A DNA stretch of 59,239 bases from positions 1-59,239 of the IMG/VR virus record IMGVR_UViG_3300033153_005246; one strand, given 5' to 3'. The position numbers and the translations under genes are program-made. Below are positions 1 to 59,239 of this stretch, piece by piece; the stretch's first letter is position 1, and every line of letters starts with the position of its first letter. The DNA comes from a virus. The notes beneath the pieces are model-generated. The model was not told the origin of the DNA. It worked only from the letters and a program-made list of their open reading frames with translations, and did not search any database.

Positions 1-1
1 A

Positions 2-1867
2 ACTTTAGTGGATACACTTAGTAGTGGACATGATGACGAGACTACAATCACATTTAGTACAAAATCTGTTGTAGGTACATCTGGCGCAACTGTATTAAAA
101 GCAAATTGGCTTGATGACATTACTGTACAAGTGTTTGTTCTATCTACTCTTGCTGCAACATTAACAGTATTAAGATTGTTTGTTAAACAATATAGTGCAT
201 CTTCTGGTGATTATGTATATTATACTCAACCTCAAATAACTGAAGGGACAACAATGTTTCCTTTCTATGATGGTGCAAAATCAGTAGATGTGATTGATGA
301 AGAGTTTGCACTGCCTGATAAGCTTACTTTTGATATGATTGTTGAACCTAAATTTGCTTATGATACTACTCCAGATAATGTTGTACTTTCATATCAGATT
401 GATGGTACACACCGTTTATTACTGACATATGTTGCATCCGCAGATATTTTTCAGATATTCTGGCAGGATGGTGGAACTTTAACACGATTAAGCTCACAAG
501 CTTTTGACAATGGTACAAGTTTGATAAACATCAACCAACGAATTAGATTTATTGGCTCATTGGATTTATTATCAGGAGGGGCAAATGATTCAAGATTTGT
601 TATTATCCCCTTAGAATCTGGTGCTATTTATGAGGATATATCATGGAATCTTACTCCAGATATAAAGAGTTCTGCTTTCCCAAATTTGACTATAGGTAGT
701 GTAAGTAGTTCATTTTTCATCAATTCCTCATATGAATATCTACGTATATATAATGGACTTCTAGTAGGAGCAATAACTGGTAACATTGATGCTGAGATAC
801 TAATACAGGATATGCCTTTGGTATTTGAAGCACAGCCAAAAGATTTCATAGCCAGAGAAATACCAGTTAATACACCTGTAACAAGTGCTATTCAGCAGAT
901 GTCAAATGACTTTAGAAATGGGACAGGCATTGTAGATGATGCTATTAAGAATAGACATGTTGGGTTTGATATTATTGATGATCTTACTATAAATAATGAT
1001 CTTATTATAAATGGTGTTACAGAAACACTTGGGGGAAGAAAATTAAATACCAATAGAATAGATTCTCAGGAATTGATTTCTGGAACTTTGAGTGTTTCGG
1101 GATGGTATACTGTCGCAGAGCTTGAGAATGGGTTAAACTTTACAGAAGCATTAGCAACAATTTCAGTAACAGGAAGATTCCAAGCTGGCAAATGTGAATT
1201 TGCTGTTACGGATTCCAGTATTATAGATGTTAAAGATTATACTAATCAGACAGTTAGAAAAGTAGCAGTAACCGGAACAGCAACATCTGCTAAAATTGAG
1301 TGGCGTATTGCTAAATCAGATACAGTAGCACAAGCTGGGATTAAACTTCAAGCATATTTAGTCTTTACGGCTGGAGAAAAAATAAATGTTCAATTATCAG
1401 ATAATATTAGTAGATTCGAACAGGATGGTATATTTCTAATAGATCCATATCTTGATGATACCCCGACACTCCCAGACGGAGTAACATCGGCAACATATCT
1501 TGAAGCAGGGGAAGAATTAAGACTTGATACTGAAGGATCAACAACAGTCATTGATGGGATATCTGTAATTAAATCAGGGGATAATCAGTTAAGATTTTCA
1601 TGTCGATGGGAAGAAATACCAAAACAACCTTCTGGGCAAATATCTATAGAGGAGACTAATGCCTCGTTTGTTGTTAGAGATGGTGAAGGGAACTCTGTTG
1701 ATTTGTCAGCATTATCATATACAATATCAGCAACAAAAGCTATAACAAGACGAGTACAATTTAATATGGATGTTGCTGCTGGTACGCCATTTACTGGATT
1801 AAACGCAGGGGGACTTGATCTTGTTGTAGCATCTACAGATGGAAGTGGAAAACTAACAATAAATTAG
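2..1867 (+). CDS. Tail fibre or receptor-binding structural protein (5' end outside window)
   Basis: The reading frame is open from base 2 and has no convincing start; the GTG at 8 has no Shine-Dalgarno, so the gene very probably begins upstream of the window. About 620 residues are visible. The sequence is rich in S, T, N, G and D with alternating beta-strand patterns, has no membrane segment, and the stretch around residues 90-270 looks like a concanavalin/LamG-type jelly roll. A second beta-rich part follows about residue 330. Composition and position just before the lysis genes fit a tail fibre or baseplate-associated adhesin. No catalytic motif is visible. The structural role is inferred from composition and position, not from a named family. 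Confidence 0.6.
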   Translation, partial: TLVDTLSSGHDDETTITFSTKSVVGTSGATVLKANWLDDITVQVFVLSTLAATLTVLRLFVKQYSASSGDYVYYTQPQITEGTTMFPFYDGAKSVDVIDEEFALPDKLTFDMIVEPKFAYDTTPDNVVLSYQIDGTHRLLLTYVASADIFQIFWQDGGTLTRLSSQAFDNGTSLININQRIRFIGSLDLLSGGANDSRFVIIPLESGAIYEDISWNLTPDIKSSAFPNLTIGSVSSSFFINSSYEYLRIYNGLLVGAITGNIDAEILIQDMPLVFEAQPKDFIAREIPVNTPVTSAIQQMSNDFRNGTGIVDDAIKNRHVGFDIIDDLTINNDLIINGVTETLGGRKLNTNRIDSQELISGTLSVSGWYTVAELENGLNFTEALATISVTGRFQAGKCEFAVTDSSIIDVKDYTNQTVRKVAVTGTATSAKIEWRIAKSDTVAQAGIKLQAYLVFTAGEKINVQLSDNISRFEQDGIFLIDPYLDDTPTLPDGVTSATYLEAGEELRLDTEGSTTVIDGISVIKSGDNQLRFSCRWEEIPKQPSGQISIEETNASFVVRDGEGNSVDLSALSYTISATKAITRRVQFNMDVAAGTPFTGLNAGGLDLVVASTDGSGKLTIN

Positions 1868-1877
1868 GAGATTTATA

Positions 1878-2075
1878 GTGGAAGAAAATATAATTGACTG
1901 GATTTTAATAAGAAAAGATAATCAAAAATATGTTAGTTGGGGCAACGGTACAAAGCCAGAGGTTGGTGAACCAGATTTATTAGAATGGATCGAATGGAAC
2001 AAAGAATTGCCTGAAGATATTGATACAGTACAATATAAATATGATAAGAAAACTAACAGTTTAATAAAATTATAA
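1878..2075 (+). CDS. Small acidic protein next to the tail fibre gene
   Basis: This 65-residue protein starts at GTG, ten bases after the fibre gene, with GGAGAT upstream. It is rich in W, E and D, has no signal peptide or membrane helix, and shows no known motif. Small proteins directly after fibre genes are often assembly chaperones or short virion proteins; that is a positional guess only. It is followed by a 51-base gap before the lysis genes. Confidence 0.65.
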   Translation: MEENIIDWILIRKDNQKYVSWGNGTKPEVGEPDLLEWIEWNKELPEDIDTVQYKYDKKTNSLIKL

Positions 2076-2126
2076 GGAATGGGAGTATTTTGAAATTTTA
2101 ATAGATACTTGGATTAAGGAGAATAC

Positions 2127-2648
2127 ATGTACAAAAACGGAACAATTGTTTTAATTGGCAATCGCAGATGGGGTACTAAATTGGCAAATATCGTAACAGG
2201 ATTTATAGTTAAAGCTACTAAATCAAATTATATCCATATTAAAAGATATTTGAATGGGTATTGGTATGAATCTTCATATCCTACTGGTGCAGGGAAAACA
2301 ACAGAAACATTTATCACAAATGATTTGAATCTTGTTAGAGAACCAATTGAAGATCTAACAGATGAAGAAGTAGAAAAAATGATTGAATTTGGCGAGAAAG
2401 CTATCACAGATAAAATTAAATATAATCTTTTTAAGCTTATTGCTTTATATGTTATACTTCCTACCAGAAAGTTTTGGGATTTTATTGGATGGGTTCCATT
2501 TTCAAACAATAATATATTTGGAACAGTATGTTCTGTATTTGATGCAGAGATGGTAGCGTATTCTGGGCGTATTGAATTTGAAGGGCAGGATGTAGAAATG
2601 AGAACTCCGGCAGATTACGAAAAAACAGACATATATAGAGATATTTAA
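2127..2648 (+). CDS. Permuted papain-like (YiiX/NlpC-P60 type) cysteine hydrolase candidate
   Basis: The protein has 173 residues and a clear GGAG start site. The N-terminal part has a lid-like opening, then a His in SNYIHIKRYLNGYWYES around residue 33, an acidic residue shortly after, and a Cys in FGTVCSVFDAEMVAYSG around residue 133. His first and Cys last is the order of circularly permuted NlpC/P60 (YaeF/YiiX) enzymes, which cleave amide or ester bonds. Its place in the lysis block suggests a peptidoglycan amidase (endolysin) or a virion-associated hydrolase. There is no signal peptide. The fold call rests on motif order alone. Confidence 0.5.
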   Translation: MYKNGTIVLIGNRRWGTKLANIVTGFIVKATKSNYIHIKRYLNGYWYESSYPTGAGKTTETFITNDLNLVREPIEDLTDEEVEKMIEFGEKAITDKIKYNLFKLIALYVILPTRKFWDFIGWVPFSNNNIFGTVCSVFDAEMVAYSGRIEFEGQDVEMRTPADYEKTDIYRDI

Positions 2649-2660
2649 GAAAATAAAATA

Positions 2661-2679
2661 TAAGGGGACAACCCCCTTA
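2661..2679 (+). other. Intercistronic hairpin
   Basis: A perfect 7-bp inverted repeat (TAAGGGG, five-base loop, CCCCTTA) sits between two lysis-region genes, just upstream of the ribosome-binding site of the next gene. No T-run follows, so it is more likely an RNA-processing or translation-modulating element than a full terminator. Confidence 0.5.
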
Positions 2680-2693
2680 TTAAGGAGAGCATT

Positions 2694-3155
2694 ATGATAA
2701 GACAAGATGGTAAACATTTAAAAAATGTATCAAAACTCCCTTTCAAGGTATACGCTTGTGCTTTATTTGATATTATTTATTATGCTGTGATGCATGGAAA
2801 TTACCAATTTGATTATACTACATTTCTAGAAGATGTAGATGCATGGATAAACGCAGGAGTATTAGACAAAGAACTCACTATTTTAAGTTGGGATAGACTA
2901 TGCAGAGATGCAGGACTTCCATATAGATTAGTTATAGAAGGAGGCACACATAAACTTCCTGCAAGCAGGGTATTGCAGGAAGGTGAGCTTCAGATTCTGT
3001 ACTTATACAATCCTTCAACGAACCTCCACCATTTTGTTTGTGCAAATTTTAAAGATGACATAACATATGATTCACTGGGAGAAAGTGTTACAGGAAAAGC
3101 GTACAAAGATGGGCATGGTATTATAGCATCACGTAGAGTGTTTAGAAAGATATAA
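2694..3155 (+). CDS. C39/papain-like cysteine protease-fold candidate in the lysis block
   Basis: A 153-residue soluble protein with a good GGAGAG start. Near the N-terminus VYACALFDIIYYA places a Cys at the start of a helix, as in papain-like enzymes. A later STNLHHFVCAN gives the His and ITYDSLGESVTG a possible third Asp. This resembles C39-like or phage DUF261-type proteins, but I cannot confirm the family. With the preceding hydrolase it may form the phage's peptidoglycan-degrading activity. No export signal is present, so delivery would depend on a holin. Confidence 0.5.
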   Translation: MIRQDGKHLKNVSKLPFKVYACALFDIIYYAVMHGNYQFDYTTFLEDVDAWINAGVLDKELTILSWDRLCRDAGLPYRLVIEGGTHKLPASRVLQEGELQILYLYNPSTNLHHFVCANFKDDITYDSLGESVTGKAYKDGHGIIASRRVFRKI

Positions 3156-3167
3156 TAAGGAGATATT

Positions 3168-3353
3168 ATGAATAATTTATTTGAAAAAGATGCAAGATGG
3201 ATTTTAGGGATTATTGCTATATTGGTTATAGTTGCTATTGGAGTATGGTTTCTTCCATGGTTTATTGTTGCTAAATTAACCATATCAGGGATTTTCGGTA
3301 TTCTTGCCGGATTTATCTTATTTATCAGCTTGAATATAACAGGACCACAATAG
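3168..3353 (+). CDS. Small membrane protein, holin candidate 1
   Basis: A 61-residue protein with a charged N-terminus (NNLFEKDAR) and two hydrophobic segments at about 13-32 and 36-56 separated by a short turn. Size, topology and position between the hydrolases and the spanins fit a two-helix holin or holin partner. Holins share little sequence, so the call is by topology. Confidence 0.55.
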   Translation: MNNLFEKDARWILGIIAILVIVAIGVWFLPWFIVAKLTISGIFGILAGFILFISLNITGPQ

Positions 3354-3362
3354 GAGATATAA

Positions 3363-3758
3363 ATGATTAAAATAGTAAAAATAGGATTACTATTACTAGC
3401 CTCTTTGTTAATGGGGGCAGTGATATTATTTCTAACAGATGTGGCTATAATTGATGTTCTCGCCGGATCATTTTTTTTAGTGATGAATGCCTTTTTAGGT
3501 ATTGATTTGGCAGGGATGATTAAAAAATCTGCTGCACTTCCATCAGGGGAATTCAAAAATATGAAGTTTTCTAAGTATGTAATTGCTTTAGTAATTATGT
3601 TACTACTATTTGGATTATCTTTGTATAGAAAGGAAATGGAGAATGTGCAGGCCATCATGGCTATATCTTCTTTTGGAGGTGGCAGTATGTTAGTTATTGG
3701 GTATATTATTGCAGGATTAGAAGGAAATAAAATAGCTTCTAATATGGGAGAGAAATAA
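3363..3758 (+). CDS. Multi-pass membrane protein, holin or antiholin candidate 2
   Basis: The 131-residue protein has about four hydrophobic segments (roughly 5-24, 28-48, 72-88 and 95-115) and short charged loops. It starts nine bases after the first holin candidate and is followed immediately by the inner spanin gene. Two adjacent membrane proteins in a lysis cassette commonly act as holin and antiholin; which is which cannot be seen. Confidence 0.55.
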   Translation: MIKIVKIGLLLLASLLMGAVILFLTDVAIIDVLAGSFFLVMNAFLGIDLAGMIKKSAALPSGEFKNMKFSKYVIALVIMLLLFGLSLYRKEMENVQAIMAISSFGGGSMLVIGYIIAGLEGNKIASNMGEK

Positions 3759-4076
3759 ATGGGATATGTAATTGGAATCGCTGCTATTATTATATTAGGA
3801 TTGATTGTCACCATACTGATATTAAATAAGAGCAAGAAGAAAATAGCCAAAGAAAAAGATCAAGCTATTAAAGATGCTACTATAGCAGAAAAGAAACTGA
3901 ATACTGTAAAAGCTGAAGTAGACAAAGTGCTGGACTACAATACTGAAGATAAAGAAAGGAAAAAAGTAATTGACCAACATGTGAAAATACTTAAAGAATC
4001 AAAAGATACCAAGGGGGTTGTAAATGAAATGGAAAATATTAGGATGGACATTTACGATATTCTTGCTACTCTTTAG
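3759..4076 (+). CDS. Inner-membrane spanin subunit (Rz-like)
   Basis: This 105-residue protein has one N-terminal membrane helix (about 3-22) followed by a long, highly charged coiled coil of alternating K and E. This is the layout of an i-spanin, whose C-terminal domain sits in the periplasm and binds the outer-membrane partner to fuse the two membranes at the end of lysis. The next gene, a lipoprotein, begins inside its 3' end in another frame, the classic Rz/Rz1 arrangement. The sequence itself is not recognisably related to lambda Rz. Confidence 0.7.
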   Translation: MGYVIGIAAIIILGLIVTILILNKSKKKIAKEKDQAIKDATIAEKKLNTVKAEVDKVLDYNTEDKERKKVIDQHVKILKESKDTKGVVNEMENIRMDIYDILATL

Positions 4077-4443
4077 CTGTAAAACAATCGAGTATGTAAC
4101 AATTGAACCAGAACCACCCATACTACCAGAAACTATAGAAACGCTTGTCTTGGAAGCCTACAGCTTCACAACACTATATTCTGATAAGTATATGGAAGCA
4201 TTGGGTGATCTATCTGAGGAATATATGTCATTATTAGAAAAAGCAGAAACCATCTTTACTATAAATGCATACAATGCTTTTGCACAGGAAATAAAACGTA
4301 AGATGTGGGAGATTAAAATTAAACAAATCACGTTTGTAATAACAGAAATAGAATACTTAGAATTGTATAAAAAGTATGAAGATGCTTTAAATAGTATTAA
4401 TGATAAAATAAAGAAATTAAAAAATCCCTATCCAGATGAATAG
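4024..4443 (+). CDS. Outer-membrane lipoprotein spanin subunit (Rz1-like)
   Basis: This 139-residue lipoprotein overlaps the inner spanin gene by 53 bases. Its signal peptide ends in a lipobox (LLLFSC, Cys 19), followed by a proline-rich stretch (EPEPPILPE) typical of o-spanins and then an amphipathic helical domain. After lipidation it would sit in the outer membrane and contact the inner spanin across the periplasm, implying a diderm host. It is longer than lambda Rz1. The start has GGGGG upstream. Confidence 0.7.
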   Translation: MKWKILGWTFTIFLLLFSCKTIEYVTIEPEPPILPETIETLVLEAYSFTTLYSDKYMEALGDLSEEYMSLLEKAETIFTINAYNAFAQEIKRKMWEIKIKQITFVITEIEYLELYKKYEDALNSINDKIKKLKNPYPDE

Positions 4444-4498
4444 GGAACAGCATATTATTATCTCTTAGGAGATTTTATATATTTCATCACTCCTTTTG

Positions 4499-4529
4499 CC
4501 CTCTCTATTTATTTAGAGAGGGTTTTTAT
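4499..4529 (+). terminator. Rho-independent terminator of the late operon
   Basis: A perfect 9-bp stem (CCCTCTCTA / TAGAGAGGG) with a 6-base loop is followed by TTTTT on the + strand. It lies between the last late gene and the convergent early arm. The opposite strand lacks a T-run, so it mainly stops rightward transcription. Confidence 0.9.
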
Positions 4530-4840
4530 TTCTCCTTTATTAAAAAATCGTATAATTTCTCTGCTGTAGACAAGTCAATTATTGTCCCATCTTTTTCTGC
4601 TATATCTCCTTCTTTATAGGCAGTACCATAATCCAAATCATACATGAAATAGAATATCCAATCATCTTTATCTCCCATCTCATCTCCGAGAATTTCTGGA
4701 AAAATATTTATTAAATCATTACCATAATATCCTTCAAAATCTGTAAATATTTCACCTAATTTATTATGAGCTTCCCTATCAAATTCCTCCTGTTTTTGCA
4801 GGGCATCCATCATCTTAATAAAACTCTCTTTGCTAATCAT
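4526..4840 (-). CDS. Acidic phage protein of unknown function
   Basis: The last gene of the - strand arm encodes 104 residues. It is acidic and aromatic-rich in the middle (DDWIFYFMYDLDYG) and has no membrane helix. Its stop overlaps the T-run of the convergent terminator. The C-terminal pattern (TIIDLSTAEKLYDFL) gives the impression of a conserved phage family, but no function is known to me. Confidence 0.6.
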   Translation of the reverse strand: MISKESFIKMMDALQKQEEFDREAHNKLGEIFTDFEGYYGNDLINIFPEILGDEMGDKDDWIFYFMYDLDYGTAYKEGDIAEKDGTIIDLSTAEKLYDFLIKEK

Positions 4841-4850
4841 TGTTTCTCCT

Positions 4851-5054
4851 TTATTTAAATAATTTTATTGTATCATGTTTAATTATAGGAATCACTAATA
4901 ATAAAGATAATGCTCCAAATAAGATAGAGAACAGGAATACCATCCAATAATCAAACTCAGTGACATCCCAATCGGTAAATTCCTTTATATCTACTATTAA
5001 TAACATACCTGCAATCAAACCCAACATACACCAATAATTAAATACGAATATCAT
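4851..5054 (-). CDS. Small two-helix membrane protein
   Basis: A 67-residue protein with two hydrophobic segments (about 5-22 and 37-58) and a short acidic loop. It overlaps the end of the SbcC-like C-terminal gene by four bases, so it belongs to the same transcription unit. Function unknown. Confidence 0.6.
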   Translation of the reverse strand: MIFVFNYWCMLGLIAGMLLIVDIKEFTDWDVTEFDYWMVFLFSILFGALSLLLVIPIIKHDTIKLFK

Positions 5055-5665
5055 TTGTTTTTTTCTATCATACTATATTTTCCTTTCTTGACAATCTTAA
5101 TAATATTATCACTTCCATCTATCAGATCTTCAGAATGTGTAGATACAATCATCTGCAATCCCAGTTTATCGCATAATGATTTTAGAAATAGGGAAAATGC
5201 AGGACGTAGATCTTCACTCACGAACTTACCGGGTTCATCTAAAATAAAGACAGGTGAACTTCTACCATGTCCTGCAAGTGACCACAAGGAAACCCTTAGT
5301 GTAGTTGATATTAAATCATTTATTGTCCCACCACTATCCTTATTAGGTTCAGCTTTAAATCCATCTTTTTCCACATACATCAAACATTGTGTTCTATTAT
5401 TCTTTATATCCCATTCAATTTTAAATTGATATGGATCAGACATAACATATTCAAGTGCAGCAGTTACAAGATTCTCAATTTTAAATGAGAGGTTCTGTTG
5501 CGTCTGTTTTCCAACTAGGGTTAGAATATCGGAAGATAGTTCTGCGTCAATAAAATCCTGTGAAAGTTGTTTATTGTTGATAACTTCTGCATCTAATAGT
5601 TTCTGGACAGAACTTAATTGTCCCTGATAATTATGTAATTTCTGTTTATAAAATTCTGCTGTCAT
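5051..5665 (-). CDS. C-terminal half of a split SbcC/Rad50-like ATPase
   Basis: A 204-residue ATPase half. After an N-terminal coiled-coil stretch it shows the ABC signature (SGGTIND, 111-117), Walker B (SPVFILDEP, 137-145) with the catalytic Glu, and an H-loop (STHSED, about 175-180). It has no Walker A. The missing Walker A and zinc-hook half is the separate gene at 9461-10690, and the SbcD-like nuclease lies between them. The two polypeptides would assemble into one ATP-binding head that opens DNA ends for the nuclease. Starts at ATG with GAGG upstream. Confidence 0.8.
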   Translation of the reverse strand: MTAEFYKQKLHNYQGQLSSVQKLLDAEVINNKQLSQDFIDAELSSDILTLVGKQTQQNLSFKIENLVTAALEYVMSDPYQFKIEWDIKNNRTQCLMYVEKDGFKAEPNKDSGGTINDLISTTLRVSLWSLAGHGRSSPVFILDEPGKFVSEDLRPAFSLFLKSLCDKLGLQMIVSTHSEDLIDGSDNIIKIVKKGKYSMIEKNK

Positions 5666-5667
5666 TT

Positions 5668-6063
5668 TTATACCTCATCAGGTAACGTATCTATTGCTTT
5701 CAATAAGAAGATAATGGCATCTACTATAGTACCCCTAAAATCTTCTTCACTAAATACCAGTGAATCCTTAACTAACATAATATAATTTGCCATTATTTCT
5801 TTGTGAGAAGGTGATTTTGTTTCTTGGCTAGTTAGCTTTAATTCTTCTAAATACCCACATTCATCACATTCTAAAAATCTACCCTCTACTCGTAATTCCT
5901 GTATATTACATTCTGGACATATTCTGACTAAATTACTAATGTCTGTAAATTCAGTTTCTACATTTAGTCTTCCTATAATAGCCATAGATGTGTGATCTCT
6001 AATGATCCCATTTTCCTGAACAACTACCATAGTAGTTTTTGTCTTTATAAATGCTCCATTCAT
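5668..6063 (-). CDS. Zinc-ribbon protein, unknown function
   Basis: The 131-residue protein carries CPEC and CDEC knuckles about 21 residues apart (roughly 49-73), a typical zinc ribbon, followed by a helical C-terminal half. It starts in the last codons of the RNase H gene with a GGAGG site. Being sandwiched between RNase H and the SbcC half suggests a nucleic-acid role, but nothing more specific is visible. Confidence 0.6.
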   Translation of the reverse strand: MNGAFIKTKTTMVVVQENGIIRDHTSMAIIGRLNVETEFTDISNLVRICPECNIQELRVEGRFLECDECGYLEELKLTSQETKSPSHKEIMANYIMLVKDSLVFSEEDFRGTIVDAIIFLLKAIDTLPDEV

Positions 6064-6479
6064 AATTTCCTCCTAAATTCCTTACTTTTCTTATCAGCCA
6101 TTTTTAACATTTGATTATTCCTTGAAAGATGTTCTGTTATAATTTCGATCTCATTTTCTCTAAAATAATTCAAAACAAATTTTAAAACAGGATGCTTCTT
6201 TAATAAATTTTTATTTATTTTTTTATCTCTATGAAGCATAGATACACTAATAATAGAATCACAATATACTTTAAAACTTGTAATATTGTATTTCTCATAT
6301 AATGCTTTTAATGCACAGTATACTCCCATTATCTCTGCTGTATTGTTATTGCTTGCTTCAAACACTTCAGAAGATTCTACTATTCTTCTATTTTTCTCAG
6401 GAGAATGATAGACATATCCTGCTTGACATTTTTTATCTGATTGAAAAGAAGAATCCACCCAAACTTTTAGAGATCCCAT
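6060..6479 (-). CDS. Ribonuclease H-like protein
   Basis: The 139-residue protein has the ordered acidic residues of RNase HI: Asp in KVWVDSSFQ (about residue 8), Glu in SNNNTAEIMGVYCAL (about 49), Asp in FKVYCDSIISV (about 73) and Asp in MADKKSKE near the C-terminus. RNase H removes RNA from RNA-DNA hybrids, here most likely Okazaki primers or R-loops. Length is normal for the family. It is separate from the polymerase, which carries only a 3'-5' exonuclease, so it may supply primer removal. Confidence 0.75.
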   Translation of the reverse strand: MGSLKVWVDSSFQSDKKCQAGYVYHSPEKNRRIVESSEVFEASNNNTAEIMGVYCALKALYEKYNITSFKVYCDSIISVSMLHRDKKINKNLLKKHPVLKFVLNYFRENEIEIITEHLSRNNQMLKMADKKSKEFRRKL

Positions 6480-6706
6480 TTATAAGCTTCGTCTAACGTC
6501 TTTGTTTTTTCTGCTATCTGTGTGTCTACATCATCAAGCTCTTTATATTTTCTAGTAAGTGTATCGTCTATCTCTTTAATAGAAGAACATCCATAAGTTT
6601 CCTTAGCAGTTTTGTATTCTGTTTCCAATTTTGTTTCTACCTGAATCTTTGTTTTCTGGTTATCGTCAATCTGCTTTTTTATTTTTAAAATATCTGTTTT
6701 TGTCAT
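6467..6706 (-). CDS. Small coiled-coil protein
   Basis: A 79-residue, highly charged and almost entirely helical protein with heptad-like spacing. It overlaps both the preceding small zinc protein and the RNase H gene. No function can be assigned. Confidence 0.6.
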   Translation of the reverse strand: MTKTDILKIKKQIDDNQKTKIQVETKLETEYKTAKETYGCSSIKEIDDTLTRKYKELDDVDTQIAEKTKTLDEAYKWDL

Positions 6707-6861
6707 TTATTCTCCTCATTTTCTTTTATTAATTGTAAACATCTAGGGCAAGTAACCTTTTCTAGTAAAGAAGTCCTTTCTGTTCTGTATGCTGTTTTTC
6801 CACATGTTGTTGTAGTATTCAAGTTCTTTCTTTTAATATAATGTACCCATCTTTTTTTCAT
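6703..6861 (-). CDS. Small Cys-containing basic protein (52 aa)
   Basis: A short ORF begins with ATG after AAGGAAG and ends overlapping the next start. The protein is strongly basic at the N-terminus (MKKRWVHYIKRKN) and has a lone Cys (TTTTCGKTAYR) followed by a CPRC pair about 18 residues later, so it may bind zinc. Similar mini-proteins are frequent in phage early regions. Function unknown. Confidence 0.65.
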   Translation of the reverse strand: MKKRWVHYIKRKNLNTTTTCGKTAYRTERTSLLEKVTCPRCLQLIKENEENK

Positions 6862-6870
6862 ATATCTTCC

Positions 6871-7872
6871 TTAAAATATTTTATCAATTATAGATATTAC
6901 ATAACTTGATGTTAAATCAAAGTTAGGGTCTTTTTCTTGTTTCTCTTTAAATTCATGAATTAAGCTCATAAAATATACTGAATCTACTCCAATTAATTGA
7001 TCTTCTAATACATCTATATCCATCAAATCTAATTCACTAATCTGCATACACATTTTTAACATCTGCCCTGCATTTATTTTCCATCCTCTATTGATGAACT
7101 TTCTCAATCTAAACACAGAAGCTACAGGATATTTACTTCCAGTATATTTCAATGTTTTATTTATTGTCATCTCATATACTTCTTCTGGAATAACTACTTT
7201 TTTAGTTTCATTTTTCCAATAAGCACGTGTATGCATAAAGTCAAAAGTATCATGAACATCTTCTGGTTCTCCATAAAATCTAACCACAAGCTGGATTTTA
7301 TCAGAAAGTGTGATAGCATTAGAAGATATAAATACAGGAAAATAGTTTCGTTCTTCCTTTTCTATAATTTTATCAGCTTTCACTTCATCAATCTCTTCTA
7401 TAATTTTATCAGGAGAAGCCCCCAATTCTTCTGTTGCATTTATAGCATTCAAGTCTCCTCGCACACCATCAGAAGGAAAAATCATTTTCACTCTATCAGG
7501 AGAGGTATTAGATATCATTCTAGATTTACTATCTTCAAGATTAGTAATATGATAATAATCTAACAATTCCTGTGTAGGGTTATTTCCATCCAATACAAAT
7601 ACTTTGGTAGATTTTCCTAATTTATTCTTTTGATCTTTGTGTGTTTCATTCCATATATCAGCATAATAATTGGCTACTTTTAATACTGTTTCTTTGGTTC
7701 TGAAATAGCAATCAAAATCGTTTACATCGTCATTAAGTATCATAGAAGTAAAACAACCTCCTGTGATAATCAAATCTTTTTCAATTGCATCTCTAACTTC
7801 CTGATTATCTATAGTAGATAACCACTCATCTATTTTCTTAACAAATACTTGCTTCATTGTTTTCTTTAACAT
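6871..7872 (-). CDS. Nucleotidyltransferase-fold protein (pol-beta superfamily)
   Basis: The 333-residue protein has ITGGCFTSMILNDDVNDFDCYF near residues 36-57: the GG plus D-x-D pattern of the polymerase-beta nucleotidyltransferase active site. The C-terminal part includes KYPVASVFRLRKFINRGW, a pattern often seen in phage members of this group. Such enzymes transfer a nucleotide to RNA, protein or a small molecule; the substrate is not visible. It lies between the SbcD-like nuclease (one-base overlap) and small proteins. Confidence 0.65.
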   Translation of the reverse strand: MLKKTMKQVFVKKIDEWLSTIDNQEVRDAIEKDLIITGGCFTSMILNDDVNDFDCYFRTKETVLKVANYYADIWNETHKDQKNKLGKSTKVFVLDGNNPTQELLDYYHITNLEDSKSRMISNTSPDRVKMIFPSDGVRGDLNAINATEELGASPDKIIEEIDEVKADKIIEKEERNYFPVFISSNAITLSDKIQLVVRFYGEPEDVHDTFDFMHTRAYWKNETKKVVIPEEVYEMTINKTLKYTGSKYPVASVFRLRKFINRGWKINAGQMLKMCMQISELDLMDIDVLEDQLIGVDSVYFMSLIHEFKEKQEKDPNFDLTSSYVISIIDKIF

Positions 7873-8816
7873 TATTCTATATCTCCTTCTAAACTTTTAT
7901 TTATAAATTTCTCTACATTCCTGTTAATCAATATATTATCCTCCTTATCATATTTGTTTTTAATAATATATTTTTTAACATTTTTCTCAAATATGTCTGT
8001 AATTTCATACTCTTCATCCATATTGATCACAAAGCTTTCCATACGCTCATCTCGATCTTTTTCTACCTGAAGATGTTCTGTTGATATAACATTGTCTTCT
8101 ATGGGAAGATATAATGGTTCAAACTCTTTTGTCTTTGTGTCGAGCTTCCATACTCTAGGCTTATAATCAATTTGATTAGCAGAAATCCTCATAAGAGATC
8201 CGGTATTGATTAAAGTACATCCTTTGTAGGTATAGTGAAAGGGTTTATGGTGGTCTGCCGTTATGATAAAGGAATAATCCCCATAAAACTCATGAACAAT
8301 ATCTTTAGCTACTAACCCCCCAATAAGTGTGTTCTCCCTCTCGTCCACAAACCCATGGTACAGAACTATATGTGTATTCCCATCATTTTTATACTCATCT
8401 GCTAAATGTGCAATTTCTTCCCCATAATTGAATCCGTGAATCATCACATTGGAATCAGGGATCAAATAAGGCTTTCCAATCACATGTATAATATTCCCTG
8501 CTGTAATAGCAGTTTGTATTATAGATTCCCCAATATAATCAAGACTCTTGTTTTTGAGATCATGGTTTCCCAATATTGCAATTAGCTTATCAATATATTC
8601 AAGGATCAGATTTTGTGTTTTTACAGCATCGGAAACACTTTTTCCTACAGCCACATTTGTAATATCTCCTGCATCAACTCTAACTGCATTATATTTTTCT
8701 GTTAAATAATTAACATATTCTAATGCTTTGACTTGTGCTTGGTAAAAATCATCCGTTCTACAAATAGGTACTCTTGCTCCATCTAAGTGCATATCCCCTG
8801 ATGCTAGTAGTGTCAT
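7872..8816 (-). CDS. SbcD/Mre11-like DNA nuclease
   Basis: The 314-residue protein shows the metallophosphoesterase motifs in order: SGDMHLDG at the N-terminus, VDAGDIT, ILGNHD, a His in VLYHGF, and ITADHHKPF. This is the metal-binding core of Mre11/SbcD, the nuclease that trims DNA ends with SbcC/Rad50. The C-terminal quarter is charged and could bind the ATPase coils. The gene sits between the two halves of the SbcC-like ATPase, four bases into its upstream neighbour. Confidence 0.85.
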   Translation of the reverse strand: MTLLASGDMHLDGARVPICRTDDFYQAQVKALEYVNYLTEKYNAVRVDAGDITNVAVGKSVSDAVKTQNLILEYIDKLIAILGNHDLKNKSLDYIGESIIQTAITAGNIIHVIGKPYLIPDSNVMIHGFNYGEEIAHLADEYKNDGNTHIVLYHGFVDERENTLIGGLVAKDIVHEFYGDYSFIITADHHKPFHYTYKGCTLINTGSLMRISANQIDYKPRVWKLDTKTKEFEPLYLPIEDNVISTEHLQVEKDRDERMESFVINMDEEYEITDIFEKNVKKYIIKNKYDKEDNILINRNVEKFINKSLEGDIE

Positions 8817-9460
8817 CTGGCACCCCCAAATAATCTATCATTACGATATACAATAACCTGATTCTGTACACTTAATATCCTATTATCATAACCAGCTATC
8901 ATTACGCTGATATTATTTTCTTCGATCTGCTGTGTACTTAATATTTGATGATTCTTCATACAGCAAGGACAAACAAATACATACTTCCAATCCTTGAATG
9001 CTCTCATGACATCCATAGTTTTTACATGAGAATGTACTAACGTAATCCCCAAATGTTCTTTACCATATTCTTCTACATCTAATTCAAAATTAGATTTTCC
9101 AGAATCTGTTTCTGCATTAATATAATCTTCCCAAGTATATTTATAATAACTCAGATTTTCTACTTCCCATTGTTTCATCCATGTATTCATCCTACCCATA
9201 TTCATATTAGGATCTATGGAAGCATTAGCGGATTTACTTAGAAAAGTAAAGATACCCGATGTTCTAGCCGAATTACCATCCCCAATTGAAATATTGAAAA
9301 AATCATCCATCCTCAAATCATCTTTATTAATGGCATTTTTCATATGGTGAAAAGCCCCATAACTTTCAGTCATTTCCTTTGTAGGATTATTTGTATTAGA
9401 AAACAATCCAACCAATTCTTCGGCACAATTTCTTTTTAAAATAGAATTAACATAACTCAT
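8813..9460 (-). CDS. Unknown protein with CPCC motif, linked to SbcCD
   Basis: The 215-residue protein has an AGGAGG start site. Near the C-terminus are SHVKTMD and VFVCPCCMKNHQ (about 160-171), which could bind a metal. It has no membrane helix and no recognisable enzyme motif. It is encoded exactly between the SbcC N-terminal half and SbcD, so a role with that end-processing complex is possible. Confidence 0.6.
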   Translation of the reverse strand: MSYVNSILKRNCAEELVGLFSNTNNPTKEMTESYGAFHHMKNAINKDDLRMDDFFNISIGDGNSARTSGIFTFLSKSANASIDPNMNMGRMNTWMKQWEVENLSYYKYTWEDYINAETDSGKSNFELDVEEYGKEHLGITLVHSHVKTMDVMRAFKDWKYVFVCPCCMKNHQILSTQQIEENNISVMIAGYDNRILSVQNQVIVYRNDRLFGGAR

Positions 9461-10690
9461 TTAGCAAACCTCCTTAAGATATTTCATACTCTGCCCACAA
9501 GTAGGACAATCTTGTCCATCAATACTAAGATAATCCTCTTTTATAGATTTGTCAAGCTCTTTCAACGTTTTTTCATAAAGATCTATATTAGATAACATTC
9601 TTTCTAAATCCTTAGCTTCCCCATCTAATTCTTCTACTTTGTCAAATAAAGAAATAATTTCTGCCACATTACCTTTACACTTATCAATATCTGTATAGGA
9701 TTGGAGGCTTTTCTCATACCCTTCTATTCGCTCCACACAATCAAGTAGACTATTGTACTCTTTAACAATTTCAGTTTTGGAATCAAACAAAGTCAATAAT
9801 GCATCTACAGTAGGCTCATGAATTGTTGTTTTTATAATAGTATCTAATTCTTTTTCCCATGCAATGATATTATTCTTAACTTCTGTTAAAGCATACCCCT
9901 GTGAATCTAGTTCTTCTATTGTACTATATAAGTCCAGAATCTCGTTAGTAAGATCCAAATGGGTTGTACTATCACTTATTGTTTTAAGTTCCGTAGCGAG
10001 CTTCCTGATAGTACTCAAATGGATTATCAGTTCTTGTTGTTCCTGCCTCAAAGTATTGCTTTTGGTTTCTACAACAAAAAGATCTTCTATATCTTTTTCC
10101 ATCTGTTCTATGAAATCAAACTTACCAATCTCCTCATTATATTTTTTAAGATTAATATCAGAAGCATCCTTGTGTTTTTTAATCTGCCTAACAATCTTAT
10201 TGATATTAGAAATGGATTCATCAATATTTTCAAGACCAGCCATTTTATTGAGAGTCTTTGCTTTAGTAGAATCATTATCATTTAATAGAAAATGGGTTTC
10301 AAATTGATTTTGAATATTTATTTCATTCATACTAAATATTTTAAGTACATCATCAGGCACACCCTGATTGAAATTTCTAATAGGATCACAGTCATTTATT
10401 TGATAAAAATTATCTGTACGAGTTCTTTCTCTTCTGATAACTGAATTATCAAATAAATGTATTTCTACCCAACAGGATTCTCCTTTTTTAATTTTACCTT
10501 TACTGTCTTTGATTTCATTGGAGATATAATTATGAGATTGATTGTTATTGATTACAAAATCTATACCATGTAAACATTTTGATTTGCCAGAATTTCCAGT
10601 TCCTATAATAGTATTTAGCCCATTTACAAAATCAAATTTTTGAAATTTATAGCCCCCATAATTATTTAAGATTACTGTTTTAATTTTCAT
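9461..10690 (-). CDS. N-terminal half of a split SbcC/Rad50-like ATPase with zinc hook
   Basis: A 409-residue protein beginning with MKIKTVILNNYGGYKF, a typical SbcC/RecF N-terminus. Walker A (GTGNSGKS) is at 30-37 and a long coiled coil follows. The protein ends at a zinc-hook CPTC (395-398) just before its C-terminus. In normal Rad50 the chain would turn back at the hook and return to the head; here it stops, and the return coil plus Walker B head is encoded 3.8 kb away at 5051-5665. Starts with AGGAG upstream. Confidence 0.8.
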   Translation of the reverse strand: MKIKTVILNNYGGYKFQKFDFVNGLNTIIGTGNSGKSKCLHGIDFVINNNQSHNYISNEIKDSKGKIKKGESCWVEIHLFDNSVIRRERTRTDNFYQINDCDPIRNFNQGVPDDVLKIFSMNEINIQNQFETHFLLNDNDSTKAKTLNKMAGLENIDESISNINKIVRQIKKHKDASDINLKKYNEEIGKFDFIEQMEKDIEDLFVVETKSNTLRQEQQELIIHLSTIRKLATELKTISDSTTHLDLTNEILDLYSTIEELDSQGYALTEVKNNIIAWEKELDTIIKTTIHEPTVDALLTLFDSKTEIVKEYNSLLDCVERIEGYEKSLQSYTDIDKCKGNVAEIISLFDKVEELDGEAKDLERMLSNIDLYEKTLKELDKSIKEDYLSIDGQDCPTCGQSMKYLKEVC

Positions 10691-10699
10691 CCAATACTC

Positions 10700-11059
10700 C
10701 TATGAATTCATTATCACATCATACATTTTATCAACCCCACCAGAAATAGATCTATCAGGGAACAACATGTATTCAGGATTGGACATGAAAAATGAAAGTC
10801 TTGCATCTTTATCCAAAAATAAATTAATAAAAGAACGAATACAATAATACAATAAGTATTTATCCATATACCCACTGGCAGTAAATGTATCTTCCGATGT
10901 AAGTTCAATTCTACCCATGTCAGTATCTTCTACGATATCAATATGGTACTGATATTTCTTATCATTTGCAAACAAAGCATCCAGAGCTTCTACTGTTGTT
11001 GTAATAAATTTTGGATCGGCTTTATACTTCTCTATATTCTCCTTATAGTGCTCTTTCAT
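10700..11059 (-). CDS. Unknown soluble phage protein
   Basis: The 119-residue protein is mixed alpha/beta and acidic, without membrane segment or metal motif. The ATG chosen (MKEHYKEN) has AAAGGG at the right distance; an upstream in-frame ATG lacks a site. It directly precedes the SbcC N-terminal gene. Function unknown. Confidence 0.55.
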   Translation of the reverse strand: MKEHYKENIEKYKADPKFITTTVEALDALFANDKKYQYHIDIVEDTDMGRIELTSEDTFTASGYMDKYLLYYCIRSFINLFLDKDARLSFFMSNPEYMLFPDRSISGGVDKMYDVIMNS

Positions 11060-11492
11060 ATTTTTCCCTTTCAATTTCTACTGTGGTATTAAAGAATGTT
11101 CTAAAGAACTTAAAATCTTTAGAAAATACGAAAGTATCTTCTTTAAAATCTTTCTTATAGTCTTCTTTATATTCATTTAAACTATGGAAATCAGATGTGG
11201 ATGCTTTGGTTTTGCTTTCATAAATATTCACATACAGAGGAGTGATAACACAAATAACTGTTTCCCACCATGTGAGTTTCTTCATAAAGGTTTTATCTAT
11301 ACATTCATACACATCATCTTTATTATCACAAAGATTAGTGTTGATCATAGCATTTTTATCGCATCTAAACAATTCTGAAAAAATATCTTTATTTAATTCA
11401 AAATTCTTCCCATTAAAAGGACTCCTTGTAAGTACCTCAAATTTAATTCTATCATTTTCTCTAACATTATCTTTTACTTTTACAAATAACAT
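11043..11492 (-). CDS. Unknown phage protein
   Basis: The ATG at MLFVKVKDN follows AAAGGAG and is preferred over an upstream in-frame start inside the neighbouring gene. The 149-residue product is charged, has a central hydrophobic patch (TWWETVICVITPLYVNIY) that could be a buried strand-helix or a weak membrane segment, and has no known motif. It overlaps the next gene by 17 bases. Confidence 0.55.
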   Translation of the reverse strand: MLFVKVKDNVRENDRIKFEVLTRSPFNGKNFELNKDIFSELFRCDKNAMINTNLCDNKDDVYECIDKTFMKKLTWWETVICVITPLYVNIYESKTKASTSDFHSLNEYKEDYKKDFKEDTFVFSKDFKFFRTFFNTTVEIEREKYERAL

Positions 11493-11505
11493 GTATTTTC
11501 TCCTT

Positions 11506-11985
11506 TTATTTAGTCCATTTTGTGAAATACGCAAGCAGATCAAATTTGTACAGTTCTACAGCTTTTTTGGCTACTTCTTCCGAATAAAAATAAACAGTTC
11601 CAAAATCAGGATACTTTGTCTCTGAGATTTCTAAGGTACCATTATACCAATAAATAGCGTAGAAACACTTAGCATTGCCCTTCTGTTTGCTCTCATCAGC
11701 AAATCTCTGTAATTTCCTATGAAGATTCTGTGCAGAAGCAACTTCTTCTGCTTTTTCTTTTGATGTAAAGATGTTATCATGAATATCCAAGGCATGAGGT
11801 GAATAATGTGAACAGTTTGTACCTTCTACTATACCTGTTGCACTTATAGAATAAATATTAACATAATCATCTCCTGTATATCCCCATCCACTATCTTTCT
11901 TCATTTTTTCAAGAGAACTCTCCATTTCTTTTAATTTAGTCCTCATCTCTTCAATATTGTTTTTCATACTAGCAATATTATTCAT
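11506..11985 (-). CDS. Unknown phage protein with N-terminal coiled coil
   Basis: The 159-residue protein has a coiled coil over about 1-32, followed by a compact aromatic-rich domain. The stretch FTSKEKAEEVASAQNLHRKL is of a kind seen in conserved phage early proteins, but I know of no function. It overlaps the zinc protein gene upstream by four bases. Confidence 0.6.
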   Translation of the reverse strand: MNNIASMKNNIEEMRTKLKEMESSLEKMKKDSGWGYTGDDYVNIYSISATGIVEGTNCSHYSPHALDIHDNIFTSKEKAEEVASAQNLHRKLQRFADESKQKGNAKCFYAIYWYNGTLEISETKYPDFGTVYFYSEEVAKKAVELYKFDLLAYFTKWTK

Positions 11986-12188
11986 TTTAATTTCTCACCA
12001 TCCTTCAACTTATCATATCCATCTTTACCATAAATAACATCGTTTAAGCAGTTTTCGTTTAAACAACATAAATCCCCATTAACATTATCCAAGATATCTC
12101 TACAATCAGGGCAAACAAACTTATTTCTAAAATCTGTTTTCTGATTCAACCATATATCACATATTTCCATTCTGGTGTAACACTTCAT
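11982..12188 (-). CDS. Small zinc-binding protein
   Basis: The start chosen (MKCYTRMEIC) has GGAGG seven bases upstream. The 68-residue product has Cys pairs CPDC and CCLNENC about 16 residues apart, a likely treble-clef or ribbon. Function unknown. Confidence 0.6.
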   Translation of the reverse strand: MKCYTRMEICDIWLNQKTDFRNKFVCPDCRDILDNVNGDLCCLNENCLNDVIYGKDGYDKLKDGEKLK

Positions 12189-12373
12189 TTGCTTTCCTCC
12201 ATCTTTTCCCAAATAATACTTTCATTTTCCTGCACTACTTTCTCATATCTAATGTTCCCAATAAGTGCATCAATTTGTCCTTCTTTATAACCTTCTTTAT
12301 AACCACCTAAATAGAGTTTACTGTTAAAATCACCAGTAATAAAAACTAAAAGAAACAACTCCCCAAGAACCAT
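12185..12373 (-). CDS. Small membrane-anchored protein (start uncertain)
   Basis: A 62-residue product with a hydrophobic N-terminus (ELFLLVFITG) followed by LGGYKEGYKEGQIDALIG, a soluble tail of a type often seen on small phage membrane proteins. The ATG at 12373 has no clear Shine-Dalgarno, so the true N-terminus may be disrupted (see the frameshifted ORF just upstream). Confidence 0.45.
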   Translation of the reverse strand: MVLGELFLLVFITGDFNSKLYLGGYKEGYKEGQIDALIGNIRYEKVVQENESIIWEKMEESK

Positions 12374-12436
12374 CTGAAAAGAGTAATACTACTCCAAGCA
12401 TTCCAACAATACTAACTAGGACTAAAAAACTGACAT
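12330..12436 (-). pseudogene. Possible frameshifted small membrane-peptide gene
   Basis: An ATG at 12436 with a perfect GGAGG site lies about 24 bases downstream of the predicted start of transcription, yet the frame stops after four codons. Adding one T to the six-T run (complement of 12424-12429) would open about 34 codons of hydrophobic sequence (FLVLVSIVGMLGVVLLF). This suggests a recent frameshift or a sequencing indel. It overlaps the next ORF in a different frame. Confidence 0.3.
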
Positions 12437-12465
12437 ATATTTCCTCCAATATTTAATATAATATA

Positions 12466-12494
12466 AATGTAACACATCATGTAATTAATGTCAA
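12466..12494 (-). promoter_or_regulatory. Sigma70-type promoter
   Basis: Read on the - strand: -35 TTGACA (12489-12494), 17-bp spacer, -10 TACATT (12466-12471). It belongs to a set of ten similarly built promoters in this arm. Transcription should start near 12459, ahead of the small membrane-protein ORFs. Confidence 0.75.
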
Positions 12495-12582
12495 CACCTA
12501 AAATAAAAAAAATGCCATCAAATTAAAATATAAGTTTATCAGTCAAAACCTACACAATAACCCGATGGCTATAAATAATTAT

Positions 12583-12993
12583 TTATTTATTTCTATCTTT
12601 GAATGGGGAATACTCCCAAGATGTTTCTTTTAATAATATTTCATAAATCTCACTAAACACCCCTTTTCTAGTTCTATTCATTCTCTCAGCATCATGAAAA
12701 AAATTATGACATTGAGCACAAAGTAAAAGAACATCCTCTCTAGTTTCCTCAGCTAAATGATTGTAGTTGAGATGGTGCAGATGGAACTGCATTAATGGTT
12801 TGGGTTTCCTTTGTCCTTTTTTTGCACCTACTTTATAGAACCCCCATTTTGGCTTTAAGCATATTTCACATACACAATCGTCTTGCATATTAATAGTTTT
12901 ACGAAAAGAAACCCAATGTCTACTTTTAATATAATCTTTCCATAACATATTCTTTAATTCTTCGGTAGTAGGTGGGGGTTTACGTTTCCCCAT
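12583..12993 (-). CDS. HNH endonuclease
   Basis: A 136-residue HNH nuclease. It has a CEIC zinc pair in the middle, the catalytic HH in FHLHHLNYNHL, and LLLCAQCHNFFH completing the zinc site and the last His. No extra DNA-binding module is visible, unlike the three HNH-AP2 proteins elsewhere in the window. It could be a free-standing homing nuclease or a DNA-packaging-type HNH. It lies between a promoter-containing gap and a small gene upstream of RecA. Confidence 0.85.
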   Translation of the reverse strand: MGKRKPPPTTEELKNMLWKDYIKSRHWVSFRKTINMQDDCVCEICLKPKWGFYKVGAKKGQRKPKPLMQFHLHHLNYNHLAEETREDVLLLCAQCHNFFHDAERMNRTRKGVFSEIYEILLKETSWEYSPFKDRNK

Positions 12994-13164
12994 CTAATCA
13001 TCCTCATGTAACATATCATCTTGGTTTATTGTGAAATTTTTCTGTATATATTCAGGATCTGGGGAGTTTTTTATTATAGTATCTAAAAAGTAACGCATAC
13101 CATGTTCCTCTGTTCCATTGGAAGGGAACAATGCTAATTCCCCTTTGATTATTTCTGCTCTCAT
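12994..13164 (-). CDS. Small acidic protein (56 aa)
   Basis: A short ORF with AAGGGG upstream of its ATG. It ends one base upstream of the HNH gene's first codon. The product is acidic (ends MLHEDD) and has no known motif. It sits directly after the RecA-like gene in the transcript. Confidence 0.55.
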   Translation of the reverse strand: MRAEIIKGELALFPSNGTEEHGMRYFLDTIIKNSPDPEYIQKNFTINQDDMLHEDD

Positions 13165-13179
13165 TTATTTACCCCTTAA

Positions 13180-14448
13180 TTATCTCATATCAATTTTTGG
13201 TCGGCGTTTTCTATTCTGAGGTTTATCTTTATTCTCTAAATAATCCCATTTAAGAGTAGCCCTTCTTGTCAATTCGTCTTCTAAATCATTATCTTCAATG
13301 TAAGTAATCAGATCATTAAAAGACATTACCCCGAATTGAGCTACAAACACCTTCATGGTATCAGAATTAGATGATAAATACTTTTTGATATTAGAAACCC
13401 TTAAATTACCACATTCTTCCTTAACAGCTTCTTCAATATTTTGATCAGCACAGAATTTTTTATAGTCCTCATTAGAAACCCCTTCAGTTCCGCTAATATC
13501 ATAAGGATCATAGGCATCATTCCACTTTAATGCATTCATTTTAGCAGGGATGTCTTTCCCATGCTCATCTAATAAATCATACACAAATAATAGATTGCTT
13601 CTTACGTTATCGAACCCTTTATCTATTATGATATCAACATACACCTTACGCTTTTCATACAAGGTTCTTGTCTTATCTAAGAAGACTTTAACACGATAAC
13701 CATAAGGACGATCTTTTGGTCCTATATCACTAACACGTGAAAGCTCAAATCTTTTACTGGCAGAGAACTTACTTGAATGCCCTCCAGATACAATATGTTT
13801 TTTACCAAATAACCCTGAATTCAGATTATCTCTGATCTGAGAAATGATCAAAGCATGGACATTGGATTCATAGCAGGGAATGGTAGCTTCTCGCCATAGC
13901 TCCCCAAGCTTTTTAGCACGATCCCCATATGTTCCTATATCTTTGGCTTCTCCATCTTTTTTATATTTCTTTCTTTGTTCATCTGTACGTCCTTTATCTG
14001 CTAAAGAATAAAGCTGATCCTGACTATCTGTAATATAGATTCCCACTTCGCCTTTAGATGGGTCTACAGTATCACAGAATTCCAAAATATCAGCTTTAAC
14101 AGATTCTATTATTGGGATATGAACATGGTTTTTTGATCCAACTAACGGATACCCATACCTATCTTCTGTATCAAATGAAAGACCTGCTTCAGCATCATTG
14201 TATCTATACTTGGTTTTTTTACCCCCATATTCAATCATTGCATTATATAAAAGTTCAACAGCAAATAAAGTTTTACCTGCTTTTGAATCAGAGAATATTT
14301 GAGATATACCACCAACATCCCATCCCCCCTGCATGGCTATATCTAAAAGATCTATTCCTGTGGGAATTTTCTTTTTGATAATTAATTTCCTACTTTTCTT
14401 TTCTTTCTTCTTTTCCAATATTTCCTCTTTTTCTTTTGTTGTTGGCAT
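13180..14448 (-). CDS. RecA/UvsX-like recombinase
   Basis: The start at MPTTKEKEEIL has GGAGAGG upstream. The product is 422 residues. KKKIPTGIDLLDIAMQGG leads into a Walker A whose first residue is Ser (SDSKAGKT, about 53-60), followed by Walker B GIYITDS (about 136-142) and LIISQIRDN, the L2-like region of RecA. The C-terminal 120 residues are phage-specific. It would coat single-stranded DNA and drive strand exchange in recombination-dependent replication, beside its SSB. A terminator separates it from the SSB gene, so it may have its own promoter or depend on read-through. Confidence 0.85.
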   Translation of the reverse strand: MPTTKEKEEILEKKKEKKSRKLIIKKKIPTGIDLLDIAMQGGWDVGGISQIFSDSKAGKTLFAVELLYNAMIEYGGKKTKYRYNDAEAGLSFDTEDRYGYPLVGSKNHVHIPIIESVKADILEFCDTVDPSKGEVGIYITDSQDQLYSLADKGRTDEQRKKYKKDGEAKDIGTYGDRAKKLGELWREATIPCYESNVHALIISQIRDNLNSGLFGKKHIVSGGHSSKFSASKRFELSRVSDIGPKDRPYGYRVKVFLDKTRTLYEKRKVYVDIIIDKGFDNVRSNLLFVYDLLDEHGKDIPAKMNALKWNDAYDPYDISGTEGVSNEDYKKFCADQNIEEAVKEECGNLRVSNIKKYLSSNSDTMKVFVAQFGVMSFNDLITYIEDNDLEDELTRRATLKWDYLENKDKPQNRKRRPKIDMR

Positions 14449-14485
14449 TACTACCTCTCCTATTATATGATTCGTTCGCAACTCC

Positions 14486-14509
14486 AAAAAGGGGGAGAAT
14501 ATTCTCCCC
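14486..14509 (-). terminator. Rho-independent terminator between SSB and RecA genes
   Basis: A perfect 9-bp inverted repeat (GGGGAGAAT / ATTCTCCCC, 14492-14509) is followed on the - strand by CTTTTT. It would stop or attenuate transcripts leaving the SSB gene, lowering recombinase expression relative to SSB. Confidence 0.75.
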
Positions 14510-14522
14510 TCCCCTTTATCAT

Positions 14523-15599
14523 TTATTTCTTGTCATTCTTCTCGAAAGCTGCATCACATTCATCGTATAGAGGACAATCATCACTGCATTTCTTGGAGTC
14601 AATATCCTTTCCAAATGTTAAACCATCCACAGGACAAACTGGCTCAGAAGATTCTGATTTTGGAGCTTCTTCTGTTTCTCTACGTCTACCTCTCCTGCGT
14701 GTAGAAGCTTCTTCGTTTGCAGGCTCTTCTTTATCAGATCTTGATCGTCTACTGGATCTTTCTGATGGAGCATCTTTTGTTGCATCTTCTTTTTTGTCCT
14801 CACCAGCCTCATCTTCATCGTCACTATCATTTCCATAGAAAACATCACTTATTTCATCATAAGTAGAGATTTTAACCATAGTATCAAGTTTTGGGGCATT
14901 TTCAACATCTTCATCAGAATAACCTTTGCCTTTTTCTCTATCAACAAATGTAAATGATTTCACTTCACCTACTTTTTTTGAATCAAATGTAGAAGGTTCA
15001 AACTTAAATTCAATGGTTTTTCCATCCTCACTGCAATCTTCTAACAGGATTTCACTTCTTCTTGAATTACTTTTTGCCTGTGAATGTAGGTTTTTGGTAA
15101 ACCAATAATGGGAATATTCAAAAAGTTTGATTTTATCATCATCTTCAAGGTCAACTACGACAAAGAAACTTTTCTGAGAAGGACGCATGTTTCCAATTAG
15201 AGCTTTTAATTCGTCGGAGTTCCATTCTAAATCTTTGTTTTCTTCTCGTATACGATCATGCTCTTCACATATGGGACATGCCTTTCCATATGTTCTATTT
15301 GGGCAAACAAAGTTTCGTTTGTTAGGACCTATTGATTTATGGACATACAGATCGAGTTTGTAATCTTCCATCCAATCTTCTTCTTTAAGAATGGCATACT
15401 CAGGGTGTTTCTTAGATGTCACCACATATGGGAGAATATCAAAAGCATAATACACATCCAGTTCTGGTTTAACCCATTCCAGATCAGGATATTCTTTTGT
15501 ATCTAATACTCTGAAACTGTTCCCACCTTTTTTCTCACTGTCTCGTTTCTGCTTTGCAGCCATTCTTTCTCTTCTTTCATTACTAATACTTCTACTCAT
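14523..15599 (-). CDS. Single-stranded DNA-binding protein (T4 gp32-like)
   Basis: The 358-residue protein has a basic N-terminus (SISNERRERMAAKQKR), then a core with a zinc site CPNRTYGKACPICEEHDRI (about 99-117), as in T4-type gp32 proteins. A long, very acidic and Ser/Arg-rich C-terminal tail is typical of SSB tails that recruit partner proteins. It ends with a second Cys cluster (CPVDG...CSDDCPLYDEC). It protects ssDNA at forks and loads the recombinase. AGGAG precedes the ATG. Confidence 0.8.
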   Translation of the reverse strand: MSRSISNERRERMAAKQKRDSEKKGGNSFRVLDTKEYPDLEWVKPELDVYYAFDILPYVVTSKKHPEYAILKEEDWMEDYKLDLYVHKSIGPNKRNFVCPNRTYGKACPICEEHDRIREENKDLEWNSDELKALIGNMRPSQKSFFVVVDLEDDDKIKLFEYSHYWFTKNLHSQAKSNSRRSEILLEDCSEDGKTIEFKFEPSTFDSKKVGEVKSFTFVDREKGKGYSDEDVENAPKLDTMVKISTYDEISDVFYGNDSDDEDEAGEDKKEDATKDAPSERSSRRSRSDKEEPANEEASTRRRGRRRETEEAPKSESSEPVCPVDGLTFGKDIDSKKCSDDCPLYDECDAAFEKNDKK

Positions 15600-15792
15600 T
15601 TGTTTCTCCTTTAATAATTCTACTTATTTCACTTTTGTTTAGCATTGCTATTGGTTGGTCTTTATCACTTTGGTCTTCATTATTATAGAAATAATATATA
15701 TCATCTTCACATATTACATATTTTGCTTCTACATTAAATCTTTCTTTTTCAATTGGATATGTCACATATTTTGTTTTTGATTCTTTACTCAT
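15592..15792 (-). CDS. Small phage protein, unknown
   Basis: A 66-residue charged protein overlapping the SSB start by eight bases. It has a short beta-rich core (KYVICEDDIYYFYN) and no known motif. Its place between SSB and the helical protein upstream suggests the same recombination/replication operon. Confidence 0.55.
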   Translation of the reverse strand: MSKESKTKYVTYPIEKERFNVEAKYVICEDDIYYFYNNEDQSDKDQPIAMLNKSEISRIIKGETNE

Positions 15793-16318
15793 CTTTCTTT
15801 TTCCTTCTTCTTTTTCGTAGTTCTTCTCGATTGTCCATTTCCTCCTGTTTTTCTTTTAGTTCATTCATTTCTCTTACGTAATCACCTCCTTTCCTACTTA
15901 CATCTGTAGGTTCTGCAAAATAACCTGCTAAATATAGTTTTACTTCATCCTGTAAAGCATATTTTTTAACATCAAGTGCAGTAGTATAGTTTGCACAAAT
16001 ATCTAAATTCTTTTGAAGATCATTAAGTTCTTTATCCAATGTGAATAATTCTTCATCACTTTCTACGGCACTTTTGATTGCACCTACAGACGGCTTTTTG
16101 ATCACTTTTCCTTCGGAATCTTCAATACTTTTTTTCCCAGTATTATATTCCAAAGCAATCTGAGCTGTTCTATACTTAATATAAGATTTCTTTCGTCTTA
16201 CTTCATCAGCTACATCTGATTGTTCTTCTCCTGCTTTTCTTCTAATAGAAGATTGCTTTGCCCATTCTTTATCAAGTGCGTATAAATCCACTTCTGTTTC
16301 ATCTACGTGTTTTCCCAT
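15785..16318 (-). CDS. Helical protein upstream of SSB; recombination-mediator candidate
   Basis: The 177-residue protein is almost entirely helical and highly charged, with a conserved-looking stretch around residues 115-137 (ALDVKKYALQDEVKLYLAGY). In T4-like systems a small helical mediator (UvsY) loads the recombinase onto SSB-coated DNA. The size, helical make-up and position next to SSB and RecA suggest such a role, but there is no direct motif evidence. Confidence 0.5.
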   Translation of the reverse strand: MGKHVDETEVDLYALDKEWAKQSSIRRKAGEEQSDVADEVRRKKSYIKYRTAQIALEYNTGKKSIEDSEGKVIKKPSVGAIKSAVESDEELFTLDKELNDLQKNLDICANYTTALDVKKYALQDEVKLYLAGYFAEPTDVSRKGGDYVREMNELKEKQEEMDNREELRKRRRKKKDE

Positions 16319-16333
16319 TCACTCTCCTTTATT

Positions 16334-16478
16334 TTATAGTATTCTCTTTGAACTTTTTTTATTTTTATCAATATTATCACACCAAACACCCCATAATTTA
16401 TCCAGATGTTGTAACTCTGGGTGGTCTAACAGAACATTCTCTCCCATGCTCATCTGTTTTCCATTTACTTTTACTCAC
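16334..16478 (-). pseudogene. Remnant of a small zinc/helical gene (paralogue of 50758-51109)
   Basis: Two overlapping frames each carry half of one protein type. ORF 16398-16478 (GTG start) reads KWKTDEHGREC. ORF 16334-16453 reads VLLDHPELQHLDKLWGVW. The locus at 50758-51109 carries the same two signatures in order (DAHGRQC, then VLKDHPELEHLDKSYKTW) with about 70 residues between them. An internal deletion with frame change explains this copy. The 228-base gap between the flanking genes holds nothing else recognisable. Confidence 0.45.
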
Positions 16479-16546
16479 TAGGGTGTACACTTTCTCCTTT
16501 ATTCAATTTCTTTTTATATATTCGAAAGTCTATATAACAACCGTTT

Positions 16547-17086
16547 TCATCTTAAATCTCCATCTCCGTTAATTACTCCCCGTTCTTTTCTATCCCATAG
16601 TTTTTCTATATTCATAGAAAGAACATCAGAAAAAGCAAAGTTCATACTGACACAGAACTTTATAATCAGAGTGTAAAGACTACTCATATAATACTCCAAC
16701 ATTTCCCTTCTGTTCTTTGTATCCGTTAATTCCCATTCATCGTCTCTGGCACATTTCTTTATAATACCAGCAATCTTTCCTGCACAAAATAGACCATCAT
16801 CTATTAGGTTGGTACCCATATTTAATGAAACTGCTTTAGAAGGTGGACGATATGGCTCATCCAAATTCTCTAATTCCACTTCATAATGGTATGAAAGAAT
16901 AGCCAGTGCATAGGTAATATCCCCCAGTTCTAACTTCAATAATCTCTCCGAATTACTTCCATGATAATGTTCTAAAAGTTCCACCAATTCATCTGTAATC
17001 TCTAATGTGCTACAAGCAATTTTCTCTTTATCCGACTTGTATGTGAGTGTCCTTTTACACTTCCTTTGATAATGCTCCCAATCCAA
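16547..17086 (-). CDS. MazG-like nucleotide pyrophosphohydrolase
   Basis: The 179-residue protein starts at TTG with AAGGAG upstream. KLELGDITYALAILSYHYE provides a MazG-type metal-binding helix, a later helix is present, and the C-terminal NIEKLWDRKERGV matches the usual 'N-x-x-KL..R' tail of phage MazG proteins. MazG enzymes hydrolyse NTPs/dNTPs to monophosphates; phage versions may adjust dNTP pools or alarmone signalling. One canonical Glu of the EExxE motif is replaced, so activity is not certain. Confidence 0.65.
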   Translation of the reverse strand: MDWEHYQRKCKRTLTYKSDKEKIACSTLEITDELVELLEHYHGSNSERLLKLELGDITYALAILSYHYEVELENLDEPYRPPSKAVSLNMGTNLIDDGLFCAGKIAGIIKKCARDDEWELTDTKNRREMLEYYMSSLYTLIIKFCVSMNFAFSDVLSMNIEKLWDRKERGVINGDGDLR

Positions 17087-17097
17087 TATTTACTCCT

Positions 17098-17865
17098 TTA
17101 ATCATATTTTTGTGAATATAGCCATATTAATTCTTTCTTCCCCAACGAATCCTGCCTTACTGATAAAGATGACAAAGGGTAATATTCCAAGTCTTTAAAT
17201 CTCTCTACTATTTCTGTATCACATATTATAAAATGATATGCTTTTGGATTCAATTTTTCAAAATTATATTCTATTGCACCACAATCTCCAGTACCTCCGT
17301 AACTTTTTATAGCTATGTTTGCCTTTTTCAGATCTTTAGTGAACTTAAAATCCTTGTGTTCAGCAGGAAGTACTACTTTCTTCCTCTTTGTAACTGTCCT
17401 CTCCCAGATCTGAAAAACACATTTTGCTTTCATAGATTCAGGATAAAAACTTCCAATAGGAATATCTTCCTGGTATTTTAGTACAAAATCCATAGATAGT
17501 CTGTTCTGCACGGACACTCTTTTAAATGTCCGTGGTAAAATAAAAGCAATAGTATCGGCAAAGGAAGAGGCGTGATTAAAAAATCTCACTGCTTCTTTCC
17601 CTCCTGTTCCGAAAGGTGGATTCCCCACAAGTAAATGCTTTCCTTTAGGAATAGAGTATTCATAAAAATCCTGCTTTATACCCGCATCTTCTTCTGGGTA
17701 TAAATCTAACCCGATGGTTCTTTTTGGAAGTATGGTTAAAAAAGAACCATTACCACATGAAGGTTCTATGATCGTTTCAAATCCAGCTACATCTACTAAT
17801 TCTGATAATACATCAACACAATATTTAGCTATTTCTGGTTTGGTATAAAATTTATCATTTTCCAT
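17098..17865 (-). CDS. N6-adenine DNA methyltransferase
   Basis: A 255-residue class I methyltransferase. The SAM site IIEPSCGNGSFL (about 32-43) and catalytic LLVGNPPFGTGG (about 77-88) mark an N6-adenine enzyme, followed by FFNHASSFADTIAFILPRTF. There is no linked restriction nuclease, so the likely role is to mark phage DNA against host restriction or to regulate transcription or packaging. It is one of four DNA methyltransferases in the window. Confidence 0.8.
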   Translation of the reverse strand: MENDKFYTKPEIAKYCVDVLSELVDVAGFETIIEPSCGNGSFLTILPKRTIGLDLYPEEDAGIKQDFYEYSIPKGKHLLVGNPPFGTGGKEAVRFFNHASSFADTIAFILPRTFKRVSVQNRLSMDFVLKYQEDIPIGSFYPESMKAKCVFQIWERTVTKRKKVVLPAEHKDFKFTKDLKKANIAIKSYGGTGDCGAIEYNFEKLNPKAYHFIICDTEIVERFKDLEYYPLSSLSVRQDSLGKKELIWLYSQKYD

Positions 17866-17866
17866 A

Positions 17867-18349
17867 CTATATTAGATAGTCTCTTATTGTATTTGTGTCA
17901 ATAAAAGAAGTAAATTCTTTAACAAAGCCTTTAGCAACAGTACCATGATCAGGCATATTTGTGATGTTTTCCCAAACAACTTTACTTGACAATGCATATA
18001 GTTTAAGAGTTCCTTCGATGTAATTCATATGTACCAAAATATAAGTCTGAATATCCTCATCTGGGGTTACTTGTTTCAATCGTGCAATATCATCGTCTTT
18101 TACTGAAACTTTTACTTTGTAGTTCCCAAACTCTTCTGTGTAACCATCTCCTCCTTTTATTTCCATCGACGCTAATTCTTCGGCTACTAATTCTTTAATA
18201 AAAACCCCATATGCTTGTGAGGGCATATGGTATATCGAAGCAATTATTTTTTCTTCCAAAGAAGATGTCGTATTTTTAATTGTGTCTTTTATTTCTCCTC
18301 CCTGTGTCCTTCTGCGTTTAATTTCATTCATCATTTCTTTACTATCCAT
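17867..18349 (-). CDS. Unknown phage protein, first gene after a promoter
   Basis: The start at MDSKEMMNEIK has AAGGAG and lies about 15 bases downstream of the predicted transcription start of the promoter at 18370-18398. The 160-residue product has a charged helical N-terminus and an alpha/beta core, with no known motif. The methyltransferase gene follows directly. Confidence 0.6.
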   Translation of the reverse strand: MDSKEMMNEIKRRRTQGGEIKDTIKNTTSSLEEKIIASIYHMPSQAYGVFIKELVAEELASMEIKGGDGYTEEFGNYKVKVSVKDDDIARLKQVTPDEDIQTYILVHMNYIEGTLKLYALSSKVVWENITNMPDHGTVAKGFVKEFTSFIDTNTIRDYLI

Positions 18350-18369
18350 TATTATTCTCCTTTTATATA

Positions 18370-18398
18370 AGTATAACACGGTTTCCTGAATTTGTCAA
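18370..18398 (-). promoter_or_regulatory. Sigma70-type promoter
   Basis: On the - strand: -35 TTGACA (18393-18398), 17-bp spacer, -10 TATACT (18370-18375). It lies between tRNA-Cys and the gene at 17867-18349 and should drive the latter and the methyltransferase/MazG genes. Confidence 0.8.
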
Positions 18399-18411
18399 GT
18401 ACTTTTATATA

Positions 18412-18484
18412 ACTCATGAGTGGGAATCGAACCCACGAATAAATGATTTGCAATCATTTGCCTTAACCACTTGGCTACCATGAG
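18412..18484 (-). tRNA. tRNA-Cys (anticodon GCA)
   Basis: The cloverleaf is complete: 7-bp acceptor (CTCATGG with TCATGAG, one G-U), D arm GCC/GGC, anticodon arm AATGA/TCATT with loop TTGCAAA (anticodon GCA), and T arm GTGGG-TTCGATT-CCCAC. The base after the acceptor is U, the usual Cys discriminator. CCA is not encoded, so it must be added; the phage has its own CCA-adding enzyme at 35992-37326. Confidence 0.9.
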
Positions 18485-18517
18485 AAGCACCAGAACACTC
18501 TCTGGTAGAGATCCACT

Positions 18518-18719
18518 TAGGAATGGTAGGATTTTAACCTACATTGGTTTTAGGCTTTACATATAGTTTACAAGTCTGCCCTAATTGTTCTCAGACTAAA
18601 GGCTTACCAAAAACCTTGCATTAGAATTATACTAACTTTTGTTAGAAACTTAATCACCCAGATTTTTACTGTATTTTTAGACCACACTGGTGATGTATTT
18701 GACATTTCACCACATTCCT
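18518..18719 (-). ncRNA. Candidate tRNA-like structured RNA (about 200 nt)
   Basis: A gene-free stretch directly downstream of a strong promoter. On the - strand the 5' end AGGAATG (18719-18713) pairs perfectly with CATTCCT (18525-18519), flush against a perfect T-arm-like hairpin (GTAGG, loop TTAAAAT, CCTAC; 18542-18526) and followed by A. Inside are further helices: GGTG/CACC with ATGT/ACAT near the 5' end, CTAAC-AAAA-GTTAG, AGTCTG/CAGACT, and a 9-bp helix (GGTTTTTGG/CCTAAAACC, one mismatch) three bases before the T arm. No canonical D arm or anticodon arm exists. It recalls the tRNA-like end of tmRNA but is shorter, and no convincing tag ORF is seen. Confidence 0.4.
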
Positions 18720-18735
18720 TACCCATTCTATACTA

Positions 18736-18764
18736 AGTATAACACGGAATTCGTTATTTGTCAA
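18736..18764 (-). promoter_or_regulatory. Sigma70-type promoter for the RNA genes
   Basis: On the - strand: -35 TTGACA (18759-18764), 17-bp spacer, -10 TATACT (18736-18741). Start of transcription near 18729, about ten bases before the 5' acceptor strand of the tRNA-like RNA and ahead of tRNA-Cys. No protein gene lies between it and the next promoter, so it appears dedicated to RNA genes. Confidence 0.85.
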
Positions 18765-18799
18765 GTACTTTTTTATTTTGATTGCATTTTGAGTACTTT

Positions 18800-21046
18800 T
18801 TAATCACATTTAGAATATCCACAAATACAAGATAAACACCCACCCTGATACACTAAAGCAGTATTACCACATTCAGGACAGACCGCAGATTTCTTTACTT
18901 CTTCCCCCTCTTCAATATAACCTTTCAATACTCTAGCCAAACCACGAGAAAATGAAGCAAAGTTATCCTCTTTCACAAGTGTATCTACAATAAATTGTAA
19001 AGGAGTAACACTATTCTGGTGACGGAGCGCCATTGAGATGATTCGAGTCATGGAACCATATTCTTTTTCAGCACCTTCTGTTAAATCCTCTGTAATGGTT
19101 TTACCCTTAAGATCCAATAGTTTATAATGTCCTTTTTTTGCTTTTACAATTTTGCCAACTTTATCTTTAAAATCTTTAATTGGATGGGTTACAAATACTT
19201 CATATACTTTCCCGTCAAGAATACCTACAAGTATGAGAAGCTTTTCTCCCTTTGAAGAGATGTTATACACATCACAGGGCAACGAGTTTGGACGTTTAGG
19301 GGCAATCCTATCTGAAGACACTTCTTTGCTTTTAGCTTCATTATAATTATCCTCAGTGATGAGAACACCTGTTTTGCTTCCTTCCCTATAGACGGTTACT
19401 CCTTTTGCCTCACTTTTCCATGCTTCCATATAAATAGATTCTATATCTTCTACTGTAGCATCTTTTTTAAGGTTATACGTGACAGAAACAGCAGAATCTA
19501 TGTATTTTTGAATGACACTAATCAATCGTATTTTTGAATGATTATTAATAGTGTGTGCTGTTTTCCATATTTCTGGATCTAATTCATCAGCATTTTTCTT
19601 ATTTACTTCTAATCCCTTATTTCTAAGTTCTTGCACTACTAAATCATTAAAAATAAACCATTCTTTCCAATCTCCTGTAGTACTCCTTTCTCTCCTAACA
19701 TAATATTTTGCAAAGATAGGTTCAATACCAGATCCTCCAGACTCAACGATAATAGACACTGAACCATTGGGTGCTAGTGTTGTTTTGCATACATGTGCTT
19801 GGAAATCCAAAATTTTATCTGTAATTATTTCTTCAGATAACAACATTTGCACAAAAGGAGATGACTTATACTTTTCTTTATCATAAGAAGGAAAAGACAT
19901 CCCATCATAATTTTTAGCAATATCATGAGATGTTTTATATGCTTGTCCGGTTAAATTGCTAAATATCAATTTTGCTTTTTCTACTGCTGTTGGAGAATCG
20001 TACGGTACACCTTCTCTTATCAGATAATCAGCAAATCCTGTCACCCCTAATCCTATTCTTGGTATCTCTTTTAATTTCTTAAGTTGGTCTTCAGAAGGAC
20101 TTCTTTGTTCTATTATTTCTTCTCTTCTAAAAGCATCTAAAACAAATACCATAAAATCAGTCAACTCAATAAAACCTCTATACCTATACTCATGAAATTT
20201 AGATAGATTCACAGAGGATAATAAACATACATTATGCCCATCCAACACCTGCTCCGAGCATCCGTTGACGTTATCAATTGGATACCCTAGCCGATCTGAA
20301 TTGCTGTACTTTTTGGATGTATCCCAAAATAAAAGCCCTGGGTCCCCAGACTTGTGTGCATGTTCCGCTATCATTCGAAATAATTTTCTTGCTGAGATTG
20401 TTTTTCTAATCGTTTCATATTCATTTTCATAGAAAAATTCCCAGTCTATATCATCTTCAACCGATTGCATAAACTCATTTGAAACTTTTATAGATATGTT
20501 TGCTGTCTCTAATACTCCTTCTTCATCTTTACACTTGATGAACAATGGAATATCGGGATGTCGAATATCTAAAGAAATTAAAGAAGCACCTCTTCTACCA
20601 TCTTGTGCAATTTCTTTAAGTATGCCATCAAAAGTCCTCATAAAGGACACAGGTCCTGTTGATGTGTTTGATGAGTTATGGACAACCGCCCCTGAAGGTC
20701 GTAGAAGAGAAACATCAATCCCTTCACCTTGACCCACCGCTGCAAATTTTCCCCACCAATACCAAGCATCTGCAATAGATTCTAAATTATCTTTTGGAGT
20801 ATATAATGTTGTGCAGTTTACAGCAGACACATTCTTATTAGGATTCATAGCACTTCTGAAAAGTCCTCCGGCAAACCCAACCCATTTCTTACTACCATAT
20901 TCAATAGCTTTCCCTTTTAAATGAGGATAATATTTTGTAACTACAGCATCTATTCTTTTTAAAGGATCAATAAGTTTCTTATCTATTTCCAGCATATATT
21001 TTGCTCTGTACACCTTCTCTGCCATTTCTGAATTAAATTCCAACAT
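18800..21046 (-). CDS. nrdJ: Class II (adenosylcobalamin-dependent) ribonucleotide reductase
   Basis: The 748-residue protein has the RNR barrel with radical-site NGCSEQ (N261, C263, E265) and the redox Cys pair C78 (VNCTTL) and C274 (HNVCLLSSVNLSK). APNGSVSIIVESGGSGIEPIFA follows, and the protein ends in a Cys-rich tail (CPECG...CLSCICGYSKC) as in NrdJ. There is no separate NrdB or NrdD partner. It reduces ribonucleotides to deoxyribonucleotides using host adenosylcobalamin, independent of oxygen. The thioredoxin gene seven bases upstream is a plausible electron donor. The start has GGGGG upstream. Confidence 0.9.
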   Translation of the reverse strand: MLEFNSEMAEKVYRAKYMLEIDKKLIDPLKRIDAVVTKYYPHLKGKAIEYGSKKWVGFAGGLFRSAMNPNKNVSAVNCTTLYTPKDNLESIADAWYWWGKFAAVGQGEGIDVSLLRPSGAVVHNSSNTSTGPVSFMRTFDGILKEIAQDGRRGASLISLDIRHPDIPLFIKCKDEEGVLETANISIKVSNEFMQSVEDDIDWEFFYENEYETIRKTISARKLFRMIAEHAHKSGDPGLLFWDTSKKYSNSDRLGYPIDNVNGCSEQVLDGHNVCLLSSVNLSKFHEYRYRGFIELTDFMVFVLDAFRREEIIEQRSPSEDQLKKLKEIPRIGLGVTGFADYLIREGVPYDSPTAVEKAKLIFSNLTGQAYKTSHDIAKNYDGMSFPSYDKEKYKSSPFVQMLLSEEIITDKILDFQAHVCKTTLAPNGSVSIIVESGGSGIEPIFAKYYVRRERSTTGDWKEWFIFNDLVVQELRNKGLEVNKKNADELDPEIWKTAHTINNHSKIRLISVIQKYIDSAVSVTYNLKKDATVEDIESIYMEAWKSEAKGVTVYREGSKTGVLITEDNYNEAKSKEVSSDRIAPKRPNSLPCDVYNISSKGEKLLILVGILDGKVYEVFVTHPIKDFKDKVGKIVKAKKGHYKLLDLKGKTITEDLTEGAEKEYGSMTRIISMALRHQNSVTPLQFIVDTLVKEDNFASFSRGLARVLKGYIEEGEEVKKSAVCPECGNTALVYQGGCLSCICGYSKCD

Positions 21047-21052
21047 TTCCCC

Positions 21053-21367
21053 CTATTTCAAATCCTTAATCATATCTTCCACTTTCTCTTTATTCAACCC
21101 ACCGCTAAGTCTGTCAAGATACTCCCCATTATTAAATAACATAACCGTAGGTACAGATCGTAGGTCATACTCAACAGCCAATGTGTGTTCTTCTTCTGCA
21201 TCTATTTGATAGAATTTAATGTGCTTGTTTTCTTTTGCCAATTCCTCATAAGTAGGGGCAAATATCTTGCATGGGTTACATGTTTTAGTTGTGAATTTAA
21301 CCATTATTGGTTTTTTTATTTTAAGAACCTTGTCCTCAAAATCTTTTGTTACTAAATTTTTAATCAT
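21053..21367 (-). CDS. Thioredoxin
   Basis: The 104-residue protein has the thioredoxin fold: [19 protein letters not shown] with a CNPC active site (about 31-34), [12 protein letters not shown], cis-Pro in [10 protein letters not shown], and [12 protein letters not shown] at the end. The usual CGPC is changed to CNPC. It would re-reduce the adjacent ribonucleotide reductase. Its first eleven codons nearly duplicate those of the next gene upstream. Confidence 0.9.
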
Positions 21368-21612
21368 TTATTCTCCTTTCTACTGTCTTTAGAATACCTT
21401 AGACGTCTTAGAGCTTTTACTTCAATCTGTCTGATCCGTTCTCTTGTAACATTAAAATACAACCCAACTTCTTCAAGTGTCAATGAATAACCACCTTCAA
21501 GGCCAAATCTCATTTTTAAAACTTCCTGTTCCCGGGGTGGCAGTGTTTCTAAAACATCCTGCAATTGCTCCTGAAGAATTGTAAAGTCCTTAGTTACTAT
21601 ATTTTTAATCAT
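21364..21612 (-). CDS. Stand-alone sigma70 region 4 domain protein
   Basis: The 82-residue protein has about 25 N-terminal residues, then [17 protein letters not shown] and [18 protein letters not shown], the helix-turn-helix of RpoD region 4.2 that reads -35 elements. Regions 1-3 are absent. Such an orphan domain could bind the RNA polymerase beta flap or -35 DNA and redirect or inhibit host transcription, or act as a simple repressor. It overlaps the thioredoxin start by four bases. The 5' end is a near copy of the thioredoxin gene's. Confidence 0.8.
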
Positions 21613-21749
21613 TTATTCTCCTCAAAAGTTAAAGTAATCTTTTTGATTATCTCTTCTGCGTATCTTTTACCTGCTATTCTTATTTTTATAGCATCCCATA
21701 ATGAAAGTTTAAACTTAAGCTTTACAGTCAATGATCCTATTTCTGCCAT
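21609..21749 (-). CDS. Small basic phage protein (46 aa)
   Basis: A short ORF with AAGGAGGG before its ATG, ending four bases inside the sigma-domain gene. It is basic with an amphipathic core ([19 protein letters not shown]), a pattern often seen in small phage proteins. Function unknown. Confidence 0.65.
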
Positions 21750-21760
21750 TTACCCTCCTT

Positions 21761-22009
21761 TTATTTTTCCTTGATAAACACATTCTTTTTAATATCAAGC
21801 CAGATAGGAGGTTGTGTTGCTCCAGAAAGAATACCTATCCAGATATTACCATGAAATAGGAATTTTAGTCTTTCAAAGAACGAGGCAGACCATAAACTGA
21901 TACAAGTCCCCTCTGAACGACAAACCCAAAGACTGTCACATTCACCATCTGTCATAGATTCTGGCTTTTTTAATTCGACTTGTGCTTCTTTAAAATATTT
22001 TGGTTTCAC
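21761..22009 (-). CDS. Conserved phage protein, unknown
   Basis: The GTG at 22009 is chosen because AAAGGAG lies eight bases upstream; an earlier ATG would overlap the neighbouring gene. The 82-residue product contains ISLWSASFFERLKFLFHGN followed by IGILSGATQPPIWLDI, a hydrophobic signature I associate with a widespread small phage protein family of unknown function. Confidence 0.6.
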   Translation of the reverse strand: MKPKYFKEAQVELKKPESMTDGECDSLWVCRSEGTCISLWSASFFERLKFLFHGNIWIGILSGATQPPIWLDIKKNVFIKEK

Positions 22010-22022
22010 TTTAACAACTCCT

Positions 22023-22325
22023 TTATTTGCATTCGGGACAGTGGTTTTCCTGTCCATATTTCTTTTCTATTTCAATCAGAAACTCCTTAAATCTCATTTC
22101 CAATTCTGCTTCTTTAGTTTTTCGACAAGAAACACATGGTACTAAATTCTGTATATTATAGGCTTGCCTATAGAAAGATACTAATTTGAATGCATCTTTT
22201 GAATCAATTAAAATACCATCTGTAGATTGCTCATTAGTCAATCCATTGGGAGTATAGAATATAGTTCTGGTATTATTCAAAGCATTGAGTTTTTCATAAA
22301 CTAATTTTAGTTCATTGAATAGCAT
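22023..22325 (-). CDS. Small zinc-site protein
   Basis: The 100-residue protein has one Cys pair in VPCVSCRKTKEAE and another at the very C-terminus (HCPECK), a possible zinc site. The N-terminal half is alpha/beta. Its stop codon region supplies the ribosome-binding site of the next gene. The 88 bases upstream hold no supported gene. Confidence 0.55.
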   Translation of the reverse strand: MLFNELKLVYEKLNALNNTRTIFYTPNGLTNEQSTDGILIDSKDAFKLVSFYRQAYNIQNLVPCVSCRKTKEAELEMRFKEFLIEIEKKYGQENHCPECK

Positions 22326-22413
22326 TTAATCTCCTTTTAATAAATATGAACTTCTTCTATAAATTTTAAATCTTCTTTTTTAATATTAGTAAATCCTATT
22401 TTATTTAAACTAT

Positions 22414-22659
22414 TTAAAAAGTATCTACTCCAAAAATAGGATCTTTGGCAAATAAATGAAATTGTGTTTCTCCAGAATGGGCATTGCCAGATTCTCCATA
22501 TACAATATTTTTTACCTCTTTTAATAACGTTTCTAAAACATCAAATTGATCGACAGCATCTTCGAATTCTTCCCATAATTGTAATAAGCCAAACTTATTA
22601 AGTGTTATATAATCAAAATTAATACCTATACCAGCCACCGCATCATAATCTACTCCCAT
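22414..22659 (-). CDS. Small acidic phage protein
   Basis: The 81-residue protein starts MGVDYDAVAGIGINFDY and has a helical, acidic middle. The MGxDYxAxxGxG start is familiar from small phage proteins, but the function is not known. It overlaps the next gene upstream by 17 bases. Confidence 0.6.
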   Translation of the reverse strand: MGVDYDAVAGIGINFDYITLNKFGLLQLWEEFEDAVDQFDVLETLLKEVKNIVYGESGNAHSGETQFHLFAKDPIFGVDTF

Positions 22660-23191
22660 ACTGTTCTCCTTTTTCTACCTCTGCAATAAGCTCTCTATAA
22701 TTTGCTGCAACTGTAAGTGCAACAGGAAACTTCCCATTCTCTATCTCTATCCAAAGTTTTAATATTCCTTTAACAATATCCAAAGAAAGACCTAATTTAT
22801 TGCAGACTTTCAAATAAACTTCTTTCTCAAGTCTGTCATCTAACACTTCTTTAGCATCATTGTTTTTCACAATCTGCTTAAAAATAGTCATAAGATCATC
22901 ATAGACATCTTCTTCAAAATTCAAATGAGTTTTTCTTAGCTCTTTTACCTCACGAACTGGCTCTATTAAATTGTCACATTCTAAAATAGTAGTAAAGTAT
23001 TTAGTGATTTCCTTCTTAATCCTTTTAACATCCTCTGTCTCATTATTCTCTTTGGGAAAATGAGTATCCATGAAATCGTTCTTTAAATCCCGATTATGTG
23101 CAGATAGATCTTTTTTCTCCATTGTGAAGGATTTATACTTTTTATAGTAATCCTTTATCTCATTAACCAATTCCTTACTTAATTCTTCCAT
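22643..23191 (-). CDS. Helical phage protein next to the clamp loader
   Basis: The 182-residue protein is helical and charged, with no Cys cluster and no known motif. It follows the clamp-loader gene by 20 bases. A small clamp-loader subunit (like T4 gp62) would be expected about here, and its size fits, but no sequence feature supports that. Confidence 0.55.
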   Translation of the reverse strand: MEELSKELVNEIKDYYKKYKSFTMEKKDLSAHNRDLKNDFMDTHFPKENNETEDVKRIKKEITKYFTTILECDNLIEPVREVKELRKTHLNFEEDVYDDLMTIFKQIVKNNDAKEVLDDRLEKEVYLKVCNKLGLSLDIVKGILKLWIEIENGKFPVALTVAANYRELIAEVEKGEQYGSRL

Positions 23192-23211
23192 TTATTTTCT
23201 CCTATTTTCTT

Positions 23212-24105
23212 TTAACAATTATTCCAACATGCAAGAGTTAATCCTGCAATACCGCTATCATACATCACTTCTTTAAAAGAGTCAAGTACTAAATCATTAA
23301 TCGGATCATCTTCTTTTTTACTATTTAGTAAAACTTTAACATGATAACTCAGGACAGTTCTTCTAACACCTTCTATATCCCCAACACCAACAGTCTTTAA
23401 TAATGATCTTACAGTTTCCCAATCACCAAGTGCCTTGGCTATTTCATAGCCTGTTGCACTCTCTTGCATCTCTCTTTCCAAAAGTACTAATTGTTCTTTT
23501 TCGGATTCCACCCCAATCAACAATTCCAAGTCAGTTAGACAATCTCGTATACCATTACTATTCTTTTTGCAAATTTGTGTAAGAACATGTCTGCCAGCAT
23601 GGATTCCTTCTTTTTCACAAATATTGTTAAGATATTCCCTAGTTATTTTAATATCTGGGAATTCAAATCGAAACTTAATAAAGCGGCTTCGAATAGTCGG
23701 AGGAATTTTATCCAAATTAGTGGTACAGATTACGAAATAAACATTGTTTGGTGGCTTATTAGTAGCAATCAACAACGCATCAAAAAATTTTGCCGTTCCT
23801 TGGTGTGCTTCCTCTAGTAATATGATTTTATTTTTATACCCAAGACTCACGTTATTTATATTTCCAGCTATTTCTCGTGATTTAGAAATTCCATTTTCTA
23901 CTCCCCCATCAGTAAGTTCGATTGTGCAATCAGGAATGCCTCTTTGCATGATAGATGCTGTTGTTGATTTTCCCATACCATGTTTACCATATAGAAGTAT
24001 ACAGTGAGGAAATCCAGTCTTTTCATACTCCTTAAACTTAGAAATAATTTCAGGATTTCCTACCATTTCATCAAATGTTTTAGGAAGGTATTTATTATGT
24101 AACAT
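23212..24105 (-). CDS. AAA+ clamp-loader subunit (RFC/T4 gp44-like)
   Basis: The 297-residue protein starts LHNKYLPKTFDEMVGN, the usual clamp-loader opening. Walker A is GKHGMGKS (40-47) and Walker B IILLEEAHQ, with Glu in place of the usual Asp. Sensor and arginine-finger regions follow (ICTTNLDKIPPTIRSRFIKF). It would open the sliding clamp (candidate at 44492-45544) and load it on primed DNA. It overlaps the ThyX gene by 11 bases. Confidence 0.85.
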   Translation of the reverse strand: MLHNKYLPKTFDEMVGNPEIISKFKEYEKTGFPHCILLYGKHGMGKSTTASIMQRGIPDCTIELTDGGVENGISKSREIAGNINNVSLGYKNKIILLEEAHQGTAKFFDALLIATNKPPNNVYFVICTTNLDKIPPTIRSRFIKFRFEFPDIKITREYLNNICEKEGIHAGRHVLTQICKKNSNGIRDCLTDLELLIGVESEKEQLVLLEREMQESATGYEIAKALGDWETVRSLLKTVGVGDIEGVRRTVLSYHVKVLLNSKKEDDPINDLVLDSFKEVMYDSGIAGLTLACWNNC

Positions 24106-24724
24106 TCACATCCCCCCATTTTCTCCAATTATGATATGCTTCATAACGTTTATCAATATCAAACATCATCTCTTCTCTTTTCGAAGAATCAATGCTTTGT
24201 AAAAAACTATTAAAATGATTGCATTTAATAAAAGCCTTCTCTTTACAAGCTCCCCTATAAATACAAGAAGGGACACAATAAAAAGCCACTTCCGGCTCTA
24301 ATTCCCCTACAGCTTGTACAATCTCTTTTGTTAATTCTCTTGTCTCTTTATTAACACATCCTACACATAATCTTGTTCTAGCAAAATTAGTAAAACTCTG
24401 GGCATTATATGATTGCATAATATCAGTTAAGTCTGCCATAGTTTGTTCTTCTCTGGGTTTATTTCCCCTATCAGATCTCATGGTTCCAACATAATGTTCT
24501 ACTCCCATTTTATGCCGTACAATTTGATCAGATATCCATCTCATTAATTCTTTTATTTTGAATCTAATTTTCAATTCTCTAATTGGAGAATGTTCTGATC
24601 TTAAAATATCTTTTTTCCATTGTGAAGGAATATCTTTTTCTTTAATACTATTCTTATGGATGGTTGTAAGAGCTGCTTCTTTTACCCATTTCCACCCATC
24701 TATATTAATCCATTTTATATCCAA
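24095..24724 (-). CDS. thyX: Flavin-dependent thymidylate synthase (ThyX-like)
   Basis: The 209-residue protein starts at TTG with AGGAG upstream. The core keeps ILRSEHSPIRE and a modified signature RHKMGVEHYVGTMRSDR (70-86) in place of the classic RHRxxSxNExSxR. FTNFARTRLC and a later Cys-rich segment (VPSCIYRGACKEKAFIKC) follow. ThyX makes dTMP from dUMP with methylene-tetrahydrofolate and flavin. The altered motif appears typical of a phage subclade, so a changed substrate cannot be excluded. Confidence 0.7.
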   Translation of the reverse strand: MDIKWINIDGWKWVKEAALTTIHKNSIKEKDIPSQWKKDILRSEHSPIRELKIRFKIKELMRWISDQIVRHKMGVEHYVGTMRSDRGNKPREEQTMADLTDIMQSYNAQSFTNFARTRLCVGCVNKETRELTKEIVQAVGELEPEVAFYCVPSCIYRGACKEKAFIKCNHFNSFLQSIDSSKREEMMFDIDKRYEAYHNWRKWGDVNVT

Positions 24725-24734
24725 TTATATACTC

Positions 24735-25151
24735 CTAAAGATTATTAATGAGTTCAGAAATATCGCCAATTTCTAATTCTGTTTGTTTGTCGGCTGAAAG
24801 TAAGCTATCAAGCTTTTTCTCAAGAGTTGTCATTTCTTTTACTTTCTTCTTATATTTTTCTACTTCAACTCTACTTTTTAGATCTGAAATCCAATCCCCA
24901 AGTAGGTAACCATCATACTTAAACTCATCTTGAATATTAAGATCTTTAGCAGAGAGCAATAAGGTGTTTACAGTGATGAGTAGATGTTGTAATTCAACAC
25001 CTTTCAATGTGTTGATATTATATCTTCTACCTTCTACAGTAATGGAACAATTGGTTGTGGTTGTAACCTTAACACTAACCTCAGATATTTCCTTCTTCTT
25101 TTTTACAATACCCTCTTTTAATTCAATAATCTTATTATCATTCTTACTCAT
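24735..25151 (-). CDS. Unknown phage protein with coiled-coil ends
   Basis: The 138-residue protein has a beta hairpin (TTTTNCSITVEGRRYNINTL, about 32-51) between two charged helical segments. No catalytic or metal motif is visible. It overlaps the next gene by eight bases. Confidence 0.55.
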   Translation of the reverse strand: MSKNDNKIIELKEGIVKKKKEISEVSVKVTTTTNCSITVEGRRYNINTLKGVELQHLLITVNTLLLSAKDLNIQDEFKYDGYLLGDWISDLKSRVEVEKYKKKVKEMTTLEKKLDSLLSADKQTELEIGDISELINNL

Positions 25152-26292
25152 TTTCTTCCTCCATAATGATTTCTTTTACACTAATATTATATCCCCTAGA
25201 TGTCCTGTGAATTTTACCATTAGATAAGTAATCATTCTTGTAATTACAATCCCCATTGTCAAATAGATCTTTTATAGAAGTGTATGTTGCAAGTATTGTT
25301 TCTTTACGATCCCAATAACCTCTAATTTGATCCTCTGTGTACTTTTGAAATATATCATCTTCTTTATTCTTTCTTATTTTAAATAAGACTCCATCGGAAG
25401 TGAAGAACTCTTTACACCAATAATGCTCCATAGAACCACCAAACTCTTTCGTGAAATCTTCATAAGAATATTTCTTCACTTTAGTGGTTTCCCCTAATCC
25501 AACAAATGATTTCTGATGCTCTAATGCTTCCATAAGTTCAGGGTATTCAGGGTGTATATCTTCCCTGATACAATATACGATTTTCTGAGGAACAGAAGTA
25601 ATTGTGTTCGCAAATAAAGAAGTAAAACTCTCATAATAATTTTTATACCACCTACTTCGATCCTGATTTGCACCAGCTTCGGTTTGCTTAACATCTGCAA
25701 ACCAATGTTTCTTAATCATAGGCTTATCTTCTTTTTGCCTATAACTGTCATATTCAATAAATCTCCCAAGATAGATCCATTCCTGCTCTTGTTTAGTCAT
25801 ATAAGTATGCCCAACAACCAAATCCTTTGCCTTTACAGTTGTATTGCTTAAAAGTATTTTAGAAGTACTGCACCATTCAGAATATTCAGGGGCATCTATT
25901 GGGATAAGCCAAAGCTCAGTCCCTTCCCAACCATAAACAAATTCTCCTTCAAGTCCCTTTCCTTTAATACTATTTGTATTCTCAAGAATAAAAAGAAGAT
26001 TAGGCACTGAAATTTCAAATTCAAACCCTCTCGGATCGTAAACTCTCGTATATGTTTGTCTAGTATTCCAACCACTCCAACTTGTACCACCCACCTTCTT
26101 ATTTAGAACAAACCCTTCTATAGGGGAATTAGCATACTCATCTTTCCCAAGATCTTTTTTTCTCCAACTATTCCATGATGTCTCTTTTCTAAGTTTGTCT
26201 TTCTCATCATAGTAAATTACATAAGCTAATTTCCCTGTGTATGTGTCCTCTCTATTATTATATCCTGATGTTATCTTATTTGGTATAAACAT
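25144..26292 (-). CDS. Large conserved-looking phage protein, unknown
   Basis: The 382-residue protein starts MFIPNKITSGYNNREDTYTG with GGGGG upstream. It is rich in W and Y, mostly beta, and contains GHTYMTKQEQEWIYLGRF. There is no membrane helix or known active site. Its size and good start support expression. Function unknown to me. Confidence 0.6.
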   Translation of the reverse strand: MFIPNKITSGYNNREDTYTGKLAYVIYYDEKDKLRKETSWNSWRKKDLGKDEYANSPIEGFVLNKKVGGTSWSGWNTRQTYTRVYDPRGFEFEISVPNLLFILENTNSIKGKGLEGEFVYGWEGTELWLIPIDAPEYSEWCSTSKILLSNTTVKAKDLVVGHTYMTKQEQEWIYLGRFIEYDSYRQKEDKPMIKKHWFADVKQTEAGANQDRSRWYKNYYESFTSLFANTITSVPQKIVYCIREDIHPEYPELMEALEHQKSFVGLGETTKVKKYSYEDFTKEFGGSMEHYWCKEFFTSDGVLFKIRKNKEDDIFQKYTEDQIRGYWDRKETILATYTSIKDLFDNGDCNYKNDYLSNGKIHRTSRGYNISVKEIIMEEENE

Positions 26293-26301
26293 TGTATCCC
26301 C

Positions 26302-26514
26302 CTATAAATAAGTATCATATAGTTCTTCAAGATTATTTACAGCTATTTCTAACGTATCATATTTATCCAAATCAGACTTTTTGTATTCTCCTGTCTTTAA
26401 GTATTTAATAGCAGTATTATGATCTTTGGAATCATTTTTACCAAACAAACCGTATTCTGGCAATCTATCTCTTTCTTCTTCTAGTGCTTTAATCAATAAT
26501 TCTTTTTTATCCAC
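26302..26514 (-). CDS. Small helical protein, first gene after a promoter
   Basis: The GTG at 26514 with AAAGGAG upstream lies just downstream of the promoter at 26537-26565 and is preferred to upstream in-frame starts, the farthest of which lies within the promoter. The product is 70 residues, acidic and helical (DKKELLIKALEEERDRLPEYG). Function unknown. Confidence 0.6.
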   Translation of the reverse strand: MDKKELLIKALEEERDRLPEYGLFGKNDSKDHNTAIKYLKTGEYKKSDLDKYDTLEIAVNNLEELYDTYL

Positions 26515-26536
26515 ATTATCTCCTTTCATTTCATAC

Positions 26537-26565
26537 AGTATAACATGACTTCTATTTCTTGTCAA
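26537..26565 (-). promoter_or_regulatory. Sigma70-type promoter
   Basis: On the - strand: -35 TTGACA (26560-26565), 17-bp spacer, -10 TATACT (26537-26542). It overlaps the 3' end of the Cys-rich gene and drives the operon starting at 26514. Confidence 0.85.
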
Positions 26566-26690
26566 GCCTTAATTAAAATATTTCCTGCAACTTTACAACT
26601 ACCATCTATGCAGAGATAATTGCACTTACAATAACCTAATACACATCTAAAAGATCTATCTGAATAAAACTTACATCTAACTGTACTCAT
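26562..26690 (-). CDS. Small Cys-rich protein (42 aa)
   Basis: The ATG near 26690 is chosen because the frame upstream overlaps the neighbouring gene. The product has six Cys residues (VRCKFYS, FRCVLGYCKCNYLC, SCKV), suggesting one or two zinc sites. The ribosome-binding site is weak, so the start is uncertain. Confidence 0.5.
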   Translation of the reverse strand: MSTVRCKFYSDRSFRCVLGYCKCNYLCIDGSCKVAGNILIKA

Positions 26691-26955
26691 CATCAGCCCA
26701 TTTATGCCAATCAAATTCACATTCTCCCATTTCTTGACATAAGTCAGCATCCATATTACATTCAGGACATTCAGGAACTTCTATTGTAATTTTTGTTCCT
26801 GCTGGAAAACTTTTAGGATCTAGTTCAATAGTACCTAATTCATCCATTTCTTCATCATAAAAAGATCCTATCCATTGTGGCATATGTTCCTCACAATTCT
26901 TACCACCGTATACATCTGGCTTCATTTCCGCTGTTGCGATTGTTGTATATTTCAT
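26677..26955 (-). CDS. Acidic zinc-site protein, unknown
   Basis: The 92-residue protein has CPECNMDADLCQEMGEC (a four-Cys cluster, about 63-79) and a very acidic C-terminus. The start uses AAGGA and overlaps the dNMP kinase stop by one base. Function unknown. Confidence 0.6.
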   Translation of the reverse strand: MKYTTIATAEMKPDVYGGKNCEEHMPQWIGSFYDEEMDELGTIELDPKSFPAGTKITIEVPECPECNMDADLCQEMGECEFDWHKWADDEYS

Positions 26956-27527
26956 CAAACATCCTTATAATAAATCTGGGGATATACCATTGCAATTTTA
27001 GCTTCTAATCCTTCTATACCAGAATCATTGTGTAATGTGTAATCTGGGATAATCTGATCCATTTCCTGCTCAGATGAATGTTGGTCTGTTGAAACTAATC
27101 CTTCTCTTTTTATCTTAAGAATATGTCCTCCCATTTCTTTAAGAATTTTAAATTCGTTAAGAAAACGAACATCTGATATTACTACATCTGCTCCTTTCGG
27201 TAGGCTTTCATACCAGTATTGGAATCTTTTGCACCACAGATTGTTTCCAATGATTTCATTAAAAGTTTTATTGAGAGTAGGAAAGAATTCTCTCATAGTT
27301 TCTGTTCCAAATACTTGCTGTATTTCTCTTCCACTCATACCCCATCGTTCATCTACAACTTCTTTTTGATCACCATTTATTTGGCTGTCTGACATCAAGA
27401 ATGTATCTGCTACGAAGTTCTTTATAGGAGAAGCAAATTTGTACTTCACAAATCCATGCTGTCTAATTAGATAGTCTGCGACTACATCTTTTCCTGCAAA
27501 TTTTTTACCTGTTATTCCTATGATCAT
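26955..27527 (-). CDS. Deoxynucleoside monophosphate kinase
   Basis: The 190-residue protein has a P-loop GKKFAGKD at 7-14 and the phage dNMP-kinase signature SGREIQQVFGTETMREFF, followed by VVISDVRFLNEFKILKEMGG. It phosphorylates dNMPs (T4 gp1 class), turning nucleotides from ThyX or DNA breakdown into dNDPs. The homing endonuclease gene upstream overlaps it by four bases. Confidence 0.85.
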   Translation of the reverse strand: MIIGITGKKFAGKDVVADYLIRQHGFVKYKFASPIKNFVADTFLMSDSQINGDQKEVVDERWGMSGREIQQVFGTETMREFFPTLNKTFNEIIGNNLWCKRFQYWYESLPKGADVVISDVRFLNEFKILKEMGGHILKIKREGLVSTDQHSSEQEMDQIIPDYTLHNDSGIEGLEAKIAMVYPQIYYKDV

Positions 27528-28276
27528 ACTGTTTTATCCTCCTCATATCGAAACTTTTTAAAATATCTTTTCTCAGCATTTATTCGTACTTCTTTTGCTC
27601 TTTCAAAATCAGAGTAGTATCCCAAAGCAATATACTGGTTATACACTCTTATCTGTACTTGCCATTTTTTATTTCTTTTATGCCAAGAAACACCTCGTAA
27701 TCCAGAAGTGTTTGCTTTGGTATTTCCCTTATTCCATTTATTTTGAAAAGAGGAGGCTATTCTTAAATTGGTTTTTAAATTGTTTAATTTATCAGTGTCT
27801 TTATGATCTATTTCTAAATCTTCTGGTGCACCCATAATAAGTCTGTGTAAATAAACTGTTTTATTAGAATCTCTGTATCTGCTGATAACATAACCATTTT
27901 TACTTAAGTTCCAACAGAAACTTTTTACTAAATGGTAGTCTGTTTCTTCTATTTTTGTATATTCTTTTTTTAAAGTTCCTTGCTTATTATAGAAATAAAT
28001 ATATATGGTATTCCCTACTCTTTTAATTTTATTTCGCACAGTGCGGTTTAATTTAGCTTGTTCAGCCATGAAACACCCACAACTAGTTGATTTCCCAGAT
28101 AATAAACTATATCGTGAAATAGATTTCACATTCCCACAGATACATTTGCACATGTATTTCCATTTAGAAGGAGCATTTGGCTTTTTCTGTTTAGAATTGG
28201 AATCTGCCTCAATAATTTCCCATCTACCAAATTTCTCTCCTTGTAGTAAATATTTTGGATGTTTATACTGTCTCAT
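27524..28276 (-). CDS. HNH-AP2 homing endonuclease, copy 1
   Basis: A 250-residue protein in three parts. The N-terminal zinc-type module starts KHPKYLLQGEKFGRWEII and contains CKCICGN...SCGC. The central HNH nuclease has LHRLIMGAPEDLEIDHKD and KTNLRIASSFQN. The C-terminal AP2 DNA-binding domain has GLRGVSWHKRNKKWQVQI and GYYSDFERAKE. The HNH His and Asn/Asp residues are present, so it looks active. It is wedged between dNMP kinase and the RNA ligase with overlaps at both ends. Two paralogues lie at 29396-30148 and 56525-57301. Confidence 0.85.
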   Translation of the reverse strand: MRQYKHPKYLLQGEKFGRWEIIEADSNSKQKKPNAPSKWKYMCKCICGNVKSISRYSLLSGKSTSCGCFMAEQAKLNRTVRNKIKRVGNTIYIYFYNKQGTLKKEYTKIEETDYHLVKSFCWNLSKNGYVISRYRDSNKTVYLHRLIMGAPEDLEIDHKDTDKLNNLKTNLRIASSFQNKWNKGNTKANTSGLRGVSWHKRNKKWQVQIRVYNQYIALGYYSDFERAKEVRINAEKRYFKKFRYEEDKTV

Positions 28277-29381
28277 CTTTCTTACTCCATTTAATCATAT
28301 ACTCAGGAGATTTTGCTTTAAATCCAATATTTTGATCAGTCATTGATCTCCATACAAACCCTTCTCTTTTTGTATTACCAAATACTGATTTACCATTAGC
28401 ATCGGATAACACTTCTTCTATAGTATTTGGTAATAAAATATTCCAAGCATAAACAGGAACTGTTTCAAATCCATATTCATCACTAAATCCTATCATTTCA
28501 TAATAATCTAAAGTTCTCCCAGTGGCACTATCACTTACTTTAAATACAAATAATCGTGGAGTTTTAAACTTATATATATTTTTCTGAACACCTTCTTTAC
28601 AAATTTCCCCATGAATTGCGTATTTAATTCCGGTATCCTTATAAGCTTTTCTGAGTATTTTTTCTATTTCATACTGTTTACTTATCTGATCCCAATTACT
28701 ACCATCACCATCAAATCTCATAGCATTGTGAGAATAGAGTCTATACTCAGGATTCTTTTTGTTTCCATAAAGCATAAAACAAGAACTTTGTCCTTCCATT
28801 TTTTCTGCTTTATAGTATAGTTCTTCTGGCTTATTTTCCTTAAGCCAATTAAATACTTTTTGAACATTTGTCTCATTACTTTTCTGTATGGTATCAGGAT
28901 ATGTATTTTTAGATTTTTTCTTACCAAGAATTATATTTCTGAATACTTTATATTTTAACAAGAAGTTGGTGAATTTCCCATACTTCTTTTTGCTTGTATT
29001 AACAGATATTTCTTCGGGAGCATATTTTCTAGCACCTAATTTATCTGCTATAACTGTACCCACTTTTAATTTATGTCCATTTTGCAGTAAACTAAGAGGG
29101 AGACACAATCCTTGGCTAAAGACACCTGCCATTAACATATTTCTTATTCTAAAACCATCATAAAGAGAAGAGTAACAACGTGCTCTCAGAAACTCCAATT
29201 CTGGTCTAGGTTTTAATACTACATCATATTCTACATATATAGTGTAATCTCCAATAGTGTAATCTCCTTTAGTTACGATTACTTTCCATCCATGATCTAT
29301 TTCCGCTAATTCAATTCTGTCTTTTCCCAAAATAGGCTCCAAGCCAGTAATAACTGATATGTATACAAGATCTCTACCCAT
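28263..29381 (-). CDS. RNA ligase (Rnl5/DraRnl type)
   Basis: The 372-residue protein has an N-terminal OB-fold-like domain (1-120), a linker, and a nucleotidyltransferase domain: motif I K-MEG (K194 in YKAEKMEGQSS), IHGEICKEGVQKN, RLFVFKV, motif IV REGFVWR and motif V FKAKSPEYMIKW. An OB domain before the catalytic domain is the Deinococcus Rnl layout, which seals 3'-OH/5'-phosphate nicks in RNA. A likely task is repair of tRNAs cut by host anticodon nucleases; a kinase-phosphatase partner is not recognised in this window. Confidence 0.8.
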   Translation of the reverse strand: MGRDLVYISVITGLEPILGKDRIELAEIDHGWKVIVTKGDYTIGDYTIYVEYDVVLKPRPELEFLRARCYSSLYDGFRIRNMLMAGVFSQGLCLPLSLLQNGHKLKVGTVIADKLGARKYAPEEISVNTSKKKYGKFTNFLLKYKVFRNIILGKKKSKNTYPDTIQKSNETNVQKVFNWLKENKPEELYYKAEKMEGQSSCFMLYGNKKNPEYRLYSHNAMRFDGDGSNWDQISKQYEIEKILRKAYKDTGIKYAIHGEICKEGVQKNIYKFKTPRLFVFKVSDSATGRTLDYYEMIGFSDEYGFETVPVYAWNILLPNTIEEVLSDANGKSVFGNTKREGFVWRSMTDQNIGFKAKSPEYMIKWSKKDETV

Positions 29382-29395
29382 AATTTCTCCTCTAT

Positions 29396-30148
29396 TTAAT
29401 ATTCATTTCTACATACACTAGCAGAAAACTCTTCGTGATATCTTTTCTCAGCTAATTTTCTAGTTTCTACTGCTTTTGAAAAAGACGAGAAATATCCCAA
29501 ATGATACTGCTTTTTATTTAACACAATAAATGGCAAGCATTTATTGTTTCTACAATGCCATGTTACTCCGGTAGCACCAGAAGTATTATTTGATTGTATT
29601 TTATGATTCCTATTATTCTCTTTGCTATTACAAATCCTTAAATTTTCTTTTTTGTTATTTAATGGACTGCCATCTATATGATCTATAACTAGATTTCCAG
29701 AATAATCTAAAATAAATCTATGTATTCTTGTAATTTTTTTATTGATTGGAGCACAAACATAATCCCTATCTGTGGTGTGCCAACAATAATCTTTTACTTT
29801 AGAGTAATCTTCTTTATCTATAACTATCTTTTTTTGAGAATCGTTACTACTTACTATAAGTATTGAATCTTCTAATGTTATAATTTTATTTTTCTTTTTG
29901 TTGGCTTCTTTTGTCTTTTTTATTGCAAGACACCCACAACTCTTTACATGTCCTCTACATATGGTATTTTTAGACAAGGTAACAATATTCCCACAAACAC
30001 ATTCACATGTATATTTCCAACTTGATGGTGGGATCATTTTTCCATTTATAAACTTAGATTGTTTGTCAAGATTAATAACAGTTAAACAATTAAATACCAT
30101 TCCCGAAGATAGATATTTAGGATACTTGCTACAAGATACCTCTCTCAT
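29396..30148 (-). CDS. HNH-AP2 homing endonuclease, copy 2
   Basis: The 250-residue paralogue has the same three-part build: CSKYPKYLSSGMVFNCLTVI, a zinc-type CECVCGN...SCGC, HNH core IHRFILDYSGNLVIDHID and KENLRICNSKEN, and a C-terminal AP2 domain with GATGVTWHCRNNKCLPFI and GYFSSFSKAVE. It flanks the RNA ligase on the side opposite copy 1. Intact reading frame and AGGA start site suggest activity. Confidence 0.85.
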   Translation of the reverse strand: MREVSCSKYPKYLSSGMVFNCLTVINLDKQSKFINGKMIPPSSWKYTCECVCGNIVTLSKNTICRGHVKSCGCLAIKKTKEANKKKNKIITLEDSILIVSSNDSQKKIVIDKEDYSKVKDYCWHTTDRDYVCAPINKKITRIHRFILDYSGNLVIDHIDGSPLNNKKENLRICNSKENNRNHKIQSNNTSGATGVTWHCRNNKCLPFIVLNKKQYHLGYFSSFSKAVETRKLAEKRYHEEFSASVCRNEY

Positions 30149-30480
30149 TCCATCCTCCTATTTTTTAACACTTTAAAATTTCCTATGTTTCCTTTTCTAT
30201 CAATATAATCTATTAACAATTTCACCCACATCTTCGGAGTAATTAACTTTATACCAGTTTTTGAATCCAATTCTGTTACATATACTTTTGGAGTATAATA
30301 ACCATAATGTAATATATCTAGTATAGATCTAGTACCAAAATAATCTTTATCAGCTTTATGTCTTGTGTCCAGCATAATTAGAACTTGAAATAGTACAGAA
30401 TCTATATTAGAATATATTTCAGATGTTGTTACTTTAATGGCTGATCTCCTTCCTTCTTTTCCAACTAAATATACTTGCAT
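30145..30480 (-). CDS. Unknown phage protein
   Basis: The 111-residue basic protein is alpha/beta with no metal or catalytic motif. It has a GGAG start and overlaps copy 2 of the homing endonuclease by four bases. Function unknown. Confidence 0.55.
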   Translation of the reverse strand: MQVYLVGKEGRRSAIKVTTSEIYSNIDSVLFQVLIMLDTRHKADKDYFGTRSILDILHYGYYTPKVYVTELDSKTGIKLITPKMWVKLLIDYIDRKGNIGNFKVLKNRRME

Positions 30481-30695
30481 TTCACTCTCCTCACCTCATC
30501 CACTGCTTTCTGAACATTCCTCCAATTAGCAATCTCTTTTAGTATTTCAGGTTCATTCATAAATAGCATGGAAATAACTTCCACAGATTCTGCTACACCA
30601 AATCGTTCAACCAAAGCTTTTGCTAAATCATCCCAACTCCAACTTTCATCATCAAATAAGTTTCTAAATACTTCTTTCATTTTACTACCATCCAT
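30465..30695 (-). CDS. Small helical protein, unknown
   Basis: The product is 76 residues, or 71 if the second ATG (MKEVFRN) is used; neither has a strong ribosome-binding site, and coupling to the upstream gene is likely because the frames overlap. It is helical with WSWDDLAKALVERFGVAESV, which could be a small HTH-like fold. Confidence 0.5.
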   Translation of the reverse strand: MDGSKMKEVFRNLFDDESWSWDDLAKALVERFGVAESVEVISMLFMNEPEILKEIANWRNVQKAVDEVRRVKCKYI

Positions 30696-30937
30696 TCACT
30701 CACAGTTTTTGTCACTTCGTATTCAACTAAAGACACCTCATCTGCTTCCTGATCTTCATAGTAGTTTTCCTGAGATTCTGTTAGACCCTGTTCCCATTCA
30801 AGAGCAAAGTGTTTCCCATCCACTTCAACTATAGTTTTGTTGGTTCTACTCCAACGTCTGTCTTCTCCCTTAATAGTTTCAACATCATTTTCCCAAACTA
30901 ATTTCTCGACTTCGTTTTCTGTAAACTTCCTTTTCAT
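30677..30937 (-). CDS. Acidic phage protein, unknown
   Basis: The 86-residue protein has the pattern TIVEVDGKHFALEWEQGLT followed by a very acidic stretch. It resembles small conserved phage proteins but has no known role. AAGGAG precedes the start, and it overlaps neighbours on both sides by a few bases. Confidence 0.6.
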   Translation of the reverse strand: MKRKFTENEVEKLVWENDVETIKGEDRRWSRTNKTIVEVDGKHFALEWEQGLTESQENYYEDQEADEVSLVEYEVTKTVSEWMVVK

Positions 30938-31356
30938 AATTTCTCCTTTAATTTTATTAGTTCTTTCTTATATATAGTCAGATTATCTTCCATAGATTGA
31001 ATCTGCTTTTTGAGTCTTATTTCATTTTTTATTTTAGTTTCTTTTTCCTGATCTTCCCAGTATTTATCAAAATATTCCTGATCAACTAATCCAAGATCTA
31101 AAGCTTCTTCGGATTCTATGGTAGGAAGTATATTCCCATCATCATCACGAACAATACCATCTGCAATAGCAACTTCACTACAATTATTAAAGGAGCATGA
31201 TGGTTCATCATCACCATAATAATAAGCATCTATTTCGGTAAAAATAATCCCTTTATTTGTTTTAATGATAATTGTTTCTGAATCTATTTTGAGTGCCTCG
31301 ATGATTGCTCCTACGGCAGTGTTTTCATTTAAACATTTTAGTTTCATTATTTGCAT
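30934..31356 (-). CDS. Unknown acidic protein with C-terminal coiled coil
   Basis: The 140-residue protein is beta-rich over its first 70 residues (ETIIIKTNKGIIFTEIDAYY) and ends in a coiled coil (IRLKKQIQSMEDNLTIYKKE). Start with GGAG. No known motif. Confidence 0.55.
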   Translation of the reverse strand: MQIMKLKCLNENTAVGAIIEALKIDSETIIIKTNKGIIFTEIDAYYYGDDEPSCSFNNCSEVAIADGIVRDDDGNILPTIESEEALDLGLVDQEYFDKYWEDQEKETKIKNEIRLKKQIQSMEDNLTIYKKELIKLKEKL

Positions 31357-31366
31357 TTATTTCTCC

Positions 31367-31852
31367 TTAGTAAAATACTTCATCAAAACTGTAAATGTAT
31401 AGTATATCTTGAGTGTAATATTCATTTCCTAATTGGGCACTATAAACTATTCCATCGTAATGAACATTAATATGATTTCCCATCCCACCTTCTACAATTT
31501 TTCTACCAGAATATGTATTCACTATTACTAAATCCATTTTAATTCCAAAAACGATATACGCAATATTTTGAAATAATATTCCAAATTCGTCGCAGTCACC
31601 TGATCCCCTATTTAAAGTATCTTCTGGAGATGTAAATGTCTCAATCATGTCTTCTTTGTAATAAATCCTATGTTGAATCCACGCAGCTATACCTTTAAAT
31701 GATTTAATATCACTAAGATCATATTCAGCAAAATCATAATATTCCACACTTTCCAGCAAATCATAAACAGTTTCATCTATCAGTATAGAAAATAAGTTAC
31801 AGGATGATAAACTAATAATAACCACCACCAATAGTAATAATAACTTTTTCAT
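31367..31852 (-). CDS. Lipoprotein with transglutaminase-like cysteine protease fold
   Basis: A 161-residue protein whose signal peptide ends in lipobox SLSSC (about residue 18), so it should be lipidated and exported. The mature domain has the transglutaminase-like Cys in GSGDCDEFGILFQNI and His in GNHINVHYDGIV. Such domains cleave or cross-link peptides. It is expressed with replication genes rather than the lysis block, which suggests a host-surface role such as superinfection exclusion or envelope modification. Start with AGGAGGG. Confidence 0.7.
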   Translation of the reverse strand: MKKLLLLLVVVIISLSSCNLFSILIDETVYDLLESVEYYDFAEYDLSDIKSFKGIAAWIQHRIYYKEDMIETFTSPEDTLNRGSGDCDEFGILFQNIAYIVFGIKMDLVIVNTYSGRKIVEGGMGNHINVHYDGIVYSAQLGNEYYTQDILYIYSFDEVFY

Positions 31853-32229
31853 AATCCCTCCTGTTCCAAAATACTATGATAAGGACAATCTTCACTTATC
31901 CATCTTCTTTCTAAACCTAATAATTCACGATTGTCTAATGATGGGCACAGACACCCTGCAAGTTGTAATACATAGGTATGAAAGTTTTTGTCTCTATCAA
32001 ATCCCCAAAAATCTTGGAGTTTATATTCCATTTCAGTAAGTTCTTCTAGTATTTGCTTTGCATTTTCCTTATTTAATTCTTTATCTTCACACAGAATTTC
32101 TTCATAATCCAATAAAGAAGCTATTCCTATACGGATATCAAGTATATCCTTTAAGTTCTTCCAAACATCCTGTTTATCTAAAAGATGCTCGTTAATAGAA
32201 ACTTCTCTTCCATTGTATTTAATTAGCAT
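31849..32229 (-). CDS. Phage protein with C-x-CP ... CP-x-H metal-site pattern
   Basis: The 126-residue protein's C-terminal half reads DKNFHTYVLQ, GCLCPSLDNRE and SEDCPYHS: two CP elements with His nearby that look like a metal site. I recognise this as a recurring phage early-protein pattern without a known function. It overlaps the lipoprotein gene by four bases. Confidence 0.6.
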   Translation of the reverse strand: MLIKYNGREVSINEHLLDKQDVWKNLKDILDIRIGIASLLDYEEILCEDKELNKENAKQILEELTEMEYKLQDFWGFDRDKNFHTYVLQLAGCLCPSLDNRELLGLERRWISEDCPYHSILEQEGL

Positions 32230-33181
32230 TGGTTTCTCCTATTTCCAAAATATCTATATTACTTTTCAGAGCCTTAACCCCCAAATCCCTAACCTTAGTT
32301 TCAAGAAATCCTTCTATTTCAGCTTTAGCTTCTTTAACAGTGTCATCAACCTGCTCATTCCACTGAGAAGCTAGGAATGTAAACTGATTAGTCAATGTTC
32401 CAGTAACAGAATCTATCTCATTTAAAATCAAATCCTTTTCAGCTTTTGTAGGTGCTTTCTTAGCTGATAAAATAGTTTTAGTATCTGCTACAAGTGCTTC
32501 CATATTATTTTTAAGATTTTTCATCTCATCTTCAAATTCATTTTGAAACATTGCTCGTTTATCAACAAACTCAGGACGTTCAATCTGCTTTTTATCTGCA
32601 TATACTATAGTACATGGTGTACCATTGGAGTTCATACCAGATGTAAGCATTTCAGAAAATTGTGTGTAACTCATATTTATTTCTACAATAGGAGTGGGTT
32701 TTTCATGATACCAATCACTATTCAAATGTCTGTCAACTTCTGCCTCATGAATACTAATAGAAATACCACCATCATGTCGTATAGAACTACCAAAAAATGT
32801 AGGCTGTCCTCCTGTAAATCTATGAACTTTTATCATCCCGTAAGAAGGATGTGTAGCAGTTGATTTGTCTTTACATATTTCAGGAGAACTGATTCTGCCC
32901 ATAGCATCAAACTTACAGTATTGCCCACTTTCTGCTCTAAGAAAACAATTTTCTCTTTTTACATTTCTGATTTGTTTATCTTGCCATTCAGGGTAATATT
33001 CTATTTTACCATTCTGCTCAACACCAATGATTTTTACTTTTGCAGTAGAAATATTTACTAATGTTATCACTTTAGCTAAGTAATTGTACTGATAACCATT
33101 CTCAGTAGAAGAAAAATAAATAGAATCTCCTTCTTTTAAATCCTGAAATCTTACATCTCTATAGTTTATTATTTTATCCAT
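32219..33181 (-). CDS. Large conserved-looking phage protein with helical C-terminus
   Basis: The start MDKIINYRD has AAGGAGG upstream and is preferred over an in-frame GTG. The 320-residue product contains HPSYGMIKVHRFTGGQPTFF and EMLTSGMNSNGTPCTIVY, signatures of a widespread early phage protein of unknown function, followed by a helical C-terminal region of about 120 residues that may be an elongated coiled coil. Confidence 0.65.
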   Translation of the reverse strand: MDKIINYRDVRFQDLKEGDSIYFSSTENGYQYNYLAKVITLVNISTAKVKIIGVEQNGKIEYYPEWQDKQIRNVKRENCFLRAESGQYCKFDAMGRISSPEICKDKSTATHPSYGMIKVHRFTGGQPTFFGSSIRHDGGISISIHEAEVDRHLNSDWYHEKPTPIVEINMSYTQFSEMLTSGMNSNGTPCTIVYADKKQIERPEFVDKRAMFQNEFEDEMKNLKNNMEALVADTKTILSAKKAPTKAEKDLILNEIDSVTGTLTNQFTFLASQWNEQVDDTVKEAKAEIEGFLETKVRDLGVKALKSNIDILEIGETNAN

Positions 33182-33194
33182 TAAATTCTCCTCC

Positions 33195-33266
33195 TTAAAA
33201 ATATTCACTCAAAAATATTGCTGTACTAATGCACAATATAAACACACCTATAGTTATTATCTCCAT
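33195..33266 (-). CDS. Tiny membrane peptide (23 aa)
   Basis: The ORF starts ATG with AAGGAG seven bases upstream, about 20 bases after the predicted transcription start. The product is a single hydrophobic helix (IITIGVFILCISTAIFL). The strong signals make it more credible than its length suggests; it might also act as a leader peptide for the operon. Confidence 0.5.
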   Translation of the reverse strand: MEIITIGVFILCISTAIFLSEYF

Positions 33267-33290
33267 ATTATTTCTCCTTATCTACTACAA

Positions 33291-33319
33291 AGAATAACAC
33301 ATGTAGTAAGTTTTGTCAA
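33291..33319 (-). promoter_or_regulatory. Sigma70-type promoter
   Basis: On the - strand: -35 TTGACA (33314-33319), 17-bp spacer, -10 TATTCT (33291-33296). It drives the operon beginning with the tiny membrane peptide. Confidence 0.8.
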
Positions 33320-33331
33320 GTATTTTTATTT

Positions 33332-33526
33332 TTATTTTGCTCCTGCTGCTTTTGTAAAACCTTTCCCTTTAAAAATTGCATTAGCAGAAGTATAGGATCT
33401 TTTTAAACCACTATTACATTCTCTACAAACATTCTCTACAAGGAAATTTTCAATCTCTTCATATTCCATTCTCTCAACAATTATACTGTTGCACTTTACA
33501 CATTTAAATTCATAAGTCGCTATCAT
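33332..33526 (-). CDS. FmdB-type zinc-ribbon protein
   Basis: The 64-residue protein starts MIATYEFKCVKCNSIIVERM, then VCRECNSGLKRSYTSA and IFKGKGFTKA. The Y-x-F-x-C-x-x-C opening, the second CxxC and the 'FKGKGF' end match FmdB zinc ribbons, small regulators that probably bind nucleic acid. Confidence 0.75.
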   Translation of the reverse strand: MIATYEFKCVKCNSIIVERMEYEEIENFLVENVCRECNSGLKRSYTSANAIFKGKGFTKAAGAK

Positions 33527-33648
33527 TTAAGTCCCCCAATAAGTCTTTTAATTAAGTTTATTAATACCACATCTCTGCTCCATTTCACATCCACCCCAAT
33601 ATAGGTACAGATGTCGTTTAATGTAGCTACTATTTCGTTTTCATCCAC
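33523..33648 (-). CDS. Small protein (41 aa)
   Basis: The GTG start has GGAG seven bases upstream, and the stop overlaps the next ATG by three bases, which suggests translational coupling between the deoxyribonucleotidase and FmdB-like genes. The product is helical (ENEIVATLNDICTYIGVDV). Function unknown. Confidence 0.55.
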   Translation of the reverse strand: MDENEIVATLNDICTYIGVDVKWSRDVVLINLIKRLIGGLK

Positions 33649-34206
33649 TTATAACTCCTGTACAATTATATCATATACTTCATGCCAATCTCTTGCTCTA
33701 TTGGCAATCCCATCAGCAACTGTAATCTTTCGATTGTGAGGTCTATCAAATAAGATTCTTCTTCCATTAAAAGATAACATATTCTTATAGTAATCATCTA
33801 CCATCCATCCACCATCTATAGCAGATTTATCAGTCACGAAGTAGAACTTTTTACTATCTAGGAATGGAAAATGATAGGTAAGCCAATTATGTTTGTATTT
33901 ACAAATATCATAATTTCCTGTGACAGAAGAAACCACAAATACATTTGTCAAATCATTTAGATAATTTACAATTTCTACAGCATCGTCCATTGGCTGCATC
34001 TTATCCCAAAGGGATGTATTGCCTACAGGATTTAATAAACTATATATAGCTTTTCCACATTCTGGTTTGGTGAATTGGGAAATATCCCAATCTGTAATAT
34101 CTTCTGTTTGGAGATTGTCCTCCCATAGTTCATTATATATGCTAAGCCATTCTCCTACTAAATCGCCTAATACGTCATCAAGATCCAAGATTAATCGTTT
34201 TTTCAT
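33649..34206 (-). CDS. 5'(3')-deoxyribonucleotidase, HAD family
   Basis: The 185-residue HAD hydrolase has motif I LILDLDDVLGDLV, motif II VVSSVTGNYD and motif III/IV FVTDKSAIDGGWMVDDYYKN. These features, with a helical cap after motif I, fit NT5C-type deoxyribonucleotidases that dephosphorylate dNMPs. In a phage it may balance nucleotide pools together with MazG and dNMP kinase. Confidence 0.75.
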   Translation of the reverse strand: MKKRLILDLDDVLGDLVGEWLSIYNELWEDNLQTEDITDWDISQFTKPECGKAIYSLLNPVGNTSLWDKMQPMDDAVEIVNYLNDLTNVFVVSSVTGNYDICKYKHNWLTYHFPFLDSKKFYFVTDKSAIDGGWMVDDYYKNMLSFNGRRILFDRPHNRKITVADGIANRARDWHEVYDIIVQEL

Positions 34207-35030
34207 CCTTCCACCTTAATATTTAATTCATTTAGATACTTATCAAATACAGATTTTCTATCTTTATTCATAGTAAAAGTATAAGTAAAAGTAATATTTT
34301 CTTTAGGTAAAGGTTTATCTATTTCCTTATAATCTACAGTATTTATATCTTCTACCCAATATAATCTATCACCACGATCTTGTTTTGAGGACATTATTTC
34401 AGCTGTAATTGTGACTTCATAAAACTTTTTACCAATCTTAACGATAACCAATTCAGTGTCTGTAAAATACCCTTGCCCACACTCAAAATAGTCATCATCC
34501 CAAGGATAATCCTTGAATTTTTCTGGGCATTTTAACCATTCTGGATCTTCAATAACCCCATAATCTATTGGAAGATACTCTTCCATACCAATATCTTCTT
34601 TTGGAATTACAATGTCATCAATTCTGTCCTGCTCATCTTTTTTGGTTTTATATTCAGTATAAATTTCTTCTAATTCTTTAATATCCAAATCCTCTAATTT
34701 TTCAGAATAGTGTTCTCTTTCATTATAATTCCCAAGAGATCTAATATCTAAGATAATATTTTCTTTTGCATCTTTGAGTGTTTTCACGTTTTTTGAAATA
34801 TCTTCTGCGCCTAAATTGATATACATTTCGCCACAATCTTTACATGCCCATTTATTTAATTCTCCTATTACTTGAATTAAAGCCACCTCTCCCGAACATT
34901 CTTTTAAAAGTCTGCCACAATTTTGACATTTACTTTCTTTTACTAATGTTCTAGTTTTGAGCCATAAATCTGTTTTAAACATATCTGTTCTCACACATGT
35001 AACTTTTTCTTTATTCCATTTTTGTTTCAT
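34203..35030 (-). CDS. Zinc-finger protein of unknown function
   Basis: The 275-residue protein has CQNCGRLLKEC (about 35-45) and CKDCG (about 63-67), together a likely zinc finger, then a helical middle and an acidic beta-rich C-terminal domain. It overlaps the RlaP-like gene by four bases, so a role in RNA metabolism is possible but unproven. Confidence 0.55.
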   Translation of the reverse strand: MKQKWNKEKVTCVRTDMFKTDLWLKTRTLVKESKCQNCGRLLKECSGEVALIQVIGELNKWACKDCGEMYINLGAEDISKNVKTLKDAKENIILDIRSLGNYNEREHYSEKLEDLDIKELEEIYTEYKTKKDEQDRIDDIVIPKEDIGMEEYLPIDYGVIEDPEWLKCPEKFKDYPWDDDYFECGQGYFTDTELVIVKIGKKFYEVTITAEIMSSKQDRGDRLYWVEDINTVDYKEIDKPLPKENITFTYTFTMNKDRKSVFDKYLNELNIKVEG

Positions 35031-35995
35031 ACAACATCCTTTATAATATTATTTCTTAATATATTTACCAAATAATTATTAGCCCATTTAAAATTTGGCT
35101 TCTTTGGTAATACCGTTGTTTCTAAAGCTTTTTCACATAGTTTTGCATATGTTTCATGCATTTCCAATAATTCATCTAAATACACATCCCCATTTCTAAT
35201 TCTCATTACATTTATTTTGTGTTCTCCTGTAAATGGGAATTCTAGTTTACTTGTCTCCAATAGCATTAGACCTTCTGCCATAATTCTTATGCTATGCATA
35301 CCAAATTTTAAGTCGTAACCATGAGACAAGAAGGTATCTGTTTTTACCCTCCATCCATAGTTATCTCTTTCGCTAACTAATTTTTCATAATTAACATGAA
35401 GAGGAAGTCCTATATGGAATGATTCTGCATTACCATCTCTGTTCTTATAGAAATCTAAATTTTTATTCATCCAATCAGCATCATCCTGTGTCAGCCCATA
35501 TTTTCTATCAGTCAATTGATCTTTAGTAAATCTATTCTCTACTAATTTAATACCATTTGTTAAAGAAGCATATCTTTCTTTCTTGGTGATTAGTTTCTTT
35601 TTTTGAGAATATGCATAACTTGTAAAAGAAAAATATATTTTCTGAGAAATCAGTTTTTTATAGTTATCTATCAAAGGTTGAAATTCTGGTTCACAAATAA
35701 GTACATTCTCACCTGTGGCAAATAAAGTTTCTACAATATTTGGATTATTTCCCAAAAGCAAATGCATAAATTTAGGAAGAGAATATGATACATCATCAAT
35801 ATCATCTTTTGTATTTCTTCTATCTTCCGACGAAGATTTAGTAGAATTGTTAATCATATCCACTTTATTCAATCCCAGTAAATCCTCATCTGATGGCAGG
35901 AATACAGATAGAAAATCCTCATCTGATTCTGGAGTACTCAATCCGTACAACTGAGAGCCAACTCTTATTCTATATATTATTTTTCTTTCTTTCAT
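35027..35995 (-). CDS. RlaP-type nucleotidyltransferase (RNA-repair-associated)
   Basis: The start MKERKIIYRIR has AAAGGAG at the right distance. The 322-residue protein opens with RVGSQLYGLSTPESDEDF (about 11-28), the 'GS-x-x-YG...TP-x-SD-x-D' signature of YcgL/RlaP polymerase-beta-fold enzymes. In other genomes RlaP genes often sit near Rnl5-type RNA ligases. Here the ligase is about 6 kb away in the same arm and the CCA-adding enzyme overlaps by four bases. Its exact substrate is unknown. Confidence 0.75.
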   Translation of the reverse strand: MKERKIIYRIRVGSQLYGLSTPESDEDFLSVFLPSDEDLLGLNKVDMINNSTKSSSEDRRNTKDDIDDVSYSLPKFMHLLLGNNPNIVETLFATGENVLICEPEFQPLIDNYKKLISQKIYFSFTSYAYSQKKKLITKKERYASLTNGIKLVENRFTKDQLTDRKYGLTQDDADWMNKNLDFYKNRDGNAESFHIGLPLHVNYEKLVSERDNYGWRVKTDTFLSHGYDLKFGMHSIRIMAEGLMLLETSKLEFPFTGEHKINVMRIRNGDVYLDELLEMHETYAKLCEKALETTVLPKKPNFKWANNYLVNILRNNIIKDVV

Positions 35996-37326
35996 ATCAT
36001 CTCCTTTGCCACAGTAATAGCTTGTTCTCTGGTTGATACCACCCCATCTAATTGCAGGTTCATGATACAAGTTAAAATAGTGGTAAATCTAGGACTAGGC
36101 TCCAATCCTAATTCAATCAAATCTTTTCCACCAATAATGCATTTTGGTAATACAACTTCATTTTTCAATTCTTCTTTCATTTCATTAATTCTATTAAGCC
36201 AATCAAATTTATTTATTCCATCTTCAGGATCAGCAGGAGTAGATGCCATACTATCTGCATGTGAAACTGTGACTAGTTTATCAAAGTAGGTTTCTGCCAT
36301 AAGCCTTCTTAAAGTAGATCTTTTCATTTTGGAAGCATGTTTGATTCTCATATGATCTTTTACAATAGCTACTGCCGTATCTCTATGGGAAGAAGACGCT
36401 TTAAATCTATTCATAACTTCTTCTGCCATTTCTGCACCTATACTGGCATGTCCAAGATGTTTAATAATCCCCTCTACAATAGTACTGCATTTGGCTTTCC
36501 CAATATCATGCAATAGAGTCCCCCATAATACATCTAAATCATCTGTGTGTTTTCTGGCTTCATTTAAAGCAAGCATGGTGTGTTTCCACGTAGAACCTTC
36601 TGTGTGCCACTTAGGGGATTGGTCAACAAGAATTAGCTCATTTACTTCCTCTAAAATAATAGATAATATACCACAAGTCTTTAACAATCTAAACCCTATA
36701 CTTGGATTTCTAGCTAATAAAATCTTATCCAATTCCATTTTAACTCTTTCAAAAGAAATCTTTACAATACTAGAAGATAATTTAGTAACAGCTTGTCCTG
36801 CTGAAACTTCCAAATCAAAATCCAAAGAAACAGTAAATCTAATTGCTCTCATCATTCTAAGAGCATCTTCTTTAATCCTTTTCTCAGGATCACCGACAAA
36901 TCTAATAATGCTATTTTGAATATCGTCTACCCCACCAAAGAAATCAAACAACTTATTTTCAATAGGATCAAAAAACATAGCATTCATTGTGAAATCTCTT
37001 CTACTGGCATCTTCCTTGAGAGAAGATGTATATTTCACACTATCAGGTCTTCTTCCATCAGAAGTATCTGAATCAGTTCGTAATGTTGCTGCTTCAAACT
37101 GAAGATTATACACAATAACTATAATTACACCAAATGCTTTTCCCACAGGTAATGTATGTCCAAACAATTCTTCGACCTCATCTGGAGAAGCTGATGTGGC
37201 AACATCATAGTCTTTAGGAGTCCTTCCCATAACCTGATCTCTAACACATCCTCCTGCAAATACTGCAATATGTCCCGCATCTTGTAATTTTTTCACAATA
37301 TTTGTGGCTATTTCTTTTTCGTTCAT
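35992..37326 (-). CDS. cca: CCA-adding tRNA nucleotidyltransferase with HD domain
   Basis: The 444-residue protein has the class II signature FAGGCVRDQVMGRTPKDYDV (about 23-42), RRDFTMNAMFFDP, then EDALRMMRAIRF, and an HD domain with WKHTMLAL, LLHDIGK and the later His residues. It adds or repairs the 3'-CCA of tRNAs. Neither the phage tRNA-Cys nor the tRNA-like RNA encodes CCA, so both could be substrates. Full-length and intact. Confidence 0.9.
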   Translation of the reverse strand: MNEKEIATNIVKKLQDAGHIAVFAGGCVRDQVMGRTPKDYDVATSASPDEVEELFGHTLPVGKAFGVIIVIVYNLQFEAATLRTDSDTSDGRRPDSVKYTSSLKEDASRRDFTMNAMFFDPIENKLFDFFGGVDDIQNSIIRFVGDPEKRIKEDALRMMRAIRFTVSLDFDLEVSAGQAVTKLSSSIVKISFERVKMELDKILLARNPSIGFRLLKTCGILSIILEEVNELILVDQSPKWHTEGSTWKHTMLALNEARKHTDDLDVLWGTLLHDIGKAKCSTIVEGIIKHLGHASIGAEMAEEVMNRFKASSSHRDTAVAIVKDHMRIKHASKMKRSTLRRLMAETYFDKLVTVSHADSMASTPADPEDGINKFDWLNRINEMKEELKNEVVLPKCIIGGKDLIELGLEPSPRFTTILTCIMNLQLDGVVSTREQAITVAKEMI

Positions 37327-37335
37327 TATTATCCC

Positions 37336-37881
37336 CTATTCTATAATATCATACCGATATATCAACCATTCAAGAGTATCTAATATTCTGTAGTATAACA
37401 CAGGAAGGTCTTTATTTTCTTCATTATCCCATATTAAATCACTCATTATATAATGCGTTTCCATTACATATTTCTTTATAAATTCTACAGGAACACCATC
37501 AGCCTCAAGAAATAGCACATTATGTAAACGATCTGCTAATTTAATTAAAAGGGCATCTTCACTCATGTTATTCATTCTATCAGTGAGGTACTTTCTCTTA
37601 CTAACTTTTTTTGGTTTGTTAGAAGTTAACTCTTCGACAAGTCCTCCAATCCTATCTCCAAATAATAAGTAAATATCTCTATTACTCACATTATCACAAT
37701 CTTCAGGAACATCATGGAGTAATGCAGCAGCGATTAATTCTGGATCTTTTGTAATATCCTCAATCATCCTAGCTACATACTTAGGATGTGAAAAATAAGG
37801 AAGTCCAATGAACTTCCTTTCCTGTCCTCTGTGGGATGCTTCTGCAAAGTTATAAGCTTTAATTACAATTCTTTTTATCAT
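37336..37881 (-). CDS. RelA/SpoT-type HD hydrolase, (p)ppGpp hydrolase candidate
   Basis: The 181-residue protein has only the hydrolase half of a SpoT protein: HRGQ (17-20), PYFSHP, AALLHDVPEDC and LIKLADRLHNV. The synthetase domain is absent, as in MESH1-type small alarmone hydrolases. It would remove 3'-diphosphate from ppGpp or related nucleotides and so blunt the host stringent response or toxic alarmones. First gene after the promoter at 37910-37938, with AAAGGAG upstream. Confidence 0.75.
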   Translation of the reverse strand: MIKRIVIKAYNFAEASHRGQERKFIGLPYFSHPKYVARMIEDITKDPELIAAALLHDVPEDCDNVSNRDIYLLFGDRIGGLVEELTSNKPKKVSKRKYLTDRMNNMSEDALLIKLADRLHNVLFLEADGVPVEFIKKYVMETHYIMSDLIWDNEENKDLPVLYYRILDTLEWLIYRYDIIE

Positions 37882-37909
37882 GTATTGCTCCTTTACTCTT
37901 TATAATGAT

Positions 37910-37938
37910 ACTATAGTATGTTTTTTAATTTTTGTCAA
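37910..37938 (-). promoter_or_regulatory. Sigma70-type promoter
   Basis: On the - strand: -35 TTGACA (37933-37938), 17-bp spacer, -10 TATAGT (37910-37915). It overlaps the stop of the polymerase gene and drives the alarmone hydrolase, CCA-adding enzyme and RlaP genes. Confidence 0.8.
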
Positions 37939-40688
37939 GCACTTTTTTCATAACCGTATCTTTCCAATAATTCTTCTTCTTCCACATGATCATACCAATT
38001 CCCATTATCATAATATTCTACATCAGCTTTCATCGTATGTTTTACCCATCTATATTTCTTCATGAGATATTCCGTCATGTAATAAATAACAGTATCTCGC
38101 AAACCTTTTCCTATCCATTCAGAAAGATCTTCTGGTGTGTCAAAATACATAGCGTCATGGATTTGAGCACAGATTTTTGTTTTTAAATCATTTTCATCAA
38201 TATACTTCTGTATTTTAGTTTGTGCCTGAAGAACGACATGAAAGGCAGGACCTTGTATTACATACGAATTAGTCTGATTTCTGCTCATAACAGTTGTGGA
38301 ATAAAATCCTGTTTTTAATTTGGTTCTTGTATTTTGTACATAATTTTTCCAATTATCTTTTCTCCATTGTCCAAACTCTCCATAATTATCATTCCAGTAC
38401 CAGTCACAAACTTCCTTTATATGTTCTGTGAATTCTTTTTCATTCGTAATTCCCATCTCTTTAAAATATTGTTTATGAAAATCTTTCATATGTTTATTGT
38501 ATACTGTAGGACCAATGCTCAAGTATATATCACCAAACTGTAAGCTAAAGCTCAGGCCATTCTTAGCAATATATCTCAATTCTTTAAACATTCCTTTTTC
38601 ATTATCATGTTTTTCATCAAATATTCCCATTTCTTTTTTAATATTAAGCATATCTTTTGCTACTTGCTCTAAATCACCCTTAAATAGTTTTTCTGCTAAA
38701 CCAAGATGCATGTCCAACCCTTCTTCCAATTGTTTTAGCATTGTCTTATCTTTATGAATAGAGCACCCAATTCCTACTTCTAATGAGCTGGCGTCCACTC
38801 CCACGATCCTGTTTCCATCCTTTACTTTTAAAGTAGATCTGACCATTTCTGTTGCAAATAAATCATGCTGGCTTTGATTCTGCCAACATGGATTCTGACT
38901 GGAACTTCTATAACTTTTAGGGATATTCAAAGACCATTGTGGATAAATGTGTCCATCTACTGTTTCTTTTTTAATCCCTTTTAAATCTTGAGTCAATTTA
39001 ATTAATTTTGCTATCTCCAAATACATTTTAACAAATTCAGATAGATGAGCAACATCCTTCAATTCTTTTGCTTCAGTCGAGTATTGTTTTTTATCTGTCA
39101 TTTTAGTTTTAGGTAATTTTAAAATGCTAAATAGAAAATCTGCAAGTTGTTTCCCAGATTTATAATTAAACTCTGTATCTCTAACCTCATGCCATTTTTT
39201 AACTTCATCACAGTTTTTAATATTGTATTGAAGTTTAGTTATTTTTTCATCAAGAAGCATTTCGTTCTGGATTAAACGATTTTCATCTATGTTAAAACCA
39301 TTTTCCATCATTCTACAAAAAGACAACATTCCATTATGAAATAAATCATATCCTTTTCTTAAATGTGGATCATCAATAATCTGTGGTCTTTGCCATTCAT
39401 ATAACTTATAAGTGAAGTGTGAATCGAGTGCGCAATAAAGGCACATTTCTTTAAGATCCATTTTATCCATAGTATTAAAACCATTAGTTCCATATAATTC
39501 TTTTTCTTCTTTAGTTGACTTAATAAACTGATCAGCAGCAGAGTCATATCCAAGTATGCCCAGTCTCATATAAGTCTGTATTTTCAAACCAGTGATGTTC
39601 GATCTATTATCAAGTATATGTGTAGCCAACATGCTGTCCCATACAAAATTCTCCGTTCTGTATCCAAACATAACGTGTCCTGCCTGATATTCATAAGCCA
39701 TATTATGACTTATTTTCCCTACTCTGGTAGAACGAAGAAGTCTTTTGAGATTATTCATAAATGGTTTGTTATCATAAAATATAGGAAAACCATAAGAAAC
39801 AATCCCATTACTGAAAGAAACACAATATATTGTATGTCCTTTTTTATGTAGTTTAATACCGGAAGTTTCATAATCAAAGGAGACAAGTGTTTCTTTTTGC
39901 ATACATTTAAGAATATGTGTAGCCTCTTCAACATCCATAATAGCACAAGCTTCTGCTTCATAAGTATCTTTTTGAAATTCTTTTGAAGAGTTTATTCCAT
40001 TAAGATATTTCATAAAGAACTTTTCTTTTAATACAAAATCATCATTATTATATAGTTGTTTATTCTGCCATAATGGAGTATTCTTATCAGGTGTTCTCCA
40101 TTTCCCCCACTTTTTTAATTTCTCCATTCTTATTTTAAGTGGAAGCAGTACAAAATCAGTATCATATATGGGAAGTATTAACTTACCCAATTCCTGATCT
40201 GGTATATGAGCACCATAAAACTTTTCTGTGGGTTTAAGACTCATTCTTCCTCTACATCTATCTCCTATAAGAATTTCTAAAGGAAGTTCTCCTAATGTAA
40301 CTATTTTTTTAGGATCAAGTTGTTTTATTACTCTATGCAATTTATGTTTACAACTGGACATCATTTGGGTTGTCGGAGCTTTTGGATCATCTGAAGCACA
40401 ACGTATAGATGGGACATACCAACAATCTCTTTCCAAATCTATATTGATTTTTCGTAAAGCATGTCTTAAATATTTTCCTTGAAGATCAGACAATAATTTT
40501 CCACTCTTATCATCCCTCCTACTAACCATACCACCAACAATCAAGATTTTTCTGTTTCCTTCCCCAATAAATCCCATCTTGGGACTTTGGCAATGTCTAT
40601 ATTGTTGACAAGATTCACAGGATGAAATTTTTTTAATATTTTTCTTCTTCTTAATTGCCTTCTTATCAAGTTGAAAGAATCCTTCCAT
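37935..40688 (-). CDS. DNA polymerase A fused to an N-terminal uracil-DNA-glycosylase-like domain
   Basis: A 917-residue fusion. Residues 20-215 resemble a family-4 UDG: Cys at 24, 27, 97 and 113 are spaced like its Fe-S ligands, but the catalytic GEAPG region reads VGGMVSRRDD, so glycosylase activity is doubtful. Residues 265-430 hold the 3'-5' exonuclease (FDYETSG, SHNMAYEY, YCALDSHFTY). The polymerase domain has motif A VGVDASSLE (D632), motif B AKNGLSFSLQFG (708-719) and motif C AQIHDAMYF (D845; the usual Glu after Asp is Ala). It is the replicative polymerase of the phage, proofreading, possibly guided by uracil or lesion sensing. Confidence 0.85.
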   Translation of the reverse strand: MEGFFQLDKKAIKKKKNIKKISSCESCQQYRHCQSPKMGFIGEGNRKILIVGGMVSRRDDKSGKLLSDLQGKYLRHALRKINIDLERDCWYVPSIRCASDDPKAPTTQMMSSCKHKLHRVIKQLDPKKIVTLGELPLEILIGDRCRGRMSLKPTEKFYGAHIPDQELGKLILPIYDTDFVLLPLKIRMEKLKKWGKWRTPDKNTPLWQNKQLYNNDDFVLKEKFFMKYLNGINSSKEFQKDTYEAEACAIMDVEEATHILKCMQKETLVSFDYETSGIKLHKKGHTIYCVSFSNGIVSYGFPIFYDNKPFMNNLKRLLRSTRVGKISHNMAYEYQAGHVMFGYRTENFVWDSMLATHILDNRSNITGLKIQTYMRLGILGYDSAADQFIKSTKEEKELYGTNGFNTMDKMDLKEMCLYCALDSHFTYKLYEWQRPQIIDDPHLRKGYDLFHNGMLSFCRMMENGFNIDENRLIQNEMLLDEKITKLQYNIKNCDEVKKWHEVRDTEFNYKSGKQLADFLFSILKLPKTKMTDKKQYSTEAKELKDVAHLSEFVKMYLEIAKLIKLTQDLKGIKKETVDGHIYPQWSLNIPKSYRSSSQNPCWQNQSQHDLFATEMVRSTLKVKDGNRIVGVDASSLEVGIGCSIHKDKTMLKQLEEGLDMHLGLAEKLFKGDLEQVAKDMLNIKKEMGIFDEKHDNEKGMFKELRYIAKNGLSFSLQFGDIYLSIGPTVYNKHMKDFHKQYFKEMGITNEKEFTEHIKEVCDWYWNDNYGEFGQWRKDNWKNYVQNTRTKLKTGFYSTTVMSRNQTNSYVIQGPAFHVVLQAQTKIQKYIDENDLKTKICAQIHDAMYFDTPEDLSEWIGKGLRDTVIYYMTEYLMKKYRWVKHTMKADVEYYDNGNWYDHVEEEELLERYGYEKSA

Positions 40689-40691
40689 ATA

Positions 40692-40754
40692 CTATCTCCT
40701 ACCTATTCTACTATTATACATTTCTTTATATAGTTTCCATGATATCTTTTTCAT
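40692..40754 (-). CDS. Possible tiny basic peptide (20 aa)
   Basis: An ATG with GGGAG upstream opens 20 codons of a basic peptide (KKISWKLYKEMYNSRIG) and stops just before the polymerase ribosome-binding site. Signals are fair, length is minimal. It may be a leader peptide or spurious. Confidence 0.3.
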   Translation of the reverse strand: MKKISWKLYKEMYNSRIGRR

Positions 40755-40757
40755 ACG

Positions 40758-41234
40758 TTATCTCCCCATTAATTCTTCTATTGTATTATATTCTAAAAAC
40801 ATTATATCCTCCCCTTCAATTCTTCCCACAGATCTCTCGTACCTTCGGCACACCAATCCCCACTCAAACAAATCCCCACACCAACAATAGTATCCCATTG
40901 TATTCTTTATTGGTGCAGATTTTACAAGGTTTGAAAGTTTTTCTGCAACAACATTATAGGGATATTCCAATCCTTCAATATCCCAGATAGAAACCAATTT
41001 GTTATGTTTAATTGCAACCAGATTTCCATATGGTCTAATAAACTGTCGGCAGGAATTACAATCAAATTGCCTACGTTCTTTATAGATTTCGTTTGTTCCT
41101 TCAGGATAACTATCTAAATATGTATCCCAGATTGTGTCTTTGGGGATATCAGTAATAAACAGGTTGTCCTGAGCACTAATCATAGATTCAAATTGTGCTT
41201 GCATAGTGGTTTTAAACTCTTTAAAATTACTCAT
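40758..41234 (-). CDS. Phage protein, possibly C-terminally truncated
   Basis: The 158-residue protein has a GGAG start. Residues 1-115 contain NEIYKERRQFDCNSCRQFIR and NKLVSIWDIE, which I associate with the N-terminus of a larger conserved phage protein. The last 45 residues (from about MGYYCWCGDLFEWGL) look compositionally different, rich in C, W and R. A truncation with a new tail is possible. Function unknown. Confidence 0.5.
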   Translation of the reverse strand: MSNFKEFKTTMQAQFESMISAQDNLFITDIPKDTIWDTYLDSYPEGTNEIYKERRQFDCNSCRQFIRPYGNLVAIKHNKLVSIWDIEGLEYPYNVVAEKLSNLVKSAPIKNTMGYYCWCGDLFEWGLVCRRYERSVGRIEGEDIMFLEYNTIEELMGR

Positions 41235-41257
41235 TTGTTCTCCTTTAAATTTTGTTC

Positions 41258-42244
41258 TTAATCTATTTTTATTCCAGAAATTTCATAAAAAATCTCAGCA
41301 TCGAAATTCGGTAAGTTTTTAACAGTTTCTTTGTCTTTAACGCTGGCATTGTCCCATGCTCTTTCAAATGCTGTTTTATAATCTAGTGTTCTTAAAAATC
41401 CTCCACAAGTTTCAATCTCATTTTTGTACTCTTCTTTCTCTTCTTCTGTTGCAGTATCATGACTGACCCATTGTGTAAGATCAAAGTATAAGAATGAGGG
41501 AAAAGAAATACTTCCCATTTCAAGTTCTGTATCTTTATTAAACAGCCTTGCGATAGGGTTTTCAGTGTTAAAGAATCCAGAGTTCCAATTTCCAGAGTTC
41601 CAATTTCCAGAGTTCCAATTTCCAGAGTTCCAATTTCCAGAGTTTCTGTTTCCAGAGTTTCTGTATCCAGAGTTGCTGTATCCAGAGTTGCTGTTTCCAG
41701 AGTTGCTGTCTCCAGAGTTGCTGTATCCAGAGTTCCTGTATCCAGAGTTGCTGTCTCCAGAGTTGCTGTTTCCAGAGTTGCTGTTTCCAGAGTTGCTGTT
41801 TCCAGAGTTGCTGTTTCCAGAGTTGCTGTTTCCAGAGTTGCTGTATCCAGAGTTGCTGTATCCAGAGTTGCTGTTTCCAGAGTTGCTGTCTCCAGAGTTG
41901 CTGTTTCCAGAGTTTCTGTCTCCAGAGTTTCTGTTTCCAGAGTTTCCAGAGCCTGTATTTATTAGACCCAACAATTCTGCCCACTCTACTTCTCTTACAA
42001 TTTTTATTTTATTTGTAGCCTGTTTATCCTTATCTGTACCAACGATATCTCCAATTAATTCTACTTCTGCAACTTTATTATCAGTATCAAAACTATAATA
42101 ATTGAAACAATCCACTGCCTTTTTACACGCATGAAACCCAACTTCACACAAAACAGGTTTTTCTTTCATTTCATAAGTTTCTCCTACTTCATATTGAAAT
42201 CCTCTACATGCCCAATCATTGTTAAAAACTTTATATGCTTTCAT
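41258..42244 (-). CDS. DUF7666-like protein with NSGxx pentapeptide repeats
   Basis: A 328-residue protein. The N-terminal domain (KAYKVFNNDWACRGFQYEVG, CEVGFHACKKAVDCF) is a common phage domain (DUF7666-like). Residues about 98-222 are roughly 25 tandem pentapeptides of the form NSG-[NDY]-[SRW], which would form a regular beta solenoid or coil. A C-terminal domain of about 100 residues follows. Pentapeptide solenoids can mimic DNA or bind proteins such as gyrase, but this N-S-G type differs from the classic A(D/N)LxX. First gene after the promoter at 42274-42302. Confidence 0.7.
   Translation of the reverse strand: MKAYKVFNNDWACRGFQYEVGETYEMKEKPVLCEVGFHACKKAVDCFNYYSFDTDNKVAEVELIGDIVGTDKDKQATNKIKIVREVEWAELLGLINTGSGNSGNRNSGDRNSGNSNSGDSNSGNSNSGYSNSGYSNSGNSNSGNSNSGNSNSGNSNSGNSNSGDSNSGYRNSGYSNSGDSNSGNSNSGYSNSGYRNSGNRNSGNWNSGNWNSGNWNSGNWNSGFFNTENPIARLFNKDTELEMGSISFPSFLYFDLTQWVSHDTATEEEKEEYKNEIETCGGFLRTLDYKTAFERAWDNASVKDKETVKNLPNFDAEIFYEISGIKID
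41576..41950 (-). repeat. Tandem 15-bp DNA repeat inside the NSG-repeat gene
   Basis: About 25 head-to-tail copies of a 15-bp unit (+ strand TCCAGAGTTGCTGTT and variants) encode the NSGxx pentapeptides. Most substitutions fall in the last two codons of each unit (S/R/W and N/D/Y). All three frames stay open, producing spurious ORFs on both strands. Such arrays expand and contract by slippage. Confidence 0.9.
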
Positions 42245-42273
42245 ATTTTCTCCTTTTATTTAATTATATTAAT

Positions 42274-42302
42274 ATGTTAACATTAAATGATACGTTTGTC
42301 AA
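42274..42302 (-). promoter_or_regulatory. Sigma70-type promoter
   Basis: On the - strand: -35 TTGACA (42297-42302), 17-bp spacer, -10 TAACAT (42274-42279), upstream of the NSG-repeat gene. The -10 is the weakest of the set. Confidence 0.65.
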
Positions 42303-42322
42303 GTAGGAAAGTGTTTTTATTT

Positions 42323-43735
42323 CTAAAATGGTATATCATCTTCCATTCCAATATTTGTAGTATCAAATAAATTCGTATTTATCTTTTTCTTTTCTACAGG
42401 AATTTCTTCTATTTTATCATGGAATGTTTCCATAAATTCTAAAACATATGGATTGATTTTGATATCTTCATGTTTCAGATCTCTTTTCAATCCTATTCTT
42501 TCAAAATCAGAGAATCTACTTAATGCTACATAGACTAAATGGTCAGCAAATACTTTATAGCTAAAATCTACGTACCCTTCATGGAAAGTACACGACTGAG
42601 ATTTGTGTACCGTAAAAGAATATCCGAGAGTGCAGGGATATTGACTAAACCTACTCTTAACCTCTTGGGTCAATTTTCCCTTAATAAGCTTGTACTTATA
42701 TTCCTTAAACGTATAGTGTTCTATTTCTATTAAATGCCCTTTTATTTTTATCTCTATTAGTTTATCATTAATAACCCTTTCAAAGTGTCCCATTGTTCCA
42801 TTCTGAAATCTTTTAGCAGGATCATTAACCAGCATCATTAATTTGCAACCTTTCTTTAATTTTAAATGTACTGGAGCCATAAAATTCTTTGTATTGACAT
42901 TACCTACTATTCTTGCTTGAAAATGGTATTCTTTTTCCGTAATCTCAGCTAAAGCTTTATCGTTGATTTCTGCTACAATAGCATTAAAAGGAGCGATATG
43001 CACCCCTTCTGGAAATTCTCTCTTGTATCTCCTGTATGGAATACGTTTAGAATTTATTACTTCCAAATCTTTATCTGTTTGTTTTCCTACTCTTATTCTA
43101 TTCAGAATATCTTTGAATCCAGAATCGCTTTGCCTGTAAATTTTAGTGAACTCGATTCTATAGAATGTGTGTGCATTTTCTCTGTAAGCTTTACTGGCAA
43201 AAAAATAAGGATTTCCCCCATATCTATCATTATAGAAAAATATTTCCTCTTTGTTTTTACCTATAATAGGAGATAATTGCATAAGATCGCCTACACAAAT
43301 TAATTGTATTTTTCCGAAAACAACATCATTATTTTTTGCTTTCCTACACAAAGCATCCATTGTGTCAAATATGTCTGCTCTATTCATCGAGATTTCATCT
43401 ATACATATTTTATCTACTCTTTCCAGGATACTTCTTACATCTGGGTGTAAATAGACATCTTCTGGATCTTTGGGATGTACCCCAAGCCGAAAAGTGGAGT
43501 GAATTGTGCTGGCTTCTATCCGAGTTGCTGCTATGCCTGTGGGAGCTATATAAAGAGTTGTAATATTATTTATTTTATCTAAAGCTTTCATCAAATGAAT
43601 AAACTGAGATTTACCAGATCCGCTATTCCCTAATAATATGGTATTTCTTTTCTGCCTATATATTGTATCTAATGCATCATTCATTTGATCATTTATTTCC
43701 AAATGGCTAAAATTTTCTGGCAGGTCTAAATTCAT
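42323..43735 (-). CDS. SF1 helicase, PIF1/RecD2/Dda-like
   Basis: The 470-residue protein has Walker A LLGNSGSGKSQF (about 34-45), IAPTGIAATRI (motif Ia), ICIDEISMNRAD (motif II), ICVGDLMQLSPI (motif III), IYRQSDSGFKDIL (motif IV region) and GYSFTVHKSQSCTF with VYVALSRF (motifs V/VI). This order is typical of PIF1/Dda 5'-3' helicases, which help origin firing, clear proteins from DNA and assist recombination. The protein ends with a short basic tail and GMEDDIPF, the kind of acidic-hydrophobic tail used for SSB or clamp binding. Confidence 0.85.
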   Translation of the reverse strand: MNLDLPENFSHLEINDQMNDALDTIYRQKRNTILLGNSGSGKSQFIHLMKALDKINNITTLYIAPTGIAATRIEASTIHSTFRLGVHPKDPEDVYLHPDVRSILERVDKICIDEISMNRADIFDTMDALCRKAKNNDVVFGKIQLICVGDLMQLSPIIGKNKEEIFFYNDRYGGNPYFFASKAYRENAHTFYRIEFTKIYRQSDSGFKDILNRIRVGKQTDKDLEVINSKRIPYRRYKREFPEGVHIAPFNAIVAEINDKALAEITEKEYHFQARIVGNVNTKNFMAPVHLKLKKGCKLMMLVNDPAKRFQNGTMGHFERVINDKLIEIKIKGHLIEIEHYTFKEYKYKLIKGKLTQEVKSRFSQYPCTLGYSFTVHKSQSCTFHEGYVDFSYKVFADHLVYVALSRFSDFERIGLKRDLKHEDIKINPYVLEFMETFHDKIEEIPVEKKKINTNLFDTTNIGMEDDIPF

Positions 43736-43968
43736 TTATCTTCCTCTTCTCCATCTACTAAATATTTTAAATCAGCATAGTTTATTCTCTGTGTAAAAAG
43801 CAATAAAACTCTTATTAATTCAGTGCTTGTGGTATTTGGGAATTCTTCTCTAAAATCATTAAATAACATTTCAATTCTATATTCTAACTCATTAATTCTA
43901 TGTATTGGGTCTTCTTTATTTATTATCATTGACTTTCGTAATTCTTTCAATATATCCTTCTCATTCAT
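43732..43968 (-). CDS. Small helical protein
   Basis: The ATG (MNEKDILKELRK) with GGAGTG upstream gives 78 residues, helical and acidic, with no known motif. It overlaps the helicase start by four bases, so it is probably co-translated with it. Confidence 0.55.
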   Translation of the reverse strand: MNEKDILKELRKSMIINKEDPIHRINELEYRIEMLFNDFREEFPNTTSTELIRVLLLFTQRINYADLKYLVDGEEEDK

Positions 43969-44329
43969 CCCCACACTCCTTTTTCCAAAACAATTCCAAA
44001 GCCCCTACTTTAGCTTCGTCTTCATCTGTATAATCTCTAAAAAAGAAATCCTTATCTTTCTCATCCCAAACAAAAACACAACTAATACGATCACTTTCTA
44101 CGGCAATCCAATTCTGACCATTATACTTTCTATTAATACCTTCTATTGCTCTTTGTAATAAAAAGGGGAAGTAAACATCTATTTCAATATTCATTTCAGG
44201 AGGGAATATAAGTTTCTTTTTATTGGGAGCTAATAATACTATAGTATACTTTCCCATCCATAGATCTTTCTTTACAAATTCAAATCCAATGGCATTTTTT
44301 ACTATCCATTCAAGTAATTCAATATTCAT
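43961..44329 (-). CDS. Unknown phage protein
   Basis: The 122-residue protein starts with GGAGG upstream. It contains EWIVKNAIGFEFVKKDLWMG and GQNWIAVESDRISCVFVWDE, a mixed alpha/beta domain with no known function. It overlaps neighbours on both sides. Confidence 0.6.
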   Translation of the reverse strand: MNIELLEWIVKNAIGFEFVKKDLWMGKYTIVLLAPNKKKLIFPPEMNIEIDVYFPFLLQRAIEGINRKYNGQNWIAVESDRISCVFVWDEKDKDFFFRDYTDEDEAKVGALELFWKKECGDE

Positions 44330-44483
44330 TTATTTCCTCCATCATATCCCATAATTCTGCTAATTTCTCCAGTATATAGTTATTGAATGCAACTTGTTTC
44401 TCAATAGTAGTGCCATGCTTCACACCAAGTCGTTTTTCCATATACTCATTACCTTCTTTTCTAAATTTATCTATTGTTTTCAT
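44319..44483 (-). CDS. Small helical protein (54 aa)
   Basis: The ORF starts ATG after AGGAG, directly downstream of the sliding-clamp gene, and overlaps the next gene by 11 bases. The product is charged and helical (FNNYILEKLAELWDMMEEI). Function unknown. Confidence 0.6.
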   Translation of the reverse strand: MKTIDKFRKEGNEYMEKRLGVKHGTTIEKQVAFNNYILEKLAELWDMMEEINEY

Positions 44484-44491
44484 TATAACTC

Positions 44492-45544
44492 CTATAAATT
44501 TCCAATAGAAACAATCAATTCTATTCCATGTTCAACATTATAACAATACAGCATATTATACATAATGTTAAAATAGTCAAAATTTATGTAAACACTTTTG
44601 AAGTATTCTATACTAATTTTAAACTTATCTTTTTCACCCGCCGAATACTTATCAATATTTATTGATGCTCTAGTTTCCTGTGTTTTATCCTGATTATTTG
44701 CAACAACCAACATCCGACTTTCATTAATAATACTAACCTCTACTTTCTTATCTAAGTTTTTGTAGTTCAATAAAAATGTATCGATGAAATCTATATTTTC
44801 TTCCTTATTTACATAAATTGAGTAGTTATAATCCAGTTCTTCTGTAGCATTAGAAAATAAATCTTTATATGCAAATGCATTTTTCATATTATTGTTGCAA
44901 ACCAGTGTATAGTTATCCTTCCCAAAGAATAGGATATCATCAGAAACACCACACTTAGTAAAACCATTGCTTATTATGTGCTTTAAGGTTTCTCCCTCTA
45001 CAGCAAATGGAGCATCGAACTCTTCAGTAATCCCCATTTTTGTTATATTATACCTATCTGATGCAATCATTTCTCCATTTTCAAATATAATATTCCCATG
45101 TTTAACATCAGATTTATCATATTTAACGTACTGTTTGAAGAAAGGAGATATATCAGGAAAATCCTCCATCTCTGAATCTTTGCCTAACATTTTCTTTTTA
45201 TCTGAGGTTATGTTGGGCAAGGAAAAAGTATTTAAAGATTTTCCATTCCTGATCGTGAAAGCATTGTCGTCCTGTTTGGCAGTGATTTCTTCTTTCTTAA
45301 TCTTCTTAATCAGATTGAACAATTCCTTAGCTGGAAGAGCAATCTCCTCATCAATTATATCAAAATCTTCTGCAAGATTGCCATCATATTTATAGTGGTA
45401 TGCCATAACATCTGTATAGCACCAAATTACATTCTCTTTTGTATTAAAAAAAATATACTTAGCATCTTCAATGTAGTTGTTATCATTAAAAATAAACTTG
45501 AAATGATTAAGAATATCAAGAAGGTCTTTAGTCTTTATTTTCAT
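44492..45544 (-). CDS. DNA sliding clamp candidate (DnaN-like)
   Basis: The 350-residue protein is close to the length of bacterial beta clamps. It has repeating beta-alpha-beta stretches and IASDRYNITKMGITEEF, which resembles the 'TDG.RL' turn of DnaN domain 2. The C-terminal strands (KFKISIEYFKSVYINFDY and ELIVSIGN) match the last domain, whose surface binds partners. The presence of a clamp loader and a family A polymerase makes a clamp expected. Identity rests on length, pattern and context. Confidence 0.6.
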   Translation of the reverse strand: MKIKTKDLLDILNHFKFIFNDNNYIEDAKYIFFNTKENVIWCYTDVMAYHYKYDGNLAEDFDIIDEEIALPAKELFNLIKKIKKEEITAKQDDNAFTIRNGKSLNTFSLPNITSDKKKMLGKDSEMEDFPDISPFFKQYVKYDKSDVKHGNIIFENGEMIASDRYNITKMGITEEFDAPFAVEGETLKHIISNGFTKCGVSDDILFFGKDNYTLVCNNNMKNAFAYKDLFSNATEELDYNYSIYVNKEENIDFIDTFLLNYKNLDKKVEVSIINESRMLVVANNQDKTQETRASINIDKYSAGEKDKFKISIEYFKSVYINFDYFNIMYNMLYCYNVEHGIELIVSIGNL

Positions 45545-45547
45545 TTA

Positions 45548-45931
45548 TTACACTCCCCCACTATTTAAATACGTAGCATAATCTTCATAACATTCAGAAG
45601 AACAAAGAGGATTATATTCACTTTTATTACTCATTATAAATTCTCCGCAGTTAACACACTTGCCTACAGGAACAGGATCATCTTCGCCAATCTCCTGATA
45701 ACTATGTACAGCATATCCTGTGTATTGTTTTGCTGTTGGATCAATTACATTTCCATCTTCATCTTTCAGCCACATATGCTGATATTTTTTCATATTGCTT
45801 AATATCACAAATCCTTTCGCAATTAATAATTCTGGAAACTTCATTTGCATTCTGTTACTTTGCTCTTTACATTTTCCAAACGAATCTTTTAATGGGATAT
45901 CTGCTATCCATTCTTTATATTCAATATTCAT
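45548..45931 (-). CDS. Unknown protein with C-terminal zinc site
   Basis: The 127-residue protein's middle reads YQHMWLKDEDGNVIDPTAKQY, a domain pattern seen in many phage proteins. A zinc site follows (VGKCVNCGEFI and LCSSEC). It precedes the clamp gene. The function of this domain is not established to my knowledge. Confidence 0.6.
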   Translation of the reverse strand: MNIEYKEWIADIPLKDSFGKCKEQSNRMQMKFPELLIAKGFVILSNMKKYQHMWLKDEDGNVIDPTAKQYTGYAVHSYQEIGEDDPVPVGKCVNCGEFIMSNKSEYNPLCSSECYEDYATYLNSGGV

Positions 45932-46540
45932 TTATTCTCCTTTACAAATAAGTTTAATTAAAGTATCTACAACATTATCTTCCAGAATGCTTTGATCTTT
46001 TCTAACTAATCTAATAAACTCTGTTTTCATATAAGCTGTAATGCTCTCAATTTCTAATAGTGATAGAATAATCTCTACAGGAAGCTCATCATTATTAGTA
46101 GCTCTTTCTAAATGAATATCTAAGAAATGAGTAAATACAAAATTTATACTTTTACAAATATCAGAATTTATACTCATTTTAAAGAGGAATGTTGAAACAG
46201 TTTCTTGTGTTACATCAATATGAGATTTTTGATAACGAATTTTCTCCATAAACTTTCTTTCTGTAAACCATTTTGCATACTCAGGGTTTTCTTCAGTAAG
46301 ATCATTATATTTTTCCAGCCATATAGAAGCTGATCTCTTAAGTATAGGATCACCACCAGAAGAACATGATCCCATTGAGGCAAAACGCCCATCTGTACAA
46401 TGCTCCCCTTGTACAGATTTTCTGAAAGGACATTCCTCACAGTGTATTCCTACACAACTTCCCCTCTTTTCCAACTTTTTACAAATTTCTGCATCTTCTA
46501 AATTAATTTTAATGTTATCATATATTTCTTTATCTGTCAT
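45932..46540 (-). CDS. Cys-cluster protein, unknown
   Basis: The 202-residue protein has an N-terminal cluster (KRGSCVGIHCEECPF with a further Cys in EHCTDGR, about 27-50) that could bind zinc or an Fe-S cluster, and a helical remainder. First gene after the promoter at 46560-46588. Function unknown. Confidence 0.55.
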   Translation of the reverse strand: MTDKEIYDNIKINLEDAEICKKLEKRGSCVGIHCEECPFRKSVQGEHCTDGRFASMGSCSSGGDPILKRSASIWLEKYNDLTEENPEYAKWFTERKFMEKIRYQKSHIDVTQETVSTFLFKMSINSDICKSINFVFTHFLDIHLERATNNDELPVEIILSLLEIESITAYMKTEFIRLVRKDQSILEDNVVDTLIKLICKGE

Positions 46541-46559
46541 TTATTTCTCCTTATAATTC

Positions 46560-46588
46560 AATATAGCATAATTTTATTTATTTGTCAA
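46560..46588 (-). promoter_or_regulatory. Sigma70-type promoter
   Basis: On the - strand: -35 TTGACA (46583-46588), 17-bp spacer, -10 TATATT (46560-46565). It drives the Cys-cluster, zinc and clamp genes. Confidence 0.85.
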
Positions 46589-46591
46589 GGA

Positions 46592-47119
46592 TTATATTAA
46601 TCCTTCCATTGCTCCAGTTAGAATTTCCACATAAGGCATATAATCTGTCCCATATAAAATTAACAAAGTATATTCCAGTGTACTCTGTGGAATCTTCTTT
46701 CCATTCAAGAAATTACCAATCCCAAAATTATAACATGCAAAGGTATCAAACCAATTCCCATTCAATCTATCATTCAAATGTCTCAGGTACGCCGCACCCA
46801 TTTTGATATTTGTTTCTTTATCATACAAATCAATCGGAATCCCATTATTGAATTTATCAGCAAAGTATTCCGTGTTTACTGTATTGATCTGGGAGTACCC
46901 TATGCTCTGTGTTCCATTGTTTTCATATCTAATGGCATCCCCATTATACTGGCTTTCCAGTTTGTGAAGTCGTGATAGATATTTAATTGGAATATTGTAC
47001 TCCCTACTAACATCAATAATAATCTGCCTGTCTTCCCTTGGATACTGTTTCAGGAATAAGTCTTCTGCAAATGTTGTGTACCCTGCTAAAATAAATAATA
47101 AAATAAAAATAATTCTCAT
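46592..47119 (-). CDS. Exported lytic transglycosylase (SLT domain)
   Basis: The 175-residue protein has a signal peptide (RIIFILLFILAGYTTFAED) with a likely cleavage after about residue 18. The SLT domain has the catalytic Glu in LSRLHKLESQYNGDAI, then QSIGYSQINTVN and KMGAAYLRHLNDRLNGNW, and ends with CYNFGIGNF. It cleaves the glycan strands of peptidoglycan from the periplasm. It has its own promoter in the early arm, away from the lysis cassette, so it could prepare the wall for infection or lysis, or block superinfection. Confidence 0.85.
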   Translation of the reverse strand: MRIIFILLFILAGYTTFAEDLFLKQYPREDRQIIIDVSREYNIPIKYLSRLHKLESQYNGDAIRYENNGTQSIGYSQINTVNTEYFADKFNNGIPIDLYDKETNIKMGAAYLRHLNDRLNGNWFDTFACYNFGIGNFLNGKKIPQSTLEYTLLILYGTDYMPYVEILTGAMEGLI

Positions 47120-47152
47120 AATTAAAAATCCCTTTATACTAATATAAGGGGA

Positions 47153-47181
47153 ATTGTAACACAGTTTGTTTTATTTGTCAA
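47153..47181 (-). promoter_or_regulatory. Sigma70-type promoter
   Basis: On the - strand: -35 TTGACA (47176-47181), 17-bp spacer, -10 TACAAT (47153-47158), directly upstream of the transglycosylase gene and overlapping the end of the cytosine methyltransferase. Confidence 0.8.
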
Positions 47182-48610
47182 GAGGTTTAAATAAATTTGT
47201 AAAAACAGCTTCTAACATGGGAACCACTATCCCTCTTCCAGCACGCTCATATAGTTTTGTATTAGATAGTCCTCCAATTTCTTTGGTTTTTTCAAAATCT
47301 TCATCATGATATCCCATCAATCTCCAACATTCTAAAGGAGTTAATCTTCTTACTTTAAAATTCACATACAACATACTATCTGATTTTACTGTAATTAAAG
47401 AATTAGATACATTGTCTTTTCTTGTTTCTATCTGTTTTTTAATAACCCCATTCTCATTTCGTCTTCCTCTAGAGGCTACTCCAACCACAACATTATCTTT
47501 TTGTACTGTAGATAAAGTGTTGGTAACATCTGGATTTTGATTTATCTCTAATATTTGCACAGTAGGTAGTCCTTTTTCTCTGCTTTTAGGATTATCTGGA
47601 TTTCTTCCAACTATCCTTCCTGCTTGCATAATTTTTGGCTGTCTATTTCCCCCATTCATACTATTTAAAGTTGGAGATAATCCTTCTTCCGAATATATTC
47701 TTGTATTTGCATGTTTTTTATCGTCTATATTTCCTACTTGAATTAGTGTTCTTTTTTTCTTTTCTATAGATGTTCCTTTATAGTAATGAGTGTCCAAATA
47801 ACAATCAATTTCTTGATTGGGAAGATTGTCAGTAATGTGTTTATATTTATCTGGATTGATAAAATATTTCTCACCTACTTCTCCCTCAAGAATTTCTTTT
47901 AAAGAGACATCCACACTATTATTTGTAGGCATATGGAAATTATCATTATCATGTTCTTTCAAAATTGAAATCATAATAACTCTTTCCCGATTCTGAGGTA
48001 CACCATAATGTTTCCCATTCAACACTGACCAATAAGAATTATACTCGTAGGAATCTAACAGAGAAATCCAATCTTTAAAATCTTGTATATGGTTCTTCCC
48101 TACCAGATTCTTTACATTCTCCATCATAAGATATGTGGGAAGTTTATGTTTAATAATCCTATCACATTCCCATAATAAAGAAGACTGTGTACCACTCCCT
48201 CGTTTTAAACCCTCTTGTCTTCCGGCTATTGACACACTTTTACAAGGATACGAATATGTAAACATATCAAAATCTGGTAATTTAGTTTCATCAATCTTTC
48301 TTATATCTCCCCAATTTTTGTTTCTCTTATGAGCAACATACATTTTTGTAACATCTTTCAATCCTCTGGGAATTTCATTTTTGTATGTAGAAAAATTATA
48401 ACCAATATTACATCTCTCAAACTCTTCTACCATTTCTTCTTTTGATGAGATCTCTACTTCCATCTCCTGATCATTATGAATAGCATCATATGCTATTAGA
48501 GCATATCTATCTACTTCTGACATTCCAACTAATTCAAAATCTACACCAATATTTTTTAAAGCCATCTCAGGACTTCCTACTCCAGTAAATGTGCTAAATA
48601 ATTTAATCAC
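47171..48610 (-). CDS. DNA cytosine-C5 methyltransferase
   Basis: The 479-residue protein starts at GTG, overlapping the upstream stop by four bases. Motif I is KLFSTFTGVGSPEMAL, motif IV TYSYPCKSVSIAG (with the catalytic Cys), motif VI MMENVKNLV and motif VIII YGVPQNRERVIMI. Motif X is near the C-terminus (SNTKLYERAGRGIVVPML). The target-recognition region is about 200 residues. It methylates phage or host DNA; no cognate nuclease is present. Confidence 0.85.
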   Translation of the reverse strand: MIKLFSTFTGVGSPEMALKNIGVDFELVGMSEVDRYALIAYDAIHNDQEMEVEISSKEEMVEEFERCNIGYNFSTYKNEIPRGLKDVTKMYVAHKRNKNWGDIRKIDETKLPDFDMFTYSYPCKSVSIAGRQEGLKRGSGTQSSLLWECDRIIKHKLPTYLMMENVKNLVGKNHIQDFKDWISLLDSYEYNSYWSVLNGKHYGVPQNRERVIMISILKEHDNDNFHMPTNNSVDVSLKEILEGEVGEKYFINPDKYKHITDNLPNQEIDCYLDTHYYKGTSIEKKKRTLIQVGNIDDKKHANTRIYSEEGLSPTLNSMNGGNRQPKIMQAGRIVGRNPDNPKSREKGLPTVQILEINQNPDVTNTLSTVQKDNVVVGVASRGRRNENGVIKKQIETRKDNVSNSLITVKSDSMLYVNFKVRRLTPLECWRLMGYHDEDFEKTKEIGGLSNTKLYERAGRGIVVPMLEAVFTNLFKPLDK

Positions 48611-49311
48611 TCTTTAACTCCTATCCATCCAGCAAAATTTAAATATCTCCAAAAACAATCGACGTAATTAAAACCAGCCGAATAAAGCATATCTTCATTC
48701 CACTTCGCAGTCATTGGTACTAACACCCCTTCTAAAGACAATCGTTTCCTAGCAATATCTTCACTGGAATATCCATTATCTTCTTTCATCTGATAATATT
48801 TCTTTAAAAGAACATCATCAATTAAGGCTGAGTTTCCAAGAATTTTTTCAACTAAAATTATTACACCGCCCTTCTCCGTAGATTCGTAAATTTTTCTTAA
48901 TAATCTTTGTCGATATTCTATTGGAATAAATTGTAAAGTCAAAACACACAATGTAACTGAAGATCTACATTCAGGATAGTCGAATCTCAAGTCTACATTT
49001 TTAAAATCAACTATACTCCAAAGATCAGGGTAATTATCTTCAATTTCTTTAAGCATGTTATCAGAAGTATCTATGCCTATTAAGTTATTTGTTTTAGTAA
49101 ATTTGGTTGCTAAACGAGATATAGCATCTCCTCTTGAGCATCCCAGATCTACTATAGATGTTCTTGGTTGTACATATTCTATAGCTATATTGTGAACTAA
49201 CTCCCTCATAGCCCTGTATTGAGGGATAGATCGTTCCAGCATATTATCAAAGACTTTTGATACATCCTCATCGAACTCCCACTTCCCTTCTGGTCTGTAA
49301 TCATCTTTCAT
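48607..49311 (-). CDS. SAM-dependent class I methyltransferase
   Basis: The 234-residue protein has motif I TSIVDLGCSRGDAISRL (about 56-72), acidic LIGIDTSDNML and SVTLCVLTLQFIPIEYRQRL. It resembles small-molecule or tRNA (CmoA-like) methyltransferases more than DNA enzymes, because no NPPY/DPPY motif is present. Substrate unknown. It forms a unit with the cytosine methyltransferase. Confidence 0.7.
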   Translation of the reverse strand: MKDDYRPEGKWEFDEDVSKVFDNMLERSIPQYRAMRELVHNIAIEYVQPRTSIVDLGCSRGDAISRLATKFTKTNNLIGIDTSDNMLKEIEDNYPDLWSIVDFKNVDLRFDYPECRSSVTLCVLTLQFIPIEYRQRLLRKIYESTEKGGVIILVEKILGNSALIDDVLLKKYYQMKEDNGYSSEDIARKRLSLEGVLVPMTAKWNEDMLYSAGFNYVDCFWRYLNFAGWIGVKE

Positions 49312-49321
49312 ATTCTCTCCT

Positions 49322-50029
49322 TTATTCTCTTATAAACGGATATGGGTCTATAGGAATCCATTGTTCTCCAGAATACACTTCAATTTGAAAATGAAGATGT
49401 ATACCATCACTAAATCCCGTAGAACCCATCCACATAATGCCCGTATCTGATGTAACAAGTTCACCAGTAATTCCTGCATAATAGATCTTCTCTCCATGCG
49501 CATACATTGATCTTACTCTATCAGAATGTCTTACATAAATCACTTTTCCAAAAACTTCATCCATACCGTGATGTACAACTTCCCCGTCTCCAATAGGTGT
49601 AATCATCCAATCATCTGTGTCTGAAACAATATCGATTCCGGTGTGATCATCTCTCAATCGTCCATGAAAACCTATGCTTTCTCCAAAATGAGCTGTTACA
49701 GAAAAAGGAACTCTAAGTGGAGAGCCACGTGGAATTTCTTTAATTAACTCATGTATCTCATTAGGTGACAAGAGATCCTTTAGAGGATCAAGGACAGCTC
49801 GAATTCGCACGTTCTCCTCTAACTGGGTATAGTCTTCCTTTAGCTCACCATAACCCCGTAGCGACTGCTGTAATGCTATAGCATATTCATCCACCTCTGC
49901 CAACCTATCTTGTGAAGCACTCAATTTTTTATGCAGCAAAACTATCTCACACGCTTGAATAACAAATAATCCCAACAGAATAACTGTCAGGATCATTGCC
50001 AATTTTAAAATAGGTATTTTCAAATCCAA
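49322..50029 (-). CDS. Membrane-anchored M23 peptidase with coiled coil
   Basis: The 235-residue protein starts at TTG with AAGGGG upstream. It has an N-terminal membrane helix (about 6-27), a periplasmic coiled coil (30-75), and an M23 domain with metal ligands in RDDHTGIDIV and HLHFQIEV plus SMYAHGEKI. M23 enzymes cut peptide cross-links in peptidoglycan. The anchor-coil-M23 layout resembles bacterial cell-wall regulators such as NlpD/EnvC types rather than a free endolysin. It overlaps the upstream methyltransferase gene by ten bases. Confidence 0.85.
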   Translation of the reverse strand: MDLKIPILKLAMILTVILLGLFVIQACEIVLLHKKLSASQDRLAEVDEYAIALQQSLRGYGELKEDYTQLEENVRIRAVLDPLKDLLSPNEIHELIKEIPRGSPLRVPFSVTAHFGESIGFHGRLRDDHTGIDIVSDTDDWMITPIGDGEVVHHGMDEVFGKVIYVRHSDRVRSMYAHGEKIYYAGITGELVTSDTGIMWMGSTGFSDGIHLHFQIEVYSGEQWIPIDPYPFIRE

Positions 50030-50715
50030 TTCCCCTTTCCATCGGGGAAAACTTCTATTAATGACTCTTCAATACCATATGTGTATACCCAAGTCTTTTC
50101 CCATTGACCCCATTCCTTACTTTCTCCAGTATGAATGTTTTTAAATTTTCTTTTATATTGTCCTAATTTAGTATATTTTTGAACATCTATAAAATCTATT
50201 TGAGGTTTTCCTTTATACCCCTGTTCCCACACAAACCAGCCAGTGCAGAGGGCACCCACATGAAATAATCCATCATCTCTCAATGGTGTTTGGTAGTCTA
50301 CATATCTTGTAAACACATAAATATTCTTTAATGTATCCCAAATTCCAGATTCAAATCTTGACTGTGTGCCAAAGTAATTAGTTCTGCCAAGCATTATTGT
50401 TTTATTGGCAGATAATTCTTTTCCTTTACTTACAAATTTATCCCACAAAGAAAATGGGGGATTTGTCATAATATCACCATTGTGTTTTTCTGTTGTCTTA
50501 AGAAAATTAGTTCCGGTGAGAATATCTGTTGCTCTATACTCTATATTGTGTTCTTTAAATACATCAGTAATTGCACCATACCCACTTGCAGGTTCCCATA
50601 CATTATTTACTTTTTCTACTTTTAAAAGTTCTGTTGTTAGGGATTTGGGTGTGTGGTATAGATCACCGCCCGGTCTTTCTGATGCTGATTTTCTATTTGC
50701 GTATGCTTTTCCCAT
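50020..50715 (-). CDS. N6-adenine DNA methyltransferase-like protein
   Basis: The 231-residue protein opens with a basic segment, then NVWEPASGYGAITDVF (SAM site) and DIMTNPPFSLWDKFV (catalytic NPPF). The C-terminal part ends KGNWI. This is a small Dam-like or phage adenine methyltransferase. First gene after the promoter at 50743-50771, with AGGAGG upstream. Confidence 0.75.
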   Translation of the reverse strand: MGKAYANRKSASERPGGDLYHTPKSLTTELLKVEKVNNVWEPASGYGAITDVFKEHNIEYRATDILTGTNFLKTTEKHNGDIMTNPPFSLWDKFVSKGKELSANKTIMLGRTNYFGTQSRFESGIWDTLKNIYVFTRYVDYQTPLRDDGLFHVGALCTGWFVWEQGYKGKPQIDFIDVQKYTKLGQYKRKFKNIHTGESKEWGQWEKTWVYTYGIEESLIEVFPDGKGNWI

Positions 50716-50742
50716 TATTCCTCCTTTTATTTATTGAATGTG

Positions 50743-50771
50743 ATACTAATATAATTTTTAGAGATTGTCAA
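50743..50771 (-). promoter_or_regulatory. Sigma70-type promoter
   Basis: On the - strand: -35 TTGACA (50766-50771), 17-bp spacer, -10 TAGTAT (50743-50748). It overlaps the 3' end of the frameshifted gene and drives the adenine methyltransferase, M23 and cytosine methyltransferase operon. Confidence 0.75.
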
Positions 50772-51109
50772 GTATTTTTCTTTTCTTTTTAATAATATTA
50801 TTATACCAAGTCTTATAAGATTTATCTAAGTGCTCTAATTCAGGGTGATCTTTTAAGACTACTTCCGTGATTTCATCATATAACGTTTCGGCATTTTCTG
50901 GTAATGTTGTTCCTTTTGTCCCATTATCACTAGATTTTAACAGTTGTTGAGGTCTTGTCTTTATGAAAATGTTCCCATAACTTATAATCACCACAATAAG
51001 CACACTGTCTACCATGTGCATCTACTATCCCTTTATATTTCCCCATAATGATCCACTTTGTTTTCCTTTCAGTTTTGGGTGTTCTGTGAATCCCATCAGT
51101 TATTGCCAA
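50758..51109 (-). pseudogene. Frameshifted small zinc/helical protein gene
   Basis: A TTG with AAAAGGAG upstream opens 59 codons (including DAHGRQCAYCGDYKLWEHFH, a zinc-knuckle-like motif). The frame stops, but the +1 frame continues (SSDNGTKGTTLPENAETLYD, then VLKDHPELEHLDKSYKTW). Removing one A from the four-A run (complement of 50935-50938) would fuse them into one protein of about 116 residues. Its shortened paralogue is at 16334-16478. This may be a recent mutation, a sequencing indel or, less likely, programmed frameshifting. Confidence 0.5.
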
Positions 51110-51110
51110 A

Positions 51111-51248
51111 TTATTTCTCCTTTTCATAACATTCTATTTTATGCTCAAGTTCTTCAATACGAGTGTATTTAACTGCTAATTCTACTAATGAATTATTTAT
51201 TGTATTCTTCAACTCTTGAAAATATTCCTCATATTGATCTGCTGATGC
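51111..51248 (-). other. In-frame open stretch after the stop of the next gene
   Basis: Forty-five sense codons continue in the same frame directly after the TAA of the zinc-ribbon gene (51249-51611) and end at another TAA. The stretch encodes a helical, charged segment (DQYEEYFQELKNTINNSLVE) with no start codon or ribosome-binding site of its own. It looks like the former C-terminus of that gene after a nonsense mutation. Confidence 0.4.
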
Positions 51249-51611
51249 TTAAATCCAATTTAACTGGTCTTTTAGAGATTCAATCCCTTCCTGTTTCTTA
51301 GCAACTATTTTAATATTCCACTCTTTAATATTGGTGATCTCTGCCTGATATTTTTTGATAATATCATTCACAAAATCTACATTAGTTATCTCACCAGTGT
51401 AATTGGGTTTTCCGGCATCAATTGATTTTTCCGACTGTGTGTATGTCCTACCTGAGAAGGATTCAATTATTACGGGTTTGGTCATTTCCCATTTTTGAAT
51501 TGCATTATTAAAAATGTTTTCACATCCCCTACAGATAAAAATACTATCTCCTGCATAATCTGAATATACATTGCCACATATTGGACATGGATTGTCGTTA
51601 TTTACTCCCAT
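51249..51611 (-). CDS. Zinc-ribbon protein with coiled-coil tail
   Basis: The 120-residue protein has CPICGNVYSDYAGDSIFICR and then GC, a four-Cys zinc ribbon (about 9-30), followed by a helical region. The frame remains open for 45 codons after its TAA, suggesting a shortened C-terminus. Function unknown. Confidence 0.6.
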   Translation of the reverse strand: MGVNNDNPCPICGNVYSDYAGDSIFICRGCENIFNNAIQKWEMTKPVIIESFSGRTYTQSEKSIDAGKPNYTGEITNVDFVNDIIKKYQAEITNIKEWNIKIVAKKQEGIESLKDQLNWI

Positions 51612-51714
51612 TCTGATTCTCCTCGTCTTTGTCTATCTCTTCCTGCATTGTTGGAGATACACCATTCTTTTTTGCACGATCCATAAATTCATCCCATGTC
51701 TCATTTTCTCTCAT
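51598..51714 (-). CDS. Small acidic protein (38 aa)
   Basis: The short ORF has a strong AAAGGAGG site and overlaps both neighbours (4 and 14 bases). The product (MRENETWDEFMDRAKKNG...) is helical and acidic. The signals support translation; the function is unknown. Confidence 0.55.
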   Translation of the reverse strand: MRENETWDEFMDRAKKNGVSPTMQEEIDKDEENQNGSK

Positions 51715-51941
51715 TCTAATCCTCCTTTTAGTAGGTCATCTTTGAGAGTTTCACGTATCCCATATGTCCCTTCTCCGTTTTCTTCAATTCTCCCAATACA
51801 ATACTGTATCAAAACAATAGCAAGCTCAAACTTCTTCTCAAGTTCTTCATAATCTGATTCTAATTTTCTAACTTCTTTAGGCTCACAAATTTCTTTTCTT
51901 AAAGGAGTGTGTACTATTTTGATTTTTATTGGTTTTCTCAT
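51711..51941 (-). CDS. Small helical protein
   Basis: The 76-residue protein has a basic N-terminus (RKPIKIKIVH) and a helical remainder. It lies 14 bases after the DNA ligase gene with GGAG upstream. No known motif. Confidence 0.55.
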   Translation of the reverse strand: MRKPIKIKIVHTPLRKEICEPKEVRKLESDYEELEKKFELAIVLIQYCIGRIEENGEGTYGIRETLKDDLLKGGLE

Positions 51942-51955
51942 ATTATTAGTTCTCC

Positions 51956-53830
51956 TTATCCAATCATTTCCAAAAGCTGTTCTTCTGAAATTATTTCCAC
52001 ACCTAATTCTTTTGCTTTCTTATTTTTAGATGAATTACTAAGCTTATCATTATTAACTAAGTAATCTGTTTTACTATTCACAGCAGATCCTACTTTTCCT
52101 CCCAGTAGTTCGATACTCTCTTGAATATCTTTCCTACTACCAGAATGTAGTTTCCCAGTAATTACAAAAGATATACCTTGTAATTTCACATTAGATATTT
52201 TTACTTCTTTTATATTGATATACTGAAGAACATTATCCATTTCCTGCTTTAAAGATTCCATATGTTCTGAAAATACATTGTAAAGTTTAGAACCCAAACC
52301 ATCAATCTGAATGAACTCTTCTTTTGTAATATTCCTTATATCCTGCAATGTCGTAAATCCTGCACCAATAAGTTTTTTTGTATGACGTTCTCCAAATGCT
52401 CGGATATTAAATCCCGCAATGAATTTCTCTAAAGGAATCTCTTTAACTTTGTATAATTCATCTAGTGCTTTTTCGGTAGCTCTTTTTAAATTTGTCAGTT
52501 CTAATGCGATCTCTTTAAAATCAGGAAGATAGAGATCTGCAATTTCCATCACAATTTCCTGCTCTACTAATCTTACCACCATTTCCTTACCAAACCCATA
52601 CACATCAAGATGTTCTATCCATTTATTTATTCGCTGTACAGTTTTAGCTGTGCACAGGGGCGACTTACAATACAATCTGGTACTTGCATCCATTTCTACT
52701 GTCCCACCGCAAACTGGACATTCCTCTGGTGTCTCGATAGCTATTCTACGCTCATTTCTTTCATGTACTCTTTCTACTTTCGGAATTATATCGTTGCGTT
52801 TGCAAATCACAACTGTATCTCCAATAGCTATATCTAATCTATTTATTTCAGCTATATTTACTAAAGAGGCTTTTGCGACATTGCTACCATCAATAAAAAC
52901 GGATTTTAATTGTGCTACAGGAGTAAGTGTTTCTCCTGAAATTTGCCACTCCACCCCTTCTAAGGTTGTAGTCGTTTCTGTTGCTGGAAACTTCCATGCA
53001 ATCTGTTTTTTTGGTCTATCCTTTTTCCTATCGTTTATATCGATCTTATTAGATTTTAATACAAGCCCATCAATCTGGAGATTTAAAGAGGATCTTGTAT
53101 CTAAAACATTTTCAGAAATTGGTATAAACTCTTCAATAGAATTACAGAAATATGTCTGAGGTTGATTAAATCCTTCATATTCTAAGAAATTATTAATTCC
53201 CTTATTAGTAATCATATCACCACTGTCTCCCATAGAAGTGTCATATGCAATAAACTCCAAATATTTACAATTAACACTATTGTGTTTCTTTACAAAACCT
53301 GAAGCTAAGTTTCTTGGGTTTTCATAATCTTCAGAAAACTTTTCTCTAAATATATGCTGGGGTAGACATACTTCTCCTCTAATAGAAATCAGATCTTTAG
53401 ATTGGATTGTAGAAGGAATACCATTAATATTTATAGCATTAGGGGTGACTAAATCTCCCAAAATTCCCGTTCCCCTCGTAATGGATTTAGTAAGCTTTCC
53501 TTTATTATAAATCACTTCCAGCGAAATCCCATCTAATTTATGCTGCACCATAATTGGGAATTCAATATTATTTAATCGAACCCAATTTCTTATTTCTGTT
53601 TCTGTAGTTGCTTTATGCTGTGATCCCATCATTAGCAGATGATCTGCTTTAGGCCAATTAGATACAACATCATTCCCTATCTTCAACAATACAGATGAAT
53701 CTGGGTATTTATTTTGAAGCTCATCCCACAATTTATCAAATTCTGCATCAGACATTATGGGCTTGCTATTTTTATAGTATGCTTGTTGTGCCTCTTGTAT
53801 TAGCGTTTCTAATGTTGATTGTTCTTTCAT
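51956..53830 (-). CDS. ligA: NAD-dependent DNA ligase
   Basis: The 624-residue protein is almost full bacterial LigA length. It has a short Ia domain, the adenylation site HKLDGIS (K98), IRGEVCLP, an OB domain, a zinc finger (ECPVCGG and CKSPLC, about 370-395), helix-hairpin-helix repeats (GLGSKLYNVF, IDGL) and a C-terminal BRCT domain (FVITGKLHSGSRKDIQESIE and NSKTDYLVNND). It seals nicks using NAD+. Most phages use smaller ATP ligases or BRCT-less NAD ligases. AAAGGAG precedes the start. Confidence 0.9.
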   Translation of the reverse strand: MKEQSTLETLIQEAQQAYYKNSKPIMSDAEFDKLWDELQNKYPDSSVLLKIGNDVVSNWPKADHLLMMGSQHKATTETEIRNWVRLNNIEFPIMVQHKLDGISLEVIYNKGKLTKSITRGTGILGDLVTPNAININGIPSTIQSKDLISIRGEVCLPQHIFREKFSEDYENPRNLASGFVKKHNSVNCKYLEFIAYDTSMGDSGDMITNKGINNFLEYEGFNQPQTYFCNSIEEFIPISENVLDTRSSLNLQIDGLVLKSNKIDINDRKKDRPKKQIAWKFPATETTTTLEGVEWQISGETLTPVAQLKSVFIDGSNVAKASLVNIAEINRLDIAIGDTVVICKRNDIIPKVERVHERNERRIAIETPEECPVCGGTVEMDASTRLYCKSPLCTAKTVQRINKWIEHLDVYGFGKEMVVRLVEQEIVMEIADLYLPDFKEIALELTNLKRATEKALDELYKVKEIPLEKFIAGFNIRAFGERHTKKLIGAGFTTLQDIRNITKEEFIQIDGLGSKLYNVFSEHMESLKQEMDNVLQYINIKEVKISNVKLQGISFVITGKLHSGSRKDIQESIELLGGKVGSAVNSKTDYLVNNDKLSNSSKNKKAKELGVEIISEEQLLEMIG

Positions 53831-53831
53831 T

Positions 53832-54155
53832 TTATTCTCCTTTAATTTGGTTGAGAGCTTTGTCAGACAGTTTAACTATAACATTGCTTAAACTTTTTAC
53901 ATCATAATCACCTTCTACACATGGGAAAAATGATTTAATACTTTTTATTGTTTTCTCAGCAACTCTGAGCTTTTCCTCAAGTTTTGTAGTGTACATTTCT
54001 GCTTTAAGTGGCAACTCAGCAGCTCCGTGTCTTACATCCCTATGCCCTTCTTTGTAAATTACTTCTTTATTTTTCAATCCAATAGAACCACCCATTTTAT
54101 TCTTATCAATTCGTATATTCATTATTTCTGTATGTAAATCTATCTTCTTACTCAT
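53832..54155 (-). CDS. Conserved-looking small phage protein, unknown
   Basis: The 107-residue protein contains NKEVIYKEGHRDVRHGAAEL followed by a helix, a pattern I recognise from many phage genomes without a known function. It directly precedes the ligase gene with AAGGA upstream. Confidence 0.6.
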   Translation of the reverse strand: MSKKIDLHTEIMNIRIDKNKMGGSIGLKNKEVIYKEGHRDVRHGAAELPLKAEMYTTKLEEKLRVAEKTIKSIKSFFPCVEGDYDVKSLSNVIVKLSDKALNQIKGE

Positions 54156-54172
54156 ATTTTTTCCTTTATCTT

Positions 54173-54292
54173 TTATCCTTTTTCAATAAATTTTAACCAC
54201 TCATCGTATGTTGTGGTACTACTTCCAAAAGAAGAAGCATTATTGTCTTCCAACCATCTTGCGAGTTCCTTTGGTGTTGTAAATACTGTCAA
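54173..54292 (-). CDS. Small protein, start uncertain
   Basis: The C-terminal part (TPKELARWLEDNNASSF and TTTYDEWLKFIEKG) looks like a real small protein. No ATG with a good ribosome-binding site exists; TTG at 54292 is the best non-overlapping start and would give about 39 residues. The frame extends upstream into the helicase gene. Function unknown. Confidence 0.4.
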   Translation of the reverse strand: MTVFTTPKELARWLEDNNASSFGSSTTTYDEWLKFIEKG

Positions 54293-54311
54293 TAGGAAAA
54301 ATTGAAATAAC

Positions 54312-55760
54312 TCACAAATCTTCCAAATCTGCAATGTCTTCCTCGTCATAATTATTATCACAAATTACGGTAGAATAGTTTGGTATATCTTTTTTCCACC
54401 TTGAATCAATTATTGCCCTTCCAAATAGGAAATTTTGCAGTGTTACGACCTCACCAAAATATTCTTCATTTCTACCACTCGCAGATATTCTCATTATACC
54501 TCTTTCTTTTTCCTCATTAGTTTGATTAAGAGAAAGCAGCAATGAAGCGTGATGGAAAAGAGAATAAGATTCTGCGATTGTCTCCTCTGAACCGCCCGTC
54601 TTAAGTCCAGATTTTGCGAACTGAATTGGAGCTAATACCATTAATTTCATCTCTTCACACATCTCTCTTTTTATTCTGGTAGCCGTATCGTCATATTGAT
54701 GTCGTTTTTCTTTTCCTTTAGCACCTGAAATAAGAGAAAGCTGATCAATTACAATTACATCTAAGTCAATCCCATCATTTTGTGATGCATTAATTATAGT
54801 AGTCTTCATAGCATCAATACTTGATCCTCCAGTAATGGTATCAAAAAAAAGAAATTGTCCCGGCTTGCATTGTCTATCAAATAATCTCCAAACTCTTTCA
54901 GCTCTTTTGGGTGTTAATTGCTTAATCTTGTGTTTTTCGTACTGTATATTACCACGTTTGTCAAACTCAGGTGTATATTTTTCTTTAGTGATTTTTTTAA
55001 ATGTTTGACCACTTACAAATTGGGCTAATCGTTTCCCAAACAAGTCCCACCCCATTTCTAAACTAAAATAAGCAACATTCAAGCCTGCCTGCATTGCATA
55101 CATAGCTAACTGCATACTGTAAAAACTTTTTCCACGTTTTGAATTCCCACCTATCATGAAGAAATCTGCTGGTGCTATTTCGGGAACTAACTCACCTAAA
55201 GCTCCGGGTATTTTAAATAAGGATGACTTTTGAGTAAAAAGATCATTAAGAGCATTCCTGTCTTTAAATACATTAATACCCTTAGAACCATTTTTCTCTT
55301 TCCTCACATAACGCTTCTGTTCCTTCTCAGCCTCTGCAATTTTCCCCAGAGAAACCAACCCTTTTACTTTATCAGCATTTTCTGTTAGGCTCCTGCCCTT
55401 AATGTAATCTTCTACTTGATGGAAAATATAGTCTCCATCAAATTTGGTTTTATCCTCAATATATTTGGCATTAATATTTTCTAAAGTAGATTCAATAAGC
55501 TCAACATCTTCTTCACTTTGGATATTCTTACTCTCTGCTTTAAAGATATCCATGATAGATTCATTGGGTGCAACACTGTATTTACGGTGGTAATCTAACG
55601 TCCATCCTATGATAATTCTTAAATATTTGGATTTCAGGAGATTTAGGTCTTCTCCTATCAAAAGTTGGAAATCCCTACAGAATTTGGTGCTGATGATTGT
55701 TCCTATGGCTGAATTCATTTCGTCATCTAAACTTATTTTACTTCTTCGGTACTTACCCAT
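54312..55760 (-). CDS. DnaB-like replicative DNA helicase
   Basis: The start MGKYRRSKISL has GAGGGA upstream and overlaps the methyltransferase stop. The 482-residue protein has a helical N-terminal domain (1-160), Walker A MIGGNSKRGKSFYSMQ (about 202-217), FSLEMGWDLFGKRLAQF, Walker B DVIVIDQLSLI, and a C-terminal IMRISASGRNEEYFGEV. This is the RecA-fold motor of DnaB/T4 gp41 helicases that unwind the fork 5'-3'. No primase domain is attached and none was recognised elsewhere in the window. Confidence 0.85.
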   Translation of the reverse strand: MGKYRRSKISLDDEMNSAIGTIISTKFCRDFQLLIGEDLNLLKSKYLRIIIGWTLDYHRKYSVAPNESIMDIFKAESKNIQSEEDVELIESTLENINAKYIEDKTKFDGDYIFHQVEDYIKGRSLTENADKVKGLVSLGKIAEAEKEQKRYVRKEKNGSKGINVFKDRNALNDLFTQKSSLFKIPGALGELVPEIAPADFFMIGGNSKRGKSFYSMQLAMYAMQAGLNVAYFSLEMGWDLFGKRLAQFVSGQTFKKITKEKYTPEFDKRGNIQYEKHKIKQLTPKRAERVWRLFDRQCKPGQFLFFDTITGGSSIDAMKTTIINASQNDGIDLDVIVIDQLSLISGAKGKEKRHQYDDTATRIKREMCEEMKLMVLAPIQFAKSGLKTGGSEETIAESYSLFHHASLLLSLNQTNEEKERGIMRISASGRNEEYFGEVVTLQNFLFGRAIIDSRWKKDIPNYSTVICDNNYDEEDIADLEDL

Positions 55761-56532
55761 CCATTCCCTCATTCTCAATCCTATATTTTGCTACATCTAC
55801 CCATTTCCAATTAAAGAATTCCGACTTTTCTTTTTCACAATATCCATTATCAATTCCTATGAAGTTTCTATTTAAGTTTTTACAAGCTACTCCTGTAGAT
55901 CCTGATCCCATCGTACAATCCAAAACTGTATCTCTTTCATTGGTAAAAGTCTTAACAAAGAATTCCATCAATGCTACAGGCTTTTGAGTTGGATGATAAT
56001 TACTGGTTAAAATATCCCTTTGTATTTTCAGTACCTGAGTGGGGTATCTCCATCCAGTATCTTCATATTCCTTAACAGCTTTCTCATTACTGTCTGTTAA
56101 TACACCCATCTTTCCGTTCTTGACTTTATTACTTCGTTTAGCACCAGTATACTTAATCATTTGTGGATTATACGTTGGTTGTTTATTATAAAAGATGCAA
56201 CATTCTTCTACCGTTTTTCCAGCTCTTCTTTTAACTTGAGCAATATTTGTTAGTCGCTCTTTCTCCCAATAATAGCAGTATTTAAATATTTTATAATTAG
56301 AGGAAATAAGGGCAGAAGTAAATGGTTGCTGTGCTGTTAAAACAATGGCTCCATTGTGTTTATTTAATTTGTTGAATCGTTCCCACATTGGTTCAAAAGG
56401 GATAATCTTGTCCCATGCTAAATTTGTAACAGAATATGGTAGATCTGTGATAATTGCATCTACCTTAATTCCTTCTTCAATTAATTCATCCATGATTTCC
56501 AGTGTATTTCCGTGTATTAATCTGTTATTCAT
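55753..56532 (-). CDS. Beta-class adenine/N4-cytosine DNA methyltransferase
   Basis: The 259-residue protein has the catalytic motif AIITDLPYSV near the N-terminus, then HPTQKPVALMEFFVKTF and the SAM site VLDCTMGSGSTGVACK at the C-terminus. Catalytic motif before SAM motif is the permuted (beta) order typical of DpnA-type or MboII-like enzymes. The next gene, a homing endonuclease, overlaps it by eight bases. Confidence 0.85.
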   Translation of the reverse strand: MNNRLIHGNTLEIMDELIEEGIKVDAIITDLPYSVTNLAWDKIIPFEPMWERFNKLNKHNGAIVLTAQQPFTSALISSNYKIFKYCYYWEKERLTNIAQVKRRAGKTVEECCIFYNKQPTYNPQMIKYTGAKRSNKVKNGKMGVLTDSNEKAVKEYEDTGWRYPTQVLKIQRDILTSNYHPTQKPVALMEFFVKTFTNERDTVLDCTMGSGSTGVACKNLNRNFIGIDNGYCEKEKSEFFNWKWVDVAKYRIENEGMDG

Positions 56533-57301
56533 TTACACCTCTGCTATTGTCAAAAGAATATTCACCACGATACTTTTCTTCTCCTTCTTTACGAGCTTTT
56601 ATAGCATCTTCTTTGTTTGTAAATCGCCCTAAAAATCTTTGTTTATGTCCTATAGTTATACCAACTTCCCATTTATTATAAGTAGATGACCAAAATACAC
56701 CAGCTATTCCTGATGAATTATTTGTGTTTTTTTTCCTATTCATACTATTTTGTAAATGAGTGCAAATTCTTATATTATTTCTCCTATTATTCAGTCCATT
56801 GCCATCTTTATGGTCTACTACATACTCATCTATAGGAGAAAGTAGTAGTCTATGCATTAGGATATTCTTATGCTCATAATTATAAGTACTTCTAAGGGAT
56901 GCACAAGCATAAAAAGTATTACCATATTCTGTCTTAAGTACTCTCCAACAATAATTTTTAATTATTGGATAATCATTTTTATTAATAATGGTATATGTAT
57001 TTTCTTTATTAAAGAAAAATACCTTAATATAATCACCACATTCTTCTATTCTATTAGTTTTTTTACTTCTTTTAGATACAGTTTCCTTTCTGATACACCC
57101 ACAGGATTTTGGATTATTGCTAATTAATCCATGTTTGCTTGCTAAAGTAGTATTTCCACAATCACACTTACATATATATTTCCACACACTAGGAAGTATT
57201 CTTTTGCCATTTTTAATTTTACTACTCTCATCAACTTCTATTACAGTAAGTCTATTAAATTTCATTCCTTTCTTTAAATATTTAGGGTATTTCTTTTTCA
57301 T
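56525..57301 (-). CDS. HNH-AP2 homing endonuclease, copy 3
   Basis: The 258-residue paralogue of the proteins at 27524-28276 and 29396-30148: KYPKYLKKGMKFNRLTVIEV, CKCDCGN...SCGC, HNH core LMHRLLLSPIDEYVVDHKDG with NNIRICTHLQN, and AP2 domain GIAGVFWSSTYNKWEVGI plus GRFTNKEDAIK. It lies between the SNF2-type helicase and a methyltransferase. The frame is intact with a GGAG start. Confidence 0.85.
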   Translation of the reverse strand: MKKKYPKYLKKGMKFNRLTVIEVDESSKIKNGKRILPSVWKYICKCDCGNTTLASKHGLISNNPKSCGCIRKETVSKRSKKTNRIEECGDYIKVFFFNKENTYTIINKNDYPIIKNYCWRVLKTEYGNTFYACASLRSTYNYEHKNILMHRLLLSPIDEYVVDHKDGNGLNNRRNNIRICTHLQNSMNRKKNTNNSSGIAGVFWSSTYNKWEVGITIGHKQRFLGRFTNKEDAIKARKEGEEKYRGEYSFDNSRGVNE

Positions 57302-58977
57302 TTCTTCTCCTTATACATCTTTATCAATTCTTTATACATGTTAGAAACTTGCCCTTTCCCATCAAATTCACCATCTATAACAGCATCCGAAGTAGCTTGT
57401 TTTTCTTGTATTATCTCTAATACTTTTTCATCCACTGTATTTCTGCCTACTAAATGATATACTTTAGTAATCCCTATCTTATTCATCCTATTGAGTCTTC
57501 CTATGGCTTGAATCAATGCCCCAGAGGTAAAAGGATCTTGGTATAGTACCATAGTGGTTGAAATCAGATGGAGTCCATCTAATCCTTCCTTTCCGGCTAT
57601 GAGATTTAAAGCAAAGATATTTATCTTAGGGTCTTCAATAAATTTGTCAATTAAATTCAATCTTTCATCCATAGGAATAGAACCGTCTATCTTTAAAGCC
57701 CTATCTCCATAGTGTTCCATAACTATACCCATTAAAGCCTTATTGTGAATGAATATAACAATTTTATCAGTATTATCTAATAAATCATCTGTAAATGATA
57801 AACAAGAAGAAGCCTTATTTTCGTAGCAACATTTCATTAATGCTTGCATTTTTTGCAAGCCTGTAGCAGTATTGTCTTCATCTGTTTTAGCATGTTCAGA
57901 GAACTCTTCCTCTATTTTTATATACTCATCATAATTATCTAAATCCACAGGGACAATACTTTGAACCACAGGAGGCAAATCTGGCATAACTTCTTCTGGT
58001 TTAAAACGTATCAACAAATTATTTTTCAATAAAGTATGTAATTCAGCAGCATTACTAAGTCCATCAAATGTCCTTATTTTTCTACCTTTCCCAAGAAACT
58101 TCCATTGAGGATCACAAAATCTATTTAAAAAACTATATCTATTTGGAAAGACTTTTGGTTTCAATATATTCGCCATATTGAATATTTCCTTAGTTTTATT
58201 GTTAATGAACGTAGCAGAAAGAGCTAGAAAGTAAGGGACTCCTTCAGATAAGTATTTTATACTATGATAGGTTTTAGAATTTTCATTAGCGTATTTCTGA
58301 GCCTCATCGGTAAGTATCATTTCAAATTTATTTGACCTAAACTCTACCAATTTCTGAGAAGGTGTTGGCACTTTCTTTTTTCCCACAAAATCTATCTGTC
58401 TGCTAAATTTCTCATAATTAATTATAAAAATATCGTATGCTCCTTTATAATCAATGAGTTCATTTGTATTTTTTATAATTTTTATACGATCATCTTTATT
58501 AACCCATTTGAAATATTCACGTTTTAGATTGTGGGTTGTGGAAGAAGTAGTCACCATAAGTACAGGGAACTTTTCTTTCCAATCTATTACAGCCATTGCT
58601 ATTAATGATTTACCACTGCCTACCGGAAGTCCTACTCCGGCTCTAAATTTAAAATACTTAATGAGTTTCATAGTTTTCTTCTGAAATGGTCGCATTACCT
58701 TTTCGTATTCTTCTGGGATGGCTATTTGATTCACTCTTCTCCAGTTAATATCCTGTGTTCCCTTCCATTTATTATACACATCAGGATGCAGGTCAAAGTT
58801 AAGTTTATGTAGCATCTCCACATATTCATCATCCCATACTATCTCCCACTCTGATGATGCTCCAATAAACTTCCGATCTTGTGCCGGAATAGTTTTAATC
58901 TTTTCTAAAATCTTTTTGAAATCGTTTCCTTTGAACTTCAAAAGGATTCTGTTTTCATTGAGTCTCGCTTTTTTCAG
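57298..58977 (-). CDS. SNF2-family DNA helicase
   Basis: A 559-residue SF2 motor with motif I GLPVGSGKSLIAMAVID, motif Ia VTTSSTTHN, motif II MILTDEAQKYAN (DEAQ), motif III ALSATFINN, motif V NLIAGKEGLDGLHLISTT and motif VI LIQAIGRLNRMNKIG. This is the SNF2 type that translocates on dsDNA. The start is unusual: AAAGGAG sits six bases before CTG at 58977. The frame stays open upstream to a GTG inside the repeat array, but that has no ribosome-binding site. First gene of the - strand arm. Confidence 0.75.
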   Translation of the reverse strand: MKKARLNENRILLKFKGNDFKKILEKIKTIPAQDRKFIGASSEWEIVWDDEYVEMLHKLNFDLHPDVYNKWKGTQDINWRRVNQIAIPEEYEKVMRPFQKKTMKLIKYFKFRAGVGLPVGSGKSLIAMAVIDWKEKFPVLMVTTSSTTHNLKREYFKWVNKDDRIKIIKNTNELIDYKGAYDIFIINYEKFSRQIDFVGKKKVPTPSQKLVEFRSNKFEMILTDEAQKYANENSKTYHSIKYLSEGVPYFLALSATFINNKTKEIFNMANILKPKVFPNRYSFLNRFCDPQWKFLGKGRKIRTFDGLSNAAELHTLLKNNLLIRFKPEEVMPDLPPVVQSIVPVDLDNYDEYIKIEEEFSEHAKTDEDNTATGLQKMQALMKCCYENKASSCLSFTDDLLDNTDKIVIFIHNKALMGIVMEHYGDRALKIDGSIPMDERLNLIDKFIEDPKINIFALNLIAGKEGLDGLHLISTTMVLYQDPFTSGALIQAIGRLNRMNKIGITKVYHLVGRNTVDEKVLEIIQEKQATSDAVIDGEFDGKGQVSNMYKELIKMYKEKK

Positions 58978-58993
58978 TGTTTTCTCCTTTCTT

Positions 58994-59160
58994 TCCAATA
59001 ACTGCCCCTTTTTAAGCAATAGGTACACTACCAGCTTTTGATACTAAACACGTAAGTCCTCCAATAACTGCCCCTTTTTAAGCAATAGGTACACATACCT
59101 TACCAAGTAGATCTTATTTTATGCCTCCAATAACTGCCCCTTTTTAAGCAATAGGTACAC
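58994..59160. CRISPR. CRISPR-like array: three direct repeats, two spacers
   Basis: Identical 35-bp repeats at 58994-59028, 59060-59094 and 59126-59160 are separated by two unrelated 31-base sequences (59029-59059, 59095-59125), an exact 66-bp period. On the + strand the repeat begins TCCAATAACTGCCCC and ends AAGCAATAGGTACAC. The second and third copies also share CC before it (37 bp); the first has TT there. On the - strand transcript ATTGCTT can pair with GGGCAGT (7 bp with G-U pairs). Repeat and spacer sizes fit CRISPR. No cas gene is visible in the window. Alternatives are operators or replication iterons. Confidence 0.6.
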
Positions 59161-59217
59161 AGTGACAATATAACTCTTTTCAGTGTAGCTATTTAGGATA
59201 ATTATTAGTGAGGAAAA

Positions 59218-59239
59218 ATGAATAATCATAATCAAAAAT
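59218..59239 (+). CDS. Start of a + strand gene that runs out of the window
   Basis: ATG at 59218 follows GTGAGGA at a good distance and begins MNNHNQK before the window ends. It is divergent from the SNF2-type helicase gene and lies 57 bases after the last repeat of the array, so the repeats form its upstream region. It is the natural candidate for an effector associated with the array, but only seven codons are visible and no family can be named. Confidence 0.4.

Follow-up and report, generated by a model that had tools for sequence, protein, structure and literature searches.

A candidate tRNA-like RNA with acceptor and T-arm ends, placed between a promoter and the only tRNA gene of a phage

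The window analysed here (the whole stretch of 59,239 nucleotides of the viral record IMGVR_UViG_3300033153_005246) contains the sole tRNA gene of the phage, tRNA-Cys, and just upstream of it a stretch that may encode a tRNA-like RNA; the promoter, the candidate RNA and tRNA-Cys all lie on the minus strand (Table 1). The promoter, originally predicted as near-consensus, stands up to reading on that strand, with TTGACA at 18764-18759, a 17-bp spacer and TATACT at 18741-18736, directly behind a ribonucleotide reductase (RNR) gene (18800-21046). Transcription is predicted to start at about 18729, and AGGAATG begins 9-10 nt further on, matching the spacing of about ten bases first proposed. A nearly identical second promoter at 18398, which has AAAGTACTTGACAAAT...CCGTGTTATACTTA in common with the first, serves the next protein gene. 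The original prediction also held that no protein gene separates the first promoter from tRNA-Cys, and none that is convincing was found there: the only frame, of 40 amino acids (18726-18604), was rejected as a gene, as it would be leaderless and matched no family.

Table 1. Features of the locus, with related elements of this phage and of Enterococcus phages
Feature	Position	Strand	Details
Sigma-70-type promoter	18736..18764	(-)	TTGACA-17-TATACT, extended -10 (TGT); sequence reading
Candidate mature tRNA-like RNA	18518..18719	(-)	202 nt, A1 to discriminator A73; CCA not encoded; sequence and pair probabilities
Acceptor stem, 5' strand	18713..18719	(-)	AGGAATG; pair probability 0.89-1.0 in excised RNA
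Hairpin stacked directly on acceptor	18688..18712	(-)	GGUGAaaUGU-CAAAU-ACAUCACC; pair probability up to 0.99
Interior, no significant structure	18543..18687	(-)	z +0.79 versus shuffles
Hairpin, 5 bp	18632..18645	(-)	CUAAC-AAAA-GUUAG; pair probability 0.94-0.96
T-arm	18526..18542	(-)	GTAGG-TTAAAAT-CCTAC; perfect stem; pair probability 0.95-0.96
Acceptor stem, 3' strand	18519..18525	(-)	CATTCCT; 7 bp with AGGAATG; exactly 3' of T-arm
tRNA-Cys(GCA)	18412..18484	(-)	64.6 bits; 33 nt downstream of candidate RNA; CCA not encoded
CCA-adding enzyme (tRNA nucleotidyltransferase)	35992..37326	(-)	phrog_2244 5e-78, PF01743, PF12627; absent from the closest relative, G002
Enterococcus tRNA-like RNA, phage 113	125479-125573 (L116 10147-10241)		
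Enterococcus tRNA-like RNA, phiSHEF13	L111 10150-10251		

Sequence reading bears out the two elements on which the prediction was built, the 7-bp pairing of AGGAATG (18719-18713) with CATTCCT and, immediately before the latter at a distance of about 170 nt from AGGAATG, a perfect T-arm of five pairs and seven loop bases. All acceptor and T-stem pairs are perfect (12/12), and an A at 18518 follows CATTCCT. The T-loop keeps T54, T55, A58 and the G53-C61 pair, with A in place of C56. In tRNA, C56 pairs with G19 of the D-loop, so that its loss fits the absence of that partner here; neither a D arm nor an anticodon arm was recognised, again as predicted, and the hairpin at 18712-18688 was rejected as a D-arm, having neither the GG loop nor the linker. 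The acceptor pairs with a probability of 0.89-1.0 whether the RNA is excised or carries its 5' sequence, but this falls to about 0.4 once tRNA-Cys is attached downstream and alternative pairings compete, suggesting a possible role for processing between the two RNAs. The whole RNA is no more stable than its shuffles (z -0.53), and relative to shuffles the interior is less stable still (z +0.79), from which we conclude that most of the further helices drawn earlier are no better than chance; where at least three good helices had been expected in the middle, only the hairpins at 18712-18688 and 18645-18632 are firmly predicted.

The phage encodes, besides the CCA-adding enzyme, an RNA ligase (28263-29381) and an RlaP-type nucleotidyltransferase (35027-36070), together an RNA repair set. 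Elsewhere in the window, three similar proteins are scattered at 27524-28276, 29396-30148 and 56525-57301, by eye resembling HNH homing endonucleases, and the protein at 41258-42244 carries about 20 tandem NSG repeats, each followed by two variable residues.

DNA comparison with eight related virus records yielded no homologue of the candidate RNA, and neither did a search of viral_contigs with the acceptor/T-arm pattern, where eight matches to AGGAATG-N-T-arm-CATTCCT were put down to chance, with one to four of five T-stem pairs and no tRNA nearby. The closest relative is G002 (RNR 61%, RecA 79%), which runs colinear with the window over about 5 to 59 kb. Missing between its homologues of 16547-17086 and of the RNR are the RNA, tRNA-Cys and genes 17098-18349, and G002 also lacks the CCA-adding enzyme, RNA ligase and RlaP of the window. 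G001, found together with G002 by RNR and RecA alignments, is likewise without the locus. Peptide patterns from the adjacent protein, the RNR and the DNA polymerase found no close relatives, and L060, a contig whose RecA is the same, breaks off about 2.6 kb before it would reach the RNA. When G001 and G002 were scanned strictly for the plan, the only matches were in apparent protein-coding sequence, apart from one genuine tRNA-Met. Three look-alikes were set aside: a stem preceding the tRNA-Trp gene of G002 (GGGATAG/CTATTCC, 79 nt), which is alike but has a poor T-arm and a z of only -1.4; a 164-nt match in G004 (L065) inside a protein-like reading frame; and a 211-nt match in Bacillus phage PJN02 overlapping two ordinary tRNAs. 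These records hold other features of note. On the minus strand of L059 (G002), the spacer separating tRNA-Trp from tRNA-Leu (2152-1676, about 480 nt) and the one separating tRNA-Leu from tRNA-Gln (about 130 nt) are apparently noncoding; neither spacer has an Rfam match, and they may hold another large phage RNA. An insert of about 310 residues that resembles an intein interrupts the RNR of G001 (L003 6018-9215) near the cysteine corresponding to residue 263 of the window RNR, and G003 has a tRNA with a CTA (suppressor) anticodon (L064 12850-12921).

By its plan, the closest known system is T4 species 1 RNA (rnaC, also RNA C; NC_000866 70908-71046, 139 nt), to which, as far as sequences can tell, there is no demonstrable homology. 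In a 2022 study of the T4 transcriptome, rnaC and rnaD were described as RNAs whose functions were not yet known (PMC9697503). The annotated 3' end of rnaC reads CCGGG-UUCGAAU-CCCGG-CGUUUCG, and its 5' CGAUUCG pairs with CGUUUCG with two U-U exceptions. Comparison of eight phages (T4 and seven homologues) confirmed an acceptor-like stem and T-arm, with compensatory changes in each helix, enclosing an insert that has neither a D nor an anticodon arm; acceptor pair 3-70 varies from A-U to G-C, and one T-stem pair takes the forms G-C, U-A and A-U. The covariation score was reached by none of 500 shuffles, a result that relatedness alone can give. The candidate RNA likewise has an acceptor-like stem and T-arm closing an insert that lacks both arms, and the two RNAs have in common a seven-position acceptor-like stem joined straight to the T-arm, a large insert in place of the D and anticodon arms, and a helix stacked directly on the acceptor. 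T4 species 1 RNA is a stable phage RNA from a tRNA transcription unit, and the candidate RNA adjoins tRNA-Cys. They differ in length (139 versus 202 nt) and in the acceptor, which is perfect in the candidate and has two U-U mismatches in rnaC; rnaC is strongly folded (z -4.6 versus shuffles), with a hairpin beside its T-arm, whereas the candidate is not, and it sits within a tRNA array whereas the candidate heads its unit. A covariance model, R1, built from the eight rnaC homologues had no match in the window to E 10, and its weak matches in G003 and G005 were rejected as ordinary tRNAs. The RNA had been put forward as undescribed, which holds for its sequence, with no Rfam or homologue match, but not for its plan; since that plan is already known from T4, we would regard the candidate as an unrelated second example rather than a new principle.

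A further comparison is offered by Enterococcus phages, 31 records of which have a non-decoding tRNA-like RNA of 95-102 nt between tRNA-Arg and tRNA-Val, missed by ARAGORN and by the Rfam tRNA model. It keeps the acceptor, a D-like arm, a long variable arm and the T-arm, without a 7-nt anticodon loop. Like the candidate RNA it is non-decoding, adjoins tRNA genes and retains acceptor and T-arm; unlike the candidate it is only 95-102 nt long and has the D-like and long variable arms. The corresponding covariance model, R2, scores the candidate RNA at 12.2 bits (E 1.4), weaker than many ordinary tRNAs. In Bacillus phage PJN02 (L112 6878-6922), a minimal acceptor and T-arm with no other arms lies between tRNAs and scores 18 bits with the tRNA model.

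The covariance search with tmRNA, tRNA and intron models by which the prediction was to be checked was run, and no Rfam family fits the candidate RNA. As a tRNA it is matched by neither ARAGORN nor RF00005, the best Rfam piece scoring 13.7 bits against a cut-off of 29. YrlA, a bacterial Y RNA (RF02553), resembles it in being non-decoding and carrying a tRNA-like module, but RF02553 has no match at the candidate even at E 10 and matches tRNA-Cys only, at 13.1 bits and below its cut-off of 69. GOLLD and ROOL are large phage RNAs near tRNA islands with an unknown role (PMC12286853). They differ from the candidate in being several hundred nucleotides long, ornate and without tRNA-like ends, and Rfam finds neither at the locus. 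Two classes named in the original prediction, a minimal tmRNA and a tRNA carrying an odd intron, would account for an acceptor and T-arm enclosing a large insert, an arrangement that tmRNA indeed shares. Nonetheless, no Rfam tmRNA, group I or group II intron model matches to E 10, and ARAGORN at default settings reports neither kind. Compared with tmRNA, the candidate is about half the size and lacks the D-loop motif and any plausible tag frame. Alanyl-tRNA synthetase needs G-U at pair 3-70, which is G-C here. No anticodon-loop intron compatible with the AGGAATG/CATTCCT acceptor was found by ARAGORN, whose calls under very relaxed settings leave that acceptor aside, and none of 1552 single-block excisions restores a tRNA. 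Both classes thus seem to us very improbable indeed.

How easily might chance alone produce such an arrangement? A loose form of the plan (a perfect 5-bp T-stem, a TTNNANN loop and a perfect 7-bp acceptor within 300 nt) is expected 0.18 times per strand in random 59-kb sequence, or about 0.37 times per window, and was seen twice, the other copy at 25470-25388; the plan alone, found by reading the whole window, is therefore weak evidence. This leaves some room for the view that the tRNA-Cys transcript simply has an untranslated leader of the usual kind, where a hairpin and a 7-mer far from it mimic T-arm and acceptor, a reading also in keeping with the unstructured interior, the lack of conservation among the relatives compared, and the folds that compete when tRNA-Cys is attached. 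What makes the plan far rarer, though, is its location between the promoter and a tRNA encoded on its own strand, together with G53-C61: when random 212-nt stretches of the locus composition were simulated and the plan plus G53-C61 was demanded, it was present in none of 120,000, and the eight matches to a looser pattern in viral_contigs lacked the perfect T-stem and the nearby tRNA. The plan is thus very unlikely to arise by chance at this spot, and we consider a leader of this kind possible but unlikely. A defunct tRNA gene, now decaying after an insertion replaced or broke up its middle, might be expected beside a real tRNA, and such non-canonical genes are known from other phage tRNA arrays; against it, the failure of every single excision to give back a tRNA, and the perfect state of all acceptor and T-stem pairs when the other arms are gone, which is disfavoured under neutral decay, make it rather doubtful. 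The RNA might instead be a decoy, a possibility raised in the original prediction for the CCA-adding enzyme and host nucleases: produced abundantly, it would tie up the CCA-adding enzyme, RNase P or the defence nucleases with which a host cuts tRNA. Its tRNA-like ends without decoding arms would suit such a task, and the RNA repair and CCA enzymes occur in this phage and not in the relative without the RNA, but lacking an anticodon loop it would be no bait for anticodon nucleases, and we find this quite improbable.

We lean, only just beyond even, towards a real, non-decoding phage RNA capped by tRNA-like ends, and read it best as the first member of a two-RNA unit with tRNA-Cys. What speaks for this is the perfect pairing of the plan and its location, with a near-consensus promoter that serves no protein gene on one side and, on that strand, a good tRNA gene on the other, besides the CCA-adding enzyme, RNA ligase and RlaP of the phage and the existence of non-decoding RNAs with an acceptor and T-arm in T4 and Enterococcus phages; against it stand the lack of a homologue in the records searched, a fold no better than that of shuffles, the acceptor probability of about 0.4 with tRNA-Cys attached, and the absence of the locus from G002. 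The original claim of a tRNA-like RNA transcribed from a promoter of its own is partly upheld. Because acceptor/T-arm minihelices are substrates of RNase P and of CCA-adding enzymes, the RNA is probably matured by RNase P and given a CCA tail: RNase P, reading the stacked acceptor/T-arm helix, would cut 5' of A1 (18719), host nucleases would trim the 3' side, and one of two CCA-adding enzymes, that of the phage or that of the host, would attach CCA to A73 (18518). The phage enzyme likely makes the 3' ends of both the candidate RNA and tRNA-Cys. As to its biological role, we infer that the tRNA-like cap would make the ends of the RNA and shield it from exonucleases and that the middle would be the working part, perhaps in the manner of T4 species 1 RNA; judging from the predicted folding, the middle would be too weakly structured for a ribozyme or tmRNA role. 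Alternatively, the RNA might act just by occupying tRNA-binding enzymes.

One may speculate more broadly that non-decoding RNAs of acceptor and T-arm only are common in phage tRNA units, having arisen independently in T4, in the Enterococcus phages and here, and that they share a task, for instance to load or occupy the CCA-adding enzyme, RNase P or host defences directed at tRNA, but we hold this generalisation to be decidedly unlikely. More could be sought by searching phage tRNA units for an acceptor and T-arm without a cloverleaf. If our favoured reading of a real RNA with tRNA-like ends is true, this phage, with its own CCA-adding enzyme, has a second, sequence-unrelated RNA with the end plan of T4 species 1 RNA, which would suggest that stable phage RNAs have come convergently to be capped by the acceptor/T-arm helix.
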